Part shown: piece by piece, positions 1-64,000 of the stretch
How the letters are laid out: every line of letters begins with the position of its first letter
Numbering within the stretch: the first letter of the stretch is position 1
Source of the DNA: Acidobacteriota bacterium
GTDB taxonomy: Bacteria > Acidobacteriota > Terriglobia > Terriglobales > Acidobacteriaceae
Length of the DNA stretch: 64,000 bases
Assembly (NCBI GenBank): GCA_013289685.1
Contig: JABCZL010000001.1
Span: 251,838-315,837, forward strand
Direction: 5' to 3'
Made by a program: the position numbers and the translations under genes
The notes under the pieces: model-generated
Databases searched by the model: none
What the model was told of the DNA's origin: nothing
The model's input: only the letters and a program-made list of their open reading frames with translations

Positions 1-157
1 CACTGGTCTCGGACAGCCGCGGTCTTCGTGATCCACTCCAACTGTTACAATTTTGGGGAACTGACGGGACCGCGGGTCCCTGCTTGCTCGGCTTCGCTCA
101 GTCGTTGGAATGCCGATCAGCAGGCAGGCCTCAGAGTCGGAGTTCGAAGCCAGCGCC

Positions 158-619
158 ATGAAATGTCCTTTTTGCGGATTTGCGAATGACAAGGTGGTGG
201 ATTCGCGCGAAAGCAAGGAAGCGGAATCCATCCGGCGGAGGCGTGAGTGTTTGAAGTGCGGCAAGCGCTTCACCACTTACGAGCGCATCGATGAAATCCC
301 CTACATGGTGGTGAAGAAAGACGGCCGCCGGGAGAAGTTTGACCGCCAGAAAGTACTCAACGGATTGCTGCGGGCCTGCGAGAAACGTCCTGTGCCGATC
401 AGCAAGCTGGAGCAGATCGTGAACGAGGCGGAATCGTTCGTCATCGAGTCGCCGGAGCGCGAGCGCAAAACCAGCGAACTGGGTGAGTTAATCATGAACC
501 GCCTGCGGCGCTACGACAAGGTTGCGTATGTGCGATTTGCCTCCGTGTATCTGGATTTCAAGGATGTCAAAGAGTTCATGAATGAGTTGAAGGATCTGGT
601 GAAAGTAAAAGCCGTATAA
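158..619 (+). CDS. nrdR: transcriptional repressor NrdR
   Basis: NrdR represses ribonucleotide reductase genes in response to ATP/dATP. The protein opens with MKCPFCG; a four-Cys zinc ribbon (CPFC near residue 3, CLKC near 31) is followed by an ATP-cone from about residue 49 (PYMVVKKDGRREKFDRQK). The 153-aa length is normal for the family. The frame is open upstream to an ATG at 110, but the family begins directly at MKCP, so 158 is the better start. The gene lies 23 bp before the isocitrate dehydrogenase gene on the same strand. The 157 bases upstream belong to no gene I can name. Identification is secure. Confidence 0.95.
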   Translation: MKCPFCGFANDKVVDSRESKEAESIRRRRECLKCGKRFTTYERIDEIPYMVVKKDGRREKFDRQKVLNGLLRACEKRPVPISKLEQIVNEAESFVIESPERERKTSELGELIMNRLRRYDKVAYVRFASVYLDFKDVKEFMNELKDLVKVKAV

Positions 620-642
620 GGGCGTATAAGGACCATGCATAC

Positions 643-1671
643 ATGAGTCATAAGGTAACGCTGATCCCGGGAGACGGGATCGGCCCCGAAGTCACGAAGG
701 CAACGGTACGCATTCTGGAAGCCACCGGGGTGAAGTTTGAGTGGGAAACCTTTGCGGTCGGAGCGGAAGCTTTTGAAAAATCGGGCGAGTACATTCCCAA
801 GGATTTGATTGAGTCGCTGGAGCGGACGCGTGTCGGCCTGAAGGGTCCGGTAACTACGCCCGTGGGCGGCGGTTTCCCCAGCATCAACGTGGCGCTGCGG
901 AAGAAGTTCGAGCTATACGCCAACTTCCGGCCGATCCGCAATCTCCCCCATATTCCGACGCGCTATCCGGACGTCGACCTGATTATCGTGCGCGAGAATA
1001 CCGAGGGACTCTATTCGGGACTGGAACATGAAGTGGTGCCGGGGGTGGTGGAGAGTCTGAAGATCATCACCGAAAAAGCTTCCACGCGGATCGCAAAGTT
1101 TGCGTTTGAATACGCCCGCAAGAATCATCGAAGAAAGATTCACTGCATTCACAAAGCCAACATCATGAAGCTGTCGGACGGGCTGTTCCTGCGCTGCACG
1201 CGGAATGTGGCCAAGGATTATCCCGAGATCACCTACGGCGAACACATTGTGGACAACACCTGCATGCAACTGGTGATGAATCCCTACCAGTACGACATGC
1301 TGGTGATGGAAAACCTGTACGGAGACATTCTCTCGGATCTGTGCGCGGCGTTTGTAGGCGGACTGGGATTTGTGCCCAGCGCGAACCTGGGCGATGAATG
1401 CGCGATCTTTGAAGCTGTCCATGGTTCGGCGCCCGATATCGCGGGAAAGAATCTCGCTAATCCGACGGCTCTGCTGCGGTCGGCTCTGCTGATGGTGCGG
1501 CATCTCGGCGAACACGCGGCGTCGACGCAGATTCGCAATGCGCTGGAGCGGGTGTATCGCCACCCGGAAAAGCTGACGCGCGACATTGGCGGCAAAGCGG
1601 GGACGTCGGAGTTTGCTGACGCGGTGATTGAAGAAATGCAGACCAGCAACGCCGAGCCTGTAACAGTATAG
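643..1671 (+). CDS. NAD-type isocitrate dehydrogenase (isocitrate/isopropylmalate dehydrogenase family)
   Basis: This 342-aa enzyme should oxidatively decarboxylate isocitrate to 2-oxoglutarate in the TCA cycle. Family signatures are the N-terminal LIPGDGIGPEV, the substrate-binding stretch RENTEGLYSG near residue 117, the conserved Lys in HKANIMK near 170, and the metal/cofactor region ending in EAVHGSAPDIAGKNLANPT near 258. Its length and sequence resemble the short NAD-dependent enzymes rather than the ~415-aa NADP E. coli type. 3-isopropylmalate dehydrogenase is the main alternative, but the substrate-loop pattern favours isocitrate. It probably follows nrdR as a loose transcription unit and converges on the glycosylase gene, with 14 bp between. 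Confidence 0.85.
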   Translation: MSHKVTLIPGDGIGPEVTKATVRILEATGVKFEWETFAVGAEAFEKSGEYIPKDLIESLERTRVGLKGPVTTPVGGGFPSINVALRKKFELYANFRPIRNLPHIPTRYPDVDLIIVRENTEGLYSGLEHEVVPGVVESLKIITEKASTRIAKFAFEYARKNHRRKIHCIHKANIMKLSDGLFLRCTRNVAKDYPEITYGEHIVDNTCMQLVMNPYQYDMLVMENLYGDILSDLCAAFVGGLGFVPSANLGDECAIFEAVHGSAPDIAGKNLANPTALLRSALLMVRHLGEHAASTQIRNALERVYRHPEKLTRDIGGKAGTSEFADAVIEEMQTSNAEPVTV

Positions 1672-1685
1672 CGGCTGCTTACGAT

Positions 1686-2591
1686 TCAGCGGCGTTTGAG
1701 AGCTTCCAACTCTTCCAGGGTGCGTGGCCAGTCCGATCCCAGCAGCCGCGACAAACTGCGATCCGCCAGAACCTTGCCGCCGGTCTGGCAGCGCGCACAA
1801 TAATTCGTTTCTTTGTCGGCATAACGAATCCTCAGAACTTTATCGCCACACCGGGGGCAAGGCTGGCCGTAGCGGCCATGAACGGCCATGTCTTTGCGAA
1901 ATGCAGTCACCTTCTCGGGAAAGGCCGCTTCCGCCTCAGCGTGCAGCCGCGTGATCCAGAGTTGCAGCGTTTGCCGCGTTGCCGTAAACAGCCGTGCCCA
2001 CTCTTCTGGCCTGAGTTTTTGCGTCAGCGTGATTGGCGAGAGCTGCGCCGCGTGCAGGATCTCGTCCGAATAGGCGTTGCCGACGCCGCTCAGCAAACGC
2101 GGATCGGTCAGCGCCCGCTTCAAAGTATGATTTTCGGCCGTCAGCACGGCGCGGAACGTTTCCAGGTCAGCCGCAAAAATATCGATCCCGCCTGCGTCGA
2201 AGGAACGCAGATTCTCCTCGCCGCTGACCAGATGCAGCGATGCGCGGTGCTTGGTGCCGGCTTCCGTCAAGACCAGGGAGCCTTGGGGAAAGTCGAAAGC
2301 TGCCAGGCTCTGGCGTCCGGCCAGCTTTGCCTCGGGCGGGCGCCAGTGCAGCCGGCCCGCAATCATCAGGTGGAGCACCAGCCAAAGTTCGCCTTCGCCG
2401 TCCAAGCCGATTGCGATGCGCTTGCCGATGCGGCGCAACTCTTTTACGGCACGTCCCTCCACGCTCGCGAGGGGCGGCTGAACACTCCGCAGCAGAAACG
2501 GACTCGCCAAGCGGATCCGTTGCAGGGGTTGACCAACGATGCGGGATTCGAGCGCGCTAATGTAAGCCGCTATGTCCGGCAGTTCTGGCAT
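1686..2591 (-). CDS. Fpg/Nei-family DNA glycosylase
   Basis: A base-excision repair enzyme that removes oxidised bases and cleaves abasic sites. After the initiator Met the protein begins PELPD; Pro1 is the family's Schiff-base nucleophile and Glu2 the helper acid. A helix-two-turn-helix lies around residues 150-185 (LLSGVGNAYSDEILHAAQL). A C-terminal zinc finger has the pattern CPRC...YCARC. In classical Fpg the zinc-finger loop has a conserved Arg five residues before the third Cys; here that position is Lys (DKETNYC). About 30 residues follow the zinc finger, whereas Fpg usually ends there. The family is clear; specificity for 8-oxoG is not assured. Confidence 0.88.
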   Translation of the reverse strand: MPELPDIAAYISALESRIVGQPLQRIRLASPFLLRSVQPPLASVEGRAVKELRRIGKRIAIGLDGEGELWLVLHLMIAGRLHWRPPEAKLAGRQSLAAFDFPQGSLVLTEAGTKHRASLHLVSGEENLRSFDAGGIDIFAADLETFRAVLTAENHTLKRALTDPRLLSGVGNAYSDEILHAAQLSPITLTQKLRPEEWARLFTATRQTLQLWITRLHAEAEAAFPEKVTAFRKDMAVHGRYGQPCPRCGDKVLRIRYADKETNYCARCQTGGKVLADRSLSRLLGSDWPRTLEELEALKRR

Positions 2592-2655
2592 GGATATGGA
2601 TAATGAATATCAGCTTGCATGGAAACGGCGAGTTTTTCAACGTCCGCTGAGTGGG

Positions 2656-2691
2656 TGGCGGAATGTTGGTCCGATTTTGCACATTCCGCCA
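2656..2691. promoter_or_regulatory. 11-bp inverted repeat in the Fpg/hemH divergent region
   Basis: TGGCGGAATGT (2656-2666) and ACATTCCGCCA (2681-2691) form a perfect inverted repeat with a 14-base gap. It ends directly against a candidate -35 box (TTGACT, 2692) for the ferrochelatase gene. The spacing of the two arms suits a dimeric repressor or activator. No known operator consensus is recognised. Confidence 0.4.
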
Positions 2692-2721
2692 TTGACTCGC
2701 GCGCTCGGTTCGGAGTACATT
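2692..2721 (+). promoter_or_regulatory. candidate sigma70-type promoter of hemH
   Basis: TTGACT (2692-2697), an 18-base spacer, and TACATT (2716-2721) resemble -35 and -10 elements. They lie about 30 bases upstream of the chosen ferrochelatase start. The -10 match is only moderate. Confidence 0.4.
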
Positions 2722-2747
2722 CCTCCGTTCTGGGGATACTGGGGAAA

Positions 2748-3800
2748 ATGACGCGCACATCACGGCGTGTGGGGATAGTTCTCTTTCAGCTCGGTGGACC
2801 CGACACGCTGGAAGCGATCGAACCTTTCTTGTACAACCTGTTTTGCGACCCCGACATTATCGACTTCCCTTTCGCCCGCATCGGGCGAAAACCCCTGGCC
2901 AAGCTGATTTCGACCACCCGCGCGCGCAAAGTGCAGCACCACTACGCCACCATCGGCGGCGGTTCGCCCATACGCCGCCACACGGAACGGCAGGCGCATG
3001 CCTTGGAGATCGAACTGCGCGAGCAAGGCGTCGATGCCCACTGCTTTGTTGCCATGCGCTACTGGCACCCGTTTACCCGTGAGGCGATTGAGCAACTGCG
3101 AGCGGCCCAATGTGACGAAGTCGTGCTCTTGCCGATGTATCCGCAGTATTCGTCGACCACCACGGGATCGAGTTTGAACGAATGGCGGCGTCTGTTCGCG
3201 GACGACGTGCCGGTCCGTTGCGTGGAGACGTTTTATCGTAATACGATATATCTCGATGCCGTGATCGACAGAGTGAACGAGACGCTCTCGCGCTTTCCCG
3301 CTCAGGAACGGCCGGAGATTGTCTTCAGCGCCCACAGCATCCCGATGTCGGTGATTGAAAAGGGCGACCCTTACCAGCGGCAGATCGAGGAGACGGTGCG
3401 GCTTCTGACCGAGCGCGGCGGATGGAGCAATCGCTCCCGTCTGTGCTATCAGAGCAAGGTCGGCGCGAGCCGGTGGCTGCAGCCTTCCCTGCATCAAACT
3501 CTGCGGCAGTTGGCGGAAGAGCGGGTACGCGAGATGTGCGTCGTGCCCGTGGCGTTCGTTTCCGATCACGTGGAAACGCTGGGGGAAATTGACCACGAGG
3601 CACGGGAAGAGGCGCGGCGCCTGGGATTCGCGCAGTTTGAAATGAGCGCCGGACTGAATGATTCACCGAAATTTATCCAAGCCCTGGGACAGATCGTGCA
3701 GGAAGCCCTAGGCCAGCCAGTCCATAGTTTGATTCCGATTCGCAGTGCAGGGAGGACGTTGGCGGCGCCGGAGTATGCGGCGGCCGCTGGTTTGGATTAG
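2748..3800 (+). CDS. hemH: ferrochelatase
   Basis: Inserts Fe2+ into protoporphyrin IX (or coproporphyrin III in the coproporphyrin pathway), the metal-insertion step of haem synthesis. The 350-aa protein starts MTRTSRRVGIVLFQLGGPDT, the usual ferrochelatase opening. It carries the GGGSPIRRHTERQA region near residue 80, LLPMYPQYSSTTTGSS near 133, the catalytic-His context VFSAHSIPMS near 195, and FVSDHVETLGEIDHE near 270. The ATG at 2748 is preferred to one 129 bases upstream because the protein family starts here. Next to a cytochrome bc operon and haem A synthase, it fits a local haem-supply role. Confidence 0.95.
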   Translation: MTRTSRRVGIVLFQLGGPDTLEAIEPFLYNLFCDPDIIDFPFARIGRKPLAKLISTTRARKVQHHYATIGGGSPIRRHTERQAHALEIELREQGVDAHCFVAMRYWHPFTREAIEQLRAAQCDEVVLLPMYPQYSSTTTGSSLNEWRRLFADDVPVRCVETFYRNTIYLDAVIDRVNETLSRFPAQERPEIVFSAHSIPMSVIEKGDPYQRQIEETVRLLTERGGWSNRSRLCYQSKVGASRWLQPSLHQTLRQLAEERVREMCVVPVAFVSDHVETLGEIDHEAREEARRLGFAQFEMSAGLNDSPKFIQALGQIVQEALGQPVHSLIPIRSAGRTLAAPEYAAAAGLD

Positions 3801-3830
3801 GGCAAGTCATCCAGTTACAGGAGGGAGTTC

Positions 3831-4481
3831 ATGGCGGAGGAGACCGGGAAGGTCAATCCGAATCCCGAGGCAGCGAAACCTGTCGCGAAACCCGCGGCGC
3901 CCGGGGCGCAGGATGCCACAAAATATGTGGGCACGCCCGCGGTAGGAACCTCGAAAGCGGCAGCCGCCGCTGGCGTGGCAGGAACCGCTCCGTCGACCGA
4001 GATCGACCGCCACCGCCGCCGTTTTGTGTGGACCATGGTGACCGGGTTTCTCATGGCCTGGTTTCTGGCGTTCTTTCGCTTCTTCCTGCCGCGCACTCTG
4101 TTCGAACCCAACTCCGTTTTCAAAATTGGCTACCCGTCGGAATTCGCGCTTGGGGTTGACACGAAGTTCCAGCAGAAATTCCGCATCTGGGTCGATCGCA
4201 CACCCGACCGGCTGTTCGTGATCTATGCGCGGTGCACGCACCTGGGATGCACGCCCGACTGGAAGCCGAGCGAGAATAAATTCAAGTGCCCTTGCCACGG
4301 CAGCGGGTACGACAGCGAAGGCATCAACTTCGAAGGGCCGGCGCCGCGTCCCATGGACCGCGCGCATATTGAACTCGCGCCCGATGGGCAAGTTCTGGTG
4401 GATACTTCGAAACTGTACTCGTGGCCGAAGGGACAGCCGAGTAAATTTAATGATCCGGGAGCGTTTTTGACCGGAGTGTAA
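3831..4481 (+). CDS. Rieske [2Fe-2S] subunit of quinol:cytochrome c reductase
   Basis: High-potential iron-sulfur subunit of a cytochrome bc-type complex, passing electrons from quinol to cytochrome c. A ~60-residue Ala/Pro-rich cytoplasmic N-terminus precedes one membrane anchor (about residues 65-87). The Rieske fold follows with cluster ligands CTHLGC near residue 134 and CPCHGSGYDSEG near 154. The first gene of the complex, it starts 30 bp after hemH and is followed by cytochrome b. The long low-complexity N-terminus is unusual. Confidence 0.93.
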   Translation: MAEETGKVNPNPEAAKPVAKPAAPGAQDATKYVGTPAVGTSKAAAAAGVAGTAPSTEIDRHRRRFVWTMVTGFLMAWFLAFFRFFLPRTLFEPNSVFKIGYPSEFALGVDTKFQQKFRIWVDRTPDRLFVIYARCTHLGCTPDWKPSENKFKCPCHGSGYDSEGINFEGPAPRPMDRAHIELAPDGQVLVDTSKLYSWPKGQPSKFNDPGAFLTGV

Positions 4482-4558
4482 CGGGACACAGAAAGCAGGT
4501 TCCTCGCGCCAGAAACAAGGCGCTCGGAATGACAACGTTGAGTTAAGAGCGGAATCTT

Positions 4559-5551
4559 ATGGCTGACGAAAACAATCCGAGCGGCGGCGGCAACGGCGGC
4601 GGTAGTGGCGGCGGTACTGGCGCCTCCAACGGCAAGAACGGGAAAGTCGGGCTGGTCGAGCGCGTGACGACCGGGGTGAAAGACGATATTCAAGCCCTCA
4701 AGACCGACATCCCCGCCAAGGCGAAAGAACAGATCGAGGGCCTGAAAGATCCGACCAAGACCCAGGTCTACACTTCGATCTTCCGGCACAAGCACGACGA
4801 CACGCCGCGGAACCGGGCGCTGGGCGTGCTTTCCAACGTGTTCCTGCATCTGCATCCGGCGAAGATTAATCGCGACGCCGTGCGCTACAGCTACACCTGG
4901 GGCATGGGCGGGATCACGTTTTACCTATTCATCATCCTCACCTACACCGGCGTGTTGCTGATGTTTTATTACCATCCCAGCAAGGTGCAGGCGTTTCGCG
5001 ACGTGCTCTATCTGGAGCACGATGTGCCCTTCGGCAAAATCTTGCGCAACATGCATCGCTGGGCCGCTCACCTGATGGTGATCGGTGTGTGGCTGCATAT
5101 GTTCCGCGTGTTCTTGACTGGGTCGTACAAAAAGCCGCGCGAGTTCAACTGGAATATCGGCGTGCTGCTGCTGGTGTTTACTTTGCTGCTGTCGTTCACC
5201 GGATATCTGCTGCCCGACGATCAGCTCGGATTCTGGGCAGTCACCGTGGGCACGAACATGGCGCGCGCTACGCCGCTGCTGGGGCATGAAGGCCCGTTCG
5301 GGTCGATGCTCGGCATGACTCCCTACAATGACGTGCGCTTCGGGTTGCTCGGCGGATCGATCGTCGACGCGAATGCGCTGTTGCGATCGTATATCTGGCA
5401 CTGCATTGGGATTCCGATTGTGGCGTCAGTGTTGATGATTGTGCACTTCTGGCGCGTGCGAAAAGATGGCGGGATTTCGGGTCCGGCTCCGGTCGTGCTG
5501 GAAGCGGAAGCGGACAAGCCGCGACGCGGGCCGAAGGCAGCGGGCGAGTAG
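4559..5551 (+). CDS. cytochrome b, N-terminal (b6-like) subunit
   Basis: Membrane subunit holding the two b haems and quinone sites. A hydrophilic Gly-rich N-terminus (about 110 residues) precedes LHPAKINRDAVRYSYTWGMGG and the four-helix bundle. The haem-ligand helices contain HRWAAHLMVIGVWLHMFRVF near residue 165 and RSYIWHCIGIPI near 278. The C-terminal cytochrome b domain is a separate downstream gene, as in the b6/subunit IV arrangement. The intergenic DNA on either side carries short GGAATGACA-type repeats rather than clear promoters, so co-transcription with the Rieske gene is likely. Confidence 0.93.
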   Translation: MADENNPSGGGNGGGSGGGTGASNGKNGKVGLVERVTTGVKDDIQALKTDIPAKAKEQIEGLKDPTKTQVYTSIFRHKHDDTPRNRALGVLSNVFLHLHPAKINRDAVRYSYTWGMGGITFYLFIILTYTGVLLMFYYHPSKVQAFRDVLYLEHDVPFGKILRNMHRWAAHLMVIGVWLHMFRVFLTGSYKKPREFNWNIGVLLLVFTLLLSFTGYLLPDDQLGFWAVTVGTNMARATPLLGHEGPFGSMLGMTPYNDVRFGLLGGSIVDANALLRSYIWHCIGIPIVASVLMIVHFWRVRKDGGISGPAPVVLEAEADKPRRGPKAAGE

Positions 5552-5594
5552 TCGGGATGGGAACAGCAGGTTCCTCACCGGGCTTTGAGCCCGG

Positions 5595-5671
5595 TTCGGA
5601 ATGACAAGAAGCTTTGATTCTTCGGAATGACAAGAATTTTGATTCTTCGGAATAACAAGAATTTTTGATTC
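5595..5671 (+). repeat. three tandem copies of a 25-26 bp repeat
   Basis: Three near-identical units starting TTCGGAATGACAAGAA and ending TTTGATTC occupy 5595-5620, 5621-5645 and 5646-5671, between the two cytochrome b genes. The unit shares its GGAATGACA core with spacers at about 4.53 and 10.06 kb. No coding function seen. Confidence 0.85.
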
Positions 5672-5689
5672 ATTGACACGAGATCACTT

Positions 5690-6619
5690 ATGGACTGGCG
5701 ACAACTTTGGGAGATCTGTTCGGCCCCGGACAACGTGCCGATCGTGGGCCTGATCCCGCTGCTGGCCTTCTACATTTATCTGGCAGTGAAACAGGCGCGG
5801 GCCAACGATGTGCTGATCGAGCAACTCGAGGCCGATCCCGCGATGGCCAAGACCCATCATCGCAAGACCTGGCCCTTCAAGCCGGGCTGGGCCAAGGAAG
5901 TACATGTTTGGCCATTTCTGCTGCGCATCGAATTTCTCGCCGCCATCATCATCACGATCATTCTGATGATCTGGTCGATCACCCTCAACGCGCCGCTGGA
6001 AGAACCCGCCAATCCCAACTTGACCATGAATCCGGCAAAAGCTCCGTGGTATTTCCTCGGACTGCAGGAGATGCTCGTCTACTTCGATCCCTGGATTGCG
6101 GGCGTGGTGATGCCGACGATGATCATCATCGGGCTGATGGTGATTCCCTACATCGATACCAACCCGCTGGGCAGCGGCTACTACACCTGGAAGCAACGCA
6201 AGTTTTCGATTTCGACGTTTATGTTTGGCTTCGTAATTCTGTGGGTCGCGATGATCATCATCGGGACGTTTATTCGCGGTCCCGGCTGGCAATGGTTCTG
6301 GCCGGGGCAGACGTGGGATCACAACCGGCTGATCTATGAAGTGAACCGTGACTTGCCGGACCTGTTCGGGATCACGTCGAACATGGCGAAGATCGTGTTT
6401 GGCGCGATTGTGGTCGGCGGATTCTATTTGGTCGGCGGCGGAGCGGTGTATTCGCTCTTCCGTCGAAAAATGCCGAAGGATTTCCAGCGCATGAGCCTGT
6501 TGCAGTTTTCGCTCATGGCGTTCTTGTGGCTGACCATGATTGCACTGCCCTTGAAGATGGCCCTGCGGCTTTTGTGGCACATCAAGTATGTGTGGATTAC
6601 CCCGTGGTTCAACGTGTAA
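5690..6619 (+). CDS. cytochrome b, C-terminal (subunit IV-like) subunit
   Basis: The second half of split cytochrome b, completing the quinol-oxidation site. It contains AKAPWYFLGLQEMLVYFDPW near residue 117, the subunit IV signature, followed by several hydrophobic helices (VVMPTMIIIGLMVIPYI, TFMFGFVILWVAMIIIG, IVFGAIVVGGFYLVGG, LMAFLWLTMIALPLKMAL). At 309 aa it is longer than the ~160-aa chloroplast subunit IV, with extra C-terminal helices. It is followed 93 bp later by the multihaem cytochrome gene. It starts at ATG 5690 just after a tandem repeat block. Confidence 0.92.
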   Translation: MDWRQLWEICSAPDNVPIVGLIPLLAFYIYLAVKQARANDVLIEQLEADPAMAKTHHRKTWPFKPGWAKEVHVWPFLLRIEFLAAIIITIILMIWSITLNAPLEEPANPNLTMNPAKAPWYFLGLQEMLVYFDPWIAGVVMPTMIIIGLMVIPYIDTNPLGSGYYTWKQRKFSISTFMFGFVILWVAMIIIGTFIRGPGWQWFWPGQTWDHNRLIYEVNRDLPDLFGITSNMAKIVFGAIVVGGFYLVGGGAVYSLFRRKMPKDFQRMSLLQFSLMAFLWLTMIALPLKMALRLLWHIKYVWITPWFNV

Positions 6620-6624
6620 GAAAG

Positions 6625-6710
6625 GTCGTTGGTTGCTGGTCGTTAGTCGTTGGCCAAGACCCGCGGCCATCGCGCCGTTCGCCAACGACCAACGACTAAC
6701 GACCAACGAC
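6625..6710. repeat. inverted repeat built of 7-mer units
   Basis: Two 30-base arms (6625-6654 and 6681-6710) made of GTCGTTG/GTCGTTA heptamers on one side and their complements on the other can form a hairpin. It lies directly before the start codon of the multihaem cytochrome. A similar heptamer-rich element occurs at 36.3-36.4 kb. Confidence 0.7.
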
Positions 6711-6712
6711 TG

Positions 6713-9700
6713 ATGTCGGAGGAACTGGTGCCTGAAAAACCGATTCCCGAGCAGGATCCGATCACCGGAAAATCGTTCGCCATCCATTACCTGATCGCGA
6801 CGGTGATTCTGATTGGCACGCTGTTCTGGGCTTTGTATGACGAGGCCTGGGGACAGCGGCCTTGGAAGGCTTTCCAGGATCAATGGAAAGATCGCTACAG
6901 CGCGTTTCTGAACACGGCGAAGTCAACGTCGGCCAAGTCCGAGCAATCGGTCGAACAGGATCCGCAGTACGCCGCCCTGAAGCAGGATTATGAGAAGGCC
7001 TACGAGTCTTCCAAAGCGAAAGGCGACGAAGCCCGCAAGAAGTTGGACGATGCTAGCGCGCGTCTGCTGGCCGTGCAGAGCGTGTTCACCGACCGCCGCG
7101 CTTACGTGAACGCCCTCACCTACGAATTGGAAACCAGCACCAGCGCTTCGGCAAAAGCCAGCAAGCAGAAAGACATCGACGCCTACAAAGCCGAGCAAGC
7201 GACGGTCGAGTTCCCCGACGGAACGAAAAAGAAGTTTACGTTTCAGCAGCTGGAGGAAACTTACAACGAAATCCGCGACGAGCGGACCAGGCTAAGCCTC
7301 GAACTCGGCGACGTGCTCAAGCCAGTGACCGCGGCCAAGGCCAAGATGGATGATTACATCTCAGACCACATGGTCGACCTGACCCCGGCGCAGATTGAAG
7401 GACTGAAGCGCAAGACCACCGACTGGGATCCAAAAATCGTGCAGATCAACGTGGCCGAGGCCAATATTGTGGACCGCTGCGAGTCCTGCCACATGGGCAC
7501 TCGGGAGCCGCTGAAGATCACCGAGGCCGCGATGACGTCCAAGGGGTCGAAGAAGCCTGACGAATATGCGCAGGCGTTCGTGAGCCATCCCGAGCCTGAC
7601 TTGCTGCAGATTCACGATCCCGATAAATTCGGCTGCTCGCCGTGCCACCAGGGCAATGGCCGCGCCACCACCAGCATCGAGAAGGCGCACGGCAATTACG
7701 AGCACTGGCTGTGGCCGCTTTATCCCAAGGAGAATTCGCAGGCGGGCTGTCAGAGTTGCCACTCTGCCGACATGGTGCTGGCCAGCGGCGACGTCCAATT
7801 CAACACCATCAACAATGGTAAAGACTTGTTCCGGCAGCGCGGCTGCATGGGCTGCCATCGCTATGAGGGTTACGACAAGGAACCCGAGGACCTGAACTCG
7901 GTGGGGCAGCAGATCAAGCAGATCGAGACCCAGAGAAAAGAAAACGTAAAAAATACGGCGGACCTGATGAAGCAAGCCGACGCCGCCGAGTCAAACGACG
8001 TCGCCAACGAACTGAACACTAAAGCTGTGGATCTAAGAGTGGCCAACAGCAAGCTGGACGGGCGTTTGCAACAGCTCGACTTCCAGTCGCACAGCCTGAT
8101 GCAGGATCAGAAAAAAGTCGGCCCGAACTTAAAAGATGTGCGGCTGAAACTGAACAAGAACTGGATTCCGGTGTGGCTGAAGAAGCCTTCTGATTTCCGT
8201 CCGACGACGAAGATGCCGAATTTCCGGCTTACCGACCGTCAGATCCAGGCTATTTCTGCATACATCTGGCAATCGGCGTTCACCGACGAACTGCCCAAGC
8301 ACAAGCCCGGAAACGCCGCGCACGGAAAGGAATTATTTGAAGAGCGCGGCTGCTTGGCCTGCCATTCGATCGGCGAAGGCGACCAGATGCAGGGCGGAAC
8401 GTTCGCCGCGAATCTGTCGCGAGTCGGGGAAAAAGCGAATTACGACTATCTGGTGCGCTGGATTCACAACGCACGCCAACGCACCCGCCCATACTGTCCG
8501 TACGAGAAAAAAGACATCGGTCCGGAAGATTACGCTAAGAAAGGACTTCCCTACCAGTTTGATCTGGATCACAGCAAGTGCCCCAACGACGGCCACGAAC
8601 TGCAAGTGCAGAACATGACGGTGATGCCGAGCTTGCGTCTGGCGCCCGAAGATGCGGAGGACATTGCCACGTATCTGATGACGCAGAAGAAGCAGGAGCC
8701 GTCCTCTTACGCGGCCGCACCGTTCATGGACGATCCGGCACTAAAAGAGGAAGGCAAGAAGTGGGTTCGGTTCTATGGCTGCGGTGGATGCCACGAAGTT
8801 TCCGGCATGGAAGACGAAGGCCGCATCGGCACGGAATTAACGTTTGAAGGCAGCAAGCCGATCGAGCGCCTCGACTTCGCGCTGTTCACCGAAGTTGCAC
8901 AACGCGGCGGCAAAGGCTCGGAGCCGATCAAGGACAAAGACGATCTGGCCCGCCTGCCCGATGGTCCGGCGAAAGATCCCTGGTACGACCACAAGGGATT
9001 CTTCGAGCACAAACTGGCCGAGCCCAACGTCTACGATCAGGGCATGGTGAAGGGCGAGACCGAAGCGCTGCGCATGCCGAACCTGCACTTGACCAAGGAT
9101 CAGGTGCTCGACCTGACGACCTTCCTGCTCGGAAGCCAGGAGACTTCCCTACCCCAGAGTTATCAGTACAAGCCGGGCGATGCGCGCCACGACATTCAGG
9201 AAGGCTGGTGGGTCGTCAAGAAATACAACTGCATGGGATGCCATCAGTTCATCCCCGGCCAACGAACGATTCTGATGGGGTTAAAGCAGTATCAGGATGT
9301 GCAGGAGCAATTGCCGCCAAAGTTGTTGACCGAAGGCGCGCGCGTCGATCCGGAATGGCTGCGGAAGTTCCTGTCGAATCCTGCGCTGAGCGCTACCGAT
9401 ACGAACCGGAACGGCGTGCGGCCGTACCTGAAAGTGCGCATGCCGACGTTTTCATTCTCGGATAATGAGTTGCGAAAACTGGTACGCTTTTTCCAAGCCT
9501 TGTCGCAGCAGCCTCTGCCCTACATTCCGGAAGAGGTGCCGACCCTCACGGCCAAAGAAACGGACATGGCGCGGAGTCTGTTCTCCAGTACTGCAGCGCC
9601 TTGCCTGAAGTGCCATGCCACGGGCGATCCGTCGCATGACAAGATTGCGACCGCGCCGAACTTCCTGCTGGCAAAAGAGCGATTGAAGCCAGACTGGGTG

Positions 9701-9994
9701 GAGCGGTGGATTACCGATCCGCAGGCGGTGAGTCCGGGGACCTCGATGCCATCCGGTCTCTTCAAGGCACAGGACAACCGGTATGTCTTTGCCGGGCCAA
9801 CTCCGCCGACGTTCAACGGATATGCAGGAGATCACCGCAAGCTGCTGACCGATTACATCTTCCAGTTGACGGCGGAGGAACAGCGGCGTGTGGCGGCGTC
9901 AATGCCGCGGGCGAAGGCGGCAGTGCAGCCCTCAAGCAGTCGCAGGCGGGCAGCGGTGGAAACGCATCATGCGGCGAGCGGGGGTTCGCGGTAG
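6713..9994 (+). CDS. giant octahaem c-type cytochrome of the bc complex
   Basis: A 1093-aa membrane-anchored cytochrome c that probably accepts electrons from the Rieske/cytochrome b subunits. A single N-terminal anchor (IHYLIATVILIGTLFWALY, about residues 23-42) is followed by a charged, likely coiled-coil stretch. Eight CXXCH haem motifs then follow: CESCH, CSPCH, CQSCH, CMGCH, CLACH, CGGCH, CMGCH and CLKCH, at about 7.48, 7.63, 7.75, 7.84, 8.35, 8.78, 9.23 and 9.60 kb. Several blocks resemble mono-haem cytochrome c domains (MPNFRLTDRQIQAISAYIW). The start at 6713 is chosen because upstream in-frame codons are repeat DNA. The cytochrome c1 role is inferred from position; the size and haem number are unusual. 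Confidence 0.88.
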   Translation: MSEELVPEKPIPEQDPITGKSFAIHYLIATVILIGTLFWALYDEAWGQRPWKAFQDQWKDRYSAFLNTAKSTSAKSEQSVEQDPQYAALKQDYEKAYESSKAKGDEARKKLDDASARLLAVQSVFTDRRAYVNALTYELETSTSASAKASKQKDIDAYKAEQATVEFPDGTKKKFTFQQLEETYNEIRDERTRLSLELGDVLKPVTAAKAKMDDYISDHMVDLTPAQIEGLKRKTTDWDPKIVQINVAEANIVDRCESCHMGTREPLKITEAAMTSKGSKKPDEYAQAFVSHPEPDLLQIHDPDKFGCSPCHQGNGRATTSIEKAHGNYEHWLWPLYPKENSQAGCQSCHSADMVLASGDVQFNTINNGKDLFRQRGCMGCHRYEGYDKEPEDLNSVGQQIKQIETQRKENVKNTADLMKQADAAESNDVANELNTKAVDLRVANSKLDGRLQQLDFQSHSLMQDQKKVGPNLKDVRLKLNKNWIPVWLKKPSDFRPTTKMPNFRLTDRQIQAISAYIWQSAFTDELPKHKPGNAAHGKELFEERGCLACHSIGEGDQMQGGTFAANLSRVGEKANYDYLVRWIHNARQRTRPYCPYEKKDIGPEDYAKKGLPYQFDLDHSKCPNDGHELQVQNMTVMPSLRLAPEDAEDIATYLMTQKKQEPSSYAAAPFMDDPALKEEGKKWVRFYGCGGCHEVSGMEDEGRIGTELTFEGSKPIERLDFALFTEVAQRGGKGSEPIKDKDDLARLPDGPAKDPWYDHKGFFEHKLAEPNVYDQGMVKGETEALRMPNLHLTKDQVLDLTTFLLGSQETSLPQSYQYKPGDARHDIQEGWWVVKKYNCMGCHQFIPGQRTILMGLKQYQDVQEQLPPKLLTEGARVDPEWLRKFLSNPALSATDTNRNGVRPYLKVRMPTFSFSDNELRKLVRFFQALSQQPLPYIPEEVPTLTAKETDMARSLFSSTAAPCLKCHATGDPSHDKIATAPNFLLAKERLKPDWVERWITDPQAVSPGTSMPSGLFKAQDNRYVFAGPTPPTFNGYAGDHRKLLTDYIFQLTAEEQRRVAASMPRAKAAVQPSSSRRRAAVETHHAASGGSR

Positions 9995-10108
9995 AATTCC
10001 TTCCGACGGGAAAAGCAGGTTCCTCGAGTCGCCGTCGCATGTGCTCCGGCTCGCTCGGAATGACAACACTCTTAGATTTCAAAAGAGCTTCAAAGAAAGG
10101 GCGACATC

Positions 10109-10906
10109 ATGAATAAGAAGACAGGTTGGGCAGGAATCACGTTCGTCGTGGTGGCATTGTGCGCATTGTTAGTGCTGGCGGCGTGCAGCAAAAAAGAGGA
10201 AACTCCAGCTTCGAGTCCGACGGCCGAGCAACCGGCGGCTTCGGCTCCCGCGGCCACACCGATCGATCCGGCCACGGTGGCCTCCATCAACGGCACGGTG
10301 AAGTTCGACGGTCCCGCTCCGAAAGCCCCTAAGATCGACATGAGCCAGGACCCGGGCTGCAAGGGCATGAACGAAGCCGAGACCTATGTTGTTACGGGCG
10401 GCGATCTCGCCAACGTCTTCGTCTACGTCAAGGACGGCTTGGGCAACCGGACATTCGACGTTCCGAAAGATCCCGTGGTGCTCGATCAGCAGGGCTGCCG
10501 GTATCACCCGCACGTGCTGGGCGTGATGGCCGGCCAGACGGTGCAGATCAAGAACGACGATCCCACCACGCACAACATCCATCCCACGCCCAAGGACAAC
10601 CGGGAGTGGAACGAGTCGCAGCCGCCGTCTTCTCCCGCGATCGAAAAGAATTTCGCGCGCGAAGAGATCATGCTACCGGTGAAGTGCAACCAGCACCCGT
10701 GGATGAAGATGTACATCAACGTCGTCAAGAGCCCGTTCTTCGCCGTGACTGGCAAGGACGGAAAGTATGAGATCAAGGGCCTGCCCCCGGGCGACTATAC
10801 GATTGCCTTCGTCCACGAGAAACTGGGAGAGCAGGACCAGAAGGTGACGGTCGCTGCGAAAGATACGAAGACCGTTGACCAGAGCTTCAAACCAGCCGCC
10901 GAGTAG
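10109..10906 (+). CDS. cupredoxin-like/carboxypeptidase-regulatory lipoprotein
   Basis: A 265-aa exported lipoprotein. The signal peptide ends in a lipobox (LLVLAAC, Cys about residue 26), followed by an Ala/Pro linker. The central domain resembles blue-copper proteins: VQIKNDDPTTHNIHP near residue 152 and CNQHPWMKM near 192 would supply His, Cys, His and Met copper ligands. The C-terminus (DGKYEIKGLPPGDYTIAFVHEKLGEQ) is a carboxypeptidase regulatory-like beta-sandwich. It follows the multihaem cytochrome, so a periplasmic electron-carrier or copper role in the same chain is plausible but inferred. Confidence 0.8.
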   Translation: MNKKTGWAGITFVVVALCALLVLAACSKKEETPASSPTAEQPAASAPAATPIDPATVASINGTVKFDGPAPKAPKIDMSQDPGCKGMNEAETYVVTGGDLANVFVYVKDGLGNRTFDVPKDPVVLDQQGCRYHPHVLGVMAGQTVQIKNDDPTTHNIHPTPKDNREWNESQPPSSPAIEKNFAREEIMLPVKCNQHPWMKMYINVVKSPFFAVTGKDGKYEIKGLPPGDYTIAFVHEKLGEQDQKVTVAAKDTKTVDQSFKPAAE

Positions 10907-10933
10907 CTTGCGCCGGTGGTAAAATACCGGGTT

Positions 10934-10974
10934 GGGCGGAGCAGGTTGCTCGCACGGTGCGACCTGCTCTGCCC
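10934..10974 (+). terminator. hairpin after the cytochrome bc operon
   Basis: GGGCGGAGCAGGT (10934-10946) and ACCTGCTCTGCCC (10962-10974) pair along 13 positions with one G-U. It lies 28 bases after the lipoprotein gene and ahead of haem A synthase. There is no T-run, so it may be a processing or stability hairpin rather than an intrinsic terminator. Confidence 0.45.
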
Positions 10975-11037
10975 TCCTAAGCTAGGGACGGTCCTCGTTT
11001 CCCACTCCCGAGACCTCCTGACCCAAGGGGCACTACT

Positions 11038-11976
11038 CTGAAAGCCATCGCGACAACCTACAATCGCGGGCATCATGCATTCGCCGTTTTTACCGCCTGC
11101 GCAACTTTTGTTGTCATCACAGCCGGAGCGCTCGTAACCAGTAACGACGCAGGGTTGTCCGTGCCCGACTGGCCAACATCTTTCGGATACCTCATCAAAG
11201 TTCCGCACTTTGTGGGCGGCGTACGCTTTGAATGGACCCACCGGATGCTGGCGGGATCGCTCATCACGCTCACGCTGGCGATCGCTTTCTGGACTCTGCT
11301 CGTCGAGCGACGCCGCTGGTTACGCTGGCTGGCAATCGGCGCTTTCTGCACCGTGATCGCGCAAGCTGTGCTCGGCGGGCTTACCGTTTTGCTCTTCCAG
11401 CCTCCCGCCGTTTCCACGGCGCACGCCGCGGTCGCGCAGACTTTCTTTTGCATCGCGGTGGCGATCGCGCTCTTTACCGGACGCCGCTGGGTGGAAGAGC
11501 AGCCGCGGGTGGAATTCGATCAGCGGCGGCCAAGCCTGTTCACGCTGACTCTGCTTTCCATCTTTGTCCTGTACGTGCAACTGATCCTGGGCGGGATGTT
11601 CCGTCATCATGGAATGAGTTGGTGGCCGCACGTTTTGAATGCCGTCGTCGTTTCTTTCGTGTTGGCCTGGACGGCGGTACGGGCGCTGACGGCCTATTCG
11701 CAGATCGAGGCGGTTCGTCGCCCGGCGATTCTAATGCTCTCGCTGCTCATTGCCCAGCTCTGCCTTGGCTTTACGGCGTTCTTGACGCGGGTGGCGTGGG
11801 GCCGAACCGCGGTGCAGCCAGAGCTTCCAATGGTGATCGCCACAGTGACTCATGTCGCGGTCGGAGCGCTTCTGCTCGCGACCGCCGTGATCTTGGCAAT
11901 CCAGGTGTGGAGACACGTTCCAGTAGCGTTCGAAGAGAGACTGCCACAGGCGCAGCACGATCCGTCGGTAGCATAA
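11038..11976 (+). CDS. ctaA: haem A synthase (CtaA/COX15 family)
   Basis: Oxidises haem O to haem A for aa3-type oxidases, in the membrane. The conserved opening AGALVTSNDAGLSVPDWPTSFG and haem-ligand segments EWTHRMLAG, STAHAAVAQ, RHHGMSWWPHVLNA and ATVTHVAVGA are present, with about eight hydrophobic helices. The only conventional start in frame, TTG at 11155, would remove the first helix and the family's N-terminal motif. No ATG, GTG or TTG exists between the upstream stop (10978) and that point. CTG at 11038, preceded by AAGGGG (11025-11030) with a 7-base gap, gives a 312-aa protein of normal size. The CTG start is therefore inferred. Confidence 0.85.
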   Translation: MKAIATTYNRGHHAFAVFTACATFVVITAGALVTSNDAGLSVPDWPTSFGYLIKVPHFVGGVRFEWTHRMLAGSLITLTLAIAFWTLLVERRRWLRWLAIGAFCTVIAQAVLGGLTVLLFQPPAVSTAHAAVAQTFFCIAVAIALFTGRRWVEEQPRVEFDQRRPSLFTLTLLSIFVLYVQLILGGMFRHHGMSWWPHVLNAVVVSFVLAWTAVRALTAYSQIEAVRRPAILMLSLLIAQLCLGFTAFLTRVAWGRTAVQPELPMVIATVTHVAVGALLLATAVILAIQVWRHVPVAFEERLPQAQHDPSVA

Positions 11977-12138
11977 CAGCCAATGAGGGCACAGCCGCCC
12001 TCGGCTAGCTTGCCCCTGAATGAAGCCGAAGTGTTGAGCGGAGCTCGACATCTTGCACGGTAGGACCGGCAAGACTTGCCGCCCGTCCTAACATTCCACG
12101 AGATGTCGTAAACTGGTTACAGATCCCGGAGTCTTCGT

Positions 12139-13173
12139 TTGGTCTCAAAAGTCGCTGTGCTCGCCGATGCCGGTCCGGAAGTTGAGCATGCCGCCGCGCC
12201 CGTAATTTCAGTACAAAATATAGTCCACCGCTACGAAACCCGGACGGCGCTGAATGGAGTTTCCTTCGACGTGCGGCCCGCGGAGTTGTTCGGACTCCTC
12301 GGGCCGAACGGCAGCGGGAAGACCACGCTGTTTCGTATTCTCTCCACTCTGATGATTCCCACCGCGGGTCGCGCCGTGGTCATGGGATGCGATGCGGCAC
12401 AGGATCCCGCTAGCCTGCGGCGGCAGATTGGCGTGGTGTTTCAGGCGCAGAGTGTCGACGCCAAGCTGACGGCGTATGAGAACCTGTGGCACCAGGGCCA
12501 TCTCTACGGCTTGCGCGGATCGGCTCTCAAGAAACGTGTGGGGGAGATCCTGGCTCGCGTAGGGCTGGCCGATCGCGCGAAGGAGCGGGTGGAAACCTTC
12601 TCCGGCGGAATGCAGCGGCGCATCGAACTGGCGAAGGGGCTGCTGCACCACCCTGGGGTCTTGTTGCTGGATGAACCTACGACAGGGCTTGATCCGGGCG
12701 CCCGCCGCGATTTGTGGCAGTACTTGCAGATGCTGCGCGATGAAGAGCACGTTTCCGTACTCGTGACCACCCACTTGATGGAAGAAGCCGAACGCTGCGA
12801 CCGGCTGGCCATCATGAATGAAGGAAATCTGGTGGCGCTGGGCACACCGACGGAATTGAAGAGCGAAATCGGCGGCGACGTGATTATGCTCGACGCCGCG
12901 CACGACGCCAGTTTGCTGGCCGATCACATTCGGGCGCGCTTCCATGTCGAAACCACCGTGATGGGGAACCAGGTGCGCATCGAGCGCGAGGGCGGCCACC
13001 GTTTCGTTCCCGATGTGGTGGAGGCATTTCCCGGCGAGATTCAGGCGATTTCAGTGAGTAAGCCCGCGCTGGAAGATGTGTTCATCCACCGCACCGGGCA
13101 CAAGTTCTGGAGTGAAGAGTCCGAAACTGTTTCAGCGGTCGATAAGAAAGATAAAAAGAAAAAGAGGAGGTAG
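12139..13173 (+). CDS. ABC transporter ATP-binding protein
   Basis: ATPase subunit of an ABC-2 type exporter, 344 aa, encoded with its permease 260 bp downstream. Walker A GPNGSGKTT near residue 55, signature FSGGMQRR near 155 and Walker B VLLLDEPTTGLD near 174 are intact, followed by the H-loop TTHLMEEAE. A DrrA-type C-terminal domain and a Lys-rich tail (DKKDKKKKRR) end the protein. The start is TTG at 12139, supported by GGAG 7 bases upstream. Between haem A synthase and a DUF420 protein, a role in oxidase assembly or haem/copper handling is suggested by context only. Confidence 0.9.
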   Translation: MVSKVAVLADAGPEVEHAAAPVISVQNIVHRYETRTALNGVSFDVRPAELFGLLGPNGSGKTTLFRILSTLMIPTAGRAVVMGCDAAQDPASLRRQIGVVFQAQSVDAKLTAYENLWHQGHLYGLRGSALKKRVGEILARVGLADRAKERVETFSGGMQRRIELAKGLLHHPGVLLLDEPTTGLDPGARRDLWQYLQMLRDEEHVSVLVTTHLMEEAERCDRLAIMNEGNLVALGTPTELKSEIGGDVIMLDAAHDASLLADHIRARFHVETTVMGNQVRIEREGGHRFVPDVVEAFPGEIQAISVSKPALEDVFIHRTGHKFWSEESETVSAVDKKDKKKKRR

Positions 13174-13183
13174 CTTGCGTCCA

Positions 13184-13429
13184 ATGATTCTGGTGCTTTC
13201 TCTGGTGCTCGGTTTGGTGCCCCTGGTTGGGGTGGCGTGGATTTTCGTCAGCGGGATGATCACCTTGTCTCCGCCTTCGGCCACAGTGGACGGACTGTTC
13301 ATGACGCTGATCCTGCTAACACTCTCGGGCTGCTTCCTGCTGAATGCGTATTGGGAAATGCGCGACCGCGGAATCCTTGGCAAGAAGGAAGCCGCCCCGG
13401 CAAAGACTCCCCCAGCGAAAGCGAGTTAA
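13184..13429 (+). CDS. small two-helix membrane protein
   Basis: An 81-aa protein with two hydrophobic helices (VLSLVLGLVPLVGVAWIFVSG and GLFMTLILLTLSGCFLLNAYW) and a Lys/Ala/Pro tail. It sits between the ATPase and permease genes of an ABC exporter, 3 bp before the permease. A strong AGGAGG ends at 13170. TTG at 13175 (4 bases on) and ATG at 13184 (13 bases on) are both possible starts, differing by three residues. Function is not recognised; it may be an accessory subunit of the exporter. Confidence 0.75.
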   Translation: MILVLSLVLGLVPLVGVAWIFVSGMITLSPPSATVDGLFMTLILLTLSGCFLLNAYWEMRDRGILGKKEAAPAKTPPAKAS

Positions 13430-13432
13430 GCG

Positions 13433-14260
13433 ATGGCAACGCAGGCAACCACTCTGCCGCGGCCGATGGCGCCCGCATCCGCGGGCGTAATGCTGCCGGC
13501 ATTCACTCTCTGGTGGCGGGAAATCGTGCGCTTCTACCGCCAACCCACGCGTGTGGTCGGTGTGCTGGCGTCGCCGCTCGTGTTCTGGCTGGTCATTGGC
13601 TCGGGATTCGGAACGTCGTTTCGTTCCGGGGGCGGGCCCGGCCAGCAACATTACCTGGATTATTTTTATCCTGGCGCGCTGATCATGATCGTGCTGTTCA
13701 CTTCGATCTTTACCATGATGTCGGTGATCGAAGACCGTAAAGAGGGCTTCCTTCTTTCAGTGCTGGTCGCGCCAGTGCCGCGCACCGCGATTGTGCTGGG
13801 GAAGGTGCTGGGCGGGACGACGCTCTCGGCCGTTCAAGGCATGATTTTTCTGCTCTTCGCGCCGTTCGCGGGCGTGCATCTCGACCCGGTGCAGGTGTTG
13901 CTGGTTGCCCTTGTCGTATTTTTGGTTTCATTTTCGCTGACCGCGCTCGGCTTCGCGATCGCCTGGCCCATGGATTCCTCACAGGCCTTTCACGGGATCG
14001 TGAACTTGTTTCTGATTCCCTTGTGGCTCGTGTCAGGTGCTCTTTTCCCTCTCACCGGGGCCTCCAAGTGGCTTCAGGTCGTCATGCGCGTGAATCCACT
14101 GACCTATGGCGTAGCGGCGTTGCGCGGGCTTATGTATCCAGGTGCGGATTCGAGTTTCCCGCTCCCATCCTCGATGGCGACGCTGGTTTTGTTTTCTATG
14201 GCGATGTTTGGACTTGCATGGCTGATGGCAAACCGACGTACGACGAGGCCTGCCGCTTGA
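13433..14260 (+). CDS. ABC-2 type transporter permease
   Basis: Membrane subunit partnering the ATPase at 12139. It has six predicted hydrophobic helices, including VVGVLASPLVFWLVIGSGFG, GALIMIVLFTSIFTMMSVIE, VLLVALVVFLVSFSLTALGF and IVNLFLIPLWLVSGALFPL. The typical ABC-2 stretch VNPLTYGVAALRGLMYP lies near residue 222. At 275 aa it is normal length. Its TGA stop overlaps the TTG start of the next gene by four bases, so translation of the two is probably coupled. Substrate unknown. Confidence 0.9.
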   Translation: MATQATTLPRPMAPASAGVMLPAFTLWWREIVRFYRQPTRVVGVLASPLVFWLVIGSGFGTSFRSGGGPGQQHYLDYFYPGALIMIVLFTSIFTMMSVIEDRKEGFLLSVLVAPVPRTAIVLGKVLGGTTLSAVQGMIFLLFAPFAGVHLDPVQVLLVALVVFLVSFSLTALGFAIAWPMDSSQAFHGIVNLFLIPLWLVSGALFPLTGASKWLQVVMRVNPLTYGVAALRGLMYPGADSSFPLPSSMATLVLFSMAMFGLAWLMANRRTTRPAA

Positions 14261-14721
14261 TTGTCGGAAATTTGATCCTCGGGAATTCGATCGCTGAGCA
14301 ATACGCTTTCTTCCCTGCCCTGAACGCGAGCCTGAACGGAACCAGCGCGGTACTGCTGCTGACCGGACGCATCCTGATCGCGCGCGGCCGCATCGCCGCC
14401 CATCGTATTTGCATGATTGCTGCCGTGGTTGCGTCCGCGGTGTTTCTGGGATGCTACCTGTTCTTCCACTTTGAGGTCGGGAACATCCGATTTCTGGGCC
14501 AAGGATGGGCGCGGCCGGTCTATTTTTCGATTCTGATTTCGCACGTCACGCTGGCCATCGTTATTGTTCCGCTGGCCATCATCACGTTGAGCCGCGGCCT
14601 GAAGGCGCGCTATCCTCAGCATCGCGCCATCGCCCGCTGGACCTGGCCTTTGTGGATGTATGTTTCTATCACCGGCGTGATCGTGTACTTCATGCTGTAC
14701 CAGTGGTTCCCGCACAGCTAG
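14257..14721 (+). CDS. DUF420 membrane protein
   Basis: A 154-aa protein of the DUF420 family, often found with cytochrome oxidase assembly genes. Family features are FPALNASLNGTSAVLLLTGRILIARGRIAAHR, then helices over IAAVVASAVFLGCYLFFHFEVG, RPVYFSILISHVTLAIVIVPLAI and WMYVSITGVIVYFMLYQW. TTG at 14257 has GAGG 8 bases upstream and overlaps the permease stop (TTGA), which supports it; an ATG at 14218 would lie well inside the permease gene. His residues in the helices suggest metal or haem contact, but this is inference. Confidence 0.85.
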   Translation: MIVGNLILGNSIAEQYAFFPALNASLNGTSAVLLLTGRILIARGRIAAHRICMIAAVVASAVFLGCYLFFHFEVGNIRFLGQGWARPVYFSILISHVTLAIVIVPLAIITLSRGLKARYPQHRAIARWTWPLWMYVSITGVIVYFMLYQWFPHS

Positions 14722-14785
14722 GTACCCAGGGAGCCTAGCGACCAGAAACTGCCCTCAGCGGCGCAAGTTGGCAGCATCACTGACC

Positions 14786-14892
14786 TTGTCATCCTGAGCG
14801 GCGTTCTTTGCCGCGAAGGATCTGTGTACTCTGCAGCGGTAACCGAAAATGCATCGATCCTTCGCGGCAAAGAACGCCGCTCAGGATGACAA
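14786..14892. repeat. TCATCCTGAGC palindrome, copy 1
   Basis: Arms of 37 bases (14786-14822 and 14856-14892) are perfect inverted copies with a 33-base loop. The outer core TTGTCATCCTGAGC is shared with copies near 17.1, 18.4, 26.0 and 35.3 kb; the inner part (GGCGTTCTTTGCCGCG) is specific to this copy. Confidence 0.9.
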
Positions 14893-14921
14893 TTGCAATT
14901 TGCGTATTTCCCTGATCTGTT

Positions 14922-15188
14922 ATGTCAACACTGAAACTCAAAATCGATGTCTCCGGCACCGTCGGCGACGCCGCCTGGCGCGAGATCCAGCAGTTCGATC
15001 AGATCCAGAGCGCGGACTTCGGCCCGCAGTTCGGCAGCGGCGGACGCTGCAACCATCCGCCCGACGCCCCGCATGCCAAGGGAGAATGGATTGGCGCCGA
15101 AATCCGGCTGCAGACGCCGCTTTTGGCGCAGTACGCCATGTCGCACTACCTGGAGCAGGAACGCGTACTCGACGCAGACGTGGAGTAG
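14922..15188 (+). CDS. conserved hypothetical protein
   Basis: An 88-aa soluble protein of unrecognised family, starting MSTLKLKIDVSGTVGDAAWRE. No signal peptide, membrane helix or metal motif is evident. The composition and codon use match the surrounding genes. It begins 30 bp after a palindromic repeat and lies upstream of the HEAT/lipoyl gene on the same strand. Confidence 0.6.
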   Translation: MSTLKLKIDVSGTVGDAAWREIQQFDQIQSADFGPQFGSGGRCNHPPDAPHAKGEWIGAEIRLQTPLLAQYAMSHYLEQERVLDADVE

Positions 15189-15332
15189 CTTGGCCGTATC
15201 GCCTAAGATAATCCTGTCATCCCGAGCGGAGTTTCCGTCCTCCGTTTTCGGAGGAGGGAAACGTAGTCGAGGGACCTTGGGTTCGTACGATTCCATTAGC
15301 TTCCTTCTGTTTCTGTGGTGAAATAGTCTCTT

Positions 15333-16214
15333 ATGTCTTCGAACTCCAACGTTGTCCCCTCGGGCCCAGTCGAAGTCCCCCATGGACGACCCAAGCGCTC
15401 GATGTCGCGCACCCAGAAGATTCTGTTTTTCGCCACCGGCTGGCTCATCGTGCTCATGCCGTTTCTCTTCTGGTGGAACACCTGGTTTGGACGCCATCTC
15501 TCTGATCAGCAGTTGACTGAGTATCTGCACGACGACAAGAAGCCGCGGCACATCCAGCATGCGCTGGTGCAGGTGGGCGACCAGATGTCGCATTCCGACG
15601 CTGCCACCAAGCGCTGGTATCCCGACCTGATCCGCCTGGCTAACGATCCAGTGGAGGAAGTGCGCAATACCGATGCCTGGGTCATGGGGCAAGACACATC
15701 CGGCGCGGGCTTTCACGAGACGCTGCTGAAGATGCTGGCCGACGATTCCCCAATGGTGCGGGGAAATGCGGCGCTGTCGCTGGTGCGCTTCGGGGATGCC
15801 ACCGGACGGCCACAGATTGTGGCATTGCTGCAGCCGGCGCAGATCAGCGCTCCTCTAGATGGTCACATCGTTGACGCTGACCGCCCGGGCACCGCCATCC
15901 GTCAAGGTGGATTGCTCGCCAAGCTGGAGGCGACCGCCGGCGGATTGCCAATAGAGATCCGCTCGCCGATTCCCGGACGCATCCGGTCGGTCTCGCAGCC
16001 GGGAGCAAACGTAACCGCAGGCGCAGAGGTGGCGGTGGTCGATCCTGGAACCGAGCAGGTTTGGGAAGCGTTGCGGGCGCTATATCTGGTTGGCCAGATC
16101 GATGATCTGCCGGCAATTCGTCCTTACGAGCGGGACCTGCCCGACATTTCCAACGATGTGCGCCGGCAGGCGGCGGAAACCGAGAAGGCAATCCAGAGCA
16201 GAAATCAACACTAG
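15333..16214 (+). CDS. membrane protein combining HEAT-like repeats and a lipoyl/biotinyl-like fold
   Basis: A 293-aa protein with one N-terminal membrane helix (ILFFATGWLIVLMPFLFWW, about residues 30-48). HEAT-like helical repeats follow (PDLIRLANDPVEEVRNTDAWVMG; LLKMLADDSPMVRGNAALSLVRFGD). A beta-rich insert from about residue 170 resembles a lipoyl or barrel-sandwich hybrid: ISAPLDGHIVDADRPGTAIRQGGLLAKLE then IRSPIPGRIRSVSQPGANVTAGAEV. The C-terminus returns to helical sequence (EQVWEALRALYLVGQIDDL). No modifiable Lys stands at the usual hairpin tip, so the fold is probably structural, as in membrane fusion proteins. Function unknown. Confidence 0.75.
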   Translation: MSSNSNVVPSGPVEVPHGRPKRSMSRTQKILFFATGWLIVLMPFLFWWNTWFGRHLSDQQLTEYLHDDKKPRHIQHALVQVGDQMSHSDAATKRWYPDLIRLANDPVEEVRNTDAWVMGQDTSGAGFHETLLKMLADDSPMVRGNAALSLVRFGDATGRPQIVALLQPAQISAPLDGHIVDADRPGTAIRQGGLLAKLEATAGGLPIEIRSPIPGRIRSVSQPGANVTAGAEVAVVDPGTEQVWEALRALYLVGQIDDLPAIRPYERDLPDISNDVRRQAAETEKAIQSRNQH

Positions 16215-16227
16215 AGAGAGAGTCCTC

Positions 16228-16665
16228 ATGGCAGGCGCTCCGACGGCAACTGGATTTCTGTATTTCGCAGCGGTCAAAGCCGCCGGCTATACCGCGGCTT
16301 CCGTGGTTCTCAAGTACGGATACGGTCTGTGGCGCGCCGCTAAGCCAAGCGTATGGGCCCTGGGATTGACCCGCACGGGCATCGGACTGGTGGCAGGCGG
16401 GCTCTATGGCGGCCTTTGGATTCTCGCCTTGAATAAATTAAATAACTCCGGTGGCGAAGGCTCTGCGGTCCTGTTTTACGCGTTCCTTTTGCCGGTTCGC
16501 CTGGCGGAGTGGATTCTGTTGATTTGGCTTTTCCTGGACCGTGGTCTCCTCCAGCGCGGGCGCATGTGGAAATATGCCGCCTTTGGAACCATCTGCTCCT
16601 ACGCTCTGGACGCAATCGGCGTGGGTGCTGCGCTGGTTCTGCCGGGCGGCTTCTGGGTCTGCTAA
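16228..16665 (+). CDS. hypothetical multi-helix membrane protein
   Basis: A 145-aa protein with hydrophobic stretches around TGIGLVAGGLYGGLWILAL, AVLFYAFLLPVRLAEWILLIWLFL and ICSYALDAIGVGAALVLPGGFW. It starts at ATG 16228, 13 bp after the HEAT/lipoyl gene and behind a GA-rich Shine-Dalgarno-like stretch (GAGAGAGAG). The two are probably co-transcribed. The family is not recognised. Confidence 0.75.
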   Translation: MAGAPTATGFLYFAAVKAAGYTAASVVLKYGYGLWRAAKPSVWALGLTRTGIGLVAGGLYGGLWILALNKLNNSGGEGSAVLFYAFLLPVRLAEWILLIWLFLDRGLLQRGRMWKYAAFGTICSYALDAIGVGAALVLPGGFWVC

Positions 16666-16696
16666 GGTTGGGTCTGCTGAGTTGGGCCTGTTAGGT

Positions 16697-17098
16697 ATGA
16701 CGCAGCGTCTGGGCCATGTGGCTTTGGTGGTTCGCGACTACGACGAAGCCATCGCCTTCTACACGCGGTCGCTCGGCTTCCAATTGATCGAAGACACCGA
16801 CCTCGGCAACGGGAAGCGCTGGGTGCTGGTTAGGCCTCCGGGATCAACCGGAACCGACTTGCTGCTGGCCAAGGCAGTGAACACCGAGCAGGCCAGCCGC
16901 ATCGGCAACCAGACCGGCGGACGCGTTTTTCTATTTCTTTACACTGACGATTTCTGGCGGGATTATCGCGACATGACCGCTCGCGGCGTGAAATTCGTCC
17001 GTCCGCCGAGCGAGGAATCGTATGGAACGGTTGCGGTGTTTGAAGACCTCTACGGCAACAAGTGGGATTTAATTCAACCACAACTCCTGTCATCCTGA
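16697..17098 (+). CDS. VOC/glyoxalase-fold protein
   Basis: A 133-aa single-module vicinal-oxygen-chelate protein. It starts MTQRLGHVALVVRDYDEAIAFYTRSLGF, the usual first beta-alpha-beta unit, and ends its second unit with VFEDLYGNKWDLIQP. Metal-ligand candidates are His7 and Glu residues in each half; members include lyases, dioxygenases and resistance proteins, so substrate is unknown. The last codons (LSS) and the TGA stop lie inside a TCATCCTGAGG repeat, so the native C-terminus may have been altered by the repeat. Confidence 0.88.
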   Translation: MTQRLGHVALVVRDYDEAIAFYTRSLGFQLIEDTDLGNGKRWVLVRPPGSTGTDLLLAKAVNTEQASRIGNQTGGRVFLFLYTDDFWRDYRDMTARGVKFVRPPSEESYGTVAVFEDLYGNKWDLIQPQLLSS

Positions 17099-17211
17099 GG
17101 CCCGCGCATTTTGCGGGCCGAAGGACCTATGCACTCGCAGGTAGCAGAGGCAACGCCGACAGAATTGCAGAGATCCTTCGGGCCGCAACAAACGCGGCCC
17201 TCAGGATGACA
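17088..17211. repeat. TCATCCTGAGG palindrome, copy 2
   Basis: Inverted repeat between TGTCATCCTGAGG (from 17088) and CCTCAGGATGACA (to 17211). Each arm also has an internal GC-rich hairpin (CCCGC...GCGGG). It overlaps the last 11 bases of the VOC gene and separates it from the convergent ferredoxin gene. Confidence 0.85.
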
Positions 17212-17247
17212 GATCGGCTGGGGTAGCTAGGAGCTAGAATCTCCCTT

Positions 17248-17628
17248 TCAAAACGCCATCGGCCCGACTTCTTTTTCCACCTCGACCGTGTCCACCATGG
17301 CGATGGCGTCCCAGGGGCAGCCATCAAGGAAGCAGCCGTCAGGACCCTTGCTCAGGCATTTCTTGCAGCCGATGCACAGGATGGGGTCGATCTGGATGCG
17401 GCCAAACGGCGGATTGTCCTCGTCGGGCACCCAGAACATGCAGTCTTCCACCGGGCAATATTCCACGCAGGCGGGCGAGCCCGCGCATCCGGTGCAGCAC
17501 TCGGTGATGACCGCTAATTCTTTGGGTTTCTTCTTCCGCGGGGTGGCGAGGCCTTTGGACTTCGGTTCAAACTTCTGATCGTCGGGAACCATCCCAACGG
17601 CTCTGGTGGCGCCGGGTGCAGGAGGCAT
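17248..17628 (-). CDS. two-cluster ferredoxin-like protein
   Basis: A 126-aa iron-sulfur protein. Cysteines occur in two groups: CCTGCAGSPACVEYCPVEDC near residue 44 and CIGCKKC...CFLDGCPWDA near 85. The second fits a [4Fe-4S] CxxCxxC...CP motif; the first is an expanded version. A hydrophilic Lys-rich N-terminus precedes them and no signal peptide is present. It is likely a cytoplasmic electron carrier; the partner enzyme is not encoded here. Confidence 0.85.
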   Translation of the reverse strand: MPPAPGATRAVGMVPDDQKFEPKSKGLATPRKKKPKELAVITECCTGCAGSPACVEYCPVEDCMFWVPDEDNPPFGRIQIDPILCIGCKKCLSKGPDGCFLDGCPWDAIAMVDTVEVEKEVGPMAF

Positions 17629-17808
17629 ATGCGTCGCATTATATCCTGAACCGCGCCCGCTTATGAACCTTACTTCCGCTTGGCACTAAGGCAGTGCAGT
17701 CGGAATGTACTGACCCAAATTGATACTCGTGACCGGGTTTTGTGAGCGGCCACGCCCTTTCCACCGGCCCCATTCTGCTATAGTGAACCCCTGCAAAGGA
17801 GCATCGAC

Positions 17809-18300
17809 ATGGCAGGCAGAAGTGTTAACAAAGTCATTCTTCTCGGAAACTTGGGCAAGGACCCCGAGGTGAAGTTCACCCCCAGCGGCACGCCCGTCGC
17901 CAAGTTCAGTCTGGCCACCAATGATCGCTTCAAAGACAAGGACGGCAACTGGCAGGACCGCACCGAATGGCACAACATTACTGCCTGGGCGCGCACGGCG
18001 GAGATTGCCGGCGAATATTTGAAGAAGGGCAGCAAAGTTTACATAGAGGGCAGCCTGCGCACCCATTCCTGGGACGACAAGACCAGCGGCCAGAAGAAAT
18101 ACATGACGGAGGTCATCGTCAACGATCTGGTTATGCTCAGTGGGAAGGGCGAGGGCGCCGGTGGCGGGGACTTCAGCGGCGGAGGCTCGCGCGGCGCCTC
18201 TTCATCGGCCGGCGGCGGAGGCAACAACTTCGATCAGCGTACTCCCGAGCCCGAACCGGCAGCGTCCGGCCCGATCACCGACGACGATATTCCGTTTTAG
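17809..18300 (+). CDS. ssb: single-stranded DNA-binding protein
   Basis: Binds ssDNA in replication and repair. The OB-fold occupies residues 1-110 (SVNKVILLGNLGKDPEV; WHNITAWARTAEIAGEYLKKGSKVYIEG). A Gly/Ser-rich linker leads to the acidic tail DDDIPF, the partner-protein docking tip. The 163-aa length is typical. AAGGAG precedes the ATG, and TATAGT about 30 bases upstream is a possible -10 box. Confidence 0.96.
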   Translation: MAGRSVNKVILLGNLGKDPEVKFTPSGTPVAKFSLATNDRFKDKDGNWQDRTEWHNITAWARTAEIAGEYLKKGSKVYIEGSLRTHSWDDKTSGQKKYMTEVIVNDLVMLSGKGEGAGGGDFSGGGSRGASSSAGGGGNNFDQRTPEPEPAASGPITDDDIPF

Positions 18301-18334
18301 GGTGCATCCCGTGGGCTCGAAATATCCCCACGGA

Positions 18335-18412
18335 TTGTCATCCTGAGCGAAGCGAAGGACCTATGCACTCGCCGCTAGTTGCATAGGTCCTTCGCTTCGC
18401 TCAGGATGACAA
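18335..18412. repeat. TCATCCTGAGC palindrome, copy 3
   Basis: Perfect 33-base arms (18335-18367 and 18380-18412) with a 12-base loop, between the convergent ssb and epimerase genes. It could act as a two-way terminator hairpin, though neither side has a clean T-run. Confidence 0.92.
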
Positions 18413-18438
18413 AAGCTGTTTACGGGGCGACAGTGTGT

Positions 18439-19467
18439 TTACCTGTTGTGGTCTAGGGCCGCGTCTTCCGCCGCATAATCGAACTGCGCGAGAAACTCAA
18501 CCGCCGGGGCATTTTCCCGCTGCCACGCTGTCGTTCGCCGGATCGCCTCATCGATCGCAACCGGCTCGTTGTAGCCCAGCTCCCGACGGATACGGGCGGA
18601 ACTCGCCGTCCAATGCTGCGCCGCGTTGCCGGGCTTGAGCAGGTGCGGCGGCGTGCGATTGTCGGGCAGAACGACGAACTCCCCTTCCCACCGCATCTCG
18701 CTCGCGATTTTCCGCGCCCATTCCAGTTCGCCAAACGCCGGTTCCTCACACACATTAAAGACTCGTTGGGCTGCGCGATCATCCGTGGCAGCCAGGGCGA
18801 TGGCGGCGGCCACATTCTCCACATAACCTCTCGGAGAGTGCCATGCGGCCAGCGCCTCGGGAAAAATGATGTGGCGGCGCCCGTCGGCGACGCGTTTCAC
18901 CACAGGATAGAAACGATGCAGCGGATCGCCCGGTCCATACACCATGGGAAGCCGGAGCACCGTGCCGGGAAGTTCCGGATCGTTCATCACGATGCGCTCC
19001 GCCGGAATCTTATCGTAGTCGTCCGTCACCCAGGGGAAGACTTTACGCAGGAGCCGCATGTTCTCAGGCGGATAAGGATGCAAATTTCGCCGTAGCTCCG
19101 ACTCCTCGGTGAGCGGCAGGTCTTGGAGCGGCCCGCTCTCCGTGCCGTGCGAAATGCCTACGGCGCGGTAGACGTCCATGCTGCTCAGCATGACCACGCG
19201 CCGGGTCGCACCACGGAACACCTTCATCAGATCATCTGCCTGCGCCCCCGAACTGAGGACCAGATCGATCACCACGTCGGGAGCAAAGCGTTTCAATTCC
19301 TGAGCGCTGGCAGCAAGTTGATTGTGATCGCCCCGAATTTCATCGACGAGGGTGGGAGCGGCTGTCGTGCCGCGGTGAAACACTGCCACGGCGTGCCCTT
19401 GCGCTTGGAGCGCAGCCGCAACGAACCGCCCGATGAAACCATTTCCGCCAATCAGAAGGAGGCGCAT
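18439..19467 (-). CDS. NAD-dependent epimerase/dehydratase family protein
   Basis: An extended short-chain dehydrogenase of 342 aa. The N-terminus MRLLLIGGNGFIGRFVAAAL gives the GxxGxxG NAD site. The region around SSMDVYRAVGISHG replaces the usual SSxxVYG, and the catalytic YxxxK is not obvious, so the protein may be an atypical SDR used as a reductase or isomerase-like enzyme. The start at MRLLLIGG is chosen over an ATG 51 bases upstream because the Rossmann fold begins here. Sugar-nucleotide modification is a reasonable guess given nearby polysaccharide genes. Confidence 0.82.
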   Translation of the reverse strand: MRLLLIGGNGFIGRFVAAALQAQGHAVAVFHRGTTAAPTLVDEIRGDHNQLAASAQELKRFAPDVVIDLVLSSGAQADDLMKVFRGATRRVVMLSSMDVYRAVGISHGTESGPLQDLPLTEESELRRNLHPYPPENMRLLRKVFPWVTDDYDKIPAERIVMNDPELPGTVLRLPMVYGPGDPLHRFYPVVKRVADGRRHIIFPEALAAWHSPRGYVENVAAAIALAATDDRAAQRVFNVCEEPAFGELEWARKIASEMRWEGEFVVLPDNRTPPHLLKPGNAAQHWTASSARIRRELGYNEPVAIDEAIRRTTAWQRENAPAVEFLAQFDYAAEDAALDHNR

Positions 19468-19567
19468 ACAACAGTCAACCGATCCGGCAAAACGAGGCAA
19501 AATATTCGGATGGAGCAATTGATGCGGATAGCGTGCGCCGAGGTAGGTCGGGGATTTACGGGTCCGT

Positions 19568-19813
19568 TTAGTCGCCGTCTCCGGTATCGACCGAGACCAG
19601 CTCCAGGCTTTGTAGCAGCGGACTGGAATCCGAAACGAACTCCACGTGCCCGCATCGCGGGCAAGACAGAATGGCGTGGCCGGAATTGCCGGGAGCCAGG
19701 CTGGCCCGCATCAGTTGATAGCGCTGCAGTTTCTGCTCACAGCGCAGGCAACAAACCGTCTTGCTATAGGGATCGGTAGAGACCCCGCTCGGGGTCTCGA
19801 TGGCTGGTTTCAT
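19568..19813 (-). CDS. small zinc-ribbon hypothetical protein
   Basis: An 81-aa protein with two CxxC pairs (CCLRC near residue 21 and CPRCGH near 51) forming a likely zinc ribbon. The start MKPAIET has AGGA about 7 bases upstream. The protein ends in an acidic tail. Family not recognised; it may bind nucleic acid or protein. Confidence 0.6.
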   Translation of the reverse strand: MKPAIETPSGVSTDPYSKTVCCLRCEQKLQRYQLMRASLAPGNSGHAILSCPRCGHVEFVSDSSPLLQSLELVSVDTGDGD

Positions 19814-19957
19814 ACATTCCTCGCGCAAAGCAATTCTGGAGCAGCCAAAAACCGGCTGCCATTCCAGTTTGAGTGGAACGAGTGTACCACGCGAGATTGC
19901 TCGATTCGGCCTTGGTCGCGCCCCCCTGGTAACTTCGGGGGGCCGCAGAACTTCTAT

Positions 19958-21403
19958 TTACGCCGCCCCGGAACCTTTGATCACGGCGGGCAAGGTCTTG
20001 GCCAGAATCTGCAGGTCGAGCCACAACGACCAGTTGCGAATGTACTGTAAATCGAGTTCCATCCATTTTTCGAAGGTGGTGGAACTCCTTCCCATAACCT
20101 GCCACAGGCAAGTAATTCCGGGACGAACGCTGAACCGCTTGCGCTGCCAGTCCTGGCAATGGACTTCGAACAACTCGTAGTCGCGCACTTGCAATGGCCG
20201 CGGGCCCACCAGGCTCATCTCCCCTTTCAACACATTGAAGAGCTGGGGAAGTTCGTCGATGCTGGTCTTACGCAGGAAGCCGCCGATGAGCGTTATGCGC
20301 GGATCTTTCTTGATCTTGAAGACGGGCCCGTTGGCCTCGTTCTGATGCTCCAAGTCCTTCAAGCGATCTTCTGCGTCCACCACCATCGTCCGGAACTTGT
20401 AGATCTGAAACATCCGCTTGTTCAGCCCGAGACGATTCTGCACGAAGAAAGTGGGGCCCGGCGAAGTCAGCCTCACCAGCACAGCGGTCAGCAGCATGAC
20501 CGGCGAAACCACAATGATGGCGGTCAGAGAAACCACGATGTCAATCGCGCGCTTAATCATCAGGCCCCAGAAATCTGTGATCGTACTTTCATGGCTGATC
20601 AGCGGATCGCCATCGAGCTCTTCAGCCCGGTGCCGCGCCTCTTTCAGGTCGAAAATATTCGGGAGGAACCTTACGATGATGCCCTGCGCCTCGCAGGCCG
20701 AAGCGATTTGCGACGAGACCCCATGGAACGAGCGAATGGGCAACGCCAGAACCACTTCATCCACCACGTTGCGGCGCACGTACGACGGTAAGGCATCGAG
20801 GTCAGAAACCAGGGAATGTCCCAGCTTTTTGAACTCTTCTATCCCGAGCCACTCTTCGTCCGCGAATCCCAGAATGCGATAGCCCAGTTCTGGCCTCCCC
20901 TGGATGCGCCCCACCAACTCCAGCGCGCGCGCATTGGTTCCGATCACCAGCATGTTCCGGGTATTTCGGCCATGCCGCCGCGCAAAAGCCAACGCCCCTC
21001 GAATCACGGTGCGGCTCAGGATCACCAACGAGGTGGCGACCGCGAAAAACAAAATCAGGAAGATTGCGTTTACCAGTTCGATCCGAAAAACCAACGCGAA
21101 CACGCCGACGGCCAGAGTGCCCAGAGTGGTGGCCATGCTGGCGTCCCATACCTCTTCCCACCGCCCGGCGAGGCGTCTCGAGTCGTACAGCCCGAACACA
21201 CTGAACAGGATATGCCATATCAGCAGAAGACTGGCAAACAGAACCAGGTTGCCCAGTTTTATCCGCATTTCGAGGAATTCGGCCAGGCCGAGTCTTCCTA
21301 CCTGGTGGTACTGAGGCAGCGTCGACGCAGCAAAAGCAATGACCATTAACAGCAGATCAAACAGTTTGACCCCGATGGTAAAGACTCTACGGCCTATGTG
21401 CAT
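19958..21403 (-). CDS. undecaprenyl-phosphate sugar-1-phosphate transferase (polysaccharide initiation)
   Basis: Transfers a sugar-1-phosphate to undecaprenyl phosphate to start exopolysaccharide or O-antigen synthesis. The 481-aa protein has four N-terminal helices, a CoA-binding-like middle domain ([18 protein letters not shown]), a fifth helix, and the catalytic C-terminal domain. The latter shows [31 protein letters not shown] and [25 protein letters not shown], the standard signature. WbaP/WcaJ-like architecture is clear; the sugar (often glucose or galactose) cannot be read from the sequence. UDP-sugar genes lie 2-5 kb away. Confidence 0.94.
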
Positions 21404-21796
21404 AAAGAGATCCTGAAGGAGTCGGTTACAGGCCTACAAACAATCCGGGGGAGGGAGAACGCCTTACAACTAGGTGGAATTGCCGCCGAGCGCGGACAGT
21501 GCCTGCTCCGCGTTCAACTTCTGCATCGCATTATATCTCGATCTTGCCAGATTTCTTGATCATATTTTTAGCGGTGCACCCAGCAAAATCGCGAATACCC
21601 CAACGGTACAGACCCAACATCAACGCCAAAGGTAACTCTAGCGAGCCGTGCCAGTTCCTGCAATGGTAGGAAAGTGCCATTGACAATGCTTATGTGAACA
21701 GCAAGTTTCTTGTTTTCAACAGACTAAGAAACGGCGGGAGTTCCTCTGCTTTATGCGCGTGCGAGGAGTGGGAGAGTGTATAGAACACTGTCCCTC
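21404..21796. other. intergenic, upstream of the sugar-phosphate transferase
   Basis: 393 bases between the minus-strand GAF-TonB gene end and the transferase start. It presumably holds the transferase promoter: ATTATA at 21530-21535 reads TATAAT on the minus strand, but no good -35 box sits 17 bases upstream. No coding sequence or strong hairpin recognised. Confidence 0.5.
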
Positions 21797-23227
21797 TCAC
21801 GTAGGAGGAAGTGTGAAACGGATAGTGATTCGTGTCTGCATCTCGGCAGGCTGCCCGTTGACGGAGAAGGGCTGATATCTCCACTGTCTTACGGCCTGGA
21901 CCGCCGCATCGGCCAGCCTGCGATCTCCTTCCACAACTGCGATGTTGCGGACCGCGCCGTCTCCTCCGATTTGCACATCCAAGACCACCGAGCCCTGAAC
22001 ATGCTGCGCTCTCGCCTCCGGTGGATACTCCGGTTCCACGCGATGAATCAACCGCTTCTCCGAAACTTCCCCTGATTCTTTCGCGGGCGCGCGCTTGGCG
22101 CTGGCGGCTCGCTGCCCGTCAGGAGGCAACCGGTAGATCACCTTGCCATTCTGAGTCACCAGCAGCCCACCACTTGGCGGCTCGACCGGTGCTCCGGCAC
22201 CCGGCGTTTTCGGCACAGGCGCGGTGGCAACGCTCGCGGAACCAACGCTTGAGGACGCCGACGCCGCCGAATCTGCAGGCGGCGCGTTTCCAGGATCGTG
22301 CTCTGTGGCCGATTCGGTCCCTCGATTCGCTTGAGTATTCGACGCGGCCCCGGCCTGCGCCTGGGGCCTTCCTCGCAATCCTCGGACGATCGCTCCCCGC
22401 CAACCTACCAGCAGTCCCAGCAACAGCGCCGCCAGGATCACAATCACGCCCAGAATGGATGTCCAGACGTCCGTTGTGCGCCGGAACCCATGTTCAGCCG
22501 GAGCGTCAAGCGGAGCCTCGGCGCCCAATTCCCAGGCCGGTTCCGGTTGGGGAGCGTTGTCCAGTTCGTTCGTCTGGGCTTCCAACCGAGCTTCCAATCG
22601 ATCATCCGCGCTGTGGTTCGATTTGGGGCCGGTGGCCGCGGCCTCCTCGATACCCCTCTTCGTCTCTACGACGCGGGCGGCCAAAACCTGAAGACTGTTT
22701 TCATCCTGATCGCCGAACGCATGGGGCCGGGATGAAAAGACCTCCATCAACCCAAAGGCATCGGGTCCCTCGCACAGCGGCAGAACCAGAATCGATCGCA
22801 CACCCAGTCGCCGGCAGGCTTCAGGATCCACTCGTGGGTCCGTCTCCGTGTCCTTGCAGTGCTGAATGATTCCAGTGAGCAAGCACGCTCCCGACAGACC
22901 CGACTTGGTCTCGAGCCGAACTCCCAGGTCCGGAGCATCGGCGCCGGTGGTGGCGCGACACACCATCTCGCCCGCTCGGGCCAGTGCAATCGCTGCTCCG
23001 GTCGCTCCGGTTGCCAACCGCGCTCGCTCGACCACTTCGTTCAGAACCAGGTCCAGGGCCAGGTCGAACGACGCTTCCCCGCCGCCATGGGCTGCGAGAG
23101 TCTTGGCCACTTCCACTACATCGCGAGGATTCTGCGAGGAGACGACATCGCCCACATGGCCCGATGATTCCTTATCCCAGGATGGCGTTCCGTACGATTC
23201 GGGCTGCGGCATGGGGCGGTGAGTCAT
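21797..23227 (-). CDS. GAF domain - membrane helix - TonB C-terminal domain fusion
   Basis: A 476-aa protein with a cytoplasmic GAF domain (about residues 45-190, LVLNEVVERARLATGATGAAIAL to FGDQDENSLQVLAARV). One membrane helix follows near residue 260 (ILGVIVILAALLLGLLVGW), then a long Ala/Pro/Ser linker. The TonB C-terminal domain covers the last ~90 residues (EPEYPPEARAQHVQGSVVLDVQIGGDGAVRNIAVVEG). GAF domains sense small molecules and TonB-C domains contact outer-membrane or periplasmic partners, so it may link sensing to envelope function. Its start codon lies in a tandem 14-mer repeat. No ExbB/ExbD genes are nearby. Confidence 0.85.
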   Translation of the reverse strand: MTHRPMPQPESYGTPSWDKESSGHVGDVVSSQNPRDVVEVAKTLAAHGGGEASFDLALDLVLNEVVERARLATGATGAAIALARAGEMVCRATTGADAPDLGVRLETKSGLSGACLLTGIIQHCKDTETDPRVDPEACRRLGVRSILVLPLCEGPDAFGLMEVFSSRPHAFGDQDENSLQVLAARVVETKRGIEEAAATGPKSNHSADDRLEARLEAQTNELDNAPQPEPAWELGAEAPLDAPAEHGFRRTTDVWTSILGVIVILAALLLGLLVGWRGAIVRGLRGRPQAQAGAASNTQANRGTESATEHDPGNAPPADSAASASSSVGSASVATAPVPKTPGAGAPVEPPSGGLLVTQNGKVIYRLPPDGQRAASAKRAPAKESGEVSEKRLIHRVEPEYPPEARAQHVQGSVVLDVQIGGDGAVRNIAVVEGDRRLADAAVQAVRQWRYQPFSVNGQPAEMQTRITIRFTLPPT

Positions 23228-23274
23228 ACTAGGTAAGTCATACCATGTAAGTCATACCAGGTGAGTCATACCGG
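23219..23274. repeat. four tandem 14-bp repeats over the GAF-TonB start
   Basis: Units of the form GTRAGTCATACYAG begin at 23219, 23233, 23247 and 23261. On the minus strand each carries GTATGACT, so each unit offers an ATG, and the period of 14 puts them in different frames. The annotated start is the ATG in the unit nearest the gene. Confidence 0.9.
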
Positions 23275-23645
23275 GACCAGGCATCCAGGAAGCGCTGGCC
23301 ATTCGTCATTATGCGCAGTTTTTCGCGAATCTTCGAGGATGTCAACCTCAAACCTTGACGGCTCCTCCACCACAGGCACGAAGTCACACAGAGGAAACAG
23401 CGCAAATGAAGTCCTTCGTGATACTTCATGGCCTTCTGGTTCAGGCCTCTGCTCTTCCCGTTTTGGCATTGGGCGTGCAGTCGCGCAAGTTTTTTGCTGC
23501 TGTAACCCAAAGAGGGCAAGAGAATTTGTAAAATCAAAGCGAGCGGTCCGCGTTGTATTGCGGACCGCGTCACCTGGTATTTGTTTCGGCGCTTGTTTCG
23601 GCGCTTGCTTCGGTAGTATGGTTCGATCCTCTTGAGGGTAAGCCG
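23275..23645. other. divergent intergenic region upstream of UDP-glucose dehydrogenase
   Basis: About 370 bases with no gene. It holds a hairpin, GCGGTCCGC (23543-23551) and GCGGACCGC (23560-23568), and direct copies of TTTCGGCGCTTG just before the dehydrogenase gene. Promoters for the divergent genes should lie here but none is convincing. Confidence 0.55.
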
Positions 23646-25052
23646 ATGCGGATTGCGGTGGTAGGTTCGGGATACGTTGGGCTGGTGGCGGGCGCTTGTT
23701 TTGCCGACCTCGGACATGACGTTATCCTGGTGGACAACGATCAACCAAAACTGGCGGCTCTGCGCAATGGCCAGATCCCCATCCACGAGAAATTTCTGCC
23801 GGAACTTCTGGGCCGTCACCGCGGACATCGCCTCACTTTTTCCGACGACGTGAAGGAAGCTGCCCGCCTCAGTTCGGTCATCTTCGTTGCCGTCGGCACG
23901 CCGCCCACTGAGAGCGGTGAGGCTGATCTTTCGTACGTGGAATCCGTGGCCCGCGAAATCTCCGGCGGGATTAACGACTACAAGGTGGTCGTCGAGAAGA
24001 GCACTGTCCCGGTGTATACGAGTGACTGGGTGCGCAGGATCATCCTGCGCAACGGCACCGACCCTGACTTGTTCGACGTCTCCTCCAATCCCGAATTTCT
24101 ACGCGAAGGCACGGCCGTCACCGACTTCCTGTTTCCCGATCGCATCGTGATCGGCTGCGACAGCGACCGGCCGGCAGACGTTTTGCGCGAGGTCTACGCT
24201 CCCCTGACTAATGGCAGCTACTATCAGCGCGCCGACGCCATTCCGCAGCCCGACCGAGCATCGATTCCTCCTCCGCTCATCGTGACCAGCACCAAAAGCG
24301 CCGAGTTGATCAAGCATGCTTCCAACGCCTTCCTCGCTATGAAGATTTCATTCATCAACGCCGTAGCCTCGGTCTGCGAATCCGTGGGTGCCAATGTGAG
24401 TCAGGTTGTCCACGGCGTCGGCACCGATTCGCGCATCGGGTCCCGGTTTCTGAACCCCGGCATCGGGTACGGCGGCTCCTGTTTCCCCAAAGACGTCATG
24501 GCATTCCGCGCCGTAGCCCGCGAAGGCGGCTACGACTTCCGCCTGCTCGACGAAGTGATGCGCATCAATGAAGACCAGCGCCAGCGCTTCCTGCGGAAAG
24601 TGCACCGCGCGCTATGGACCCTGCGCGGGAAGAACCTGGGTGTGCTTGGTCTCGCGTTCAAGGGTGGCACCGACGATATCCGCGAATCTCCGGCGCTCTT
24701 TCTGGTGCAGGCGCTGCTGCAGGAGGGCAGCAAGATCACGGCCTACGATCCCGCGGCCATGGAACGCGCGAAAGAAGTGATGCCGTCTGGCGTCAGGTTC
24801 GCCAACTCCCCGTACGAAGCGGCTCACGACGCGGATGCTCTGCTGATCCTCACCGAGTGGGAGGAATTCGCCAACCTCAATCTCAACCGTCTCCGCCAGG
24901 AACTCAAGTATCCCATCGTGATTGATGGACGCAACCTGTACGATCCCGAAGTCATGGCGGCGCAAGGCTTCACCTACTACAGCGTTGGCCGCGACGCCGC
25001 TCATCCCGATGGCGTGCCTTCCGCAGTCTTGAAGAACGGCAAGAGAGCATGA
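23646..25052 (+). CDS. UDP-glucose 6-dehydrogenase
   Basis: Oxidises UDP-glucose to UDP-glucuronate with two NAD+. The 468-aa protein starts [24 protein letters not shown] (Rossmann fold). It contains the catalytic Cys in YGGSCFPKD near residue 280 and the second NAD-like domain [20 protein letters not shown] near 337. UDP-glucose rather than GDP-mannose is preferred because the next gene, overlapping by four bases (ATGA), is a UDP-glucuronate decarboxylase that uses its product. The start is set at MRIAVV, as upstream in-frame sequence is repeat DNA. Confidence 0.93.
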
Positions 25053-26005
25053 GCCCACAGCGCGCTGTGGTGACTGGTGGCGCAGGATTTCTGGGATCCC
25101 ATCTCTGCGATGCCCTTCTCGGCGAGGGCTGGAGTGTGGTCTGCGTCGACAACCTGCTGACCGGCCGCCGCGCCAACTTCGCCCATCTGCACAATGAACC
25201 ACGGTTTGAGTTTATAGAGAAAGACATTTGCGAACCGTTTGACGTCGGCCGCGTCGACTACGTCTTCCACTTTGCCAGCCCCGCCAGTCCGGTCGATTAC
25301 ACCCTTCACGGCATCCCCACGCTGAAGGTCGGATCGCTCGGCACGTTTCACGCTCTCGAAGTCGCTCACAAGTACGGCGCGAAGTATCTCGTCTCATCCA
25401 CGTCCGAGTGCTACGGCGATCCTCTGGAGCATCCGCAAAAGGAGACCTACTGGGGCCACGTCAATCCCATCGGCCCTCGCTCGGTTTATGACGAGGCCAA
25501 GCGCTTCACCGAGGCCGTGACCATGGCCTACCATCGCTATCACAAGGTGGATACGCGCATCGTCCGCATCTTCAACACGTACGGCCCGCGCATGCAACTC
25601 AATGACGGCCGCGTTGTTCCGAACTTCATGAAGCAGGCCCTGCGCGGCGAACCGCTCACCGTTTACGGCGACGGACGGCAGACTCGAAGCTTCTGTTACG
25701 TGAGCGACGAAATCGACGGCTTCATTCGTCTTGCGAAATCGGACGAACATCTGCCCGTGAACGTTGGCAATCCGAACGAGTTCACCATCCTGGAATGCGC
25801 CCAGCAGGTGTTGAAGGCCACTGGATCGAAGAGCGAGATTCGCTACGAACCACTGCCGCCCGACGATCCCAGGCAGCGCCGCCCCGACATCACCAAGGCG
25901 CGGCAGTTGCTGGGATGGGAGCCGAAGATTGATCTGGCAGCCGGCCTGCGCCAATCGCTGGACTACTTCAAGAAGGCCGTCGCTGAAGAAACTGCCGCTA
26001 AGTAG
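25049..26005 (+). CDS. UDP-glucuronate decarboxylase (UDP-xylose synthase)
   Basis: Converts UDP-glucuronate to UDP-xylose. The 318-aa extended SDR has the NAD site [17 protein letters not shown] and the UXS-typical [12 protein letters not shown] near residue 73. The active-site Ser is in [10 protein letters not shown] and the YxxxK in YDEAKRFTE near 149. Residues [10 protein letters not shown] and [12 protein letters not shown] are also characteristic. It overlaps UDP-glucose dehydrogenase by four bases, giving a two-gene UDP-xylose pathway for polysaccharide or glycan synthesis. Confidence 0.94.
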
Positions 26006-26019
26006 TTCGATTTCCAACG

Positions 26020-26104
26020 TGTCATCCTGAGCAACGCGAAGGACCTATGCAATCTGCCGGCAGCAGGACGAGTGCATAGGTCCTTCGCGTTGCTCAGGAT
26101 GACA
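26020..26104. repeat. TCATCCTGAGC palindrome, copy 4
   Basis: 32-base arms (26020-26051 and 26073-26104) with a 21-base loop, 14 bases after the decarboxylase stop. Confidence 0.92.
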
Positions 26105-26109
26105 AGATT

Positions 26110-26205
26110 GTTTGTTATGTACGTACTTATTGCGATCTCTATATTATACGATGCACACGTACGTATAATAAGATACGTATATAAATACAGTACATATTTA
26201 CTTGA
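26110..26205. other. AT-rich patch with TACGTA palindromes
   Basis: About 95 bases of strongly AT-rich DNA in a GC-rich region, with ACGTAC/TACGTA motifs recurring near 26120, 26160 and 26175. It lies between a palindromic repeat and a terminator-like hairpin. It could be a promoter for either flank, a protein-binding site or a relic insertion; no gene. Confidence 0.6.
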
Positions 26206-26208
26206 ATA

Positions 26209-26248
26209 AGCCAGCTCGGAGACAAGCTCGCGTCTCCTGGCTGGTTTT
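26209..26248 (+). terminator. candidate intrinsic terminator
   Basis: GGAGAC (26218-26223) pairs with GTCTCC (26232-26237), extended by AGCCA/TGGCT across a 4-base bulge and followed by GGTTTT. It could end transcripts from the UDP-xylose genes, just short of the convergent PilZ gene. Confidence 0.45.
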
Positions 26249-26257
26249 CGCGGCCTG

Positions 26258-27421
26258 CTAGTTGGACGGTTCCGTCGTCGACGCTACGTAGTCAGTCAAC
26301 TTCTTCACGTTGCCCTGTTCTTCCTTGGTCTTCATCTCAAACGCCACGCCCATCCCGTAGCCGGGATGAGAGGTCTGCACCGCGCCCCGCAAGCGCAATT
26401 TCATTTCGTAGGTTCGCACTACAATCTCGACCGACGAGCCCTGCGGGAATGGCAAAGGAACTTCCAGATAACATCCGCCCGAACTCAAATCGGTCAGGCA
26501 GCAATGATGGGGAACCGAAGTGCCGGTGCGGTAAACCTCAGCGCCTAGGCGGCAGGCATAACGGACTTGGATGCGCCGGTTGTCGGCATCGGGATGCACG
26601 GCGGGCGCAAGTTCCTGAACCGCCGCGTAGTGCACGGTTTCTTTTTTCTCGCGGCCATGGGTTTGCTCGGCGACCGATACCGTGGCCAGTTGAAAGGGCT
26701 CTTCCATTTCGACCGTGACGTCGCTAAAGCGATCTGGCCGGGAGTCGCTGGGCACATGAGCGGCCAGAAAATCGGTGAGCAAGCGGCGCGAAGCTTTGGG
26801 CACATCGACAAACTGAACGCCCGCGCGGCCTTTCCAGTCCTGCCAGACCATCTGCCCCGAAAGACGAATGTTCGCCGACTGACCTGGCAGCTTGAACTGA
26901 AAATACACTTTGCTGACCGGAGGAAGTTTCTTCCCGAACTGCACCGACATGCCGTCTTGCGCCAGATTGATCAGGGTGGCCCGCTCCCGCTCCACGGTCG
27001 CATAATCGACAGTGGCGTGCGCGTGCACGTCAGCCCGGGCGTTCTTGCGCTTGTCCTTGCGCATCACCTCGCGCGCCGCACGCATGCTGCTCAGCGCCCG
27101 TTCGTAAGCCACCGGCTTATAGAGAACGAAATTTACGCCCAGAGAAAACATCTCGCGGATGCTTTCCTGCCCGGCGACAACAGCGACAGCCAGGGTCGCA
27201 TCATTCAGGCGCGAGGCGCGGGTATCGCGCAACAGGGAAATCACGTCCTTGTTGGATTCGCCGTCGACAATCACCACGTCGAACCGTTCTTGCGCCAGTC
27301 GAATGGCGGCGCGCGCAAAATCCGGACAGGACTCAACTCGAATGCTGAGCTCTTCCAGGACTCCGCCCAGCACCTGAGCCGGTGCCTGGTCAACGCACAC
27401 TAATAGGGCAGATAAAGTCAT
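26258..27421 (-). CDS. REC - PilZ - PilZ protein
   Basis: A 387-aa soluble regulator. Residues 1-120 resemble a response-regulator receiver (ALLVCVDQAP, the Asp in FDVVIVDGES near residue 54, and the Lys in VLYKPV). Two PilZ-like domains follow: about 125-225 (RKNARADVHAHATVDYATVERERATLINLAQDGMSVQF) and about 280-375 (RRIQVRYACRLGAEVYRTG...LTDLSSGGCYLEVPLPFPQG). The second has the RxxxR and (D/N)xSxxG elements of c-di-GMP binding. Standing divergent from minor pilin genes, it may control pilus or surface functions; this is inferred. Confidence 0.85.
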   Translation of the reverse strand: MTLSALLVCVDQAPAQVLGGVLEELSIRVESCPDFARAAIRLAQERFDVVIVDGESNKDVISLLRDTRASRLNDATLAVAVVAGQESIREMFSLGVNFVLYKPVAYERALSSMRAAREVMRKDKRKNARADVHAHATVDYATVERERATLINLAQDGMSVQFGKKLPPVSKVYFQFKLPGQSANIRLSGQMVWQDWKGRAGVQFVDVPKASRRLLTDFLAAHVPSDSRPDRFSDVTVEMEEPFQLATVSVAEQTHGREKKETVHYAAVQELAPAVHPDADNRRIQVRYACRLGAEVYRTGTSVPHHCCLTDLSSGGCYLEVPLPFPQGSSVEIVVRTYEMKLRLRGAVQTSHPGYGMGVAFEMKTKEEQGNVKKLTDYVASTTEPSN

Positions 27422-27758
27422 ACGTGCCCCATCCTAGGATCCAGTCGTTCCCCTCACAAGTTACCGGGGTCACTCTCTGACCGGTCTCAGTCGGACTACA
27501 TTGCCTTTAACTAATGTGTTCTCAATCGGTGACATGAGTAACCACCTCTGGCACCGGAAGGCCAACGCGAGGGTATTGACCTGTCGTGCTTTGACGCGGC
27601 TGCGATCTGTTCCTACGATGACCAATGACGCGATGAAGGAACGCGAGCCCGCTCTGTTATGCGCGAGCGGGATTGTGCAATGTTCCTCCAACATGTTCGA
27701 GACGCGGACTCAATGGGAGTGAAGGCGTGTTCGACATAGTCGCCTCTCCCCCCGAAAG
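27422..27758. other. divergent regulatory region of PilZ and pilin genes
   Basis: 337 bases without a credible gene. It contains a candidate promoter at 27591-27619 and a hairpin (GAGCCCGCTC with GAGCGGGATT) near 27645-27675 in the ~130-base leader of the pilin operon. No known riboswitch consensus was recognised. Confidence 0.5.
27591..27619 (+). promoter_or_regulatory. candidate sigma70-type promoter of the pilin operon
   Basis: TTGACG (27591-27596), a 17-base spacer and TACGAT (27614-27619) match the sigma70 layout well. Transcription would start about 130 bases before the first pilin gene. Confidence 0.55.
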
Positions 27759-28391
27759 ATGATTATGACATCGAGGAAAACTCGCGGCGTTTCGTTGCTG
27801 GAACTGCTGATCACGGTCGCGATCGGCTTCACTTTTGCATCGATTACGTTTATCGCAATGAAGCCGCTCTTCAACCAGTCGCACCTGGACTCTGCGTACA
27901 ACACGACCCTGATGGCGTTCCGCAACACGCGCCACCTGGCCATCACGCAGAGCCACTTGTATTACGTGACCGTCAACCCGGCAGGCTATCCCGCAGGCAC
28001 CATCGAGGTTCAGTATCAGCCGCCCTCAGCGGCAGGAATTCTGCCTCCCCTTCAGCTGGTGACCACGTACACCATTCCCAGCGATATCAGCTATGCCGTG
28101 CAAACCGGATTTCCGGCCAGTGCCCCGGACAACTTTGGCGCCGGGACGGCACCCATTGACTTCGGGTATGGCCCAGGACAAGCCGGAGGCGCGAACACGA
28201 TAGCCTTTGGGCCCGACGGTGGCGCCTATGACGCGAATGGCAATTACAACAGCGGCGTCCTGTACATGACTCGGCCCAGCGACCCGACCATTTACAGTTC
28301 GCGCGCCATCTCGGTATTCGCAGCGACTGGCCGAGTTCGTGGCTGGCGTTTGTATAAACAGGCCGGCGCGCCTATCTGGGTACAGCAATGA
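27759..28391 (+). CDS. type IV minor pilin / pseudopilin (GspH/FimT-like)
   Basis: A 210-aa prepilin with the N-methylation signal TRGVSLLELLITVAIGFTFASIT: a short basic leader, cleavage after Gly, and Glu at +5. A beta-rich C-terminal domain follows. Its TGA overlaps an ATG of the next pilin gene. It probably belongs to a pilus tip-initiation complex with the three genes downstream. Confidence 0.88.
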   Translation: MIMTSRKTRGVSLLELLITVAIGFTFASITFIAMKPLFNQSHLDSAYNTTLMAFRNTRHLAITQSHLYYVTVNPAGYPAGTIEVQYQPPSAAGILPPLQLVTTYTIPSDISYAVQTGFPASAPDNFGAGTAPIDFGYGPGQAGGANTIAFGPDGGAYDANGNYNSGVLYMTRPSDPTIYSSRAISVFAATGRVRGWRLYKQAGAPIWVQQ

Positions 28392-28402
28392 CGGAGAACA
28401 AA

Positions 28403-28996
28403 ATGCGCAAAACGGATGCACCCAACGCCGAAGGCGGCTTTTCACTCATCGAAGTCATGATCGCCATCGTGGTGATGTCCGTCGGCTTACTGGCGGTGGT
28501 AGCTTCGCTGGCCACGGCCCTGGCTGCCACGCAGTCGGGCGAGGAAGACCTGATCGCTCGTCAGAAGGCGCTTGAAGCTATGGAGAGCATTTACACGGCG
28601 CGCAACAGTCAGCAGATCCCGTTTGCCGCGGTGGCTAATAAATCCAACGGTGGAATTTTCACGGACGGACCCACGGCTCTGCTGTGCGCTGGACCCGATG
28701 GACTTGTGGGCACAGCGGACGATGTCCCTTGCACGACTGCCGCCGGCGTAAACTGCCCCGACGGCGGCGCGGAATGCATGGTGCTCCCCGGCCCGGATGG
28801 GATTCTCGGCACGGCCGACGACGTGACCATGAGCCTGGGTAATTTCTCCCGGACCATCGCCATCAACCCCGTTCTGCTGCCGAGTGGCGCCCCCAACACG
28901 AACATGATGGCGATTACCATCACGGTGCAGTACACCAAAGCCGGGATGCCAGCTCGATCGTTTCAAGCCAACGGATTGATCTCGAGCTACCACTAA
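28403..28996 (+). CDS. type IV minor pilin (PilV-like)
   Basis: A prepilin of 197 aa with leader MRKTDAPNAEG and mature N-terminus GFSLIEVMIAIVVMSVGLLAV, the PilV pattern. ATG 28403 has GGAG 6 bases upstream and is preferred. An ATG at 28388 overlaps the previous stop and would add five residues. The middle of the protein contains short Gly/Asp repeats (GPDGLVGTADDVPC and GPDGILGTADDVTM) that resemble calcium-binding loops. Confidence 0.85.
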   Translation: MRKTDAPNAEGGFSLIEVMIAIVVMSVGLLAVVASLATALAATQSGEEDLIARQKALEAMESIYTARNSQQIPFAAVANKSNGGIFTDGPTALLCAGPDGLVGTADDVPCTTAAGVNCPDGGAECMVLPGPDGILGTADDVTMSLGNFSRTIAINPVLLPSGAPNTNMMAITITVQYTKAGMPARSFQANGLISSYH

Positions 28997-29022
28997 AAGA
29001 GCGGACTTTAGGACTCTCAATT

Positions 29023-30183
29023 ATGCGAACTTCAAAATCGCAACGCGGTTTCAGCTTGCTGGAATTACTGGTGGCCTCGTCCATCGGTCTGATCGTACTT
29101 CTGGCCATGACCAGTCTGTTCAAGACCGGCATGGATACGACCTTCACCGTGACCCAGCGCGCGGAAACTCAGCAGAACATGCGAGCTGCGATCGAACTGA
29201 TCACCAAGGATCTGAGTTTGGCTGGAGCGGGCCTGCCTTCCGGCGGAGTGCAGCTGGTCACGGGAGGAACCGTCTCCAAGTTCGGCTGCAACCAGACAGG
29301 CACCTGCTACATCCCTGGAGGAACCTTTCCCAACAGCGGAGCCGGTGGGCCTAATTACATGTACGGGATCATCCCCGGCTTCAACGTCGGGGTCGAGGCA
29401 GGCGCGGTCATTACGAGCGCGCCCGGGCAGATCAACAGCAGCATTACCGCGATCTCCTGTGACTACAACTTTCCCCTCAATAACTTCACCTTCACGTTCC
29501 CGACTGCAACGAGCAGCGCCGTTGCCGTAATCAACCTGGGGGCCACGCCGAACAACATCCTTGCGCCGGGAGGCTTGAATGTTGGCGATTTGCTGCTGTT
29601 CACGGTGAGCACGCCGGGCAATGGCAAGACGGCCACCGGCACGAGCCTGGTGCAGAACGCTGCCGTGGTTGCCGAAATCACAGGCATCCCGAACGCTAAT
29701 TCGCTTAGCTTCAACGCCGGCGACGCGCTGAACCTGAACCAGACCGGGGGCGGAACCGCGAACAATATCGCCACGGTGGCGGCGGCGGCAGCTGGAGCGG
29801 GCGCAGAGACGAGTGTTTGCCGGCTGAACGCCGTCTCCTATTTCCTGGAGGTTCCCGCCGCCGGAGGCACCGTCCAGACCCCGCGCTTGATGCGCCAGGT
29901 CAACGGGCTTAACGCGGTGCCGGTTGCCGACAACATCATCAATCTGCAATTTACCTACGACATCATCGATTCGGTGACCGGAAAAGTCGTCGCCAATCAG
30001 CAGGACCCGATTGGGGCAGGCGAGTCCCCCAGCCTCATCCAGAAGGTCAATGTCTGGATCATGGGAAGTAGTCTGACGCCGGAAGGAAAAAAATCTCAAA
30101 GCATGTATCTGGCGACTTCGGTCAGTGCGCGAGACATGAGTTTCTGCAACTCCTATAGTTCCAACGGCGTGGCATGCCAATGA
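29023..30183 (+). CDS. type IV minor pilin (PilW-like)
   Basis: A 386-aa prepilin with signal SQRGFSLLELLVASSIGLIVLLAM and a PilW-like continuation (AAIELITKDLSLAGAGLPSGG). A long Asn/Gly/Thr-rich passenger domain follows, with Cys pairs that could form disulfides. Position between PilV-like and PilX-like genes supports the assignment. Confidence 0.85.
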   Translation: MRTSKSQRGFSLLELLVASSIGLIVLLAMTSLFKTGMDTTFTVTQRAETQQNMRAAIELITKDLSLAGAGLPSGGVQLVTGGTVSKFGCNQTGTCYIPGGTFPNSGAGGPNYMYGIIPGFNVGVEAGAVITSAPGQINSSITAISCDYNFPLNNFTFTFPTATSSAVAVINLGATPNNILAPGGLNVGDLLLFTVSTPGNGKTATGTSLVQNAAVVAEITGIPNANSLSFNAGDALNLNQTGGGTANNIATVAAAAAGAGAETSVCRLNAVSYFLEVPAAGGTVQTPRLMRQVNGLNAVPVADNIINLQFTYDIIDSVTGKVVANQQDPIGAGESPSLIQKVNVWIMGSSLTPEGKKSQSMYLATSVSARDMSFCNSYSSNGVACQ

Positions 30184-30212
30184 AGTCAGATGGCAGTTTT
30201 GGAGGAAGAATC

Positions 30213-33212
30213 ATGGGTACGAGCCAACACGATTCACGAGGTTTCACTCTCATCGCAGCTTTGCTGCTGACCGTTCTGCTGTCCGGGGTAGCGGTGGGGC
30301 TGCTCTACATGGTCAGCAACGAAGTCCGGATGGGAGGCAATGACCTGGAGGGAAACCTGGCGTATTACGGCGCCGAGGCAGGCATTGAGAACCTGACGTC
30401 GGAGCTCTCCCAGCTTTATCAGAGTTCGCAAACTCCGACGGCCGCATCCATCACGGCCTTGACCGCCCCGGCCAATTGGCCAACCGCGGTGTCTGGCTCG
30501 CACATCAGCAACATGACGTACACCCAGATGAACATCGCCTGGCCGGCCTTTAAGAGCGATGGGGTCACGCCTTGCCCCAACGCTCCCAATCCTTGCGGCT
30601 CGTGGGACATCGTGGGCTCTGGACCCGACCAGGGAATGGTCGCAACCCTGATTCCCTTCACCCTGCAGGTGACGGCGACGCGCCTGGCTGGCACCGGACA
30701 GATCGCAACCAATTCGTCGCTGGCCGCCACCGGCGCATCCGTGAACCTGACGCGTACGGTTGAAGTAGCGCTGCTTCCCGCGTTTGAATTTGGAGTGTTC
30801 TGCGAAGGCGACTGCGATTACTTCGCTGGCCCCGACTTCAACTTCGGAGGACGGGTGCATGCCAACGGCAACATCTTCCTCGCCGAGGGCGGCAAACTCA
30901 CCTTCACCGATAAGATTGCGGCAGTCGGCCAAATCGTGGTGGACCAGTTGGAGAACGGCCATGCTACTTCTTCGGGCTACACTGGCACCACCTACGTGCC
31001 CAGCGCCGCCGGCGCCTGCCCGCCTGCTCCAGCGGCCGGGCCAGCTACAAATTGCGCCGTGTTGCCAGCCGGCAGTTGGACTGGCGGGTACCCTCCAACC
31101 GGTGCTCCGAACGCTGCGTGGACGGGCATTTCCAAGTCGACCTTCAACGGATTCATTGAGAATGGATTGACCGGAGCGACCAAGCTGCAGTTGCCCTTCG
31201 TGCAGTCGTCGAAGGTGGGAGCCATCGACATCATCCGCAAACCGACAGCGGGAGACACTCCGCTTCTGCTCAACTCCCGACTTTACAAGGAAGCTGCAAT
31301 CCGCATCCTGTTAGCCGATACCGAGGCCGATCTCTACCCCGGAGAAGTCCGCGCTGACAGTGCGACTCAGGACATCCAGATCGGCACACCGTTCACCGAC
31401 GTACCGGGTGGCAACGCGTACATTACCGTAGGCGCTGCGGCGCCGGGAAATGTTGCCGGAAACATGTACTTCGCTACCGCTCTGAAGGGCGCGGCCACTA
31501 ATAATTGGACTGCAGCCGCGCCTACGGGATGCAACGCCGCTCTGGCCTCGTGGCCGCTCTTTGGACAAGTCACTGTCGCCGGCAAGTTCTGCCAGGGCGC
31601 TTGGCTGCGAGTGGAGTATCAGAACGCCGCCGGAAACTGGATTGGAGTCACCACGGAGTGGCTGAAATTCGGCTTCGGCCGCAACTACAACCAGCCGCCC
31701 ACGCATCCCTACAATGCCAGCGCCGCGACCGTTCCGTTGTGCAAGAACTACCCCACCTTGCCGGCGTCCCAGTGCCAGAACGGCATCAGCCCGGCCATTC
31801 TGATTCTTCAACAGCTTCAGGCCAGCCAGGCCGTCACCAACGGGATGGGTGCCGCTGCATCGAATGCTGCCTGGCTTCCCATCAACTTCTACGACAGCCG
31901 TGAAGGCGAGCCCCGGGATAACCGGCCCTCGACCGACCCAGGACCTGGCAAGAACTGCAGCCCGATCGGAATCATGAACTCGGTCGAGCTCGACGTGGGC
32001 AACCTTTGGCTATGGCTGCAAGCCTCGGGCCCGTATGCCGGAGGCAGCGGCAAGCTGGTGAACGCCGCCACTTACAACGGCTACATTCTCTATTTCTCGG
32101 ACCATCGCGGAATGATCCCCGATGCCCATCCTTTAACCGCTTTCTATAACGGCTTCTCCGGCATGTCCGGCTTGAGCGATGTGATCAACAGCGGCTCGGC
32201 CCCCGGTGTGCCCGACAACAAGCTGGAAGCAATCACTTACTATGCGACCGCCCCCGTTCCTTATTCGCCGGAAGACACGGCGGTAAAAGGAAACGGGTTT
32301 ATCGACAATTGGGGCCAGGCCAACCTGGGCGCTGGTTTTGGCATTGCCGCCGGTAACATGAGCCAGCCCTACTACATTGCCGGCTCGGTGACGACGAACG
32401 CGATCCAGTGCACGTCGGCTACCCCCACCACCTATAACACTCCAGACGCTGAGTGGAACATGGTCAGCGGCCCACGGCACGTGCTGCGTCTGGTGGACGC
32501 CGGCATGGATGCCGCTGGAAACAGTTTCTTGCCACCCACCAACGGGAGTCTGGTGCTAAACGGAAACGGATTCACGGTAGCTTCAGAGGAGCCCGTGTAC
32601 GTATGGGGTGACTACAACACCGGCCCCAACGATCCCTTCTGGCCTAGCGAAAACACCCCGACCACGCCCCATTCCGCGGCGGCAATCATTGCGGACGCGG
32701 TTACGCTTCTCTCCAACCCACCGTCGGCCGCTACTGTGCCGACAGCCAACGTCGGCTGGACGGACCTGGAAAGCTTCCTGTTGCCCTATTGCGGAACCAA
32801 GAATACCGCTCCCCCTGCGGGAATGGCTGCCTGCCCCAACGGCCGATACGGAAACACCAGCTACTATCGCATGGCCATTGCCGCCGGTAAGAGCGTTCCG
32901 TTCCCGCAACCAGCGTGGGGCGGAAATGACATGGGTACCGACGGAGGCATGCACAACTTCCTGCGTTACCTGGAAGACCGCAGTGACAATGGAAACGGCG
33001 CCACCGTGAACTATGCCGGGTCGATGATCAGCATGTACTATTCGCAATATGCCACCGGCATATTCAAGTGCTGCAGCTCGGTGTACGGTGCTCCAAAACG
33101 TAACTACTTCTTCGACACCCAGTTCCTGAATCCGGCGAACCTGCCTCCTGGCACGCCATCGTTCCAGGACGTGGTGAGCCTCAGCTATCACCAGAACTTT
33201 ACACCGCAGTAA
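30213..33212 (+). CDS. very long PilX-like minor pilin
   Basis: A 999-aa protein whose N-terminus fits the PilX family: SRGFTLIAALLLTVLLSGVAVGLLYMVSNEVRMGG, with a Gly-Phe cleavage site but Ala rather than Glu at +5. Ordinary PilX is about 150-200 aa; here a ~940-residue exported region rich in Asn, Gly, Pro and Tyr follows. It probably serves as a large tip adhesin-like domain. GGAGGAA at 30201-30207 with a 5-base spacer supports ATG 30213. Another ATG at 30180 overlaps the previous stop. No PilY1 gene is in the window, so this protein may take its role. Confidence 0.82.
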   Translation: MGTSQHDSRGFTLIAALLLTVLLSGVAVGLLYMVSNEVRMGGNDLEGNLAYYGAEAGIENLTSELSQLYQSSQTPTAASITALTAPANWPTAVSGSHISNMTYTQMNIAWPAFKSDGVTPCPNAPNPCGSWDIVGSGPDQGMVATLIPFTLQVTATRLAGTGQIATNSSLAATGASVNLTRTVEVALLPAFEFGVFCEGDCDYFAGPDFNFGGRVHANGNIFLAEGGKLTFTDKIAAVGQIVVDQLENGHATSSGYTGTTYVPSAAGACPPAPAAGPATNCAVLPAGSWTGGYPPTGAPNAAWTGISKSTFNGFIENGLTGATKLQLPFVQSSKVGAIDIIRKPTAGDTPLLLNSRLYKEAAIRILLADTEADLYPGEVRADSATQDIQIGTPFTDVPGGNAYITVGAAAPGNVAGNMYFATALKGAATNNWTAAAPTGCNAALASWPLFGQVTVAGKFCQGAWLRVEYQNAAGNWIGVTTEWLKFGFGRNYNQPPTHPYNASAATVPLCKNYPTLPASQCQNGISPAILILQQLQASQAVTNGMGAAASNAAWLPINFYDSREGEPRDNRPSTDPGPGKNCSPIGIMNSVELDVGNLWLWLQASGPYAGGSGKLVNAATYNGYILYFSDHRGMIPDAHPLTAFYNGFSGMSGLSDVINSGSAPGVPDNKLEAITYYATAPVPYSPEDTAVKGNGFIDNWGQANLGAGFGIAAGNMSQPYYIAGSVTTNAIQCTSATPTTYNTPDAEWNMVSGPRHVLRLVDAGMDAAGNSFLPPTNGSLVLNGNGFTVASEEPVYVWGDYNTGPNDPFWPSENTPTTPHSAAAIIADAVTLLSNPPSAATVPTANVGWTDLESFLLPYCGTKNTAPPAGMAACPNGRYGNTSYYRMAIAAGKSVPFPQPAWGGNDMGTDGGMHNFLRYLEDRSDNGNGATVNYAGSMISMYYSQYATGIFKCCSSVYGAPKRNYFFDTQFLNPANLPPGTPSFQDVVSLSYHQNFTPQ

Positions 33213-33234
33213 TCGTGCGAACCTGCTCTACCGG

Positions 33235-33271
33235 CCCGGTTCCGCTTCGGCGGAGCCGGGTCATTTTGTTT
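33235..33271 (+). terminator. intrinsic terminator of the pilin operon
   Basis: CCCGGTTCCGC (33235-33245), a TTCG tetraloop and GCGGAGCCGGG (33250-33260) form an 11-bp stem with one G-U, followed by TCATTTTGTTT. It lies 23 bases after the PilX-like gene. Confidence 0.82.
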
Positions 33272-33438
33272 GGGTACGGTCCTTCGTAACATGCGTCTGG
33301 GCCGACGCTCCCTTATCCTTTAACTTGCAAGGCCGTCCCCGCAGGAGAAGCTTCTTTGGAGGAGCATTGTCGCCGCTAGCCCAACGCCCGCGATCGGCCG
33401 CCCCCCGGCGCCCTGACCCCAACCACCAGCACTGGGGA

Positions 33439-33717
33439 ATGCTGGTTTTCGAAAGCCTGTCCGGCGGAGTCCTGGCCGTCTTGGTAGTCTTCGCTCTCGT
33501 CCTGGTTGTTACGGGAGTGTATCTCATCGCCGTCTGGCCGCTCACGTTTTGGGATCTCGCGAATCTGGGGCTGGAAAACATTGGACCCTGGATCAACACC
33601 ATATTGTGGTCGCTCTTCGCCGGTGGCACCCTTGCGGGATACTACGTGTTCAGCGGCGCCGCTTTCAAACCCAAGCAGAAAGCTCGCGTCCCAGCTTCTT
33701 CCAAGTCAACCCGATAA
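33439..33717 (+). CDS. small two-helix membrane protein
   Basis: A 92-aa protein with two hydrophobic helices (LAVLVVFALVLVVTGVYLIAVWPL and INTILWSLFAGGTLAGYYVF) and a basic tail. ATG 33439 is preferred, with GGGG just upstream; the frame continues further 5' without family support. It ends about 100 bases before the DUF3179 gene on the same strand. Function unknown. Confidence 0.6.
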   Translation: MLVFESLSGGVLAVLVVFALVLVVTGVYLIAVWPLTFWDLANLGLENIGPWINTILWSLFAGGTLAGYYVFSGAAFKPKQKARVPASSKSTR

Positions 33718-33815
33718 AACTGCTGCTCCAGTTCGGAGGCCTGCAATTTTCCACGGGGCTCATTGGTACAATCGTATCCACGGAAATTGTCGCCGGGATT
33801 GTCATCGTCAAGCAC

Positions 33816-35198
33816 ATGGACTCACCTTCCGATCAGCGCGGTTATGTGTGGTTCCTTTTCCTCGTGTCCGCCGTGGCGGGCATCGGACTGTTTTTCGTTC
33901 CTGCGTTCATCATCCGTCCGTTCACCCACCAGACTCCGACCGGGCTGGCGCTCGCGATGGCGCTCCGCCAACGCGCTCCCTGGGGAACTCTCGTCGCCGC
34001 CGTCGTTTGTCTCGCACTTGCACTCGTGCTCTGGGGCATCGTCAGCAAAGGGCGCAAGATCGTGCTCGCCTCGGTGATGGTGTTAGTGGCGTTCTCAGCC
34101 GTTATGGCTCGCCTGAACTACTTTGAATGGATGTTCCATCCTGTCGACAGCGCCCAGTTTGAATCCGCGTCCGCCAGCAAACTCGACAAGGGAGAGATGA
34201 TCCTCGCCCTGCGCTTCGGGTCCGAAGCGCGTGCTTATCCCATTCGCGAAATGGCCTACCACCACGTGTTGAACGATGTCGTCGGCGGCGTTCCGGTGGC
34301 CGTCACTTATTGAACGCTCTGTCACACCGGTCTGGTGTGGACACGAACGGTAAGCGGAAGAGTCCTGCATTTCTATCTGGCGGGCATCAACAACCAGAAC
34401 TTCCTGATGCGCGACAAAGAAACCGGCACATGGTGGCAGCAGATTACCGGGAAAGCGATCTACGGCCCGCTGAAGGGTGCGTCGCTCGAACTGGTGCTGA
34501 GTGACGAGTTGACCTTCGGCGAGTGGAAGGCGGAAATGTCAGACGGCAAGGTCCTGGCCGAGGTGAAGAAGTACGTGAAGGAATACGACAGCGACTGGGA
34601 ACCGAAGGTGGCCAAGCTTCCGGTGGCGATCAGTTTTCCCGGGACCGAACTCAAATCTCGCGACGTGGTCGTCGGCCTGGAGATGGTTGGACCCGGCCGC
34701 GCCTATCCCTGGGAAACGCTCGTAAAACAAACGCCCGTCGTCGACCGCGTGCAGGGCACGCCGCTACTGGTCGCAGTCGGCCCTGACGGCAAGTCTTTTC
34801 GCGTGTTCATCAGCCGCATCGACGGAAAGGACGCCGAGTTCTTCCTGAAGGGTGAGACCGAGGGCGAGACGGTCGGTGAGAAAAAGAGTGAGTCGGCTGC
34901 GGCGCAGCCCGAGAAATCCGTAGAAACGAAATCCGCAGCCTCACCCGAAGCGAAAGTTACCGATGTCAAAGCGGACGCGTCGTCTGCGAACAAATCCGTG
35001 ACTCCCGCCAAGGTACCGCCAGTTCCTCCCAAACCCTGGATCTTGCTCGACACCGCGACTGCCAGCGAATGGAATTTCCAGGGCTGCGCCATCTCCGGCC
35101 CGTCGCTGGGCAAATGCCTGGATCGCGTCCCCGCCTTGAAAGATTACTGGTTCGACTGGCGCAACTATCATCCCAACACCACGATTTACAAACACTAG
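33816..35198 (+). CDS. DUF3179 membrane-anchored protein with in-frame TGA (predicted selenoprotein)
   Basis: Read through the TGA at 34311-34313, this frame gives a 460-aa protein. It has three N-terminal membrane helices (YVWFLFLVSAVAGIGLFFVP, TLVAAVVCLALALVLWGIVS, IVLASVMVLVAFSAVMARL) and then a DUF3179 domain. The domain is continuous across the TGA: EARAYPIREMAYHHVLNDVVGGVPVAVTY, then U, then TLCHTGLVW, and NQNFLMRDKETGTWWQQITGKAIYGPL. Family members have YCxLC here, so TGA replaces the first Cys (residue 166), giving UxxC. A hairpin with a GGTCT loop begins seven bases after the TGA. The same frame resumes with no other damage. A nonsense mutation or sequencing error is the alternative. 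ATG 33816 is the only in-frame ATG before the helices. Function of DUF3179 is unknown; UxxC suggests redox or metal chemistry. Confidence 0.78.
34320..34343 (+). promoter_or_regulatory. predicted bacterial SECIS hairpin
   Basis: Arms 34320-34328 (TGTCACACC) and 34334-34343 pair as nine base pairs with one bulged G (34340), closing a five-base loop GGTCT (34329-34333). The loop starts 16 bases after the TGA. The E. coli fdhF SECIS also presents GGUCU in its apical loop at a similar distance, where SelB contacts the G and U. The hairpin is inside coding sequence, as bacterial SECIS elements are. Confidence 0.75.
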
Positions 35199-35236
35199 TC
35201 GCCCATCGACGGGTTTAGGCTCTCCGCAACGATCAC

Positions 35237-35314
35237 TGTCATCCTGAGCGAAGCGAAGGACCTGTGCAACTCGCTGGGAGAATGCACAGATCCTTCGCTT
35301 CGCTCAGGATGACA
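35237..35314. repeat. TCATCCTGAGC palindrome, copy 5
   Basis: 32-base arms (35237-35268 and 35283-35314), nearly perfect, with a 14-base loop, between the convergent DUF3179 and DUF899 genes. Confidence 0.92.
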
Positions 35315-35333
35315 AACCTGCTTCACGTCTGGC

Positions 35334-36140
35334 TCATTCTTGTGCTCTCGCAGGCTGAACGTAGAGCGCCTTCACGTCGACCACATCGCCATCGACGTAC
35401 TTGTCGTGGTGGCGAACCCAGGCCATGGTGTGGGCCAGACCATCCTCGTCGCGGCCCTTGGGCGTGAGATCGAGCCACTGGTATGTCGCGACCATCGGAT
35501 CGAGTCCGCGCGCGTAGCTGGAATAGGTATGAAAGATTTCGCCGGACTTGTTCTTGTAGAACACGCTCGTGCCCGGGCCTTCCTCGGATGGGAATTCCGT
35601 CATGTCGTAGTTGTAATTGACCTTGCCCTTACCTTTGGCCTGCTCCTCCTTCGAAAACGAGACGTGATAGTCATAGTTGAAGTCGTTCGCGAACGACGAC
35701 ACCCACTTGAAGCGCCATCCCATGCGCTTTTTGAACGCCTCGATCTCGGGCAGCGTCGCCCGGGAAATCGCCAGGAAGGTTACGTCGCGGTGCGCGAGAT
35801 GCACCGCCGCACCATCAAAACCGTCAGCCAGGAACGAGCAGCTCGGGCAACCTTCTTTCCATCCCGGAGCGAACATGAAGTGGTAGACGATCAACTGGCT
35901 GCGTCCGGCGAACAGGTCGGCGAACGTCTCCTTGCCTTTCGGCCCGTCGAACACATAATTCTTCTCGACCTTCTCCCACGGCAATGCGCGCCGATGCTGC
36001 GCGAGCTCATCGCGCAGCCGCGAAAACTCTTTCTCCTTGCGCAAAAGTTCTTTGCGGGCGGCAATCCATTCAGCTTGCGGCACCACCGTCCCCAGTTCGG
36101 TTTTGTTCGTCGTCATTTTGCTGGTTGTCAAGGTTGCCAT
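35334..36140 (-). CDS. DUF899 thioredoxin-fold protein
   Basis: A 268-aa protein of the DUF899 (AhpC/TSA-like) family. The central motif YHFMFAPGWKEGCPSCSFLADGFDGAAVHL near residue 90 carries the CPSC pair. Later segments WVSSFANDFNYDYHVSFSKEEQ and PGTSVFYKNKSGEIFHTYSSYARG are typical. It starts MATLTTSKM, with GAGGAG about 8 bases upstream; the longer frame is not needed. It is last in an operon with an ArsR regulator, an SRPBCC protein and a small Cys protein. The family is probably redox-active; substrate unknown. Confidence 0.9.
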   Translation of the reverse strand: MATLTTSKMTTNKTELGTVVPQAEWIAARKELLRKEKEFSRLRDELAQHRRALPWEKVEKNYVFDGPKGKETFADLFAGRSQLIVYHFMFAPGWKEGCPSCSFLADGFDGAAVHLAHRDVTFLAISRATLPEIEAFKKRMGWRFKWVSSFANDFNYDYHVSFSKEEQAKGKGKVNYNYDMTEFPSEEGPGTSVFYKNKSGEIFHTYSSYARGLDPMVATYQWLDLTPKGRDEDGLAHTMAWVRHHDKYVDGDVVDVKALYVQPARAQE

Positions 36141-36288
36141 CGTCGTTTCTCCTCTCGTTCCTGTTCTTCGAATTATCTTGCTGCTTGCCCTTCCCACGAA
36201 CCATCCTCACGGCGAGGGCGGCAATCCCGCCCGTCGACATCACGCTGCCCGCCATCAACGCTGCGCTGGCCATGCATGCTGGACACAT
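36070..36288 (-). CDS. small Cys-motif protein overlapping DUF899
   Basis: A 72-aa product beginning MCPACMASAALMAGSVMSTGG, a CPAC motif followed by one short hydrophobic helix; comparable small proteins occur beside DUF899 genes. AGGAGG lies 5 bases before ATG 36288. The last ~70 bases overlap the start of the DUF899 gene in another frame and encode a polar Asn/Asp-rich tail unlike the front half. A frameshift may have extended the protein past its normal end. Confidence 0.6.
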   Translation of the reverse strand: MCPACMASAALMAGSVMSTGGIAALAVRMVRGKGKQQDNSKNRNERRNDDGNLDNQQNDDEQNRTGDGGAAS

Positions 36289-36311
36289 AGGAGCCTCCTC
36301 GCACTTCATTA

Positions 36312-36411
36312 CTGATCGTTGATTGATGATTGATGATGGTTAATTGAAAAGCGGATCGCGGTTGTTCAATCAACGACCAGACTTCAGCAATCAGCAATCA
36401 GCAATCAGCCA
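36312..36411. repeat. heptamer-rich repeat spacer
   Basis: Tandem short units such as GATTGAT and three consecutive AATCAGC copies, partly inverted relative to one another, lie between the SRPBCC and small Cys-protein genes. The layout resembles the element at 6625-6710, with a different heptamer. Confidence 0.6.
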
Positions 36412-36879
36412 TCAGCCTAACTTCTTGCTTTTGCTCTCTGCCCGTTCGCGGACCCGCGCGTGCATGTGGTTCCAGCCTTTTTGCATGCCTTGTTTGTGAT
36501 CGTCTGGAATGAATCCGAGCGCCATGTGGTGGAACTTGATCAGGGTTCCGCCGTCTTCCTCGCTGAGCCGGTACTGAAGATTCGATACGACCGGATACGA
36601 CATAAACAGCGGCCCTGTGATTTCGATCAGCGCCGGGCGCTTGATGGCCTGCACGTGTCCCCAGAAATGGCCGTTGCCGTCGCCCAGATCGCGATACCAG
36701 CGGCCTCCAGGCCACGGCTCGATCTTCATCGACATCTTCTTGCCCTCGGGCGTGTCATTCTCCGGCCCCAGTTGCTCGAGCAGCGCCTCGAATGTCACCT
36801 CGAGTGAAGCCCGCACGTGAATTTCCTGCGTAATAGTCAATGTAAGGTTCTCAATCCCCTCGGTAGCTGTCGGACTCAT
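36412..36879 (-). CDS. SRPBCC (AHSA1-like) family protein
   Basis: A 155-aa START/Bet v1-fold protein. It shows EIHVRASLEVTFEALLEQLG at the first strand and helix, GGRWYRDLGDGNGHFWGHVQAIKRPALIEITGP in the middle, and the long C-terminal helix GWNHMHARVRERAESK. Such proteins are often encoded next to ArsR regulators, as here (49 bp apart). The ligand is unknown. Confidence 0.88.
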   Translation of the reverse strand: MSPTATEGIENLTLTITQEIHVRASLEVTFEALLEQLGPENDTPEGKKMSMKIEPWPGGRWYRDLGDGNGHFWGHVQAIKRPALIEITGPLFMSYPVVSNLQYRLSEEDGGTLIKFHHMALGFIPDDHKQGMQKGWNHMHARVRERAESKSKKLG

Positions 36880-36927
36880 CTTCTTTGCTCCTCCTTGCGT
36901 TTTTGTTTTGATCGTATTCGGTTAGGT

Positions 36928-37269
36928 TCACAAAGTTTCTGAAGATTTCTGTTTTGCCTCGGCGCGCTCTTTCACGCGGAGCAACTGATGCTGCCACAGC
37001 CGCTCGAAGGTCTTGGTCCACTCATGCAGCGGGCGGATCGCCTCCGCATTGGTTCGATAGAACATGTGCCGCCCGTGCCGCCGCACCCGCACCAGCCCGA
37101 CGCGACGCAGCACGCCCAGATGTTTCGACACCGAGGATTGCTCCATTCTTAGGGTCGCGACGATGTCCCCCACGGCCCGCTCCTCGAGCGCCAGATAGTT
37201 CAAAATGTCCCGCCGGCGCGGTTCTGCCACCGCATTGAACGCATCCGACGTGGTAGCCGCTCTCGCCAT
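36928..37269 (-). CDS. ArsR-family transcriptional regulator
   Basis: A 113-aa winged-helix repressor: DAFNAVAEPRRRDILNYLALEERAVGDIVATLRMEQSSVSKHLGVLRRVGLVRVRRHGRHMFY. It lacks the CxC metal motif of classical ArsR, so it belongs to the non-metal subgroup commonly paired with SRPBCC proteins. It is the first gene of the minus-strand operon running to DUF899. A palindrome 13 bases upstream probably mediates autorepression. Confidence 0.92.
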   Translation of the reverse strand: MARAATTSDAFNAVAEPRRRDILNYLALEERAVGDIVATLRMEQSSVSKHLGVLRRVGLVRVRRHGRHMFYRTNAEAIRPLHEWTKTFERLWQHQLLRVKERAEAKQKSSETL

Positions 37270-37281
37270 GTAGGAGAATAT

Positions 37282-37301
37282 ATATTCCTATATGGGAATA
37301 T
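37282..37301 (-). promoter_or_regulatory. palindromic operator candidate for ArsR
   Basis: ATATTCC (37282-37288) and GGAATAT (37295-37301), separated by six bases, are perfectly inverted. The site lies 13 bases upstream of the ArsR-family start, where a repressor would block its own promoter. Confidence 0.6.
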
Positions 37302-37732
37302 GTCAAGCACATTCTTGCAGCTTGACCCCGATCCAGTGAGCTGCACTCGAGGTTCTAAAGCGGGATACTGTCGTGGGATTGACTTTCCCTTTGAACGATT
37401 CGATCCTCTAGTTTCTGGGCCTTAGAGCAGTGAAGTGACTTGCAAGTCAAGACTTTACCGCAAGAAAGTTAAAAAGTTGCTGACTGATTCTAAAGAGCTT
37501 ATCGCCGGACTAACTGCCTAAGTCTTTTAGAAACAATATTTTGCCTGTAACTGACTGAGCCGCTTAGACTTTTTCGCGATTTACCTCCAACTCGATCATT
37601 CCATTAGACCGAGGGGGAGGGGCGCCCCTCCAAGAATCGCACGTTGCTTCCCAAAACCAAACTGCAGCCACCCTTCCTCAGGCGTCTCGGCTACACTCTT
37701 TTCCAGCATTTTTCTGTTGCGGAGGAACTCTC
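37302..37732. other. intergenic region between ArsR and HAD genes
   Basis: About 430 bases of lower GC content with no coding signal on either strand. The only clear structure is the perfect 16-bp palindrome GGAGGGGCGCCCCTCC at 37616-37631, 100 bases before the HAD gene. Confidence 0.55.
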
Positions 37733-38344
37733 TTGTCTGTCATTCGCGCCATTTTCTGGGACGTCGGCGGTGTGCTGCTCAGCAATGCATGGGACCACAC
37801 GCAGCGCGCTGCGGCGCTCGAACACTTCCACCTCGACGAGGAAGAATTCCATGACCGGCATGAGATGGTGGTCTCATCGTTCGAGCGCGGCAAGATCACC
37901 CTCGATGAGTACCTGGAGCGCACGATTTTCTATCGCTCTCGTCCCTTCACGCCAGACGCGTTTCGCGATTACATGTATTCTCTGTCGCAGCCGTTTCCAG
38001 ACGTGCTGCAATTCGCGCAGGCGCTCACGGACTCCGGCAAATACTTCATGGGCACGATCAATAACGAATCCCGCGAGCTGAATGATTACCGGATTGAAAA
38101 GTATGGACTGCGGAATATCTTCAGGCTGTTCGTGAGTTCCTGCTTTGTGGGATTCCGCAAGCCGGAGCGGGACATTTACCGGCTGGCGCTGGAGACGACG
38201 CAGATTCGCGCAGAGCAGTGCTGCTTTATCGACGATCGCGCCCTAAACCTGGAATGTGCCGTCAAGCTGGGAATGCAGACGATCCAGATGCAACAGTTGG
38301 AACAGTTGCGCGGAGACTTGGCGAAATTTGGGGTGAGCCCGTAG
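37733..38344 (+). CDS. HAD-superfamily hydrolase
   Basis: A 203-aa phosphatase-like protein. Motif I is FWDVGGVLL, where the second Asp of DxD is Gly, as in the DxGGVL subgroup. Motif II Thr/Asn region GTINNESREL, motif III Lys FRKPERDIY near residue 140 and motif IV FIDDRALNLECA near 162 are intact. TTG 37733 is the start, with GGAGGAA 5 bases upstream. Substrate unknown. Confidence 0.9.
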   Translation: MSVIRAIFWDVGGVLLSNAWDHTQRAAALEHFHLDEEEFHDRHEMVVSSFERGKITLDEYLERTIFYRSRPFTPDAFRDYMYSLSQPFPDVLQFAQALTDSGKYFMGTINNESRELNDYRIEKYGLRNIFRLFVSSCFVGFRKPERDIYRLALETTQIRAEQCCFIDDRALNLECAVKLGMQTIQMQQLEQLRGDLAKFGVSP

Positions 38345-38403
38345 AGGTTGTGTCGACGGGGCGACCTCAGGGGCTAAAACCCGATGCCTATGCGGCATGT
38401 AGC

Positions 38404-38424
38404 GGCACGACTAAAAGTCGTGCC
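38404..38424. repeat. short perfect hairpin
   Basis: GGCACGACT (38404-38412) and AGTCGTGCC (38416-38424) with a 3-base loop, followed by CTTT, between convergent genes. It may work as a terminator for the HAD gene and belongs to a GGGCTAAAACCC-type repeat. Confidence 0.6.
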
Positions 38425-38446
38425 CTTTCAAACCAATTTGATTTCC

Positions 38447-39526
38447 CTAGGGATTCTTGCGCGGCTGGGTGGTTCTTACGCCAGCATTCTGCGGCACCTC
38501 GGATTCGAGCGTGCTGAGCGTTAAATCGCTGGACCAGCAATCCGCCGCCAGCTTCCATTCGCCGTTACTCTGGCGCGCGCAGACCCAGAGGTACTTGCCG
38601 CGTTCTTCACGCCGCTTGCCGCTGGCGCTCGGAATCAGAGCCTTGCAACGTCCTGCTTCGTAAGCAAGCTCTCCGACGACTTCCACGCGCAGTGGTTCCA
38701 ATTCCACCTCTCCCAGGCCGGCATCGAGGGCGCCAAAGAAAAACTCACGGACAGCCGCGGCCCCGCGGATAGGTGGAGTGTTGGAGCGCAGAACCAGAGC
38801 ATCGGCAACATAAAGGTCGAGCAGATCATCGAGGTGTTTCGTGTTGCAAGCCAGCACCCACTCGTGGGCGATGCCCCGAACCGCGGCCTCGGCCCTGCTC
38901 ATATCGCCACGCAGCGCAGCCGTCGGCCGCACATCCCGCCCAGCGTCCGCCCGGACTGGATCGGCTGCGGACCGCGCCGCCATCGCTTCCCCGCCGGGAA
39001 AATAGTGGTGATGATAGTGATGATGATAGTGGTGCGTCTCCTGGCCCGTGGGCTGGGTGGTCGCCGGCCTGGTTTCGTGATCGCGATCATCGAACGCGTT
39101 GCGCAGTGAGAGAGCGCGCGACGGCGGACGCTCTTCCCGCGCAGTTTCCGCCTCTTCAGATTCTGCAACGGCAGGTTCAGCAACGGCGATGCCGCACATG
39201 GCGCAGAACTTGTTGCCTTCGCGATTGCGGTATCCACAAGTGCGGCAAAGGACCGTGGACGACACGCCGCTGAGGTCTTGCATGGTCTCGGCCGTATCGT
39301 CGGCAGCCTGCTCCGCGTCGGCTTCGGCCGCCAGACGTTGGGCGGCCTCGAGCGCCGCGGCAATCGCATCTTCACTGGGCTTGGGACGCCGCATTTCGGG
39401 CTGCAGCCTGCGGAACAGTTCGTCCATCTCGGCGTTGTGCACCGGCGAGTCAGAAGGTCGGGGATTTCTCTTGTCTTTTTCCAACTTATCTTTATCCAAC
39501 TTGTCTTTGTCCCAGGATTTGTCCAC
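38447..39526 (-). CDS. zinc-ribbon / His-rich / SnoaL-like protein
   Basis: A 359-aa protein with a charged N-terminus (DKDKLDKDKLEKDK) and a helical Ala/Glu-rich part. A zinc ribbon follows (CRTCGYRNREGNKFCAMCG, about residues 94-112), then a His/Tyr run (HHYHHHYHHHYF, about 168-179). The C-terminal SnoaL/NTF2-like domain (HEWVLACNTKHLDDLLDLYVADALVL to GKYLWVCARQSNGEWKLAADCW) covers about residues 220-335. SnoaL-like domains are often ligand-binding or catalytic; combination with a His-rich, possibly metal-binding, linker is unusual. Function unknown. Confidence 0.78.
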   Translation of the reverse strand: MDKSWDKDKLDKDKLEKDKRNPRPSDSPVHNAEMDELFRRLQPEMRRPKPSEDAIAAALEAAQRLAAEADAEQAADDTAETMQDLSGVSSTVLCRTCGYRNREGNKFCAMCGIAVAEPAVAESEEAETAREERPPSRALSLRNAFDDRDHETRPATTQPTGQETHHYHHHYHHHYFPGGEAMAARSAADPVRADAGRDVRPTAALRGDMSRAEAAVRGIAHEWVLACNTKHLDDLLDLYVADALVLRSNTPPIRGAAAVREFFFGALDAGLGEVELEPLRVEVVGELAYEAGRCKALIPSASGKRREERGKYLWVCARQSNGEWKLAADCWSSDLTLSTLESEVPQNAGVRTTQPRKNP

Positions 39527-39570
39527 GCGTCGAACTACCCGTTGAGGTCATTCTAGCCCAGCGGCTCGGG

Positions 39571-40005
39571 CTACCGGCTGGAAAACTCGATCTTGCCTTC
39601 GGTCTCCGTTGGAACACCGTTGCAGGTCGCCGGACGGTACCTCCAGGTGCGCACGGTCTGCAGCACATGGCGGTCGCCGGCGACTCCCGCGCTAACCAGA
39701 ATCAGAGGGCTGTGAACGCGTCCATCGGTTCCTATGATGAAACTGACTTTCACTTTCTGCCCGCGCGCGGACGGCGTGAACAGCGGATCAGGCGTGGTCA
39801 AGGCTTCAGGCGCTTGAACGTCCTGGCAAGCCGGCCGGGAGATGTGCAGCACATCGACGAACTGCGACGCGCGAGCCAGCGTTCTCGACATTTGTCTTTC
39901 CCGCTGCTCAAGCGTGCCCGACCGCAGACGCGGCACCGTAGTGCTCACCGCCAGTGCCACTGCAGGCAGGAACAAGAGAATCGCAGGCCAGGTGCGACGA
40001 GACAT
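39571..40005 (-). CDS. TonB C-terminal domain protein
   Basis: A 144-aa exported protein. A signal or anchor sequence (WPAILLFLPAVALAVS) is followed by a TonB-like fold (QKVKVSFIIGTDGRVHSPLILVSAGVAGDRHVLQTVRTWRYRPATCNGVPTE). There is no Pro-rich TonB spacer, so it is probably not a full energy transducer. Two Cys may form a disulfide. Its partner is unknown; a TonB-dependent receptor lies 1 kb away. Confidence 0.75.
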   Translation of the reverse strand: MSRRTWPAILLFLPAVALAVSTTVPRLRSGTLEQRERQMSRTLARASQFVDVLHISRPACQDVQAPEALTTPDPLFTPSARGQKVKVSFIIGTDGRVHSPLILVSAGVAGDRHVLQTVRTWRYRPATCNGVPTETEGKIEFSSR

Positions 40006-40191
40006 GAGTTGTGCCGCTCCACGTAAAGCGGAAATCCGCTTAACTGAGGTTCGGGGGCAAATCCAGGACCACTCCCAGGCGCAGGTATTCCCTTCATTCG
40101 GAATAGGTTACAGGCCGTGTCGGGCGAACGAAACGTCTGGAGATGAAACGGATTGCATAACCGGATAGTAATCTTCCGGCAAAGTTGTGGC

Positions 40192-41055
40192 TCAACTCGC
40201 AGAGCGCCGCAGAGTCAGCAAGGTGATTTCAGGAGGGCAATTCCAACGGACCGGAACTCCGACGGTGCCCAGACCCGGATTGGTGTAGAGCGTGAGACCG
40301 CCGATCTTGTACAAACCCCAAACGTATTTTCTGGCTAACGCTGGCAAATAAAGTGGGCCGACAAAAGGCAGGCGCACCTGGCCTCCATGGGTGTGCCCCG
40401 AGAGTTGGAGGTCGACGGGATGGCGAGCGACGTGATCGGCGTAGTCCGGCTCATGGGCTAACAGGACTGCGGGTTCGTCCGCGGGAATGTCGTGCAGGGT
40501 TGCGTCAAGGTCAGGGTCGCCCTCTAACACATCGTCCACACCGCCCAGCCAGAAGCGCGCGCCATCGCGTTCGATCGGGGTCGATTGGTTGGACAGCACC
40601 TGAATTCCCGCGGAGCGCAGCGCACTCGTCACGCGATCCGGATCGGTCGAGGCGTCATGGTTTCCCATCACCGCCCATAGGCCGTGAGGCGCTTGCATCT
40701 GGCACAGAAGCTGGGCACAGGGTTCTGCGGCAGCCCCAGCCGCTGCCGCATCCCCGAAGAGAGGCATGGAAACGAAATCACCGGTCAGCACGATCAGTTC
40801 GGGATGCAGTCCGTTGACCATGCCGATCGCCGAGCGCAACGGATGAACGGAGAAATGAGGATCGTAATGGAAATCGCTGAGCAGAGCGATGCTGAAGCCT
40901 TCGAGCCGCGCGGGCCAGCGCCGCAGGGCAATTTCCTGGCGCACGATGCGGGGATGGTTGGGCTCGAGCAGCACGGACTCGGCGGCGAGTGCAGCCACGC
41001 CGGCGGCCGCCGCGAGGCGGATAAACTTCCGCCTGGTCGTAGGAAGAAAAGGCAA
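40192..41055 (-). CDS. Tat-exported metallophosphoesterase
   Basis: A ~287-aa calcineurin-like phosphoesterase: LLSDFHYDPHF, VLTGDFV, VMGNHDAST and SGHTHGGQVRLP give the dimetal site. TTG 41055 starts MPFLPTTRRKFIRLAAAAGVAALAAES, a twin-arginine signal, so the enzyme should act outside the cytoplasm as in the YkuE/YaeI group. No ATG lies between this point and the receptor gene end, and the longer frame upstream is implausible. Substrate is unknown, perhaps phospholipid or UDP-sugar related. Confidence 0.82.
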   Translation of the reverse strand: MPFLPTTRRKFIRLAAAAGVAALAAESVLLEPNHPRIVRQEIALRRWPARLEGFSIALLSDFHYDPHFSVHPLRSAIGMVNGLHPELIVLTGDFVSMPLFGDAAAAGAAAEPCAQLLCQMQAPHGLWAVMGNHDASTDPDRVTSALRSAGIQVLSNQSTPIERDGARFWLGGVDDVLEGDPDLDATLHDIPADEPAVLLAHEPDYADHVARHPVDLQLSGHTHGGQVRLPFVGPLYLPALARKYVWGLYKIGGLTLYTNPGLGTVGVPVRWNCPPEITLLTLRRSAS

Positions 41056-41158
41056 TCGGTTTCGGGCCTTTACACTGCGGGATGGAGCGGCACGCAGTCT
41101 CTGTTTGTCAGCATAACGCGACTCCCGGGATTCGCGATATGACGAGGAATGCTCCCGC

Positions 41159-44110
41159 TCAGAAGGCAAAGGTCGCTTGCAGTTCAATGCGGCGGTTGGC
41201 CGTGCCGCCTTGCGAGAACGGACCCCCTTGCAGTGCATTGGAAATGCCAAAGTACCTGGAGCCCAGAACTGCGTTGGGATTCGCCACGTTCACGTTATTG
41301 AAAACATTGCGCGCCCCCACACCGAGAGTGAGATTGTAGCGCCGGTCGGAATTGGAGGAGGTGTTGAATCCACCGCCGCCGCCGAAGAGCGAACCGCGAG
41401 GACCACCGCCGCCGCCCCGCCCACCACCGCCGCCCCCGCCTTGGCCCTGGCCTTGAACGGCGGCTTTCGTTTTGGGTCCGATTCCGAAGGTCTTGGTGAG
41501 GCGCAGGTTCAGGACGAAGTGGGCCGGGCCGGTTTCCGAGTTGATGGGCAGAAGCTTACCGGCACCGGATGCATCGAACGTTCCAAGCTGCGTGCAGTAA
41601 ACGGTGCCATTCGGGTTCTCACCAGCAGGGCAGGTGGCGGACGATATCCCGGGGCGATCGTTGGTGATCTGGTCCCCGTTCTCGTCGAGCGGCGACGTGA
41701 TGGAGAAAGGAGAACCGGAACTGACCACCATGAAGGGACTCAGACGAAACAGATACGGGAAGGCAATACTGCCGCCGAGAAAGAGTCTGTGCCGGACATC
41801 GAACGAGGCGCGGCCCCAGTCCTGACTGATGTCGTAGGAATTCGTCGGGAAGCTGGAAACACCGGAAGTGTCGCTGTTCGCATATCCCAGAGTGTAAAAG
41901 CCGAACAGTTGGACCTTGGAACCAATGCGCACATTGGTGTTCAGGATCAGCTGGTTTTGCTTGAAATTGCCTTCCGAAATGTAGCGGTAGAGGTTGCCTT
42001 GGGTGATCGGCGGACATCCAGTCACATAGCAGGGTGTTCCTGGATACGGCGCATTCGCGTTGATGGTCAGGAACTGGTCGAAGCCACGTGAGTTCAGGTA
42101 GGTCGCAGAGACAGTCGCCGACTTGGTGACCTGGCGTTCCACGCTGACCGCGCCTTGCATGGTATAGGGAGCGTGCAGCGTGGGGCTGATCTGATAGGTG
42201 GCAGACTTGCTGGAGGTGGTGGGTCCGCAGTTCGAGAAGTTGGTGAGCGCTACGTCGACGCCTGGGAAGCAAGTCGGGTTGTTGATAATGAACTGTTGCT
42301 GGGTGACGCCATTGAAGCGCTCGACATTCAGTATTTGTGCCGACTGGAAGCGGTTATAAAAAATGCCGTAGCCGCCCCGAATGACAACTTTTGGAGGAGT
42401 GCTCCGGCCGCCAACGCCCCAGGCAAAACCCACGCGTGGAGCAAAGTCACCATGGTCGTGAATGAAGTTCTGCGTTTCGAAGCGGAGGCCGGCGCTGAGC
42501 GTGATGTTGGGCCGCACCCGCCAGTCGTCTTGAATGTAGGGTTCGAAGTCATAGTAAGTGACTTCAGAGGTGGGCAGGCCGGTGGTGTAGGTCAACGTGG
42601 TTGCATACGGAGTGCCACTGACGACGCCGGTTAACACCTGCTCGGCATAGAGTTCGGAGATGGGACAGGCCGGATTAGCTCCGATGGTGCAGGGTTGAGC
42701 AGGCGGCGGAACGTCGCCGGGAGTGTTCAACGAAGAGAACGTGAATGTACCGTTGAATCCCGCCCTGGAATAGCTCGTATCCTGTGTAGCGCGGAATCGC
42801 CCGCCGAACTTGAGCACGTGATTGCCGTGAATGAGCGAGGTATAGTTCTGCAGTTCGTAGCGGTTTTGGAGGTCATTGGAATTCCCTGAGCCACTGCCCC
42901 CGCCACTGAAAGCGCCGATCACATTCACCGTAGGATTGGTGTCCCCTGGAGTCTGGAGACTGTTATCGCGGACGTACTGGAAACGCGTTTCGTTGACGAT
43001 CTTCGAGCCGTAGACCTGCGTATCTCCGATCTGCACCGTGTCTTCTGTGGACTTGGTCGAGCAAGCCTGCGACGGAAGGCTGAATAGGCCAACGCAGTTA
43101 TTGGTTTCCGTGTCGCGATAATACTGATAGCGCGCCGTGAGCGTGTTGTTTTTCGATAGCGCCCAATCCAAGCGGGGGCTGAGGTTAGTGCGCTGGCGCG
43201 GGTTCGAAATCGACTCGACCAATGTGGTTGGGGACAAGGTAGGATCGAGGATCGGGGTGTTGATCGCCGTCAGTTCGTTGATGTTGCGGCGCTCGAGGTT
43301 GAAGAAAAAGGATGCAGTCTTGCCCAGCGGGCCGCCGATGTTCCCGTTGTATTGCGTCGTGTAGTACGGTGGCTCCTCACCGGCAAAAGGATTCGGCGAA
43401 TTGAAGGCGGAGTCGTTGCCGATGACAAACAACTGCCCGTGGTATTTATCGGTTCCGGGCTTGGTAAAGATTTCGATGCGGCCGTAACCCAGCTGGTCGT
43501 ACTCGGCGGAGAACGGATTCTGGTTGACGCGGATCTCACGAATCGAGGATTTGGGCGGGAGCTGGCCGGCGGTGAAGCCGTCAATGTACATCTGCCCGCC
43601 GTTGGGGCCCGCGGAGGGTCCGGCCAAGGCTTGGAGATCCGTCAGCAACTCATCGGGATCGTCGGGCAGAGCTTCGAGTTCCTTGCCCGAGATCACGATG
43701 GCCCCGGCGTTGTTCGAGGGATTCACATCGACCGTCGGCGCGGTGTCGGAAACCTGAACCTTCTGGGTCTGCACTTCGATGGTCATCGCCACGTTCAGCT
43801 TCAACGGCTGGTCGGAGATCACGACATTGTCGTTTTCATACAGAGTGAACCCCTCGGCAGCGACCGTGAGGATGTATTTGCCGGGCTGCAAGGTCTTGAA
43901 TTCATACATGCCCTGGGCGTTGCTCTGGACCACAATCGGAGATCCGGCAGCGGGCGTCATGATCACGCTGGCATTAGGAATGACCGCACCCGAGGGATCG
44001 GTGATCTGTCCGCGGAGGGCACCAGAGGGAGTTTGCGCCGCTAACCCACTCACCAACAGCGAGAATAAGAGCACGACGAAAAAGAAACGTGAGCACTTCT
44101 CAACCATCAT
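41159..44110 (-). CDS. Oar-like TonB-dependent receptor with carboxypeptidase regulatory domain
   Basis: A large outer-membrane beta-barrel of ~983 aa. Signal peptide FFFVVLLFSLLVSGLAAQ; carboxypeptidase-like domain at about 25-110 (SGALRGQITDPSGAVIPNASVIM, QPGKYILTVAAEGF); plug domain at about 125-220 (VISGKELEALPDDPDELLTDLQALAGPS); then barrel strands, ending in RRIELQATFAF with a terminal Phe. A Gly-rich segment (QGQGQGGGGGGGRGGGGGPRG) lies near residue 915. ATG 44110 is preferred since AGGA is 8 bases upstream. Such receptors are abundant in Acidobacteriota and import peptides or glycans; ligand unknown. Confidence 0.92.
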   Translation of the reverse strand: MMVEKCSRFFFVVLLFSLLVSGLAAQTPSGALRGQITDPSGAVIPNASVIMTPAAGSPIVVQSNAQGMYEFKTLQPGKYILTVAAEGFTLYENDNVVISDQPLKLNVAMTIEVQTQKVQVSDTAPTVDVNPSNNAGAIVISGKELEALPDDPDELLTDLQALAGPSAGPNGGQMYIDGFTAGQLPPKSSIREIRVNQNPFSAEYDQLGYGRIEIFTKPGTDKYHGQLFVIGNDSAFNSPNPFAGEEPPYYTTQYNGNIGGPLGKTASFFFNLERRNINELTAINTPILDPTLSPTTLVESISNPRQRTNLSPRLDWALSKNNTLTARYQYYRDTETNNCVGLFSLPSQACSTKSTEDTVQIGDTQVYGSKIVNETRFQYVRDNSLQTPGDTNPTVNVIGAFSGGGSGSGNSNDLQNRYELQNYTSLIHGNHVLKFGGRFRATQDTSYSRAGFNGTFTFSSLNTPGDVPPPAQPCTIGANPACPISELYAEQVLTGVVSGTPYATTLTYTTGLPTSEVTYYDFEPYIQDDWRVRPNITLSAGLRFETQNFIHDHGDFAPRVGFAWGVGGRSTPPKVVIRGGYGIFYNRFQSAQILNVERFNGVTQQQFIINNPTCFPGVDVALTNFSNCGPTTSSKSATYQISPTLHAPYTMQGAVSVERQVTKSATVSATYLNSRGFDQFLTINANAPYPGTPCYVTGCPPITQGNLYRYISEGNFKQNQLILNTNVRIGSKVQLFGFYTLGYANSDTSGVSSFPTNSYDISQDWGRASFDVRHRLFLGGSIAFPYLFRLSPFMVVSSGSPFSITSPLDENGDQITNDRPGISSATCPAGENPNGTVYCTQLGTFDASGAGKLLPINSETGPAHFVLNLRLTKTFGIGPKTKAAVQGQGQGGGGGGGRGGGGGPRGSLFGGGGGFNTSSNSDRRYNLTLGVGARNVFNNVNVANPNAVLGSRYFGISNALQGGPFSQGGTANRRIELQATFAF

Positions 44111-44177
44111 TATCATTTTCCTAATTTATTGCGAGCGAATAAACCGTAGAACAATGTTTGTCGAGAGCTTGAAAGAG

Positions 44178-45461
44178 TTATGGACCACCCTCACCGCCGG
44201 GAGCGCCACCTAAGCTCCAGGGCGCCAGCATCATGGCCTGGCTGCCTGAAGGTGCTGCTTGAAGAATCGGTTCGACTCCACTGAGCAGCGTGATCGCGGT
44301 GCCACCAGAGGCGGCCGTGCCTTGAGTGGCTACGATCAGCACGGCATCGCCTTTGTGCAGATCGGCGAGCGTAACCGCGGGCATGCGGCTCAGCATTTGC
44401 TGAAAATCGAAAGCACCGCCCTGACGCATCCCTCCGCCCGTTCCTCCGCCACCCACTCCCCCGCCACCCGCGCCACCGCTCGGGTTCGTCCCGCTGGAAG
44501 AGGCGTTGGGTTGCTGGCCGTTCCCAGCGGCGGGCGCAGATCCGGCGCCCGAAGAACCGGCCGCTCCCGGAGTTCCGGGAGGCATGGCGCTCTTCAGCCG
44601 CATCGCGATACGTTGCGCCATTTCAGGGGGCAGCTTGTGAAGCTGCGATTCGGCCGATATCTTCACCTGAACTGCTTTCTTGCTCAATAGATCTTGAACG
44701 CTAATCGTGCTCGCGCTTGCATCCGCGGAAATGACCATGCCCGCGACATTGCGGAAGGAGCCGGTGACGATTTCCTCCGCCGTCAACTCCGAGCCGTCAG
44801 CGCTCCGGTCGCCCCGCGCCCGGAGCTGGTCGCCCGGTTGAACTTCCTGCAAGGAGCTGGGCTTGGCGTCATCGAACTTCACCGAGTCCGGCGAGTATCG
44901 CCGGAACACCGTGGTTTTCGACGTGTGCACGGCGATATCTTTCTTGCCTCCCATGCTCGTCACTGAAATGGTCACCGTACCGGTGGCTGGGTCAACCGCG
45001 CTGACTAGACCGCCCAGGCCGCGCTTCTGCCAGTCCTGGCGCTCTTGCTCGTGCCGCGCTTCGAGGTCCGAATGTGAGATCACGATGATCTCCAACGCGG
45101 CGATCGACGTGGCATCGGCCGATGCCTGGCCGCGCACCCGGACCCTGTCGCCCACCTGCAACTCCTGCAATTGGACGGGCGCGGCATCTTTGAGGTCCTT
45201 CGCGCCCGCCGCGATGCGCAAGAGCCGAGCGTTGGGCTGCACCGTGACGGCGACCTCGGGACCGGAATCCGGGGCCAGTGTGATCGTGTTTCCGTTGATC
45301 GCTTTGATGGCGCCGATGCGCCGGGCAATCGCAGGCTGGCCCGCATCTTGGGCCTGGCTCACGGCCGATGCGAAGCAGGCCGGAAGGAACTGCGAACCGG
45401 ATACGATGATGACGGACGAGATCAAGGCCGCGATGACTGCACTTTTCGTTGTTGTCTTCAT
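44178..45461 (-). CDS. exported DUF5666-repeat protein
   Basis: A 427-aa secreted protein with signal peptide AVIAALISSVIIVSGSQFLPACFASA. Three OB-like repeats of the DUF5666 kind follow (IKAINGNTITL...LQVGDRVRVRG; VSAVDPATGTVTIS...VQPGDQLRARG; VISADASASTISVQ). A Gly/Ser linker (GGAGGGGVGGGGTGGG) leads to a last domain ending LADLHKGDAVLIVATQG. It lies just upstream of the TonB-dependent receptor on the same strand, about 70 bp away, so co-expression is possible. Function unknown. Confidence 0.8.
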   Translation of the reverse strand: MKTTTKSAVIAALISSVIIVSGSQFLPACFASAVSQAQDAGQPAIARRIGAIKAINGNTITLAPDSGPEVAVTVQPNARLLRIAAGAKDLKDAAPVQLQELQVGDRVRVRGQASADATSIAALEIIVISHSDLEARHEQERQDWQKRGLGGLVSAVDPATGTVTISVTSMGGKKDIAVHTSKTTVFRRYSPDSVKFDDAKPSSLQEVQPGDQLRARGDRSADGSELTAEEIVTGSFRNVAGMVISADASASTISVQDLLSKKAVQVKISAESQLHKLPPEMAQRIAMRLKSAMPPGTPGAAGSSGAGSAPAAGNGQQPNASSSGTNPSGGAGGGGVGGGGTGGGMRQGGAFDFQQMLSRMPAVTLADLHKGDAVLIVATQGTAASGGTAITLLSGVEPILQAAPSGSQAMMLAPWSLGGAPGGEGGP

Positions 45462-45683
45462 ACGCCCCACCTTCTAATTTACATTGCCGCGAGCCCGGAA
45501 CTGCATGGTTTACAAAGTTTTACCCAGCGACAATTGACATTACAAAAGAGGCGAAATTGGCGAACCGGACAGGCCAAATCCGCAGGCGAATTCTCCGCAC
45601 CGGGGAACCATAGTGCTAATAGACGACGAGGGCACACCCAGCTACGATTTTCGTTGGGAAGTGTTCCAAAATCGGCCTTCAGG

Positions 45684-46421
45684 ATGCGTGTATCCATTTT
45701 ACGTTGCTTTCTGTGTTGGACGATGTTGCTGATCGTTCCGGTGTCGCTGCTGGGCCAGACTGGTCTGGGCCAGACTGGAGCGAGCCAGACCGCATCGGGT
45801 CAGGCTGGGCAGGGACAGACTGGAGCTGCAGTTCTTCGCACGCAAGGGGGAGTTTGGGTTAACGGCTACGAGGCTCAGGACTACTCCGCGGTCTTTCCCG
45901 GTGACCTGCTGGAAACCAAGGTTGGATCTCAAGCGACCCTGAACATGGAGGGATCAACGGTGCTAATCCAGCCGGAAGCGGTGGCCAAGCTGCAAAACAA
46001 TTTGCTGGAACTGGATCACGGCAGTGTCTCGGTGGGAACTTCGAAGAGTTTCAAGGTGCGGGTGAACTGCATCACGGTAGTTCCCGTCCTCAACGAATGG
46101 ACTCAGTACGACGTGACCAACTTGAATAGAACCATTCAAGTCGCGGCCCGTAAGAATGATGTAAACGTCGAGCGCGAGCTGGATCACCGCACACCGTCGC
46201 CGCAAACCGAAGCGTCGCGCGGGTCGACTGTTCATGAGGCTGAACAGAAGGGCTTCGACGAATCAGAGATCTGTGGACCACCGGCACGACCTGCCGGGGC
46301 CGGCACGAGCATAAATCCGAAATGGATTGCGGTGGGAGCAGCAGGAGTGGGTGTGCTAGTCTGCGTCCTGCTCTGTCGTGGGACTCCGACGAAGCCCCCC
46401 ATTAGCCCATCGGCGCCTTGA
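45684..46421 (+). CDS. FecR-like exported protein
   Basis: A 245-aa protein with signal peptide FLCWTMLLIVPVSLLGQ and a QTG-rich low-complexity segment after it (QTGLGQTGASQTASGQAG). A FecR-like beta domain follows (VWVNGYEAQDYSAVFPGDLLETKVGSQATLNMEGSTVLIQPEAVAKLQNN). A C-terminal helix (WIAVGAAGVGVLVCVLLC) anchors it. FecR domains usually accompany sigma factors, but none is adjacent here. It is divergent from the DUF5666 gene; the ~220 bases between hold TTGACA at about 45533 with no convincing -10. Confidence 0.75.
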   Translation: MRVSILRCFLCWTMLLIVPVSLLGQTGLGQTGASQTASGQAGQGQTGAAVLRTQGGVWVNGYEAQDYSAVFPGDLLETKVGSQATLNMEGSTVLIQPEAVAKLQNNLLELDHGSVSVGTSKSFKVRVNCITVVPVLNEWTQYDVTNLNRTIQVAARKNDVNVERELDHRTPSPQTEASRGSTVHEAEQKGFDESEICGPPARPAGAGTSINPKWIAVGAAGVGVLVCVLLCRGTPTKPPISPSAP

Positions 46422-46463
46422 AGACACCGTCTTCAAGGACCGTTTCGAACCCTCCCTCAGCCG

Positions 46464-47672
46464 TCACAGAATTCTTTCGTGCGTGTAGCCGGCTGAGACC
46501 AAGGCCGCCAGAAGTTCCGCGATGTGATCGGGGCCGCGGGTCTCCATCGTGATGTCGATGGCGGTGTCCCCGAGATTGACGCCGTGGTAGGCGCGGTCGT
46601 AGGCGGTCTCGACGATGTTGGCACGATGGTCGGCGAGGATTCCGGTGAGGCGGTGCAGCGCACCGGGATAGTCGGGCAAGTGAACGCGCAGCCGAACCAG
46701 GCGTCCGTCTTTGACCAGGCCGCGCTCGATGATTCGCGAGAGCAGGGTAACGTCGATATTGCCGCCGCAGACGAGCACCGCGACTCGCTTGCCCTGCAAC
46801 GGCAGCTTGCGGTTCAGGACGGCGGCGATGGCTGCGGCTCCGGCGCCCTCGGCCAGCGTTTTTTCGCGCTCCAGCAATAAGAGAATCGCATTCGCGATTT
46901 CTTCTTCTTCTACCGTAACGATGTCGTCGACGTATTTTTGAACCAGTGGAAGGGTGCGCTCTCCGGCGCGGCGAACGGCGATTCCGTCGGCGATGGTTTT
47001 GGCCGACTCCAGAGTAACGGGCTTGCCTGCGGTCACCGCGGCCTTCATCGATGGAATGCGCGCGGGCTGCACTCCGAAAATCTGTACCGCGGGATTGGTT
47101 TCTTTGACGGCGCAGGCGATTCCGCCGATAAGGCCTCCGCCACCGATGGGCGCGACGATCGCGTCGATGCTGGGATGTTGCTGCAAGATTTCAAGGCCGA
47201 GAGTTCCCTGCCCGGCGATGACGGCATCGTCATCGAAGGCATGAATGAGGGTCAGGCGTTCTGCCTTACTTTGCTCGACGGCTTTTTCATAGGCCTCGTC
47301 ATAATTGGCGCCGTGCAACAGAACCTCTGCGCCGTAGGCGCGAGTCGCCGAAACTTTGGTGAGCGGCGTGGGCAGCGGCATGACGATGCGCGCGTGGATC
47401 TTGTGGCGTCCTGCGTGGTAAGCCACGCCTTGCGCATGATTGCCGGCGGAGGCGGCGATCACACCGTGGGAGCGTTCCTCCGCATTGAGCGTTAGCAGCT
47501 TGTTCAGAGCGCCGCGCTCTTTGAAAGCGCCTGTGCGCTGCTGGTTATCGAGCTTGAGGAAGATGGAATTGTTAGTCAGACCGGAAAACGTTTCTGAGCG
47601 AGGGCAGGGAGAAACGCGAATGTCGGCGCGAATTCTTTCGAGAGCGGCCTGGATGTCGGACAGTTGGATCAT
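46464..47672 (-). CDS. threonine ammonia-lyase (threonine dehydratase)
   Basis: PLP enzyme converting threonine to 2-oxobutanoate, entry to isoleucine synthesis. The 402-aa protein has the PLP Lys in RTGAFKERGALNKL near residue 50, the Gly-rich phosphate site APIGGGGLIGG near 175, and a single C-terminal ACT domain (about 330-402). That size matches the short ilvA/tdcB form. It lies 79 bp after gltD on the same strand. With a Thr/Ile-type leader controlling the aspartokinase nearby, the region is rich in threonine-family genes. Confidence 0.92.
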   Translation of the reverse strand: MIQLSDIQAALERIRADIRVSPCPRSETFSGLTNNSIFLKLDNQQRTGAFKERGALNKLLTLNAEERSHGVIAASAGNHAQGVAYHAGRHKIHARIVMPLPTPLTKVSATRAYGAEVLLHGANYDEAYEKAVEQSKAERLTLIHAFDDDAVIAGQGTLGLEILQQHPSIDAIVAPIGGGGLIGGIACAVKETNPAVQIFGVQPARIPSMKAAVTAGKPVTLESAKTIADGIAVRRAGERTLPLVQKYVDDIVTVEEEEIANAILLLLEREKTLAEGAGAAAIAAVLNRKLPLQGKRVAVLVCGGNIDVTLLSRIIERGLVKDGRLVRLRVHLPDYPGALHRLTGILADHRANIVETAYDRAYHGVNLGDTAIDITMETRGPDHIAELLAALVSAGYTHERIL

Positions 47673-47751
47673 GACGGTGGAGCAGTCATCTTACTCCGCT
47701 TCATCTCAGCCTGCGTCATCTCCGCTTCGACCGCGGTGGGACAGGTCATCA

Positions 47752-49212
47752 TCACGAAGCGATGGGGCGGACGGTAGCGGCCACAGAAACAACCGGGCGG
47801 ACCGCGAGCGATTTCAAATAAGCATCGACGCCGGCCGCCGCTTTGCGGCCTTCGGAGATTGCCCATACGACGAGCGATTGGCCGCGACGCATGTCTCCCG
47901 CAGCGAACACTCCGGGAACCGACGACATATAGTTCTGGTCGGTCGCGACGTTGCCCCGGTTGTCGAGTTGAACTCCCAACTGCTCGATCATGCCGTTGCG
48001 CACCGGCCCGAGGAATCCCATAGCAATCAGGACCAGATCGGCATCCATGGTGAACTCGGTGCCGGGAATCGGGTCGAACTTCGGGGGAGGGCCGACCCTT
48101 ACACCGTGAAGTTGCGTGACGTTGCCACTTTCGTCGCCAGTAAACTTGGTGGTGCCGATGCTCCAGTCGCGCACGCCACCCTCCTCATGAGCGCCTTCAA
48201 CGCGCAGTTGCATGGGCCAGAGAGGCCAGGGCGTCTGCGGCGAGCGCTCGTCAGGCGGCTTGGGCATGATTTCGAATTGGTGAACCGAGAGTGGCTTCTG
48301 GCGGTGGACGGTGCCCAGGCAATCGGCGCCGGTGTCGCCGCCTCCGATGATCACCACGTGCTTGCCGGTGGCAAGAATATCGGCCGCTGGGTCGAGCGTG
48401 TCACCGTGGCAGCGCTTGTTCTGCTGCGGGAGGAACTCCATCGCGTAGTGAATTCCCTTGAACTCGCGTCCGGGAACTGGCAGGTCACGCGGATGTTCGG
48501 AGCCGCCCGCCAGCACGATGGCGTCGAACTCGCGGCGCAGGTTTTCGACCGCGACGTTCTTACCCACCTCAGCGTTAGTCACGAACTTCACGCCCTCGGC
48601 AGACATCTGTTCGAGGCGGCGGTCGATGATGTGTTTTTCCAGCTTGAACTCAGGGATGCCGTAGCGGAGCAATCCGCCGATGCGGTCGTTCTTCTCATAC
48701 ACCGAAACCGTATGGCCGGCGCGGCACAACTGTTGCGCCGCCGCCAATCCTGCTGGACCTGATCCGACGATGGCGACTTTTTTCCCGGTGCGGATTTTCG
48801 GCAGCTCGGGGCGGATCCAGCCTTCCAGGAATCCGCGCTCCACGATATTTTTCTCGTTCTGTTTAATCGTGACCGGAGGTTGATTAATGCCCAGCACGCA
48901 TGAAGCTTCGCACGGAGCGGGACAGATGCGGCCGGTAAACTCGGGGAAATTGTTGGTGGCATGGAGCTGGCGGACTGCGTCTTTCCAGCGGCCGCGGTAG
49001 ACCAGGTCGTTCCAGTCGGGGATAAGATTGCTGACCGGACAGCCAGTCTGGCAGAACGGCACGCCGCAGTCCATGCAGCGAGCGCCCTGCTTGCGCAGCT
49101 TTTCTTCGGGAAAATCCTGGTAGATCTCAAACCAGTCGTTGACGCGCTCGGCCACCGGGCGGCGCGGCGCCAGCTCGCGCGAGTAATCCATGAAGCCGGT
49201 GGTTTTACCCAT
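47752..49212 (-). CDS. gltD: glutamate synthase small subunit
   Basis: Supplies electrons from NAD(P)H to the large subunit. The 486-aa protein has N-terminal iron-sulfur Cys ([23 protein letters not shown] and CPAPCEASC), the FAD site [20 protein letters not shown] near residue 150 and the NAD(P) site [17 protein letters not shown] near 290. ATG 49212 ([13 protein letters not shown]) overlaps the end of gltB by eight bases, so translational coupling is likely. Starts further upstream would lie inside gltB. Confidence 0.95.
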
Positions 49213-52200
49213 GCTGCACCTGCTCCTGATGCAGCGGCTCGGCTTCCGCCAGGATGGACACGGGCTGGTTCGGGATGTAGGCTTGCTCACTGCGGGCCAC
49301 TCCCAGCACCCGCTTGAATTCGTGCGGAAATACTTTGATAAAGCGCGAAGCCACGTCGGTCCAATTATCGAGAATCCACTTGGCGCGGCGGCTGGCCGTC
49401 AACTCAAAGTGTGACAACAGCAGATCCCGGACGATCACCACATCCGGCTCATCGAGCAAGGGCTCCAGATCGACCGAGTCCAGATTACAACGCCTGTCGG
49501 TAAAGTCTCCACGCTCGTCGAAGACGTAAGCGACTCCGCCGCTCATGCCGGCGGCGAAATTCCTGCCGCAGGAGCCGAGCACCAGCACGATGCCGTTGGT
49601 CATATATTCGCAGCCGTGGTCGCCGACGCCTTCGACGACCGCAGTTGCCCCGGAGTTGCGGACGGCAAAGCGCTCGCCGGCGACTCCGTTAAAGAACGCT
49701 TCGCCACTGGTAGCGCCGTAAAGGGCGACATTGCCGATAATGATGTTTTCTTCGGGCGCGAATCCGGAAGCGCGCGGCGGAAACACGATGAGTCGACCGC
49801 CGGAGAGACCTTTGCCAACGTAGTCGTTGGCTTCGCCCTCGAGCGAAAGCGTAACTCCCTTGGCGAGGAACGCGCCCAGGCTCTGACCGGCCGAGCCGGT
49901 GAGGTGAACGCGGACGGTGTCGTCGGGCAATCCGGCCGAGCCGTAACGGCGCGCGATTTCACCACTCAGCATGGTTCCCACTGAGCGGTGAATGTTGCGC
50001 ACGGGAAACTTCACTTCAATCGGCGCCAGGGTTTCGAGGGTGGCGGCCACTTGCAAGAGAATCTTGTGATCGAGCGCCTGCTCCAGGCCGTGATCCTGCG
50101 CCTGCACGCGGCGCCGGGCAACGCGCGAGGGTACGGGCGGGTTGTAGAGAATGGCGGAAAAGTCGAGGCCCTTGGCCTTCCAGTGGTCTTTCCAGTGATC
50201 CACAGCCGGTTCCACGTCGAGCATATCGACGCGGCCAACCATCTCGTCGACGGTGCGGAAACCCAGTTCCGCCATGTACTGGCGGAGCTGTTCGGCGATG
50301 AAGAAAAAGAAATTGATGACGTGCTCGGGCTGCCCCTTGAACTGCTTGCGCAGTTCCGGATCCTGCGTGGCGATGCCAACCGAGCAAGTGTTGAGATGGC
50401 ACTTGCGCATCATGATGCAGCCCATCGCGATCAGGGGAGTCGTGGCGAACCCGAACTCCTCGGCGCCCAACAGGGCGGCAATGGCGACGTCGCGGCCGGT
50501 CTGGAGTTTGCCGTCGGTCTGCACGCGGATGCGGCTGCGCAGATCGTTCAGGAGGAGCACCTGCTGCGTTTCCGCCAGGCCTAGCTCCCACGGAATTCCG
50601 GCATGCTTGATCGAACTCAACGGGGACGCGCCGGTGCCGCCGCTGTCGCCGCTGATCAGCACGACGTCGGCATGCGCCTTGGCCACGCCCGCCGCGACCG
50701 TACCCACGCCGATTTCCGCAACCAGTTTCACGGCGATGCGGGCGTGCGGATTCACGTTTTTCAGGTCGTAAATCAGTTGCGCGAGGTCCTCGATCGAATA
50801 AATGTCGTGGTGCGGCGGCGGTGAGATCAGTCCAACGCCGGGGATGGAATGCCGGAGCCGCGCAATCACCTCGTCGACTTTGTGGCCGGGGAGTTGGCCG
50901 CCCTCGCCGGGTTTCGCGCCTTGCGCCATCTTGATCTGCAACTCGTCGGCGTTGACCAGGTAGTTCGCGGTCACGCCGAAGCGGGCCGAGGCAACCTGCT
51001 TAACGGCGCTGCGGCGAAGATCTCCGTTGGGGTCGGGCTGGAATCGTCCTTCGTCTTCTCCACCTTCGCCGGTGTTGGATTTGCCGCCGATGCGGTTCAT
51101 GGCGATGGCGAGAGTTTCGTGGGCTTCCTTGCTGATGGACCCGAACGACATAGCACCCGTGGTGAAGCGCTTTACGATTTCTTTGGCGGGCTCGACTTCA
51201 TCGAGCGGAACGGGCGTGTCGCCGTTCTTTAGCTTCATCAGGCCACGCAGAGTGCACAAGTTCGCGCTCTGCTTGTCGATGAGCTCGGTGTATTCCTGAA
51301 ATGTCTTAAAGCTATCCTGACGGACTGCTTGCTGCAGCTTGCTGATAGTCAACGGATTGAGCAGATGATATTCGCCGTTAACGCGCTGGTGATAACTGCC
51401 GCCGACCGCGAGTTCAGTCTCAAACTCGGTCAGCGGGCGGAAGGCGTAATCGTGTTTCATCAGGGCTTCGGCAGCGACAACGGAAAGTCCAATCCCCTCG
51501 AGGCGCGAAGTCGTTCCGGCGAAATAGGCGTCAATCAATTCTTTGTTCAGCCCGATGGCTTCGAAAACCTGTGCTCCCTGATAGCTTTGCAACGTGGAGA
51601 TGCCCATCTTCGAGAAGGTCTTGAGCAACCCCTTCTTGATAGCCTTCATGTAGTGCTTCACCGCGAGTTCCGTCGTGATGCCGTCACCCAACTCGCCGCG
51701 CCAGACCAGGTTCTCAACACTCTCGAGCGCGAGGTACGGGTTAATCGCGCTCGCTCCGTAGCCGCTGAGCAAGGCGAAATGCATGACTTCACGCGGCTCG
51801 CCGGATTCGGTGATCAGAGCAACCTGGGTTCGCGTCTCTTCCCGCACCAGCAGGTTATGGACGGCCGCCAACGCAAGGAGGCACGGAATGGGAGCGTAAT
51901 CTTTGTCCACGCCGCGATCCGAGAGAATCATTAGCGAATATCCGGCTTTCACCGCCAGAGATGCTCGTTGGCAAAGTTCGTCGAGGGCGCGCTTCAATCC
52001 TTCCTCGCCGTCTTTTGCACGGAATAGCGCCGGCAGCGTGGTCGCCAGCAAGTCGCGATTCGAAACCCGGCGCAGCTTCTCCAATTCTCGATTCGAGAGC
52101 AGCGGATGCGCCAGCTTCAGCATGTGGCAGTTCTCCGGCGCTTCTTCCAGGATGTTGCGCTCGCTTCCGATATAGCTAATGAGCGACATCACCATTTCTT

Positions 52201-53836
52201 CGCGGATGGGATCGATGGGAGGATTGGTGACCTGCGCGAAGAGCTGCTTGAAATAATTGAACAACGACTGCGGCTTGTCGGAGAGACAGGCCAGCGGCGT
52301 GTCGGTGCCCATCGATCCAACGGGTTCTTCGCCCTTCGACGCCATCGGGGTGAGAATCATCCGAAGATCTTCATCGCTGTAACCGAAGGCGCGCTGGCGG
52401 CGAAGCAGCGTCTCCGCATCCGGGAAGTGCATGCGCGTGGGTTCGGGCAACTGATCGATCGTGATCTGATTCTCTTTCACCCACTGGCCGTAGGGCTGGC
52501 GCGAGGCAAGCTTCTGCTTAATTTCCTTATCCGAAATGATGCGGCCTTCGACCGTATCGACCAGGAACATCTTGCCCGGCTGCAGGCGGCCTTTGCTCTT
52601 GACTTGCTCGGGCGCGATGTCGAGCACTCCTGCCTCCGACGCCATGACCACCAGATCGTCATGCGTAACGACGTATCGTCCGGGACGCAGGCCGTTGCGG
52701 TCGAGCGTGGCACCGATGACGCGGCCATCGGTGAAGGCGATGGCGGCAGGGCCGTCCCAAGGCTCCATCATGCAGGCGTGGTACTCGTAGAAGGCTCGCT
52801 TCTCCGGCTTCATGTGCGGGTTGCCCGACCAGGCTTCCGGAATCAGCATGGCCATCACGTGCGGCAGGCTGCGCCCCGATTGCAGGAGCAATTCGACGGC
52901 GTTATCGAAGTTCGCCGAGTCACTGCCGTCAGGGGCGATGATGGGATTCAGCTTTTTCAGATCGTCGCCAAAAAGTGGAGACTGCAGCAGCGACTGGCGG
53001 GCCTGCATCCAGTTGACGTTGCCGCGCAGCGTGTTGATCTCGCCGTTGTGGGCGACGTAGCGGTAAGGATGCGCCCGCTGCCAACTGGGAAACGTATTCG
53101 TCGAGAAACGCTGGTGGACCAGGCACAACGCGCTCACGGCATCGGGATCGGAGAGTTCGCGGTAGAAGTTGGTGATCTGCGACGCGAGCAGCAATCCCTT
53201 GTAGACGATGGTGCGGCACGAGAGCGACGGGATGTAGAACATCTCGGCATCTTCGACGCCGGACTCGCGAATTTCATTCTCGGCGCGCTTGCGAACAACG
53301 TAGAGCTTGCGCTCAAAGGCGTCTTCGTCCATGCAGGAATTGCAGCGCACGAAGATTTGCTGGATGTACGGCTGAGAAGCCCGGGCCACGCGGCCGATTG
53401 CCGAGGCGTAGACCGGAGTATCGCGCCAGCCGAGTAAGGTCAGGCCCTCTTCGCGAATAATGCGCTCAAGGATTCCTTCGCATTGCAAGCGCTGGTGTTT
53501 CTCGACGGGGAGGAAAGTCATGCCGACGCCATACAGCCCAGGCTTCGGAAGAGCGAAGCCCAGCTTCTCGCATTCGCGCGCGAAGAACTTGTGTGGAATC
53601 TGGATAAGGACGCCGGCGCCGTCGCCGGTTTCCGGATCGCAGCCGCAGGCGCCACGATGGGCCAGGTTGAGCAGCACCTGGATTCCCTTGCGGATGATGT
53701 CGTGACTCTTCTGGCCGCTGATGCTGGCGACAAACCCGATCCCGCAGGCGTCGTGCTCGTAGGCAGGGTTGTAGAGACCCTGTGCGGGCGGCAGGCCGTT
53801 TCTCGGGTTTAGACGCGTCGTCGTCATCATCGTCAT
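49205..53836 (-). CDS. gltB: glutamate synthase large subunit
   Basis: Converts glutamine and 2-oxoglutarate to two glutamates. Domains run: class II glutaminase (HDACGIGFVAS, with nucleophile Cys about 30 residues from the start), central domain (DRGVDKDYAPIPCLLALAAVHN), FMN-binding synthase domain (STGEGGEDEGRF; LISGDSGGTGASPLSSIKHAG), 3Fe-4S Cys cluster (CIMMRKCHLNTCSVGIATQ) and the GXGXG domain near the C-terminus. About 1543 aa, normal for bacterial GltB. The start at MTMMTTTRL (53836) is approximate, because no strong ribosome site is seen. Confidence 0.95.
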   Translation of the reverse strand: MTMMTTTRLNPRNGLPPAQGLYNPAYEHDACGIGFVASISGQKSHDIIRKGIQVLLNLAHRGACGCDPETGDGAGVLIQIPHKFFARECEKLGFALPKPGLYGVGMTFLPVEKHQRLQCEGILERIIREEGLTLLGWRDTPVYASAIGRVARASQPYIQQIFVRCNSCMDEDAFERKLYVVRKRAENEIRESGVEDAEMFYIPSLSCRTIVYKGLLLASQITNFYRELSDPDAVSALCLVHQRFSTNTFPSWQRAHPYRYVAHNGEINTLRGNVNWMQARQSLLQSPLFGDDLKKLNPIIAPDGSDSANFDNAVELLLQSGRSLPHVMAMLIPEAWSGNPHMKPEKRAFYEYHACMMEPWDGPAAIAFTDGRVIGATLDRNGLRPGRYVVTHDDLVVMASEAGVLDIAPEQVKSKGRLQPGKMFLVDTVEGRIISDKEIKQKLASRQPYGQWVKENQITIDQLPEPTRMHFPDAETLLRRQRAFGYSDEDLRMILTPMASKGEEPVGSMGTDTPLACLSDKPQSLFNYFKQLFAQVTNPPIDPIREEMVMSLISYIGSERNILEEAPENCHMLKLAHPLLSNRELEKLRRVSNRDLLATTLPALFRAKDGEEGLKRALDELCQRASLAVKAGYSLMILSDRGVDKDYAPIPCLLALAAVHNLLVREETRTQVALITESGEPREVMHFALLSGYGASAINPYLALESVENLVWRGELGDGITTELAVKHYMKAIKKGLLKTFSKMGISTLQSYQGAQVFEAIGLNKELIDAYFAGTTSRLEGIGLSVVAAEALMKHDYAFRPLTEFETELAVGGSYHQRVNGEYHLLNPLTISKLQQAVRQDSFKTFQEYTELIDKQSANLCTLRGLMKLKNGDTPVPLDEVEPAKEIVKRFTTGAMSFGSISKEAHETLAIAMNRIGGKSNTGEGGEDEGRFQPDPNGDLRRSAVKQVASARFGVTANYLVNADELQIKMAQGAKPGEGGQLPGHKVDEVIARLRHSIPGVGLISPPPHHDIYSIEDLAQLIYDLKNVNPHARIAVKLVAEIGVGTVAAGVAKAHADVVLISGDSGGTGASPLSSIKHAGIPWELGLAETQQVLLLNDLRSRIRVQTDGKLQTGRDVAIAALLGAEEFGFATTPLIAMGCIMMRKCHLNTCSVGIATQDPELRKQFKGQPEHVINFFFFIAEQLRQYMAELGFRTVDEMVGRVDMLDVEPAVDHWKDHWKAKGLDFSAILYNPPVPSRVARRRVQAQDHGLEQALDHKILLQVAATLETLAPIEVKFPVRNIHRSVGTMLSGEIARRYGSAGLPDDTVRVHLTGSAGQSLGAFLAKGVTLSLEGEANDYVGKGLSGGRLIVFPPRASGFAPEENIIIGNVALYGATSGEAFFNGVAGERFAVRNSGATAVVEGVGDHGCEYMTNGIVLVLGSCGRNFAAGMSGGVAYVFDERGDFTDRRCNLDSVDLEPLLDEPDVVIVRDLLLSHFELTASRRAKWILDNWTDVASRFIKVFPHEFKRVLGVARSEQAYIPNQPVSILAEAEPLHQEQVQHG

Positions 53837-54080
53837 GGAATCCGACTCGTCCGGTGGACTGAATTCCTTTCGAATCACTGGTCTTGGGCGTGTTTGCCAG
53901 GGCGAGCTTGGCACGACCTTAGAGTGTCGCACACTTCTGCTCCGGAACAGCCGTTCGTATTCTCTTGCCTGCGGGCAGCCAAAGTACAATGCAGAATTTC
54001 GATACAAGGCATGCAAATTTCAGAGCGCCCCGTTGCAGAGTTGATTCCGGGTAATTAACCTTGAACGACGCTGACTCCGC

Positions 54081-54086
54081 TATAAT
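54081..54086 (+). promoter_or_regulatory. -10 element of the LysR-family gene
   Basis: A perfect TATAAT sits 14 bases before the LysR ATG, which would give a very short 5' leader of under ten bases. No good -35 box is at the right distance, so an activator-dependent or extended promoter is possible. Confidence 0.45.
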
Positions 54087-54100
54087 TTCGCTCAACCACA

Positions 54101-55003
54101 ATGGACTTTGATCAGCTCATCACGTTCCTGGAGGTTGCCCGGCAAGGGAGCTTTTCCCGTGCCGGGGAGAAGGTTTTCCGCTCGCAATCGGCGGTCAGCG
54201 CCCAGATCCGGCAGCTGGAGCAGGAGTACGGAGACCGGCTGCTCGACCGCTCGGGCAAGACGGTCAAACTGACCCCGGCGGGCCAGGTTTTCTATGAATA
54301 CGCCGAACGCCTGAAGAATCTGCGGGATGAGTCGTTGATGGCGGTGGCCGACCACAGCGGCACTCCGCGCGGCACCCTGCGCGTGGGCGCCAACGAGGCT
54401 ACGTGTTTGTATGTTCTACCGGAGGTGTTCGGTGAATATTGCCGGCGCTATCCACCGGTACAGATCAGCATTTACCGCAATTTCAGCTACAAAATCGTGG
54501 AAAAGCTGGAGAACGGTCAGGTGGAGGTGGGCATTCTCACCTTGCCGATCCAGTCGCCGAGTCTGAAGATCCAGCCGATTTTCCGCGATAAGCTGATGCT
54601 GATGGTGAGCCCCAAGAATCCGCTGGCGAAGTTCAAGGTGGTGCCGGTCAGCGAGATCGTGAAACATCCGCTGCTGTTTCCGAAGACCGGGCACACGCGC
54701 AGGCTGCTGGACAAGCTCTTTCGCCCCCACGCCGCCGAACTGCAGGTGCGAATGGAACTGCCCAGCATCGGCATGATCAAGAGCTTCGTGGCGGCGGATC
54801 TGGGCGTATCACTGATCAGCGCGTCGTTTGCGCGCGACGAAGTGGAGAGTGGCCGGGTCAAGCTGATCGAGATTGAAGACGCAGTGCTGTACCGCGAACT
54901 GGGACTGGCTTACCGGCGTGATCGAACGCTATCGGTGGCATCGACCGCGTTTGTCGCTCTGTTGCGACAGTTTGCCACGCAAATGAAGAAGTTGGACGAC
55001 TAG
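54101..55003 (+). CDS. LysR-family transcriptional regulator
   Basis: A 300-aa regulator with N-terminal helix-turn-helix MDFDQLITFLEVARQGSFSRAGEKVFRSQSAVSAQIRQLE and a periplasmic-binding-like effector domain from about residue 90. It is divergent from gltB, the same arrangement as B. subtilis gltC/gltA, so control of GltBD is a reasonable inference. It also precedes the aspartokinase leader and sulfur operon; a CysB-like role is an alternative. The effector is unknown. Confidence 0.9.
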   Translation: MDFDQLITFLEVARQGSFSRAGEKVFRSQSAVSAQIRQLEQEYGDRLLDRSGKTVKLTPAGQVFYEYAERLKNLRDESLMAVADHSGTPRGTLRVGANEATCLYVLPEVFGEYCRRYPPVQISIYRNFSYKIVEKLENGQVEVGILTLPIQSPSLKIQPIFRDKLMLMVSPKNPLAKFKVVPVSEIVKHPLLFPKTGHTRRLLDKLFRPHAAELQVRMELPSIGMIKSFVAADLGVSLISASFARDEVESGRVKLIEIEDAVLYRELGLAYRRDRTLSVASTAFVALLRQFATQMKKLDD

Positions 55004-55062
55004 GGACCGGGCAAACTGATATCAGATATCAGAATTCAAGGGAGCCCGTAACTTGCTATCCC

Positions 55063-55186
55063 TTCGCGGTCTCTGCGGATTTTTCTCTGCGTCCTCAGCG
55101 GTCAAGAGCTTTTTGCCCCTTACCCCGACACCCTCAAAAAGCTTTAACCGCTGAGTTCGCCGAGAACTTCCGCGAAGATCGCAGAG
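55063..55186. repeat. imperfect palindrome (CTCAGCGGT type)
   Basis: Sequence around CTCAGCGGTCAAGAGCTTTTT (55096 region) is inverted downstream as AAAAAGCTTTAACCGCTGAG, with further matching flanks (TCTGCG / CGCAGA). It occupies the spacer between the LysR gene and the aspartokinase leader. Confidence 0.55.
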
Positions 55187-55305
55187 AAGGGCTCGGGCTC
55201 GACTTACCTGAAATATCGATTACATCTATCGGAATTTTGAATTTCTCCTGGGCCGGGCGCGAGACTACCCTTACGTTGTAGTTGTTCCGGACATCGAATA
55301 TTTTC

Positions 55306-55401
55306 ATGACGACTCTCATCCAGAAATCCACGCGAATTACATCGACAGGCACAGGTATGTCGACACGAATTACGTGTCTTCTGGAGGACGGGATCGGATG
55401 A
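55306..55401 (+). CDS. threonine/isoleucine-rich leader peptide of the aspartokinase gene
   Basis: A 31-codon reading frame starting MTTLIQKSTRITSTGTG. It has eight Thr (2, 3, 9, 12, 14, 16, 20, 23) and four Ile (5, 11, 22, 30); E. coli thrL is likewise Thr/Ile-rich. It contains a duplicated STRIT block. It ends 30 bases before a strong terminator that precedes the aspartokinase gene. Ribosome stalling at Thr codons should free the antiterminator arm at 55380. The start ATG has no strong Shine-Dalgarno; TTG at 55282 would add eight residues. Too short for ordinary gene calling. Confidence 0.78.
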   Translation: MTTLIQKSTRITSTGTGMSTRITCLLEDGIG

Positions 55402-55443
55402 AGTAAAGCACCCTTAAAAGAATCACCCGAACCCACCGCCAGA
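55380..55443 (+). promoter_or_regulatory. antiterminator pairing of the Thr attenuator
   Basis: TCTGGAGGACGGGATCGG (55380-55397) can pair with CCGAACCCACCGCCAGA (55427-55443): about 15 base pairs with two mismatches and one extra base. The 3' partner is also the 5' arm of the terminator, so the two structures exclude each other. The 5' arm overlaps the last leader codons, so a ribosome that reaches the stop would mask it. Confidence 0.7.
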
Positions 55444-55466
55444 AGCGATCTGGCGGTGGGTTTTTC
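55431..55466 (+). terminator. intrinsic terminator of the aspartokinase leader
   Basis: ACCCACCGCCAGA (55431-55443), loop AGCGA, and TCTGGCGGTGGGT (55449-55461) form a perfect 13-bp stem followed by TTTTTC. It lies 35 bases upstream of the aspartokinase start, where it can only act as an attenuator. Confidence 0.9.
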
Positions 55467-55500
55467 TTTGCCTCAAAACTGAGAAACGGAGCTGGACAAT

Positions 55501-56970
55501 ATGAGCGAACATATCGGCGAACAAAGAACCGAACGACCGCGACAAAGCAGATTCGAGCGAGGCGATGAGCTGGTGGTGATGAAGTTCGGCGGCACGTCGG
55601 TGGAGGATGCCGCCGCAATCAGCCGGCTCATCGGTATCGTTCGGAGCCGACTGGGCGCGCAGCCGGTAGTCGTGGTAAGTGCGCTGGCCAGAGTCACCGA
55701 TCAACTGCTCGAGGCGGGAAACGCGGCGGCGAACGGCCATCTCGGCTTGGCGCTTGCCACAGTGCGGAGCATCTATGTTCGGCATGAGCAATTGGCGGAC
55801 TTGCTCGTCAATGAATCCGCATATAGCGCCCTTGATCGCGAACTGCGCAGCGAGTTTCGGGCTCTGGAATCGCTGCTGCACGATCTGGAAGCGTCGCGCC
55901 AACTCGATCTCAAATCACAGGACCATCTGTTGGGGTTTGGGGAATGCTTTTCCAGCAGGCTGGTGAAGGAGGCTCTGTGCCAGGCTGGAGTAACCGCGGC
56001 GCACGTCGATGCGCGGGCTTGCATCGTGACCGACGCACGCCATGGCCAAGCTAGCCCGGTCTGGGACGCGACCGAGCAGAGGCTTCAGCAGGCTTTGAGT
56101 CCGCTGCTGGAGAGCGGGCAGGTGCCGGTGTTGGGAGGGTTCATTGCCGCGACCTGCCATGGAGTGCCAACGACGCTGGGACGCGGCGGGTCCGACTTCA
56201 GCGCTGCGATTGTCGGGGCAGCGCTGCGTGCCACCCGCATCGAGATCTGGACCGACGTGGATGGCATCATGACGGCCGATCCCAAGCTTTGTTCCGACGC
56301 GCGCGTGATCCGCAAGATGAGTTTTGATGAGGCGGCAGAGCTAGCTCACTTTGGAGCGAAAGTCCTGCATCCTTCGACGCTGGCTCCGGCCGTGCGGGAG
56401 AACATTCCCGTTTATATTTTGAATTCGAGACGGCCGGAAGGCGAAGGAACGGAAATCGTCGCCCGCGTAAAAGGCGGCAGCGTCGTAAGCGCCATCACCG
56501 CGAAGAGAACCGTCGCGGCGGTTGAGATTGAGTCCCCGCAGGGGGTCGGCTCGGAGTTGTTGCGTGCGGTGTATGCGGCATTCGACCGGCATTCCTGCCC
56601 CGTGGATTTGATGGCGACGTCGCTGGGGCGTGTGTCGTTGCTGGTCGGATCGACGGCGGCATTACCCGCGATTGCTGCCGATCTCCGAGGCGTAGCCGAT
56701 GTGCGCTGGGAAAATCACAAGGCGCTGGTGTGCCTGGTGGGAGAAAACATTCGAAGACAGCCGGAGGTGGCTAGCCGCGTTTTCGCAGCCGTCGCGGATA
56801 TGGACGTGCGCGTCGTATGCCAGGGGGCTTCGGACCGAACGATTTCTTTCCTGGTGGAAGAGTCGAAAGCTGATGAGTCGGTGCAGCGCCTGCACGGAAT
56901 CTTCTTCCCCCAGCAAGAACCCGCGCGTGACTGGGGAGGGATCTCCAGCGCCTTCTGCCAGGCAGGTTGA
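55501..56970 (+). CDS. lysC: aspartate kinase
   Basis: Phosphorylates aspartate, the first step to threonine, methionine and lysine. The 489-aa protein contains VVMKFGGTSVEDAAAI near residue 22, GRGGSDFSAAIVGAAL near 225, the WTDVDGIMTADPK loop near 255, and two C-terminal ACT domains (about 335-470) for feedback control. It is the long monofunctional kind; no homoserine dehydrogenase domain is fused. The Thr/Ile leader upstream suggests threonine is the main signal in expression. It converges on cysH with 13 bp between. Confidence 0.93.
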   Translation: MSEHIGEQRTERPRQSRFERGDELVVMKFGGTSVEDAAAISRLIGIVRSRLGAQPVVVVSALARVTDQLLEAGNAAANGHLGLALATVRSIYVRHEQLADLLVNESAYSALDRELRSEFRALESLLHDLEASRQLDLKSQDHLLGFGECFSSRLVKEALCQAGVTAAHVDARACIVTDARHGQASPVWDATEQRLQQALSPLLESGQVPVLGGFIAATCHGVPTTLGRGGSDFSAAIVGAALRATRIEIWTDVDGIMTADPKLCSDARVIRKMSFDEAAELAHFGAKVLHPSTLAPAVRENIPVYILNSRRPEGEGTEIVARVKGGSVVSAITAKRTVAAVEIESPQGVGSELLRAVYAAFDRHSCPVDLMATSLGRVSLLVGSTAALPAIAADLRGVADVRWENHKALVCLVGENIRRQPEVASRVFAAVADMDVRVVCQGASDRTISFLVEESKADESVQRLHGIFFPQQEPARDWGGISSAFCQAG

Positions 56971-56983
56971 CCAAACCGCTGAA

Positions 56984-57745
56984 TCAGTTGCCGAGCTTTG
57001 CGGCTTTTGACGCACTAGCACCCGAAGCCGGCACCGGTTCAATGATGTGCAGACCGCACTCGGTCTTGGCAAATCCGGGCCAACGACCAGCACGCGGATC
57101 TTCTCCCGGCCGGACGGCGCGCGTGCAATGCGTGCAGCCGATGCTTGGGTAATCCTGATTGTGAAGTTCGTTGTAGGGGACGTCGTGGTCGTGGATATAG
57201 CGCCACACCTGCTTCGAGGTCCAGTCGACGATAGGATTGACTTTCACCAGGCCGAACTTGGCGTCCCATTCAACTCTGCGCGCGCCGGATCGTACGGAGG
57301 TCTGGTCGCGGCGAATGCTGGTGATCCACGCGCCGAGTTCGCTGAGTTTGCGGCGAAGCGGCTCGACTTTTCGCAGGTTGCAGCAGAGGTCGGGATCGCG
57401 CGTCCACAGAGCAGCGCCGTGAGTGCGCTCCTGCTCCTCGGGCGAGAGCTCGGAGCACACTTTCTCGATGGCGATGCCGTACTTTTCTTCGATCCTGTCC
57501 ATCAAGTTGTAGGTTTCGGGAAAAAGGAATTCTGTGTCGATGGTGAAGAGGCGGAAGTCTTTGCGTACGCGCGAAGCCATATCGATCAGCACCATCCCCT
57601 CGGCGCCGAATGCCGAGGAAATCGCTACCCGGTTTCCGAAAGTCTCGAACGCCCAAGTCAGAGCGTGCTGGGGAGTCCAGCTCTCCGCCAATTGCTGAAC
57701 GTCTGCGATTTGGTCCTGGATGTGCTGCTGAATCTGGTTCTTCAC
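56984..57745 (-). CDS. cysH: adenylyl-sulfate (APS/PAPS) reductase
   Basis: Reduces activated sulfate to sulfite. The 253-aa protein carries SSAFGAEGMVLIDM near residue 45, and the iron-sulfur Cys pairs CCNLRK near 122 and CTHC near 210, which mark the [4Fe-4S] bacterial APS-reductase type rather than the E. coli PAPS type. The catalytic ECGLH is near the C-terminus. Last gene of the sulfur operon; its start overlaps the upstream SUMT gene by four bases. Confidence 0.93.
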   Translation of the reverse strand: MKNQIQQHIQDQIADVQQLAESWTPQHALTWAFETFGNRVAISSAFGAEGMVLIDMASRVRKDFRLFTIDTEFLFPETYNLMDRIEEKYGIAIEKVCSELSPEEQERTHGAALWTRDPDLCCNLRKVEPLRRKLSELGAWITSIRRDQTSVRSGARRVEWDAKFGLVKVNPIVDWTSKQVWRYIHDHDVPYNELHNQDYPSIGCTHCTRAVRPGEDPRAGRWPGFAKTECGLHIIEPVPASGASASKAAKLGN

Positions 57746-58569
57746 GGGAGAGGCTCCTCAGTTGTTTCGAAATCTGGAGTTGCAAATAGCGGCGTGGGGA
57801 GAGCGCCGTCTTTGACCGCAGAAAGGTCCGGCGCTCCGAATTGCTGGGCAAGAGCAACGGGGTCGGCAAAGCGCACGACTTCTCCGACGACCAGAAGCGT
57901 GGGAGCGGCGAGCTTTGGCGAGCGGTGCAACTCGGCGATCGTGGAACGGTGCGTTCGCTGGTGCGGGGTTGTGGCACGTGAAATGACCGCACAGGGCGTC
58001 TCGCCGGCAAGTCCAGCCGCCTTCAGCTTGGCCGCAACCTCGGCGTACCTCTGTCCGGGCATGTAAATCACCAACGTCGCGCCGCTTCCCGCCAGCTTGC
58101 TCCAGTTGGCGGCCTCACTCTCCGATGCCTGGTGCGCAGTGATGAATACCAGCGCTGATGACGCGCGGCGATGAGTCAACGGGATCTGCGCTGCGGCGGC
58201 CGCGCCCAATGCCGAGGTCACGCCAGGTACGATTTCGTGAGGAATGTTGGCCCGGCGCAGCGCTTCGATTTCTTCTCCGGCTCGTCCGAAGATCATTGGA
58301 TCTCCGCTCTTCAGCCGGACCACTCGCAACCCAGACTCGGCGAGCGCAACCATTAGAAAGTTGATTTCCTCCTGCAGGATGTTTTTCTTTCCGCAGCGTT
58401 TGCCGACGTTGTGAACCTGCGCCGCGGCAGGAATGAGTTTCAGAATCTCGGGGCTGACCAGGTCGTCGTGTAGCACGGCATTAGCCGTTTTCAGCACACG
58501 CAGCGCTTTCAGCGTCAGCAACTCCGGGTCGCCCGGCCCCGCGCCCACCAGATAAACTTTCCCACTCAT
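57742..58569 (-). CDS. cobA: uroporphyrinogen-III C-methyltransferase (SUMT)
   Basis: Makes precorrin-2 from uroporphyrinogen III using SAM, the first step to siroheme, the cofactor of sulfite reductase. The 275-aa protein starts GKVYLVGAGPGDPELLTLKALRVL and has HDDLVSPEILKLIP, GDPMIFGRAGEEIEAL and PGVTSALGAAAAAQIPLTHR, all family signatures. It overlaps both neighbours by four bases. A separate downstream domain protein supplies the later siroheme steps. Confidence 0.95.
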   Translation of the reverse strand: MSGKVYLVGAGPGDPELLTLKALRVLKTANAVLHDDLVSPEILKLIPAAAQVHNVGKRCGKKNILQEEINFLMVALAESGLRVVRLKSGDPMIFGRAGEEIEALRRANIPHEIVPGVTSALGAAAAAQIPLTHRRASSALVFITAHQASESEAANWSKLAGSGATLVIYMPGQRYAEVAAKLKAAGLAGETPCAVISRATTPHQRTHRSTIAELHRSPKLAAPTLLVVGEVVRFADPVALAQQFGAPDLSAVKDGALPTPLFATPDFETTEEPLP

Positions 58570-59186
58570 GCTCCCTCTCCTTTGGCCACTAGTTCCGGTG
58601 TTTCGGCTAATGCTGCTTCCACCGCTTCCCTGCTGGCCAGCGAATGCAGCAGATCGAGCTTGCGTTCTTTGTCGAGATCGCTGGCGAGAATGAGCCTGCG
58701 AGTCTCACCGAGCTCGGCGACCCACGCGGCGTACCCTGGTCCGAATTGTTTTTCGAGCTGCTGGCGAATTTTCTGGGCGAGCGATGGACTCTGTCCGGCG
58801 GTCGAAACAGCGATCTGCAGATCGCCGCGGCGCACGACCGAGGGATAGAAGAAATCGCACAGATCCGGAACATCAACCACATTGCACAGCACGCCACGGC
58901 GCTGCGCTTCGTGATAAACCCGCTCGTTCAACGTGCGCGAATTCGTGGCCACGATTGCGAGGAACGCGCCGTCCAGATCGTCAGGCGAGAAGGCGCGCAG
59001 TTCGAGGTCGATCTTTCCGGCGCGTGCCCATTCACGGACTGCGGGAGTGGCGTCGAGCGCAACTACTCGTATGCGCGCACCCGTTTCCAGCAGGGTACCG
59101 ATCTTCGGCTCACCGACTTTTCCGGCGCCCACGACGAGGCATTGCCTGCCGTCCAGCTTTAGAAACATTGGGAACAAGTTAGTCAC
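58566..59186 (-). CDS. precorrin-2 dehydrogenase / siroheme ferrochelatase domain protein
   Basis: A 206-aa Met8/CysG N-terminal type enzyme that oxidises precorrin-2 and inserts iron to make siroheme. It has the NAD site CLVVGAGKVGEPKIGTLLETG, then VATNSRTLNERVYHEAQRRGVLCNVVDVPDLCDFFYPSVVRRGDLQIAVSTAGQSPSLAQKIR. GTG 59186 is the probable start, with AGGAGGG immediately upstream; ATG 59168 is the alternative. It overlaps the sulfite reductase gene end by eight bases. In E. coli this domain and SUMT are one CysG protein; here they are separate. Confidence 0.9.
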   Translation of the reverse strand: MTNLFPMFLKLDGRQCLVVGAGKVGEPKIGTLLETGARIRVVALDATPAVREWARAGKIDLELRAFSPDDLDGAFLAIVATNSRTLNERVYHEAQRRGVLCNVVDVPDLCDFFYPSVVRRGDLQIAVSTAGQSPSLAQKIRQQLEKQFGPGYAAWVAELGETRRLILASDLDKERKLDLLHSLASREAVEAALAETPELVAKGEGA

Positions 59187-60894
59187 CGAGCCCTCCTGCC
59201 TGAGCCAGACTCCGAGTGGGGTCCGGTAAATCGCGCGCGACCGGGGCCACGACTTCGCCGGCCAAGAACTCACGCAACTCCGTGTCGCTGTGATGAACGA
59301 AAAACTGGCGGAGATTTTCACCCGCTTCGCGCTGCGCAAGATAGCGCCCCAGCAAGCGCTCCAGCGCATCCGGCACTTCCGTGGCGGCGCAGCGATATCC
59401 GACCGGGCGCGCGGTCGCCTGGTGGAGGCCCAGCGCTCCACCCACGCAGAAGTAGTAGGCATCAACCATACGATCGTGAACTTTGATCTTCTTGCCTTCA
59501 ATGCCGATGTCGGCAATCCAGTGCTGTCCGCAGCTGTTGGGGCATCCGGTGACGTGCAGTTTGAGATGCTGGTCGAAACCGGGCAGGCGTTCTTCCAGTT
59601 CTTCCACCAGCCAGCGCGAGAAGCTTTTTGTTTCGGTGATAGCGAGCTTGCAGAATTCTGTTCCGCTGCAGGCCACCGTGCCGCGCCAGAAAGCCGAGCC
59701 GCCGACTTTCAGCCCGATCACATCGAGTTCTTTCGCCAGCGGTTCCGCGTTAAGCGTGGGCACGTTGACTACGAGCAGGTTTTGCATGTTAGTGGCACGC
59801 AACTCGCCGGTGGCGTAACGCTCGGCGAGATCCGCGGCAGCCTGCATCTGTTCCGCGGTAATTCGGCCGCGGAGCGCCACCGCTCCCACGTACGAGAGAC
59901 CGGACTGCTTCTGTGGATGGATCCCCACGTGGTCGCGGTAAACGTCGTCGGGTGGATGTTCTTCTGCGGCGGAATCGAGTTGAAATCCGATGCGGTCTTG
60001 CAGCTCGCTGAGAAAACGATCAGCAGTCCATCCATGACGAAGGAAGAGAAACTTCAGACGGGCGCGCTCGCGATGTTCGCGCAACACGTCGGAATCGCGG
60101 AAGAGTTCGGCAATCCCTTTAACGACCGGCAGAACCTGATTCCATCGCACAAATGCATTCAGTCGCGCTCCAAGATAAGGTTCTGTTGAAAGCCCGCCGG
60201 CGACTCGCAACGAGAACCCGACTTCGGGCGTTCCATCAACCACACGGGTCAGGGCGGTCAGGCCGATGTCATTAATTTCGGGATAGGGGCACCACACTCG
60301 GCATCCCGTGATCGAGATTTTGAATTTGCGCGGCAGGTTGTAGAAGTCGGCATTCCCTGCCAGCAACCGTGAGGCTTCCAGCACTAAGGGCGACGCGTCA
60401 ACGATTTCATCCGCGTCCACTCCGGCGACCGGGCATCCGGTGACGTTGCGCACGACGTCGCCGCAAGCTCCCGTGGTGTTGAGTCCGACCTGCCATAGTC
60501 CGTCGAGCACTTCCGGCAGCGACTCGATGGTGACCCAGTGCAGTTGAATGTTTTGGCGTACGGTAAGGTCGGCGATTCCGTTGGCGTGGCGGCGCGTGAG
60601 GTCGGCGATGGTGCGCAGTTGATGAGAGGTCATCATGCCGTTAGGGATGCGGATGCGCACCATGAAACGCTGCAGAGCGCGGCCAACGCCGCCCTGGCCG
60701 CCGGTTACACCCGCGCCGTCTCCCTGGGTGTAAACGCCCCACCAGCGGAAATAGGTTCCAATCCACTCGGGAGGGATGGACTGGAAGCCTTCGCGGGCGA
60801 AGCGGCGAATTTCCTCCAGGCCTTCCCACGGATTCTTAGCCCGCTTCAGGCGCTCGACCCGCTGTGCTGTGGTTTCTTTCGCTGTCGTTGTCAT
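59179..60894 (-). CDS. assimilatory sulfite reductase (ferredoxin/nitrite-sulfite family)
   Basis: Six-electron siroheme enzyme reducing sulfite to sulfide. The 571-aa protein has two ferredoxin-like half domains (RIPNGMMTSHQLRTIADLTRRHANG) and the siroheme-[4Fe-4S] Cys set CSGTEFC near residue 412 and CPNSC near 453. Sequence alone cannot separate sulfite from nitrite reductases of this family. The operon (siroheme and APS-reductase genes) and the Cys-rich leader peptide upstream strongly favour sulfite. It is first in the operon. Confidence 0.92.
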   Translation of the reverse strand: MTTTAKETTAQRVERLKRAKNPWEGLEEIRRFAREGFQSIPPEWIGTYFRWWGVYTQGDGAGVTGGQGGVGRALQRFMVRIRIPNGMMTSHQLRTIADLTRRHANGIADLTVRQNIQLHWVTIESLPEVLDGLWQVGLNTTGACGDVVRNVTGCPVAGVDADEIVDASPLVLEASRLLAGNADFYNLPRKFKISITGCRVWCPYPEINDIGLTALTRVVDGTPEVGFSLRVAGGLSTEPYLGARLNAFVRWNQVLPVVKGIAELFRDSDVLREHRERARLKFLFLRHGWTADRFLSELQDRIGFQLDSAAEEHPPDDVYRDHVGIHPQKQSGLSYVGAVALRGRITAEQMQAAADLAERYATGELRATNMQNLLVVNVPTLNAEPLAKELDVIGLKVGGSAFWRGTVACSGTEFCKLAITETKSFSRWLVEELEERLPGFDQHLKLHVTGCPNSCGQHWIADIGIEGKKIKVHDRMVDAYYFCVGGALGLHQATARPVGYRCAATEVPDALERLLGRYLAQREAGENLRQFFVHHSDTELREFLAGEVVAPVARDLPDPTRSLAQAGGLGD

Positions 60895-60925
60895 AAGTTC
60901 AAAGCCTGGAAATTTTTATCCGGAA

Positions 60926-60963
60926 AATAAAAAACCCACCGCCAGATGCGTCTGGCGATGGGT
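60926..60963 (-). terminator. attenuator terminator of the sulfur operon
   Basis: On the minus strand ACCCATCGCCAGA (60963-60951), loop CGCA, and TCTGGCGGTGGGT (60946-60934) pair over 13 positions with one G-U, followed by TTTTTATT. On the plus strand the same position would be an A-C mismatch, so the hairpin is adapted to minus-strand transcription. It lies between the leader peptide and the sulfite reductase start. Confidence 0.88.
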
Positions 60964-61020
60964 TGATGAGTGCCTTGTTAAGAAAGAATTCTTAGGTCAG
61001 CAGCCTCCCCGCGCCAGCGC
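60948..61020 (-). promoter_or_regulatory. antiterminator pairing of the Cys attenuator
   Basis: GCGCTGGCG (minus strand 61020-61012, within the leader peptide) and CGCCAGACGC (60957-60948, terminator 5' arm plus loop) pair as nine base pairs with one bulged A. This excludes the terminator. A ribosome at the leader stop would cover the first segment and favour termination. Confidence 0.68.
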
Positions 61021-61057
61021 ACACACATGCACAACAACAACAAGTGCAGAAGCACAT
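60992..61057 (-). CDS. cysteine-rich leader peptide of the sulfur operon
   Basis: A 21-codon frame beginning MCFCTCCCCACVC: eight Cys in the first 13 residues, then AGAGRLLT. Cys codons are mixed TGC and TGT. It lies in the ~200-base leader of a cysteine-synthesis operon, 29 bases before the terminator hairpin. Codons 13-16 contain GCGCTGGCG, which can pair with CGCCAGACGC at the terminator's 5' arm. Stalling on Cys codons when Cys-tRNA is scarce should expose this segment and allow read-through. No Shine-Dalgarno is evident. Comparable Cys-run leaders are known in mycobacteria. Confidence 0.85.
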   Translation of the reverse strand: MCFCTCCCCACVCAGAGRLLT

Positions 61058-61095
61058 CGCGCGAAGATTTTGACTATCCGGCATTTGCAGTCTGA

Positions 61096-61124
61096 ATTCT
61101 AAGTTGAGCGGCCCGCGCCGTCAA
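61096..61124 (-). promoter_or_regulatory. sigma70-type promoter of the sulfur operon leader
   Basis: On the minus strand TTGACG (61124-61119), a 17-base spacer and TAGAAT (61101-61096) are close to the consensus. Transcription would start near 61089, about 30 bases before the leader-peptide ATG. Confidence 0.75.
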
Positions 61125-61313
61125 CAATCTTATGTAACGGCTTGGATTCATAATTTGGATGGAAAGAATCACAATTTTTGCAGGCACCGCGCAGATTGCG
61201 CGAGATCACTGTAGAATCAGCAGCTTAGCGTCCGAACATTTGTTGGGTGATAATCTTTGGTGGCTTGCGTAGGCGGCGCGCACGTCTACTCTCGCGGGAA
61301 AGGTGCGTCTTCG

Positions 61314-64000
61314 ATGAAGGGTTCCTTTGTCTTCTTAGTACTCGTAGTTCTGCTAGGTGCGGCTTTTGCCGTTTCCCAGACTTCAGCTCCCGATCCTTAT
61401 AAGCCAACACTCGATCGGCTCGACGCGCTCACGCGCCAGGGCGAGGCCGAGTGGCGATTTCATGCGGACGTTCCGCATCCGGAAGATCCGGGGATGAATG
61501 ATTCCGACTGGGGCACGCTGACGGTGAAGAATGTTTCTGGGCCGGGCGGAAGTAATGCAAATGAGCAGCATTGGAAAGGAACCCGCGTGTTCCGCCGGTT
61601 GATTCAGATTCCGGAAAAGATCAACGGCTATGCGACTCAAGGCGCTCGGGTGTCGCTTGATCTGCGATTTGGCAGTCCGGGAAGCTTGCGGATCACTGTC
61701 TTCTCGAACGGAGCAATTCTCTACCGTGGCAGCGACGATGACATTCTGCCCGTGCTTCTGACCGAGAGCGCGCAGCCGGGGCAGAAGTTTCTGGTTGCCG
61801 CCAGAGTGGTCGCGGGAGACGACGTGCAGTCGGAATTCTTTCACAGCGAGCTTACGATCGAGCCACCGCACACGCGCCCGAATCCTGTGTTTCTTAGGAC
61901 GGAACTGCTCGCCGCCCGGCCCATCATCGCGGCTTATGAAGAAGGAAAGGCGGAGCGCCAACAGCAACTGGATGCTGCGATCAAAGCGATTGATTTCTCG
62001 CCGCTCGAAAAAGGCGATCAGGCCGCCTTCGATGCTTCGCTCAAACAAGCTCATGCCAAGCTGGAGGTGCTCAAGCCGTGGCTGCAGCAATTCAACATTC
62101 GGATCATCGGCAATTCGCACATTGATATGGCCTGGCTGTGGCCGTGGACCGAGACTGTGGAAGTCGTGCGTAACACCTTCCAGAGCGTGCTGGATTTGAT
62201 GCGCGAGTATCCGGACTTCAAGTTCACTATGTCGTCCGCCCGCACTTACGAGTGGATGCAGGAAAAATATCCCGACCTCTTCCAGCAGATCGAGCAGCGT
62301 GTGAAGGAGGGCCGGTGGGAGATTATCGGCGGCATGTGGGTCGAGCCTGACTTGAATATGCCGGACGGTGAGTCGCTGGTGCGCCAGATACTGGTGGGCA
62401 AGCGCTACTTCCAGAAGAATTTTGGCGTGGACGTGAAGATTGGATGGAATCCGGATTCGTTCGGTTATAACTACCAGCTGCCGCAGATTTATAAGAAGTC
62501 CGGCATGGATTATTTCGTCACCCAGAAGCTGCTGTGGGCGCACGAATTCACGGTGTTCCCCTACAAGCTGTTCTGGTGGCAGGCGCCCGACGGCAGCCGT
62601 CTGCTCACGTATTTCCCGCACGACTACGCCGGCGGCATCGATGCCGAGCCGCTAGCGACCGACCTCTCGATCTGGATGCCGTCGATCTATGGCAAGGGCA
62701 TTCCCGAGAAACCTGAGATGATGCACCTGTACGGCGTGGGCGACCACGGCGGCGGGCCGACCCGCATCATGCTCGACCACGCAGACCAACTGCGGGCGCC
62801 GGACGCGGTGTACCCGAAACTGGAGTTCAGCTTCGCGCGCGACTTCTTCAGCGACCTGGAAAAGAAGCTTCCCGGTATGCAGGTTCCGACCTGGGATGGT
62901 GAACTCTACTTCGCCTACCACCGCGGAGTCTTCACGACGCAGGCCGAGACGAAGCGCAGAATCCGCCGCGCCGAGGAAGCGGTGCTTAACGCCGAGAAAT
63001 TCGCTTCGCTGGCGTCGCTCTACGGGAGGCCCTACCCGAGCGATGGCATGGAGCAGACGTGGAAGAATTTGCTGTTCGATCACTTCCACGACATCATGCC
63101 CGGTTCTGGGATTGCGGTGAACTATCTGGACGCAAAACGCAACCTGGAGAATGTAGATCGAGCCGCGAACGACGTCACCATTGGATCGTTGCGCGAGATT
63201 GCCGCGCGCGTCAACACGCAGGGCGAGGGAGTGCCGGTAATCATCTTCAATTCTTTGTCGTGGCCGCGAACCGAAGTGACTGAGGTCGAGGTGCAACTGC
63301 CCGTGCCAGCGCGGCAGATCGAAGTGGCGGACTCGAACGGAAAGCTGGCGGCGTCGCAACTGCTTTCCGTCGACGACGACACGCACCGCGTACGGTTGTT
63401 GCTGTCGGCCAACACACCATCGTTTGGCTACCGGACCTATTTCGTGCGTCCTGCCATGAGCGCGCAAGTCGTCCCTTCGACTCTAAGCGCATCTGCGGAT
63501 AGGATCGAGAACGAGTTCATTCGGGTGAAGATCGATCCGCAAACCGGCTGCATGACGAGTCTGTTCGACAAGCGGAGCGGCACAGAGGCGCTCGCGCCTG
63601 CGGAAACCGACTCAGGTGGACCCAAGACCTCAACTTGCGGCAACCTGCTGCAGACTTTCGTCGACAAGCCCAAACAATGGGACGCGTGGAATATTGACGC
63701 CGACTTCGAGAAGCAGCACTGGGATCTGGACAAGGCCGATGAAGTGAAGCTCACGGAGAGCGGGCCACTGCGGGCGGTCATTCAAATCAAGAATCATTTT
63801 CAGAACTCAACTTTCGTGCGCGACATCATCGTCTACGCCGGGGTGCCACGGGTCGATGTGAAGATGATGGCGGAATGGCATGAAAAACACATTTTGCTGA
63901 AAGTGGCATTTCCGCTGAGCGCGCACAATGACAAAGCGACGTTCGAGATTCCATTCGGTTCAGTGGAGCGGCCCACCACTCGCAACAGCCCGGCTGAACT
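61314..64000 (+). CDS. alpha-mannosidase, GH38 family (truncated by the window end)
   Basis: Glycoside hydrolase acting on alpha-mannosides. At least 895 residues are visible, open to the last base, so the C-terminus is missing. A signal peptide (MKGSFVFLVLVVLLGAAFAVSQ) suggests export. The GH38 catalytic domain starts about residue 260 with IIGNSHIDMAWLWPWTETVEV (zinc-binding His-x-Asp); the nucleophile Asp is in IGWNPDSFGYN near 385, and YGVGDHGGGPTR near 477 is also typical. The middle helical domain carries FDHFHDIMPGSG near 585. AAAGG precedes the ATG. It is divergent from the sulfur operon, with no functional link seen. Confidence 0.93.
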   Translation, partial: MKGSFVFLVLVVLLGAAFAVSQTSAPDPYKPTLDRLDALTRQGEAEWRFHADVPHPEDPGMNDSDWGTLTVKNVSGPGGSNANEQHWKGTRVFRRLIQIPEKINGYATQGARVSLDLRFGSPGSLRITVFSNGAILYRGSDDDILPVLLTESAQPGQKFLVAARVVAGDDVQSEFFHSELTIEPPHTRPNPVFLRTELLAARPIIAAYEEGKAERQQQLDAAIKAIDFSPLEKGDQAAFDASLKQAHAKLEVLKPWLQQFNIRIIGNSHIDMAWLWPWTETVEVVRNTFQSVLDLMREYPDFKFTMSSARTYEWMQEKYPDLFQQIEQRVKEGRWEIIGGMWVEPDLNMPDGESLVRQILVGKRYFQKNFGVDVKIGWNPDSFGYNYQLPQIYKKSGMDYFVTQKLLWAHEFTVFPYKLFWWQAPDGSRLLTYFPHDYAGGIDAEPLATDLSIWMPSIYGKGIPEKPEMMHLYGVGDHGGGPTRIMLDHADQLRAPDAVYPKLEFSFARDFFSDLEKKLPGMQVPTWDGELYFAYHRGVFTTQAETKRRIRRAEEAVLNAEKFASLASLYGRPYPSDGMEQTWKNLLFDHFHDIMPGSGIAVNYLDAKRNLENVDRAANDVTIGSLREIAARVNTQGEGVPVIIFNSLSWPRTEVTEVEVQLPVPARQIEVADSNGKLAASQLLSVDDDTHRVRLLLSANTPSFGYRTYFVRPAMSAQVVPSTLSASADRIENEFIRVKIDPQTGCMTSLFDKRSGTEALAPAETDSGGPKTSTCGNLLQTFVDKPKQWDAWNIDADFEKQHWDLDKADEVKLTESGPLRAVIQIKNHFQNSTFVRDIIVYAGVPRVDVKMMAEWHEKHILLKVAFPLSAHNDKATFEIPFGSVERPTTRNSPAE

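Follow-up and report, generated by a model that had tools for sequence, protein, structure and literature searches.

A putative cysteine leader-peptide attenuator ahead of an assimilatory sulfur operon in Acidobacteriota

The sulfur operon and its leader region

The window (the whole stretch of acidobacterial DNA that was analysed, 64,000 nucleotides) carries an assimilatory sulfur operon together with its putative attenuator, all on the minus strand, in the order promoter-like site, leader ORF, segment 2, terminator, sir, precorrin-2 dehydrogenase gene, SUMT gene and cysH. The leader region occupies the gap between sir and a divergent glycosyl hydrolase family 38 gene on the plus strand (61257 onward). 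The operon consists of sir (59179–60894, NirA/sulfite reductase family protein, 571 aa), a precorrin-2 dehydrogenase gene of the CysG N-terminal type (58566–59180, start approximate), the gene for uroporphyrinogen-III C-methyltransferase (SUMT; 57742–58569) and cysH, for a phosphoadenylyl-sulfate (or adenylyl-sulfate) reductase (56984–57745). The top NCBIfam models for the sir product were ferredoxin-nitrite reductase/NirA, both under cut-off, and the closest solved structure was NirA of 1zj8 (E 1.2e-89). The product was named sulfite reductase by context, from its siroheme and cysH neighbours, and sulfite reduction itself is inferred. The sulfur genes listed in an earlier note on this DNA (sulfite reductase, SUMT, siroheme, cysH) were all found downstream of the leader, with the first name resting on that context.

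A motif scan identified a promoter-like site at 61124–61096 (minus strand), with the -35 hexamer TTGACG (61124–61119), a 17-nt spacer and the -10 hexamer TAGAAT (61101–61096), the same TTGACG-N17-TAGAAT promoter that had been proposed before. It has 10 of 12 matches to a sigma-70-like consensus. The scan covered 701 bases and turned up no second site of this kind, with 0.4 expected from shuffles. The leader ATG lies 11 nt past the -10 hexamer, which leaves hardly any 5' UTR, so the mRNA is probably leaderless or nearly so. This is inferred from the -10 spacing alone; no RNA data were available, and the position of the transcription start is likewise an inference.

The leader peptide ORF (60992–61084, minus strand) has 30 codons, MPDSQNLRAMCFCTCCCCACVCAGAGRLLT, and ends in TAA; it was defined by ORF translation and is kept in relatives. 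The earlier note had described a frame of 21 codons starting MCFC. The ATG conserved in most relatives lies 9 codons upstream of that start; the leader was accordingly taken as 30 codons, and MCFC was ruled out as its beginning. The control codons are 8 Cys in 12 codons (codons 11–22, 61019–61054), 6 Cys in 8 codons at the densest, and include an uninterrupted run of four Cys at 61042–61031 in which every codon is TGT. Translation of the leader and ribosome stalling at the Cys codons are inferred, without translation data.

Between the leader and sir lies an intrinsic terminator hairpin (segments 3 and 4; 60933–60964, minus strand), AACCCATCGCCAGACGCATCTGGCGGTGGGTT, of 14 pairs, followed by the T-rich tail TTTTATTTTC (60932–60923). 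This agrees with the terminator and T-run already noted before sir. Three terminator-like sites were found in the region against 0.9 expected, the other two being weaker and on the plus strand. No Rfam match was obtained at E up to 1 in 60600–61400, and none at gathering level in the whole window. A T-box or other Rfam leader was ruled out by the absent covariance-model match.

Conservation of the leader and terminator in relatives

For comparison, 89 regions upstream of sir were collected. The genus supplied 33 and a second family of the same order 9, another 40 were chosen by hand from a list for the class (Terriglobia), and 7 came from a pattern scan (motif-picked). A search with sir found matches in 55 of 61 relatives and, at E≤1e-30, in 218 of 299 class genomes, with nitrite reductase-like paralogues among the weaker matches; the 40 hand-picked regions were drawn from these 218. 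Of the 33 genus genomes taken, 32 had usable upstream sequence. Four regions were dropped as too short (L008, L039, L093, L099), and 85 were analysed. Related upstream regions are not independent of each other. Two genomes of the same genus (G001 and G025, ~96% completeness) had no full sir match, and sulfate assimilation may be lost or different in them.

The pattern scan used a 24-base pattern for CCCCACVC on the genome_contigs collection, in which the window's own genome is possibly absent. It returned 47 loci. In 20 of them, each with an acidobacterial title, the motif ends a short leader that lies 82–191 nt upstream of an aligned sir and on its strand. For the remaining 27, of which 3 are acidobacterial by title, the DNA examined contained no sir match.

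A leader was scored where an ORF of ≤45 codons, with an ATG, GTG or TTG start, had at least 3 Cys in 8 codons. Such an ORF lies upstream of sir in 80 of 85 regions. The antisense strand has one in 1 of 85 regions, and 8500 dinucleotide-shuffled sequences have one in 9.8% of cases. With the threshold raised to 5 Cys per 8 codons, 48 of 85 regions still pass, compared with 0/85 antisense regions and 0.04% of the 8500 shuffles. Without the seven motif-picked regions the counts were 73/78 and 41/78. Chance or a simple repeat as the source of the Cys ORF was ruled out by these shuffle and antisense counts. A comparison with relatives had been proposed in the earlier note for Cys runs upstream of sir and for compensatory changes in both hairpins, and by these counts the Cys runs are conserved. 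Within the genus the peptide is kept beyond Cys too (GAGRLLT end). Between families Cys richness alone is kept, with the Cys codons retained in differing DNA.

Five of the 85 regions fail the leader rule (L042, L102, L103, L106, L129). L042 has CCR in an otherwise similar leader, and in L102 the leader sits farther upstream. No poly-Cys leader was seen upstream of sir in L106 and L129. L103 (genome G315) has a rearranged operon of the order cysD-cysN-cysH-sir, and fails because cysH there precedes sir; an ORF, MKFPTSRMGCLCCTCNVQTQFHAFCRVGV, and a T-tailed hairpin lie directly ahead of cysD, i.e. at the operon head, where a leader was predicted. Of 297 genomes sampled from the phylum, 29 matched the sir query at E≤1e-120, and a poly-Cys leader was absent at the only two of these matches outside the class (both f23).

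A hairpin with a T-rich stretch was found between leader and sir in 76 of the 80 leader-bearing regions, by a script run without a shuffled control, and was not found by it in four (L037, L045, L122, L125). Forty-one leaders were set in one alignment (32 from the genus, the 7 motif-picked, L094 and L095). In this alignment 96.1% of cells in the terminator stem are paired, 6 of 13 pairs carry two-sided changes, and 0 of 500 shuffles scored as high.

The promoter arrangement recurs as well. A TANNNT -10 element with a -35 element at 16–19 nt lies ahead of a leader start in 36 of the 41 aligned leaders; at 34 of these 36 promoters the -35 element has at least 5 of 6 matches, and in 33 the -10-to-start distance is 9–11 nt. 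In L010 the start is >20 nt past the -10 element, so this leader is not leaderless. Among the 39 other leader-bearing regions, 18 have such a promoter 4–13 nt ahead of a start, against 1.9% in shuffled upstream DNA.

Alternative pairings and codon choice

Segment 2 (61012–61020, minus strand), GCGCTGGCG, is the predicted antiterminator arm, with the core CTGGCG, at the end of the Cys codons. It is complementary to the 5' arm of the terminator with one bulged A, so that the leader segment previously held to pair with that arm does have its partner, at 61020–61012. Segment 1 (61058–61066, minus strand), CTTCGCGCG, is the predicted partner of segment 2 and the bases that follow it, on the strength of folding only. 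None of 200 dinucleotide shuffles of the window leader RNA folds as well as the RNA itself (z -4.04).

In the 41-leader alignment the 2:3 core CTGGCG/CGCCAG is invariant, with 98% of cells paired, and because of this invariance it shows no covariation. Of the compensatory changes looked for in both hairpins, those in the terminator were thus present (two-sided in 6 of 13 pairs) and those in the antiterminator core were not. The stretch after the Cys codons was also compared with the terminator 5' arm without an alignment, using 300 shuffles per region. Complementarity reached p<0.05 in 52 of 76 regions (26/32 genus, 7/7 motif-picked, 19/37 more distant). None was seen (p>0.25) in 12 of the 37 distant regions (L040, L041, L112, L113, L116, L117, L120, L121, L123, L124, L126, L128); in seven of them (L116, L117, L120, L123, L124, L126, L128) a Cys leader and a terminator are present in the absence of this complementarity. 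Where distant pairings exist they differ in sequence: TGTCGTC/GACGACA in L131, CCCGA/TCGGG in L108, GCTGCG/CGCAGC in L111, GTTCTGGC/GCCAGAAC in L130 and GATCTGGC/GCCAGATC in L132. Pairing kept with differing sequences is the pattern expected from selection on pairing. Sequence comparison gives good support to the predicted 2:3 pairing within the genus and, beyond it, in some of the other families. The antiterminator was not visible in about a third of the distant regions tested, so other means of blocking the terminator must act there.

Model folds of the complete leaders contained 3:4 in 41/41 and 1:2 in 39/41. When the leader was masked as far as 12 nt beyond the run's third Cys codon and segment 4 was not yet present, 2:3 formed in 41/41. 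With segment 1 hidden and segment 4 present, the 3:4 terminator won in 41/41. Since the terminator wins in full transcripts, antitermination must be kinetic, set by the order of synthesis. Such dependence is a trait of classical attenuators. The spacing from the Cys run to segment 2 is 25 nt in 33 of 41 leaders. Segment 2 was located by motif, so these fold counts illustrate the scheme and are not an independent test of it.

The 41 leaders are strongly biased in how they encode the uninterrupted Cys run, with UGU:UGC at 156:7, against 12:176 in 17 related sir genes and 5:50 in eight window genes. In leaders of other families, where these have 4 or more Cys per 8 codons, the ratio is 89:52. The rare synonymous codon is favoured at the place where stalling would matter; that it keeps the run free of RNA structure is just as possible a reason.

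Other candidate leaders were sought in the same genome. Matches to TGYTGYTGYTGY numbered 85 on both strands (44+41), about equal to the reversed control (24+37). Frames were inspected around 50 of the 85 (30 loci and 20 stretches), and one further likely leader, L151, was seen besides the window leader. A second Cys-rich short ORF, MRCCCCRPSCR, lies in L183 at 1400–1450 (genome contig 4, about 76335–76370), between a small sulfur-carrier-like ORF (identity by resemblance only) and a ThiF-rhodanese gene (Pfam). Twenty-seven loci of relatives were examined for it and three further loci were left out; the gene start could not be located in 9, and 11 of the remaining 18 have a CC-containing ORF ending like RCCxCxPxCR. 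No terminator was seen by eye near the MRCCCCRPSCR ORF.

Within the window itself, on the plus strand, a Thr-rich leader ORF (55306–55401), MTTLIQKSTRITSTGTGMSTRITCLLEDGIG, is followed by a terminator (55429–55463) before an aspartate kinase gene at 55501, and this looks like a threonine attenuator. Its terminator has almost the same sequence as that before sir. The kinase has relatives at E≤1e-150 in two other genomes, and in each the closest of them is preceded by a similar leader and terminator.

Proposed mechanism, rival explanations and known systems

Several features are expected of a leader-peptide attenuator. A short ORF rich in codons for the product amino acid of the operon is present (its translation is not shown), as is an intrinsic terminator between leader and first gene. 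An antiterminator exclusive with that terminator is supported for the window and the genus, and in distant regions for only 19 of 37 at p<0.05. For a single transcript that begins before the leader and runs into the operon, the one sign is the promoter-like site 11 nt ahead of the leader ATG, without RNA data. In our view the best reading of the locus, and a highly probable one, is ribosome-mediated transcription attenuation in response to charged Cys-tRNA. The attenuator proposed in the earlier note is in this respect supported by the conservation of the Cys run, the covariation of the terminator and the complementarity between leader and terminator.

Transcription would begin a few bases ahead of the leader ATG. 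With ample Cys-tRNA the ribosome would pass the Cys codons, and segment 2 would pair with segment 1 or be covered by the ribosome; the 3:4 terminator could then form, leaving sir to cysH untranscribed. When Cys-tRNA is scarce the ribosome would stall in the UGU run and cover segment 1, with segment 2 left free about 25 nt ahead to pair with segment 3 while segment 4 is still to come, so that no terminator forms and the operon is transcribed. What is observed is the set of parts and their conservation, covariation in the terminator, the skewed codon use and the spacing. The transcription start, the stalling, the switching and the response to cysteine are inferred in the absence of expression data.

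It is conceivable that the leader acts on translation instead, as in mycobacteria, with stalling opening the sir ribosome-binding site and the hairpin being incidental. The Cys-codon sensor and near-leaderless start are as in M. smegmatis (PMC9031893 and PMC13236596, both available in part), and two of eight f2 regions (L037, L045) have a Cys ORF in which the script found no terminator after it. This is nevertheless improbable, since 76 of 80 regions have a T-tailed hairpin after the leader and before sir, the hairpin covaries in the 41-leader set, and the leader is complementary to the terminator arm, in a comparison that did not extend to the start region of sir. The leader ORF might also encode a working Cys-rich mini-protein of the operon, binding metal or serving in redox, as its non-Cys conservation within the genus would suggest. 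However, the conserved GAGRLLT end overlaps RNA segment 2, Cys richness is all that is kept between families, and protein function does not require the otherwise rare UGU in the run, which makes a mini-protein very improbable.

Stalling could further report a signal other than charging. In some bacteria tRNA-Cys bears a sulfur-containing modification at A37, and undermodified tRNA-Cys under sulfur or iron shortage might act through UGU, for which the strong preference for this codon in the run can be adduced. Plain charging accounts for the same facts, there are no modification data, and only a slim chance is left to this idea. That the terminator is under protein or riboswitch control, with the Cys ORF arising by chance or from a TTG repeat, draws on the (TTG)n-like appearance of the run; we give it next to no weight, as there is no Rfam match, chance is excluded and the Cys codons persist between families whose DNA differs here.

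The attenuator that we favour resembles several known systems. The classical leader-peptide attenuators of trp, his and thr operons are built of control codons, alternating pairings and a T-tailed terminator. Shared with them are the control codons for the product amino acid, the alternating 1:2, 2:3 and 3:4 pairings and the position of the terminator before the first gene. The acidobacterial leader differs in the amino acid, cysteine, in the rare synonymous codon of its control run and in a start 9–11 nt past the -10 element (33/36), which leaves hardly any space, if any, for a ribosome-binding site. In Firmicutes, T-box and SAM riboswitches control cysteine and methionine genes. These likewise exert RNA-level control of termination at sulfur amino-acid genes, but the acidobacterial locus has no Rfam match and has a Cys leader ORF. 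Control of sulfur amino-acid genes by T-box and SAM riboswitches is cited in PMC1262725.

That paper and the others named here were available in part only, and statements on them are limited to those parts. The Cys leaders that Seliverstov 2005 (PMC1262725) described, from the Actinobacteria Mycobacterium, P. acnes and B. longum, lacked obvious terminators. Attenuation by cysteine was put forward for mycobacteria in Shell 2015 (PMC4633059), as something unprecedented in bacteria, and translation attenuation by leaderless polycysteine ORFs is attributed to Canestrari 2020 in PMC13236596 and PMC9031893. The earlier note had held that mycobacterial Cys leaders act in the way proposed here, which does not fit these sources: no obvious terminators (PMC1262725) and an effect reported on translation (PMC13236596, PMC9031893). 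What is shared is a short Cys-run ORF heading cysteine or sulfur operons, a leaderless or nearly leaderless start and the sensing of amino-acid supply by the ribosome. The acidobacterial leaders conform to the mycobacterial type in having a polycysteine short ORF, leaderless by inference from the -10 spacing, before sulfur genes. They depart from it in that a covarying terminator follows (site sequestration was not compared), whereas the mycobacterial leaders have no obvious terminator and are reported to act on translation. Compared by eye only, the peptides are unlike beyond Cys.

A 2010 survey (PMC2965389) lists almost no predicted acidobacterial attenuators with an assigned function. No description of a Cys leader with a terminator, nor of any Cys leader in Acidobacteria, was found in the literature searched, which leaves out most subscription journals; within that limit, the earlier suggestion that the case may be undescribed in this lineage stands. 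New, within the same limit, is the inferred output, transcription termination, while the leader-peptide principle is known, and so is the cysteine signal, from mycobacteria.

A wider proposal, which we think could about equally well hold or fail, is that a near-leaderless poly-UGU leader with a terminator, undescribed in the literature found, extends across the class Terriglobia, follows the front of the sulfur operon when gene order changes and uses a codon chosen for its rarity to sense Cys-tRNA, and that together with the family of Cys ORFs before ThiF-rhodanese genes it makes up a cysteine attenuation regulon that has arisen in parallel with the mycobacterial one. A conserved Cys attenuator in this abundant and poorly understood soil phylum would mean that translation-based cysteine sensing reaches far beyond mycobacteria, with a different output.
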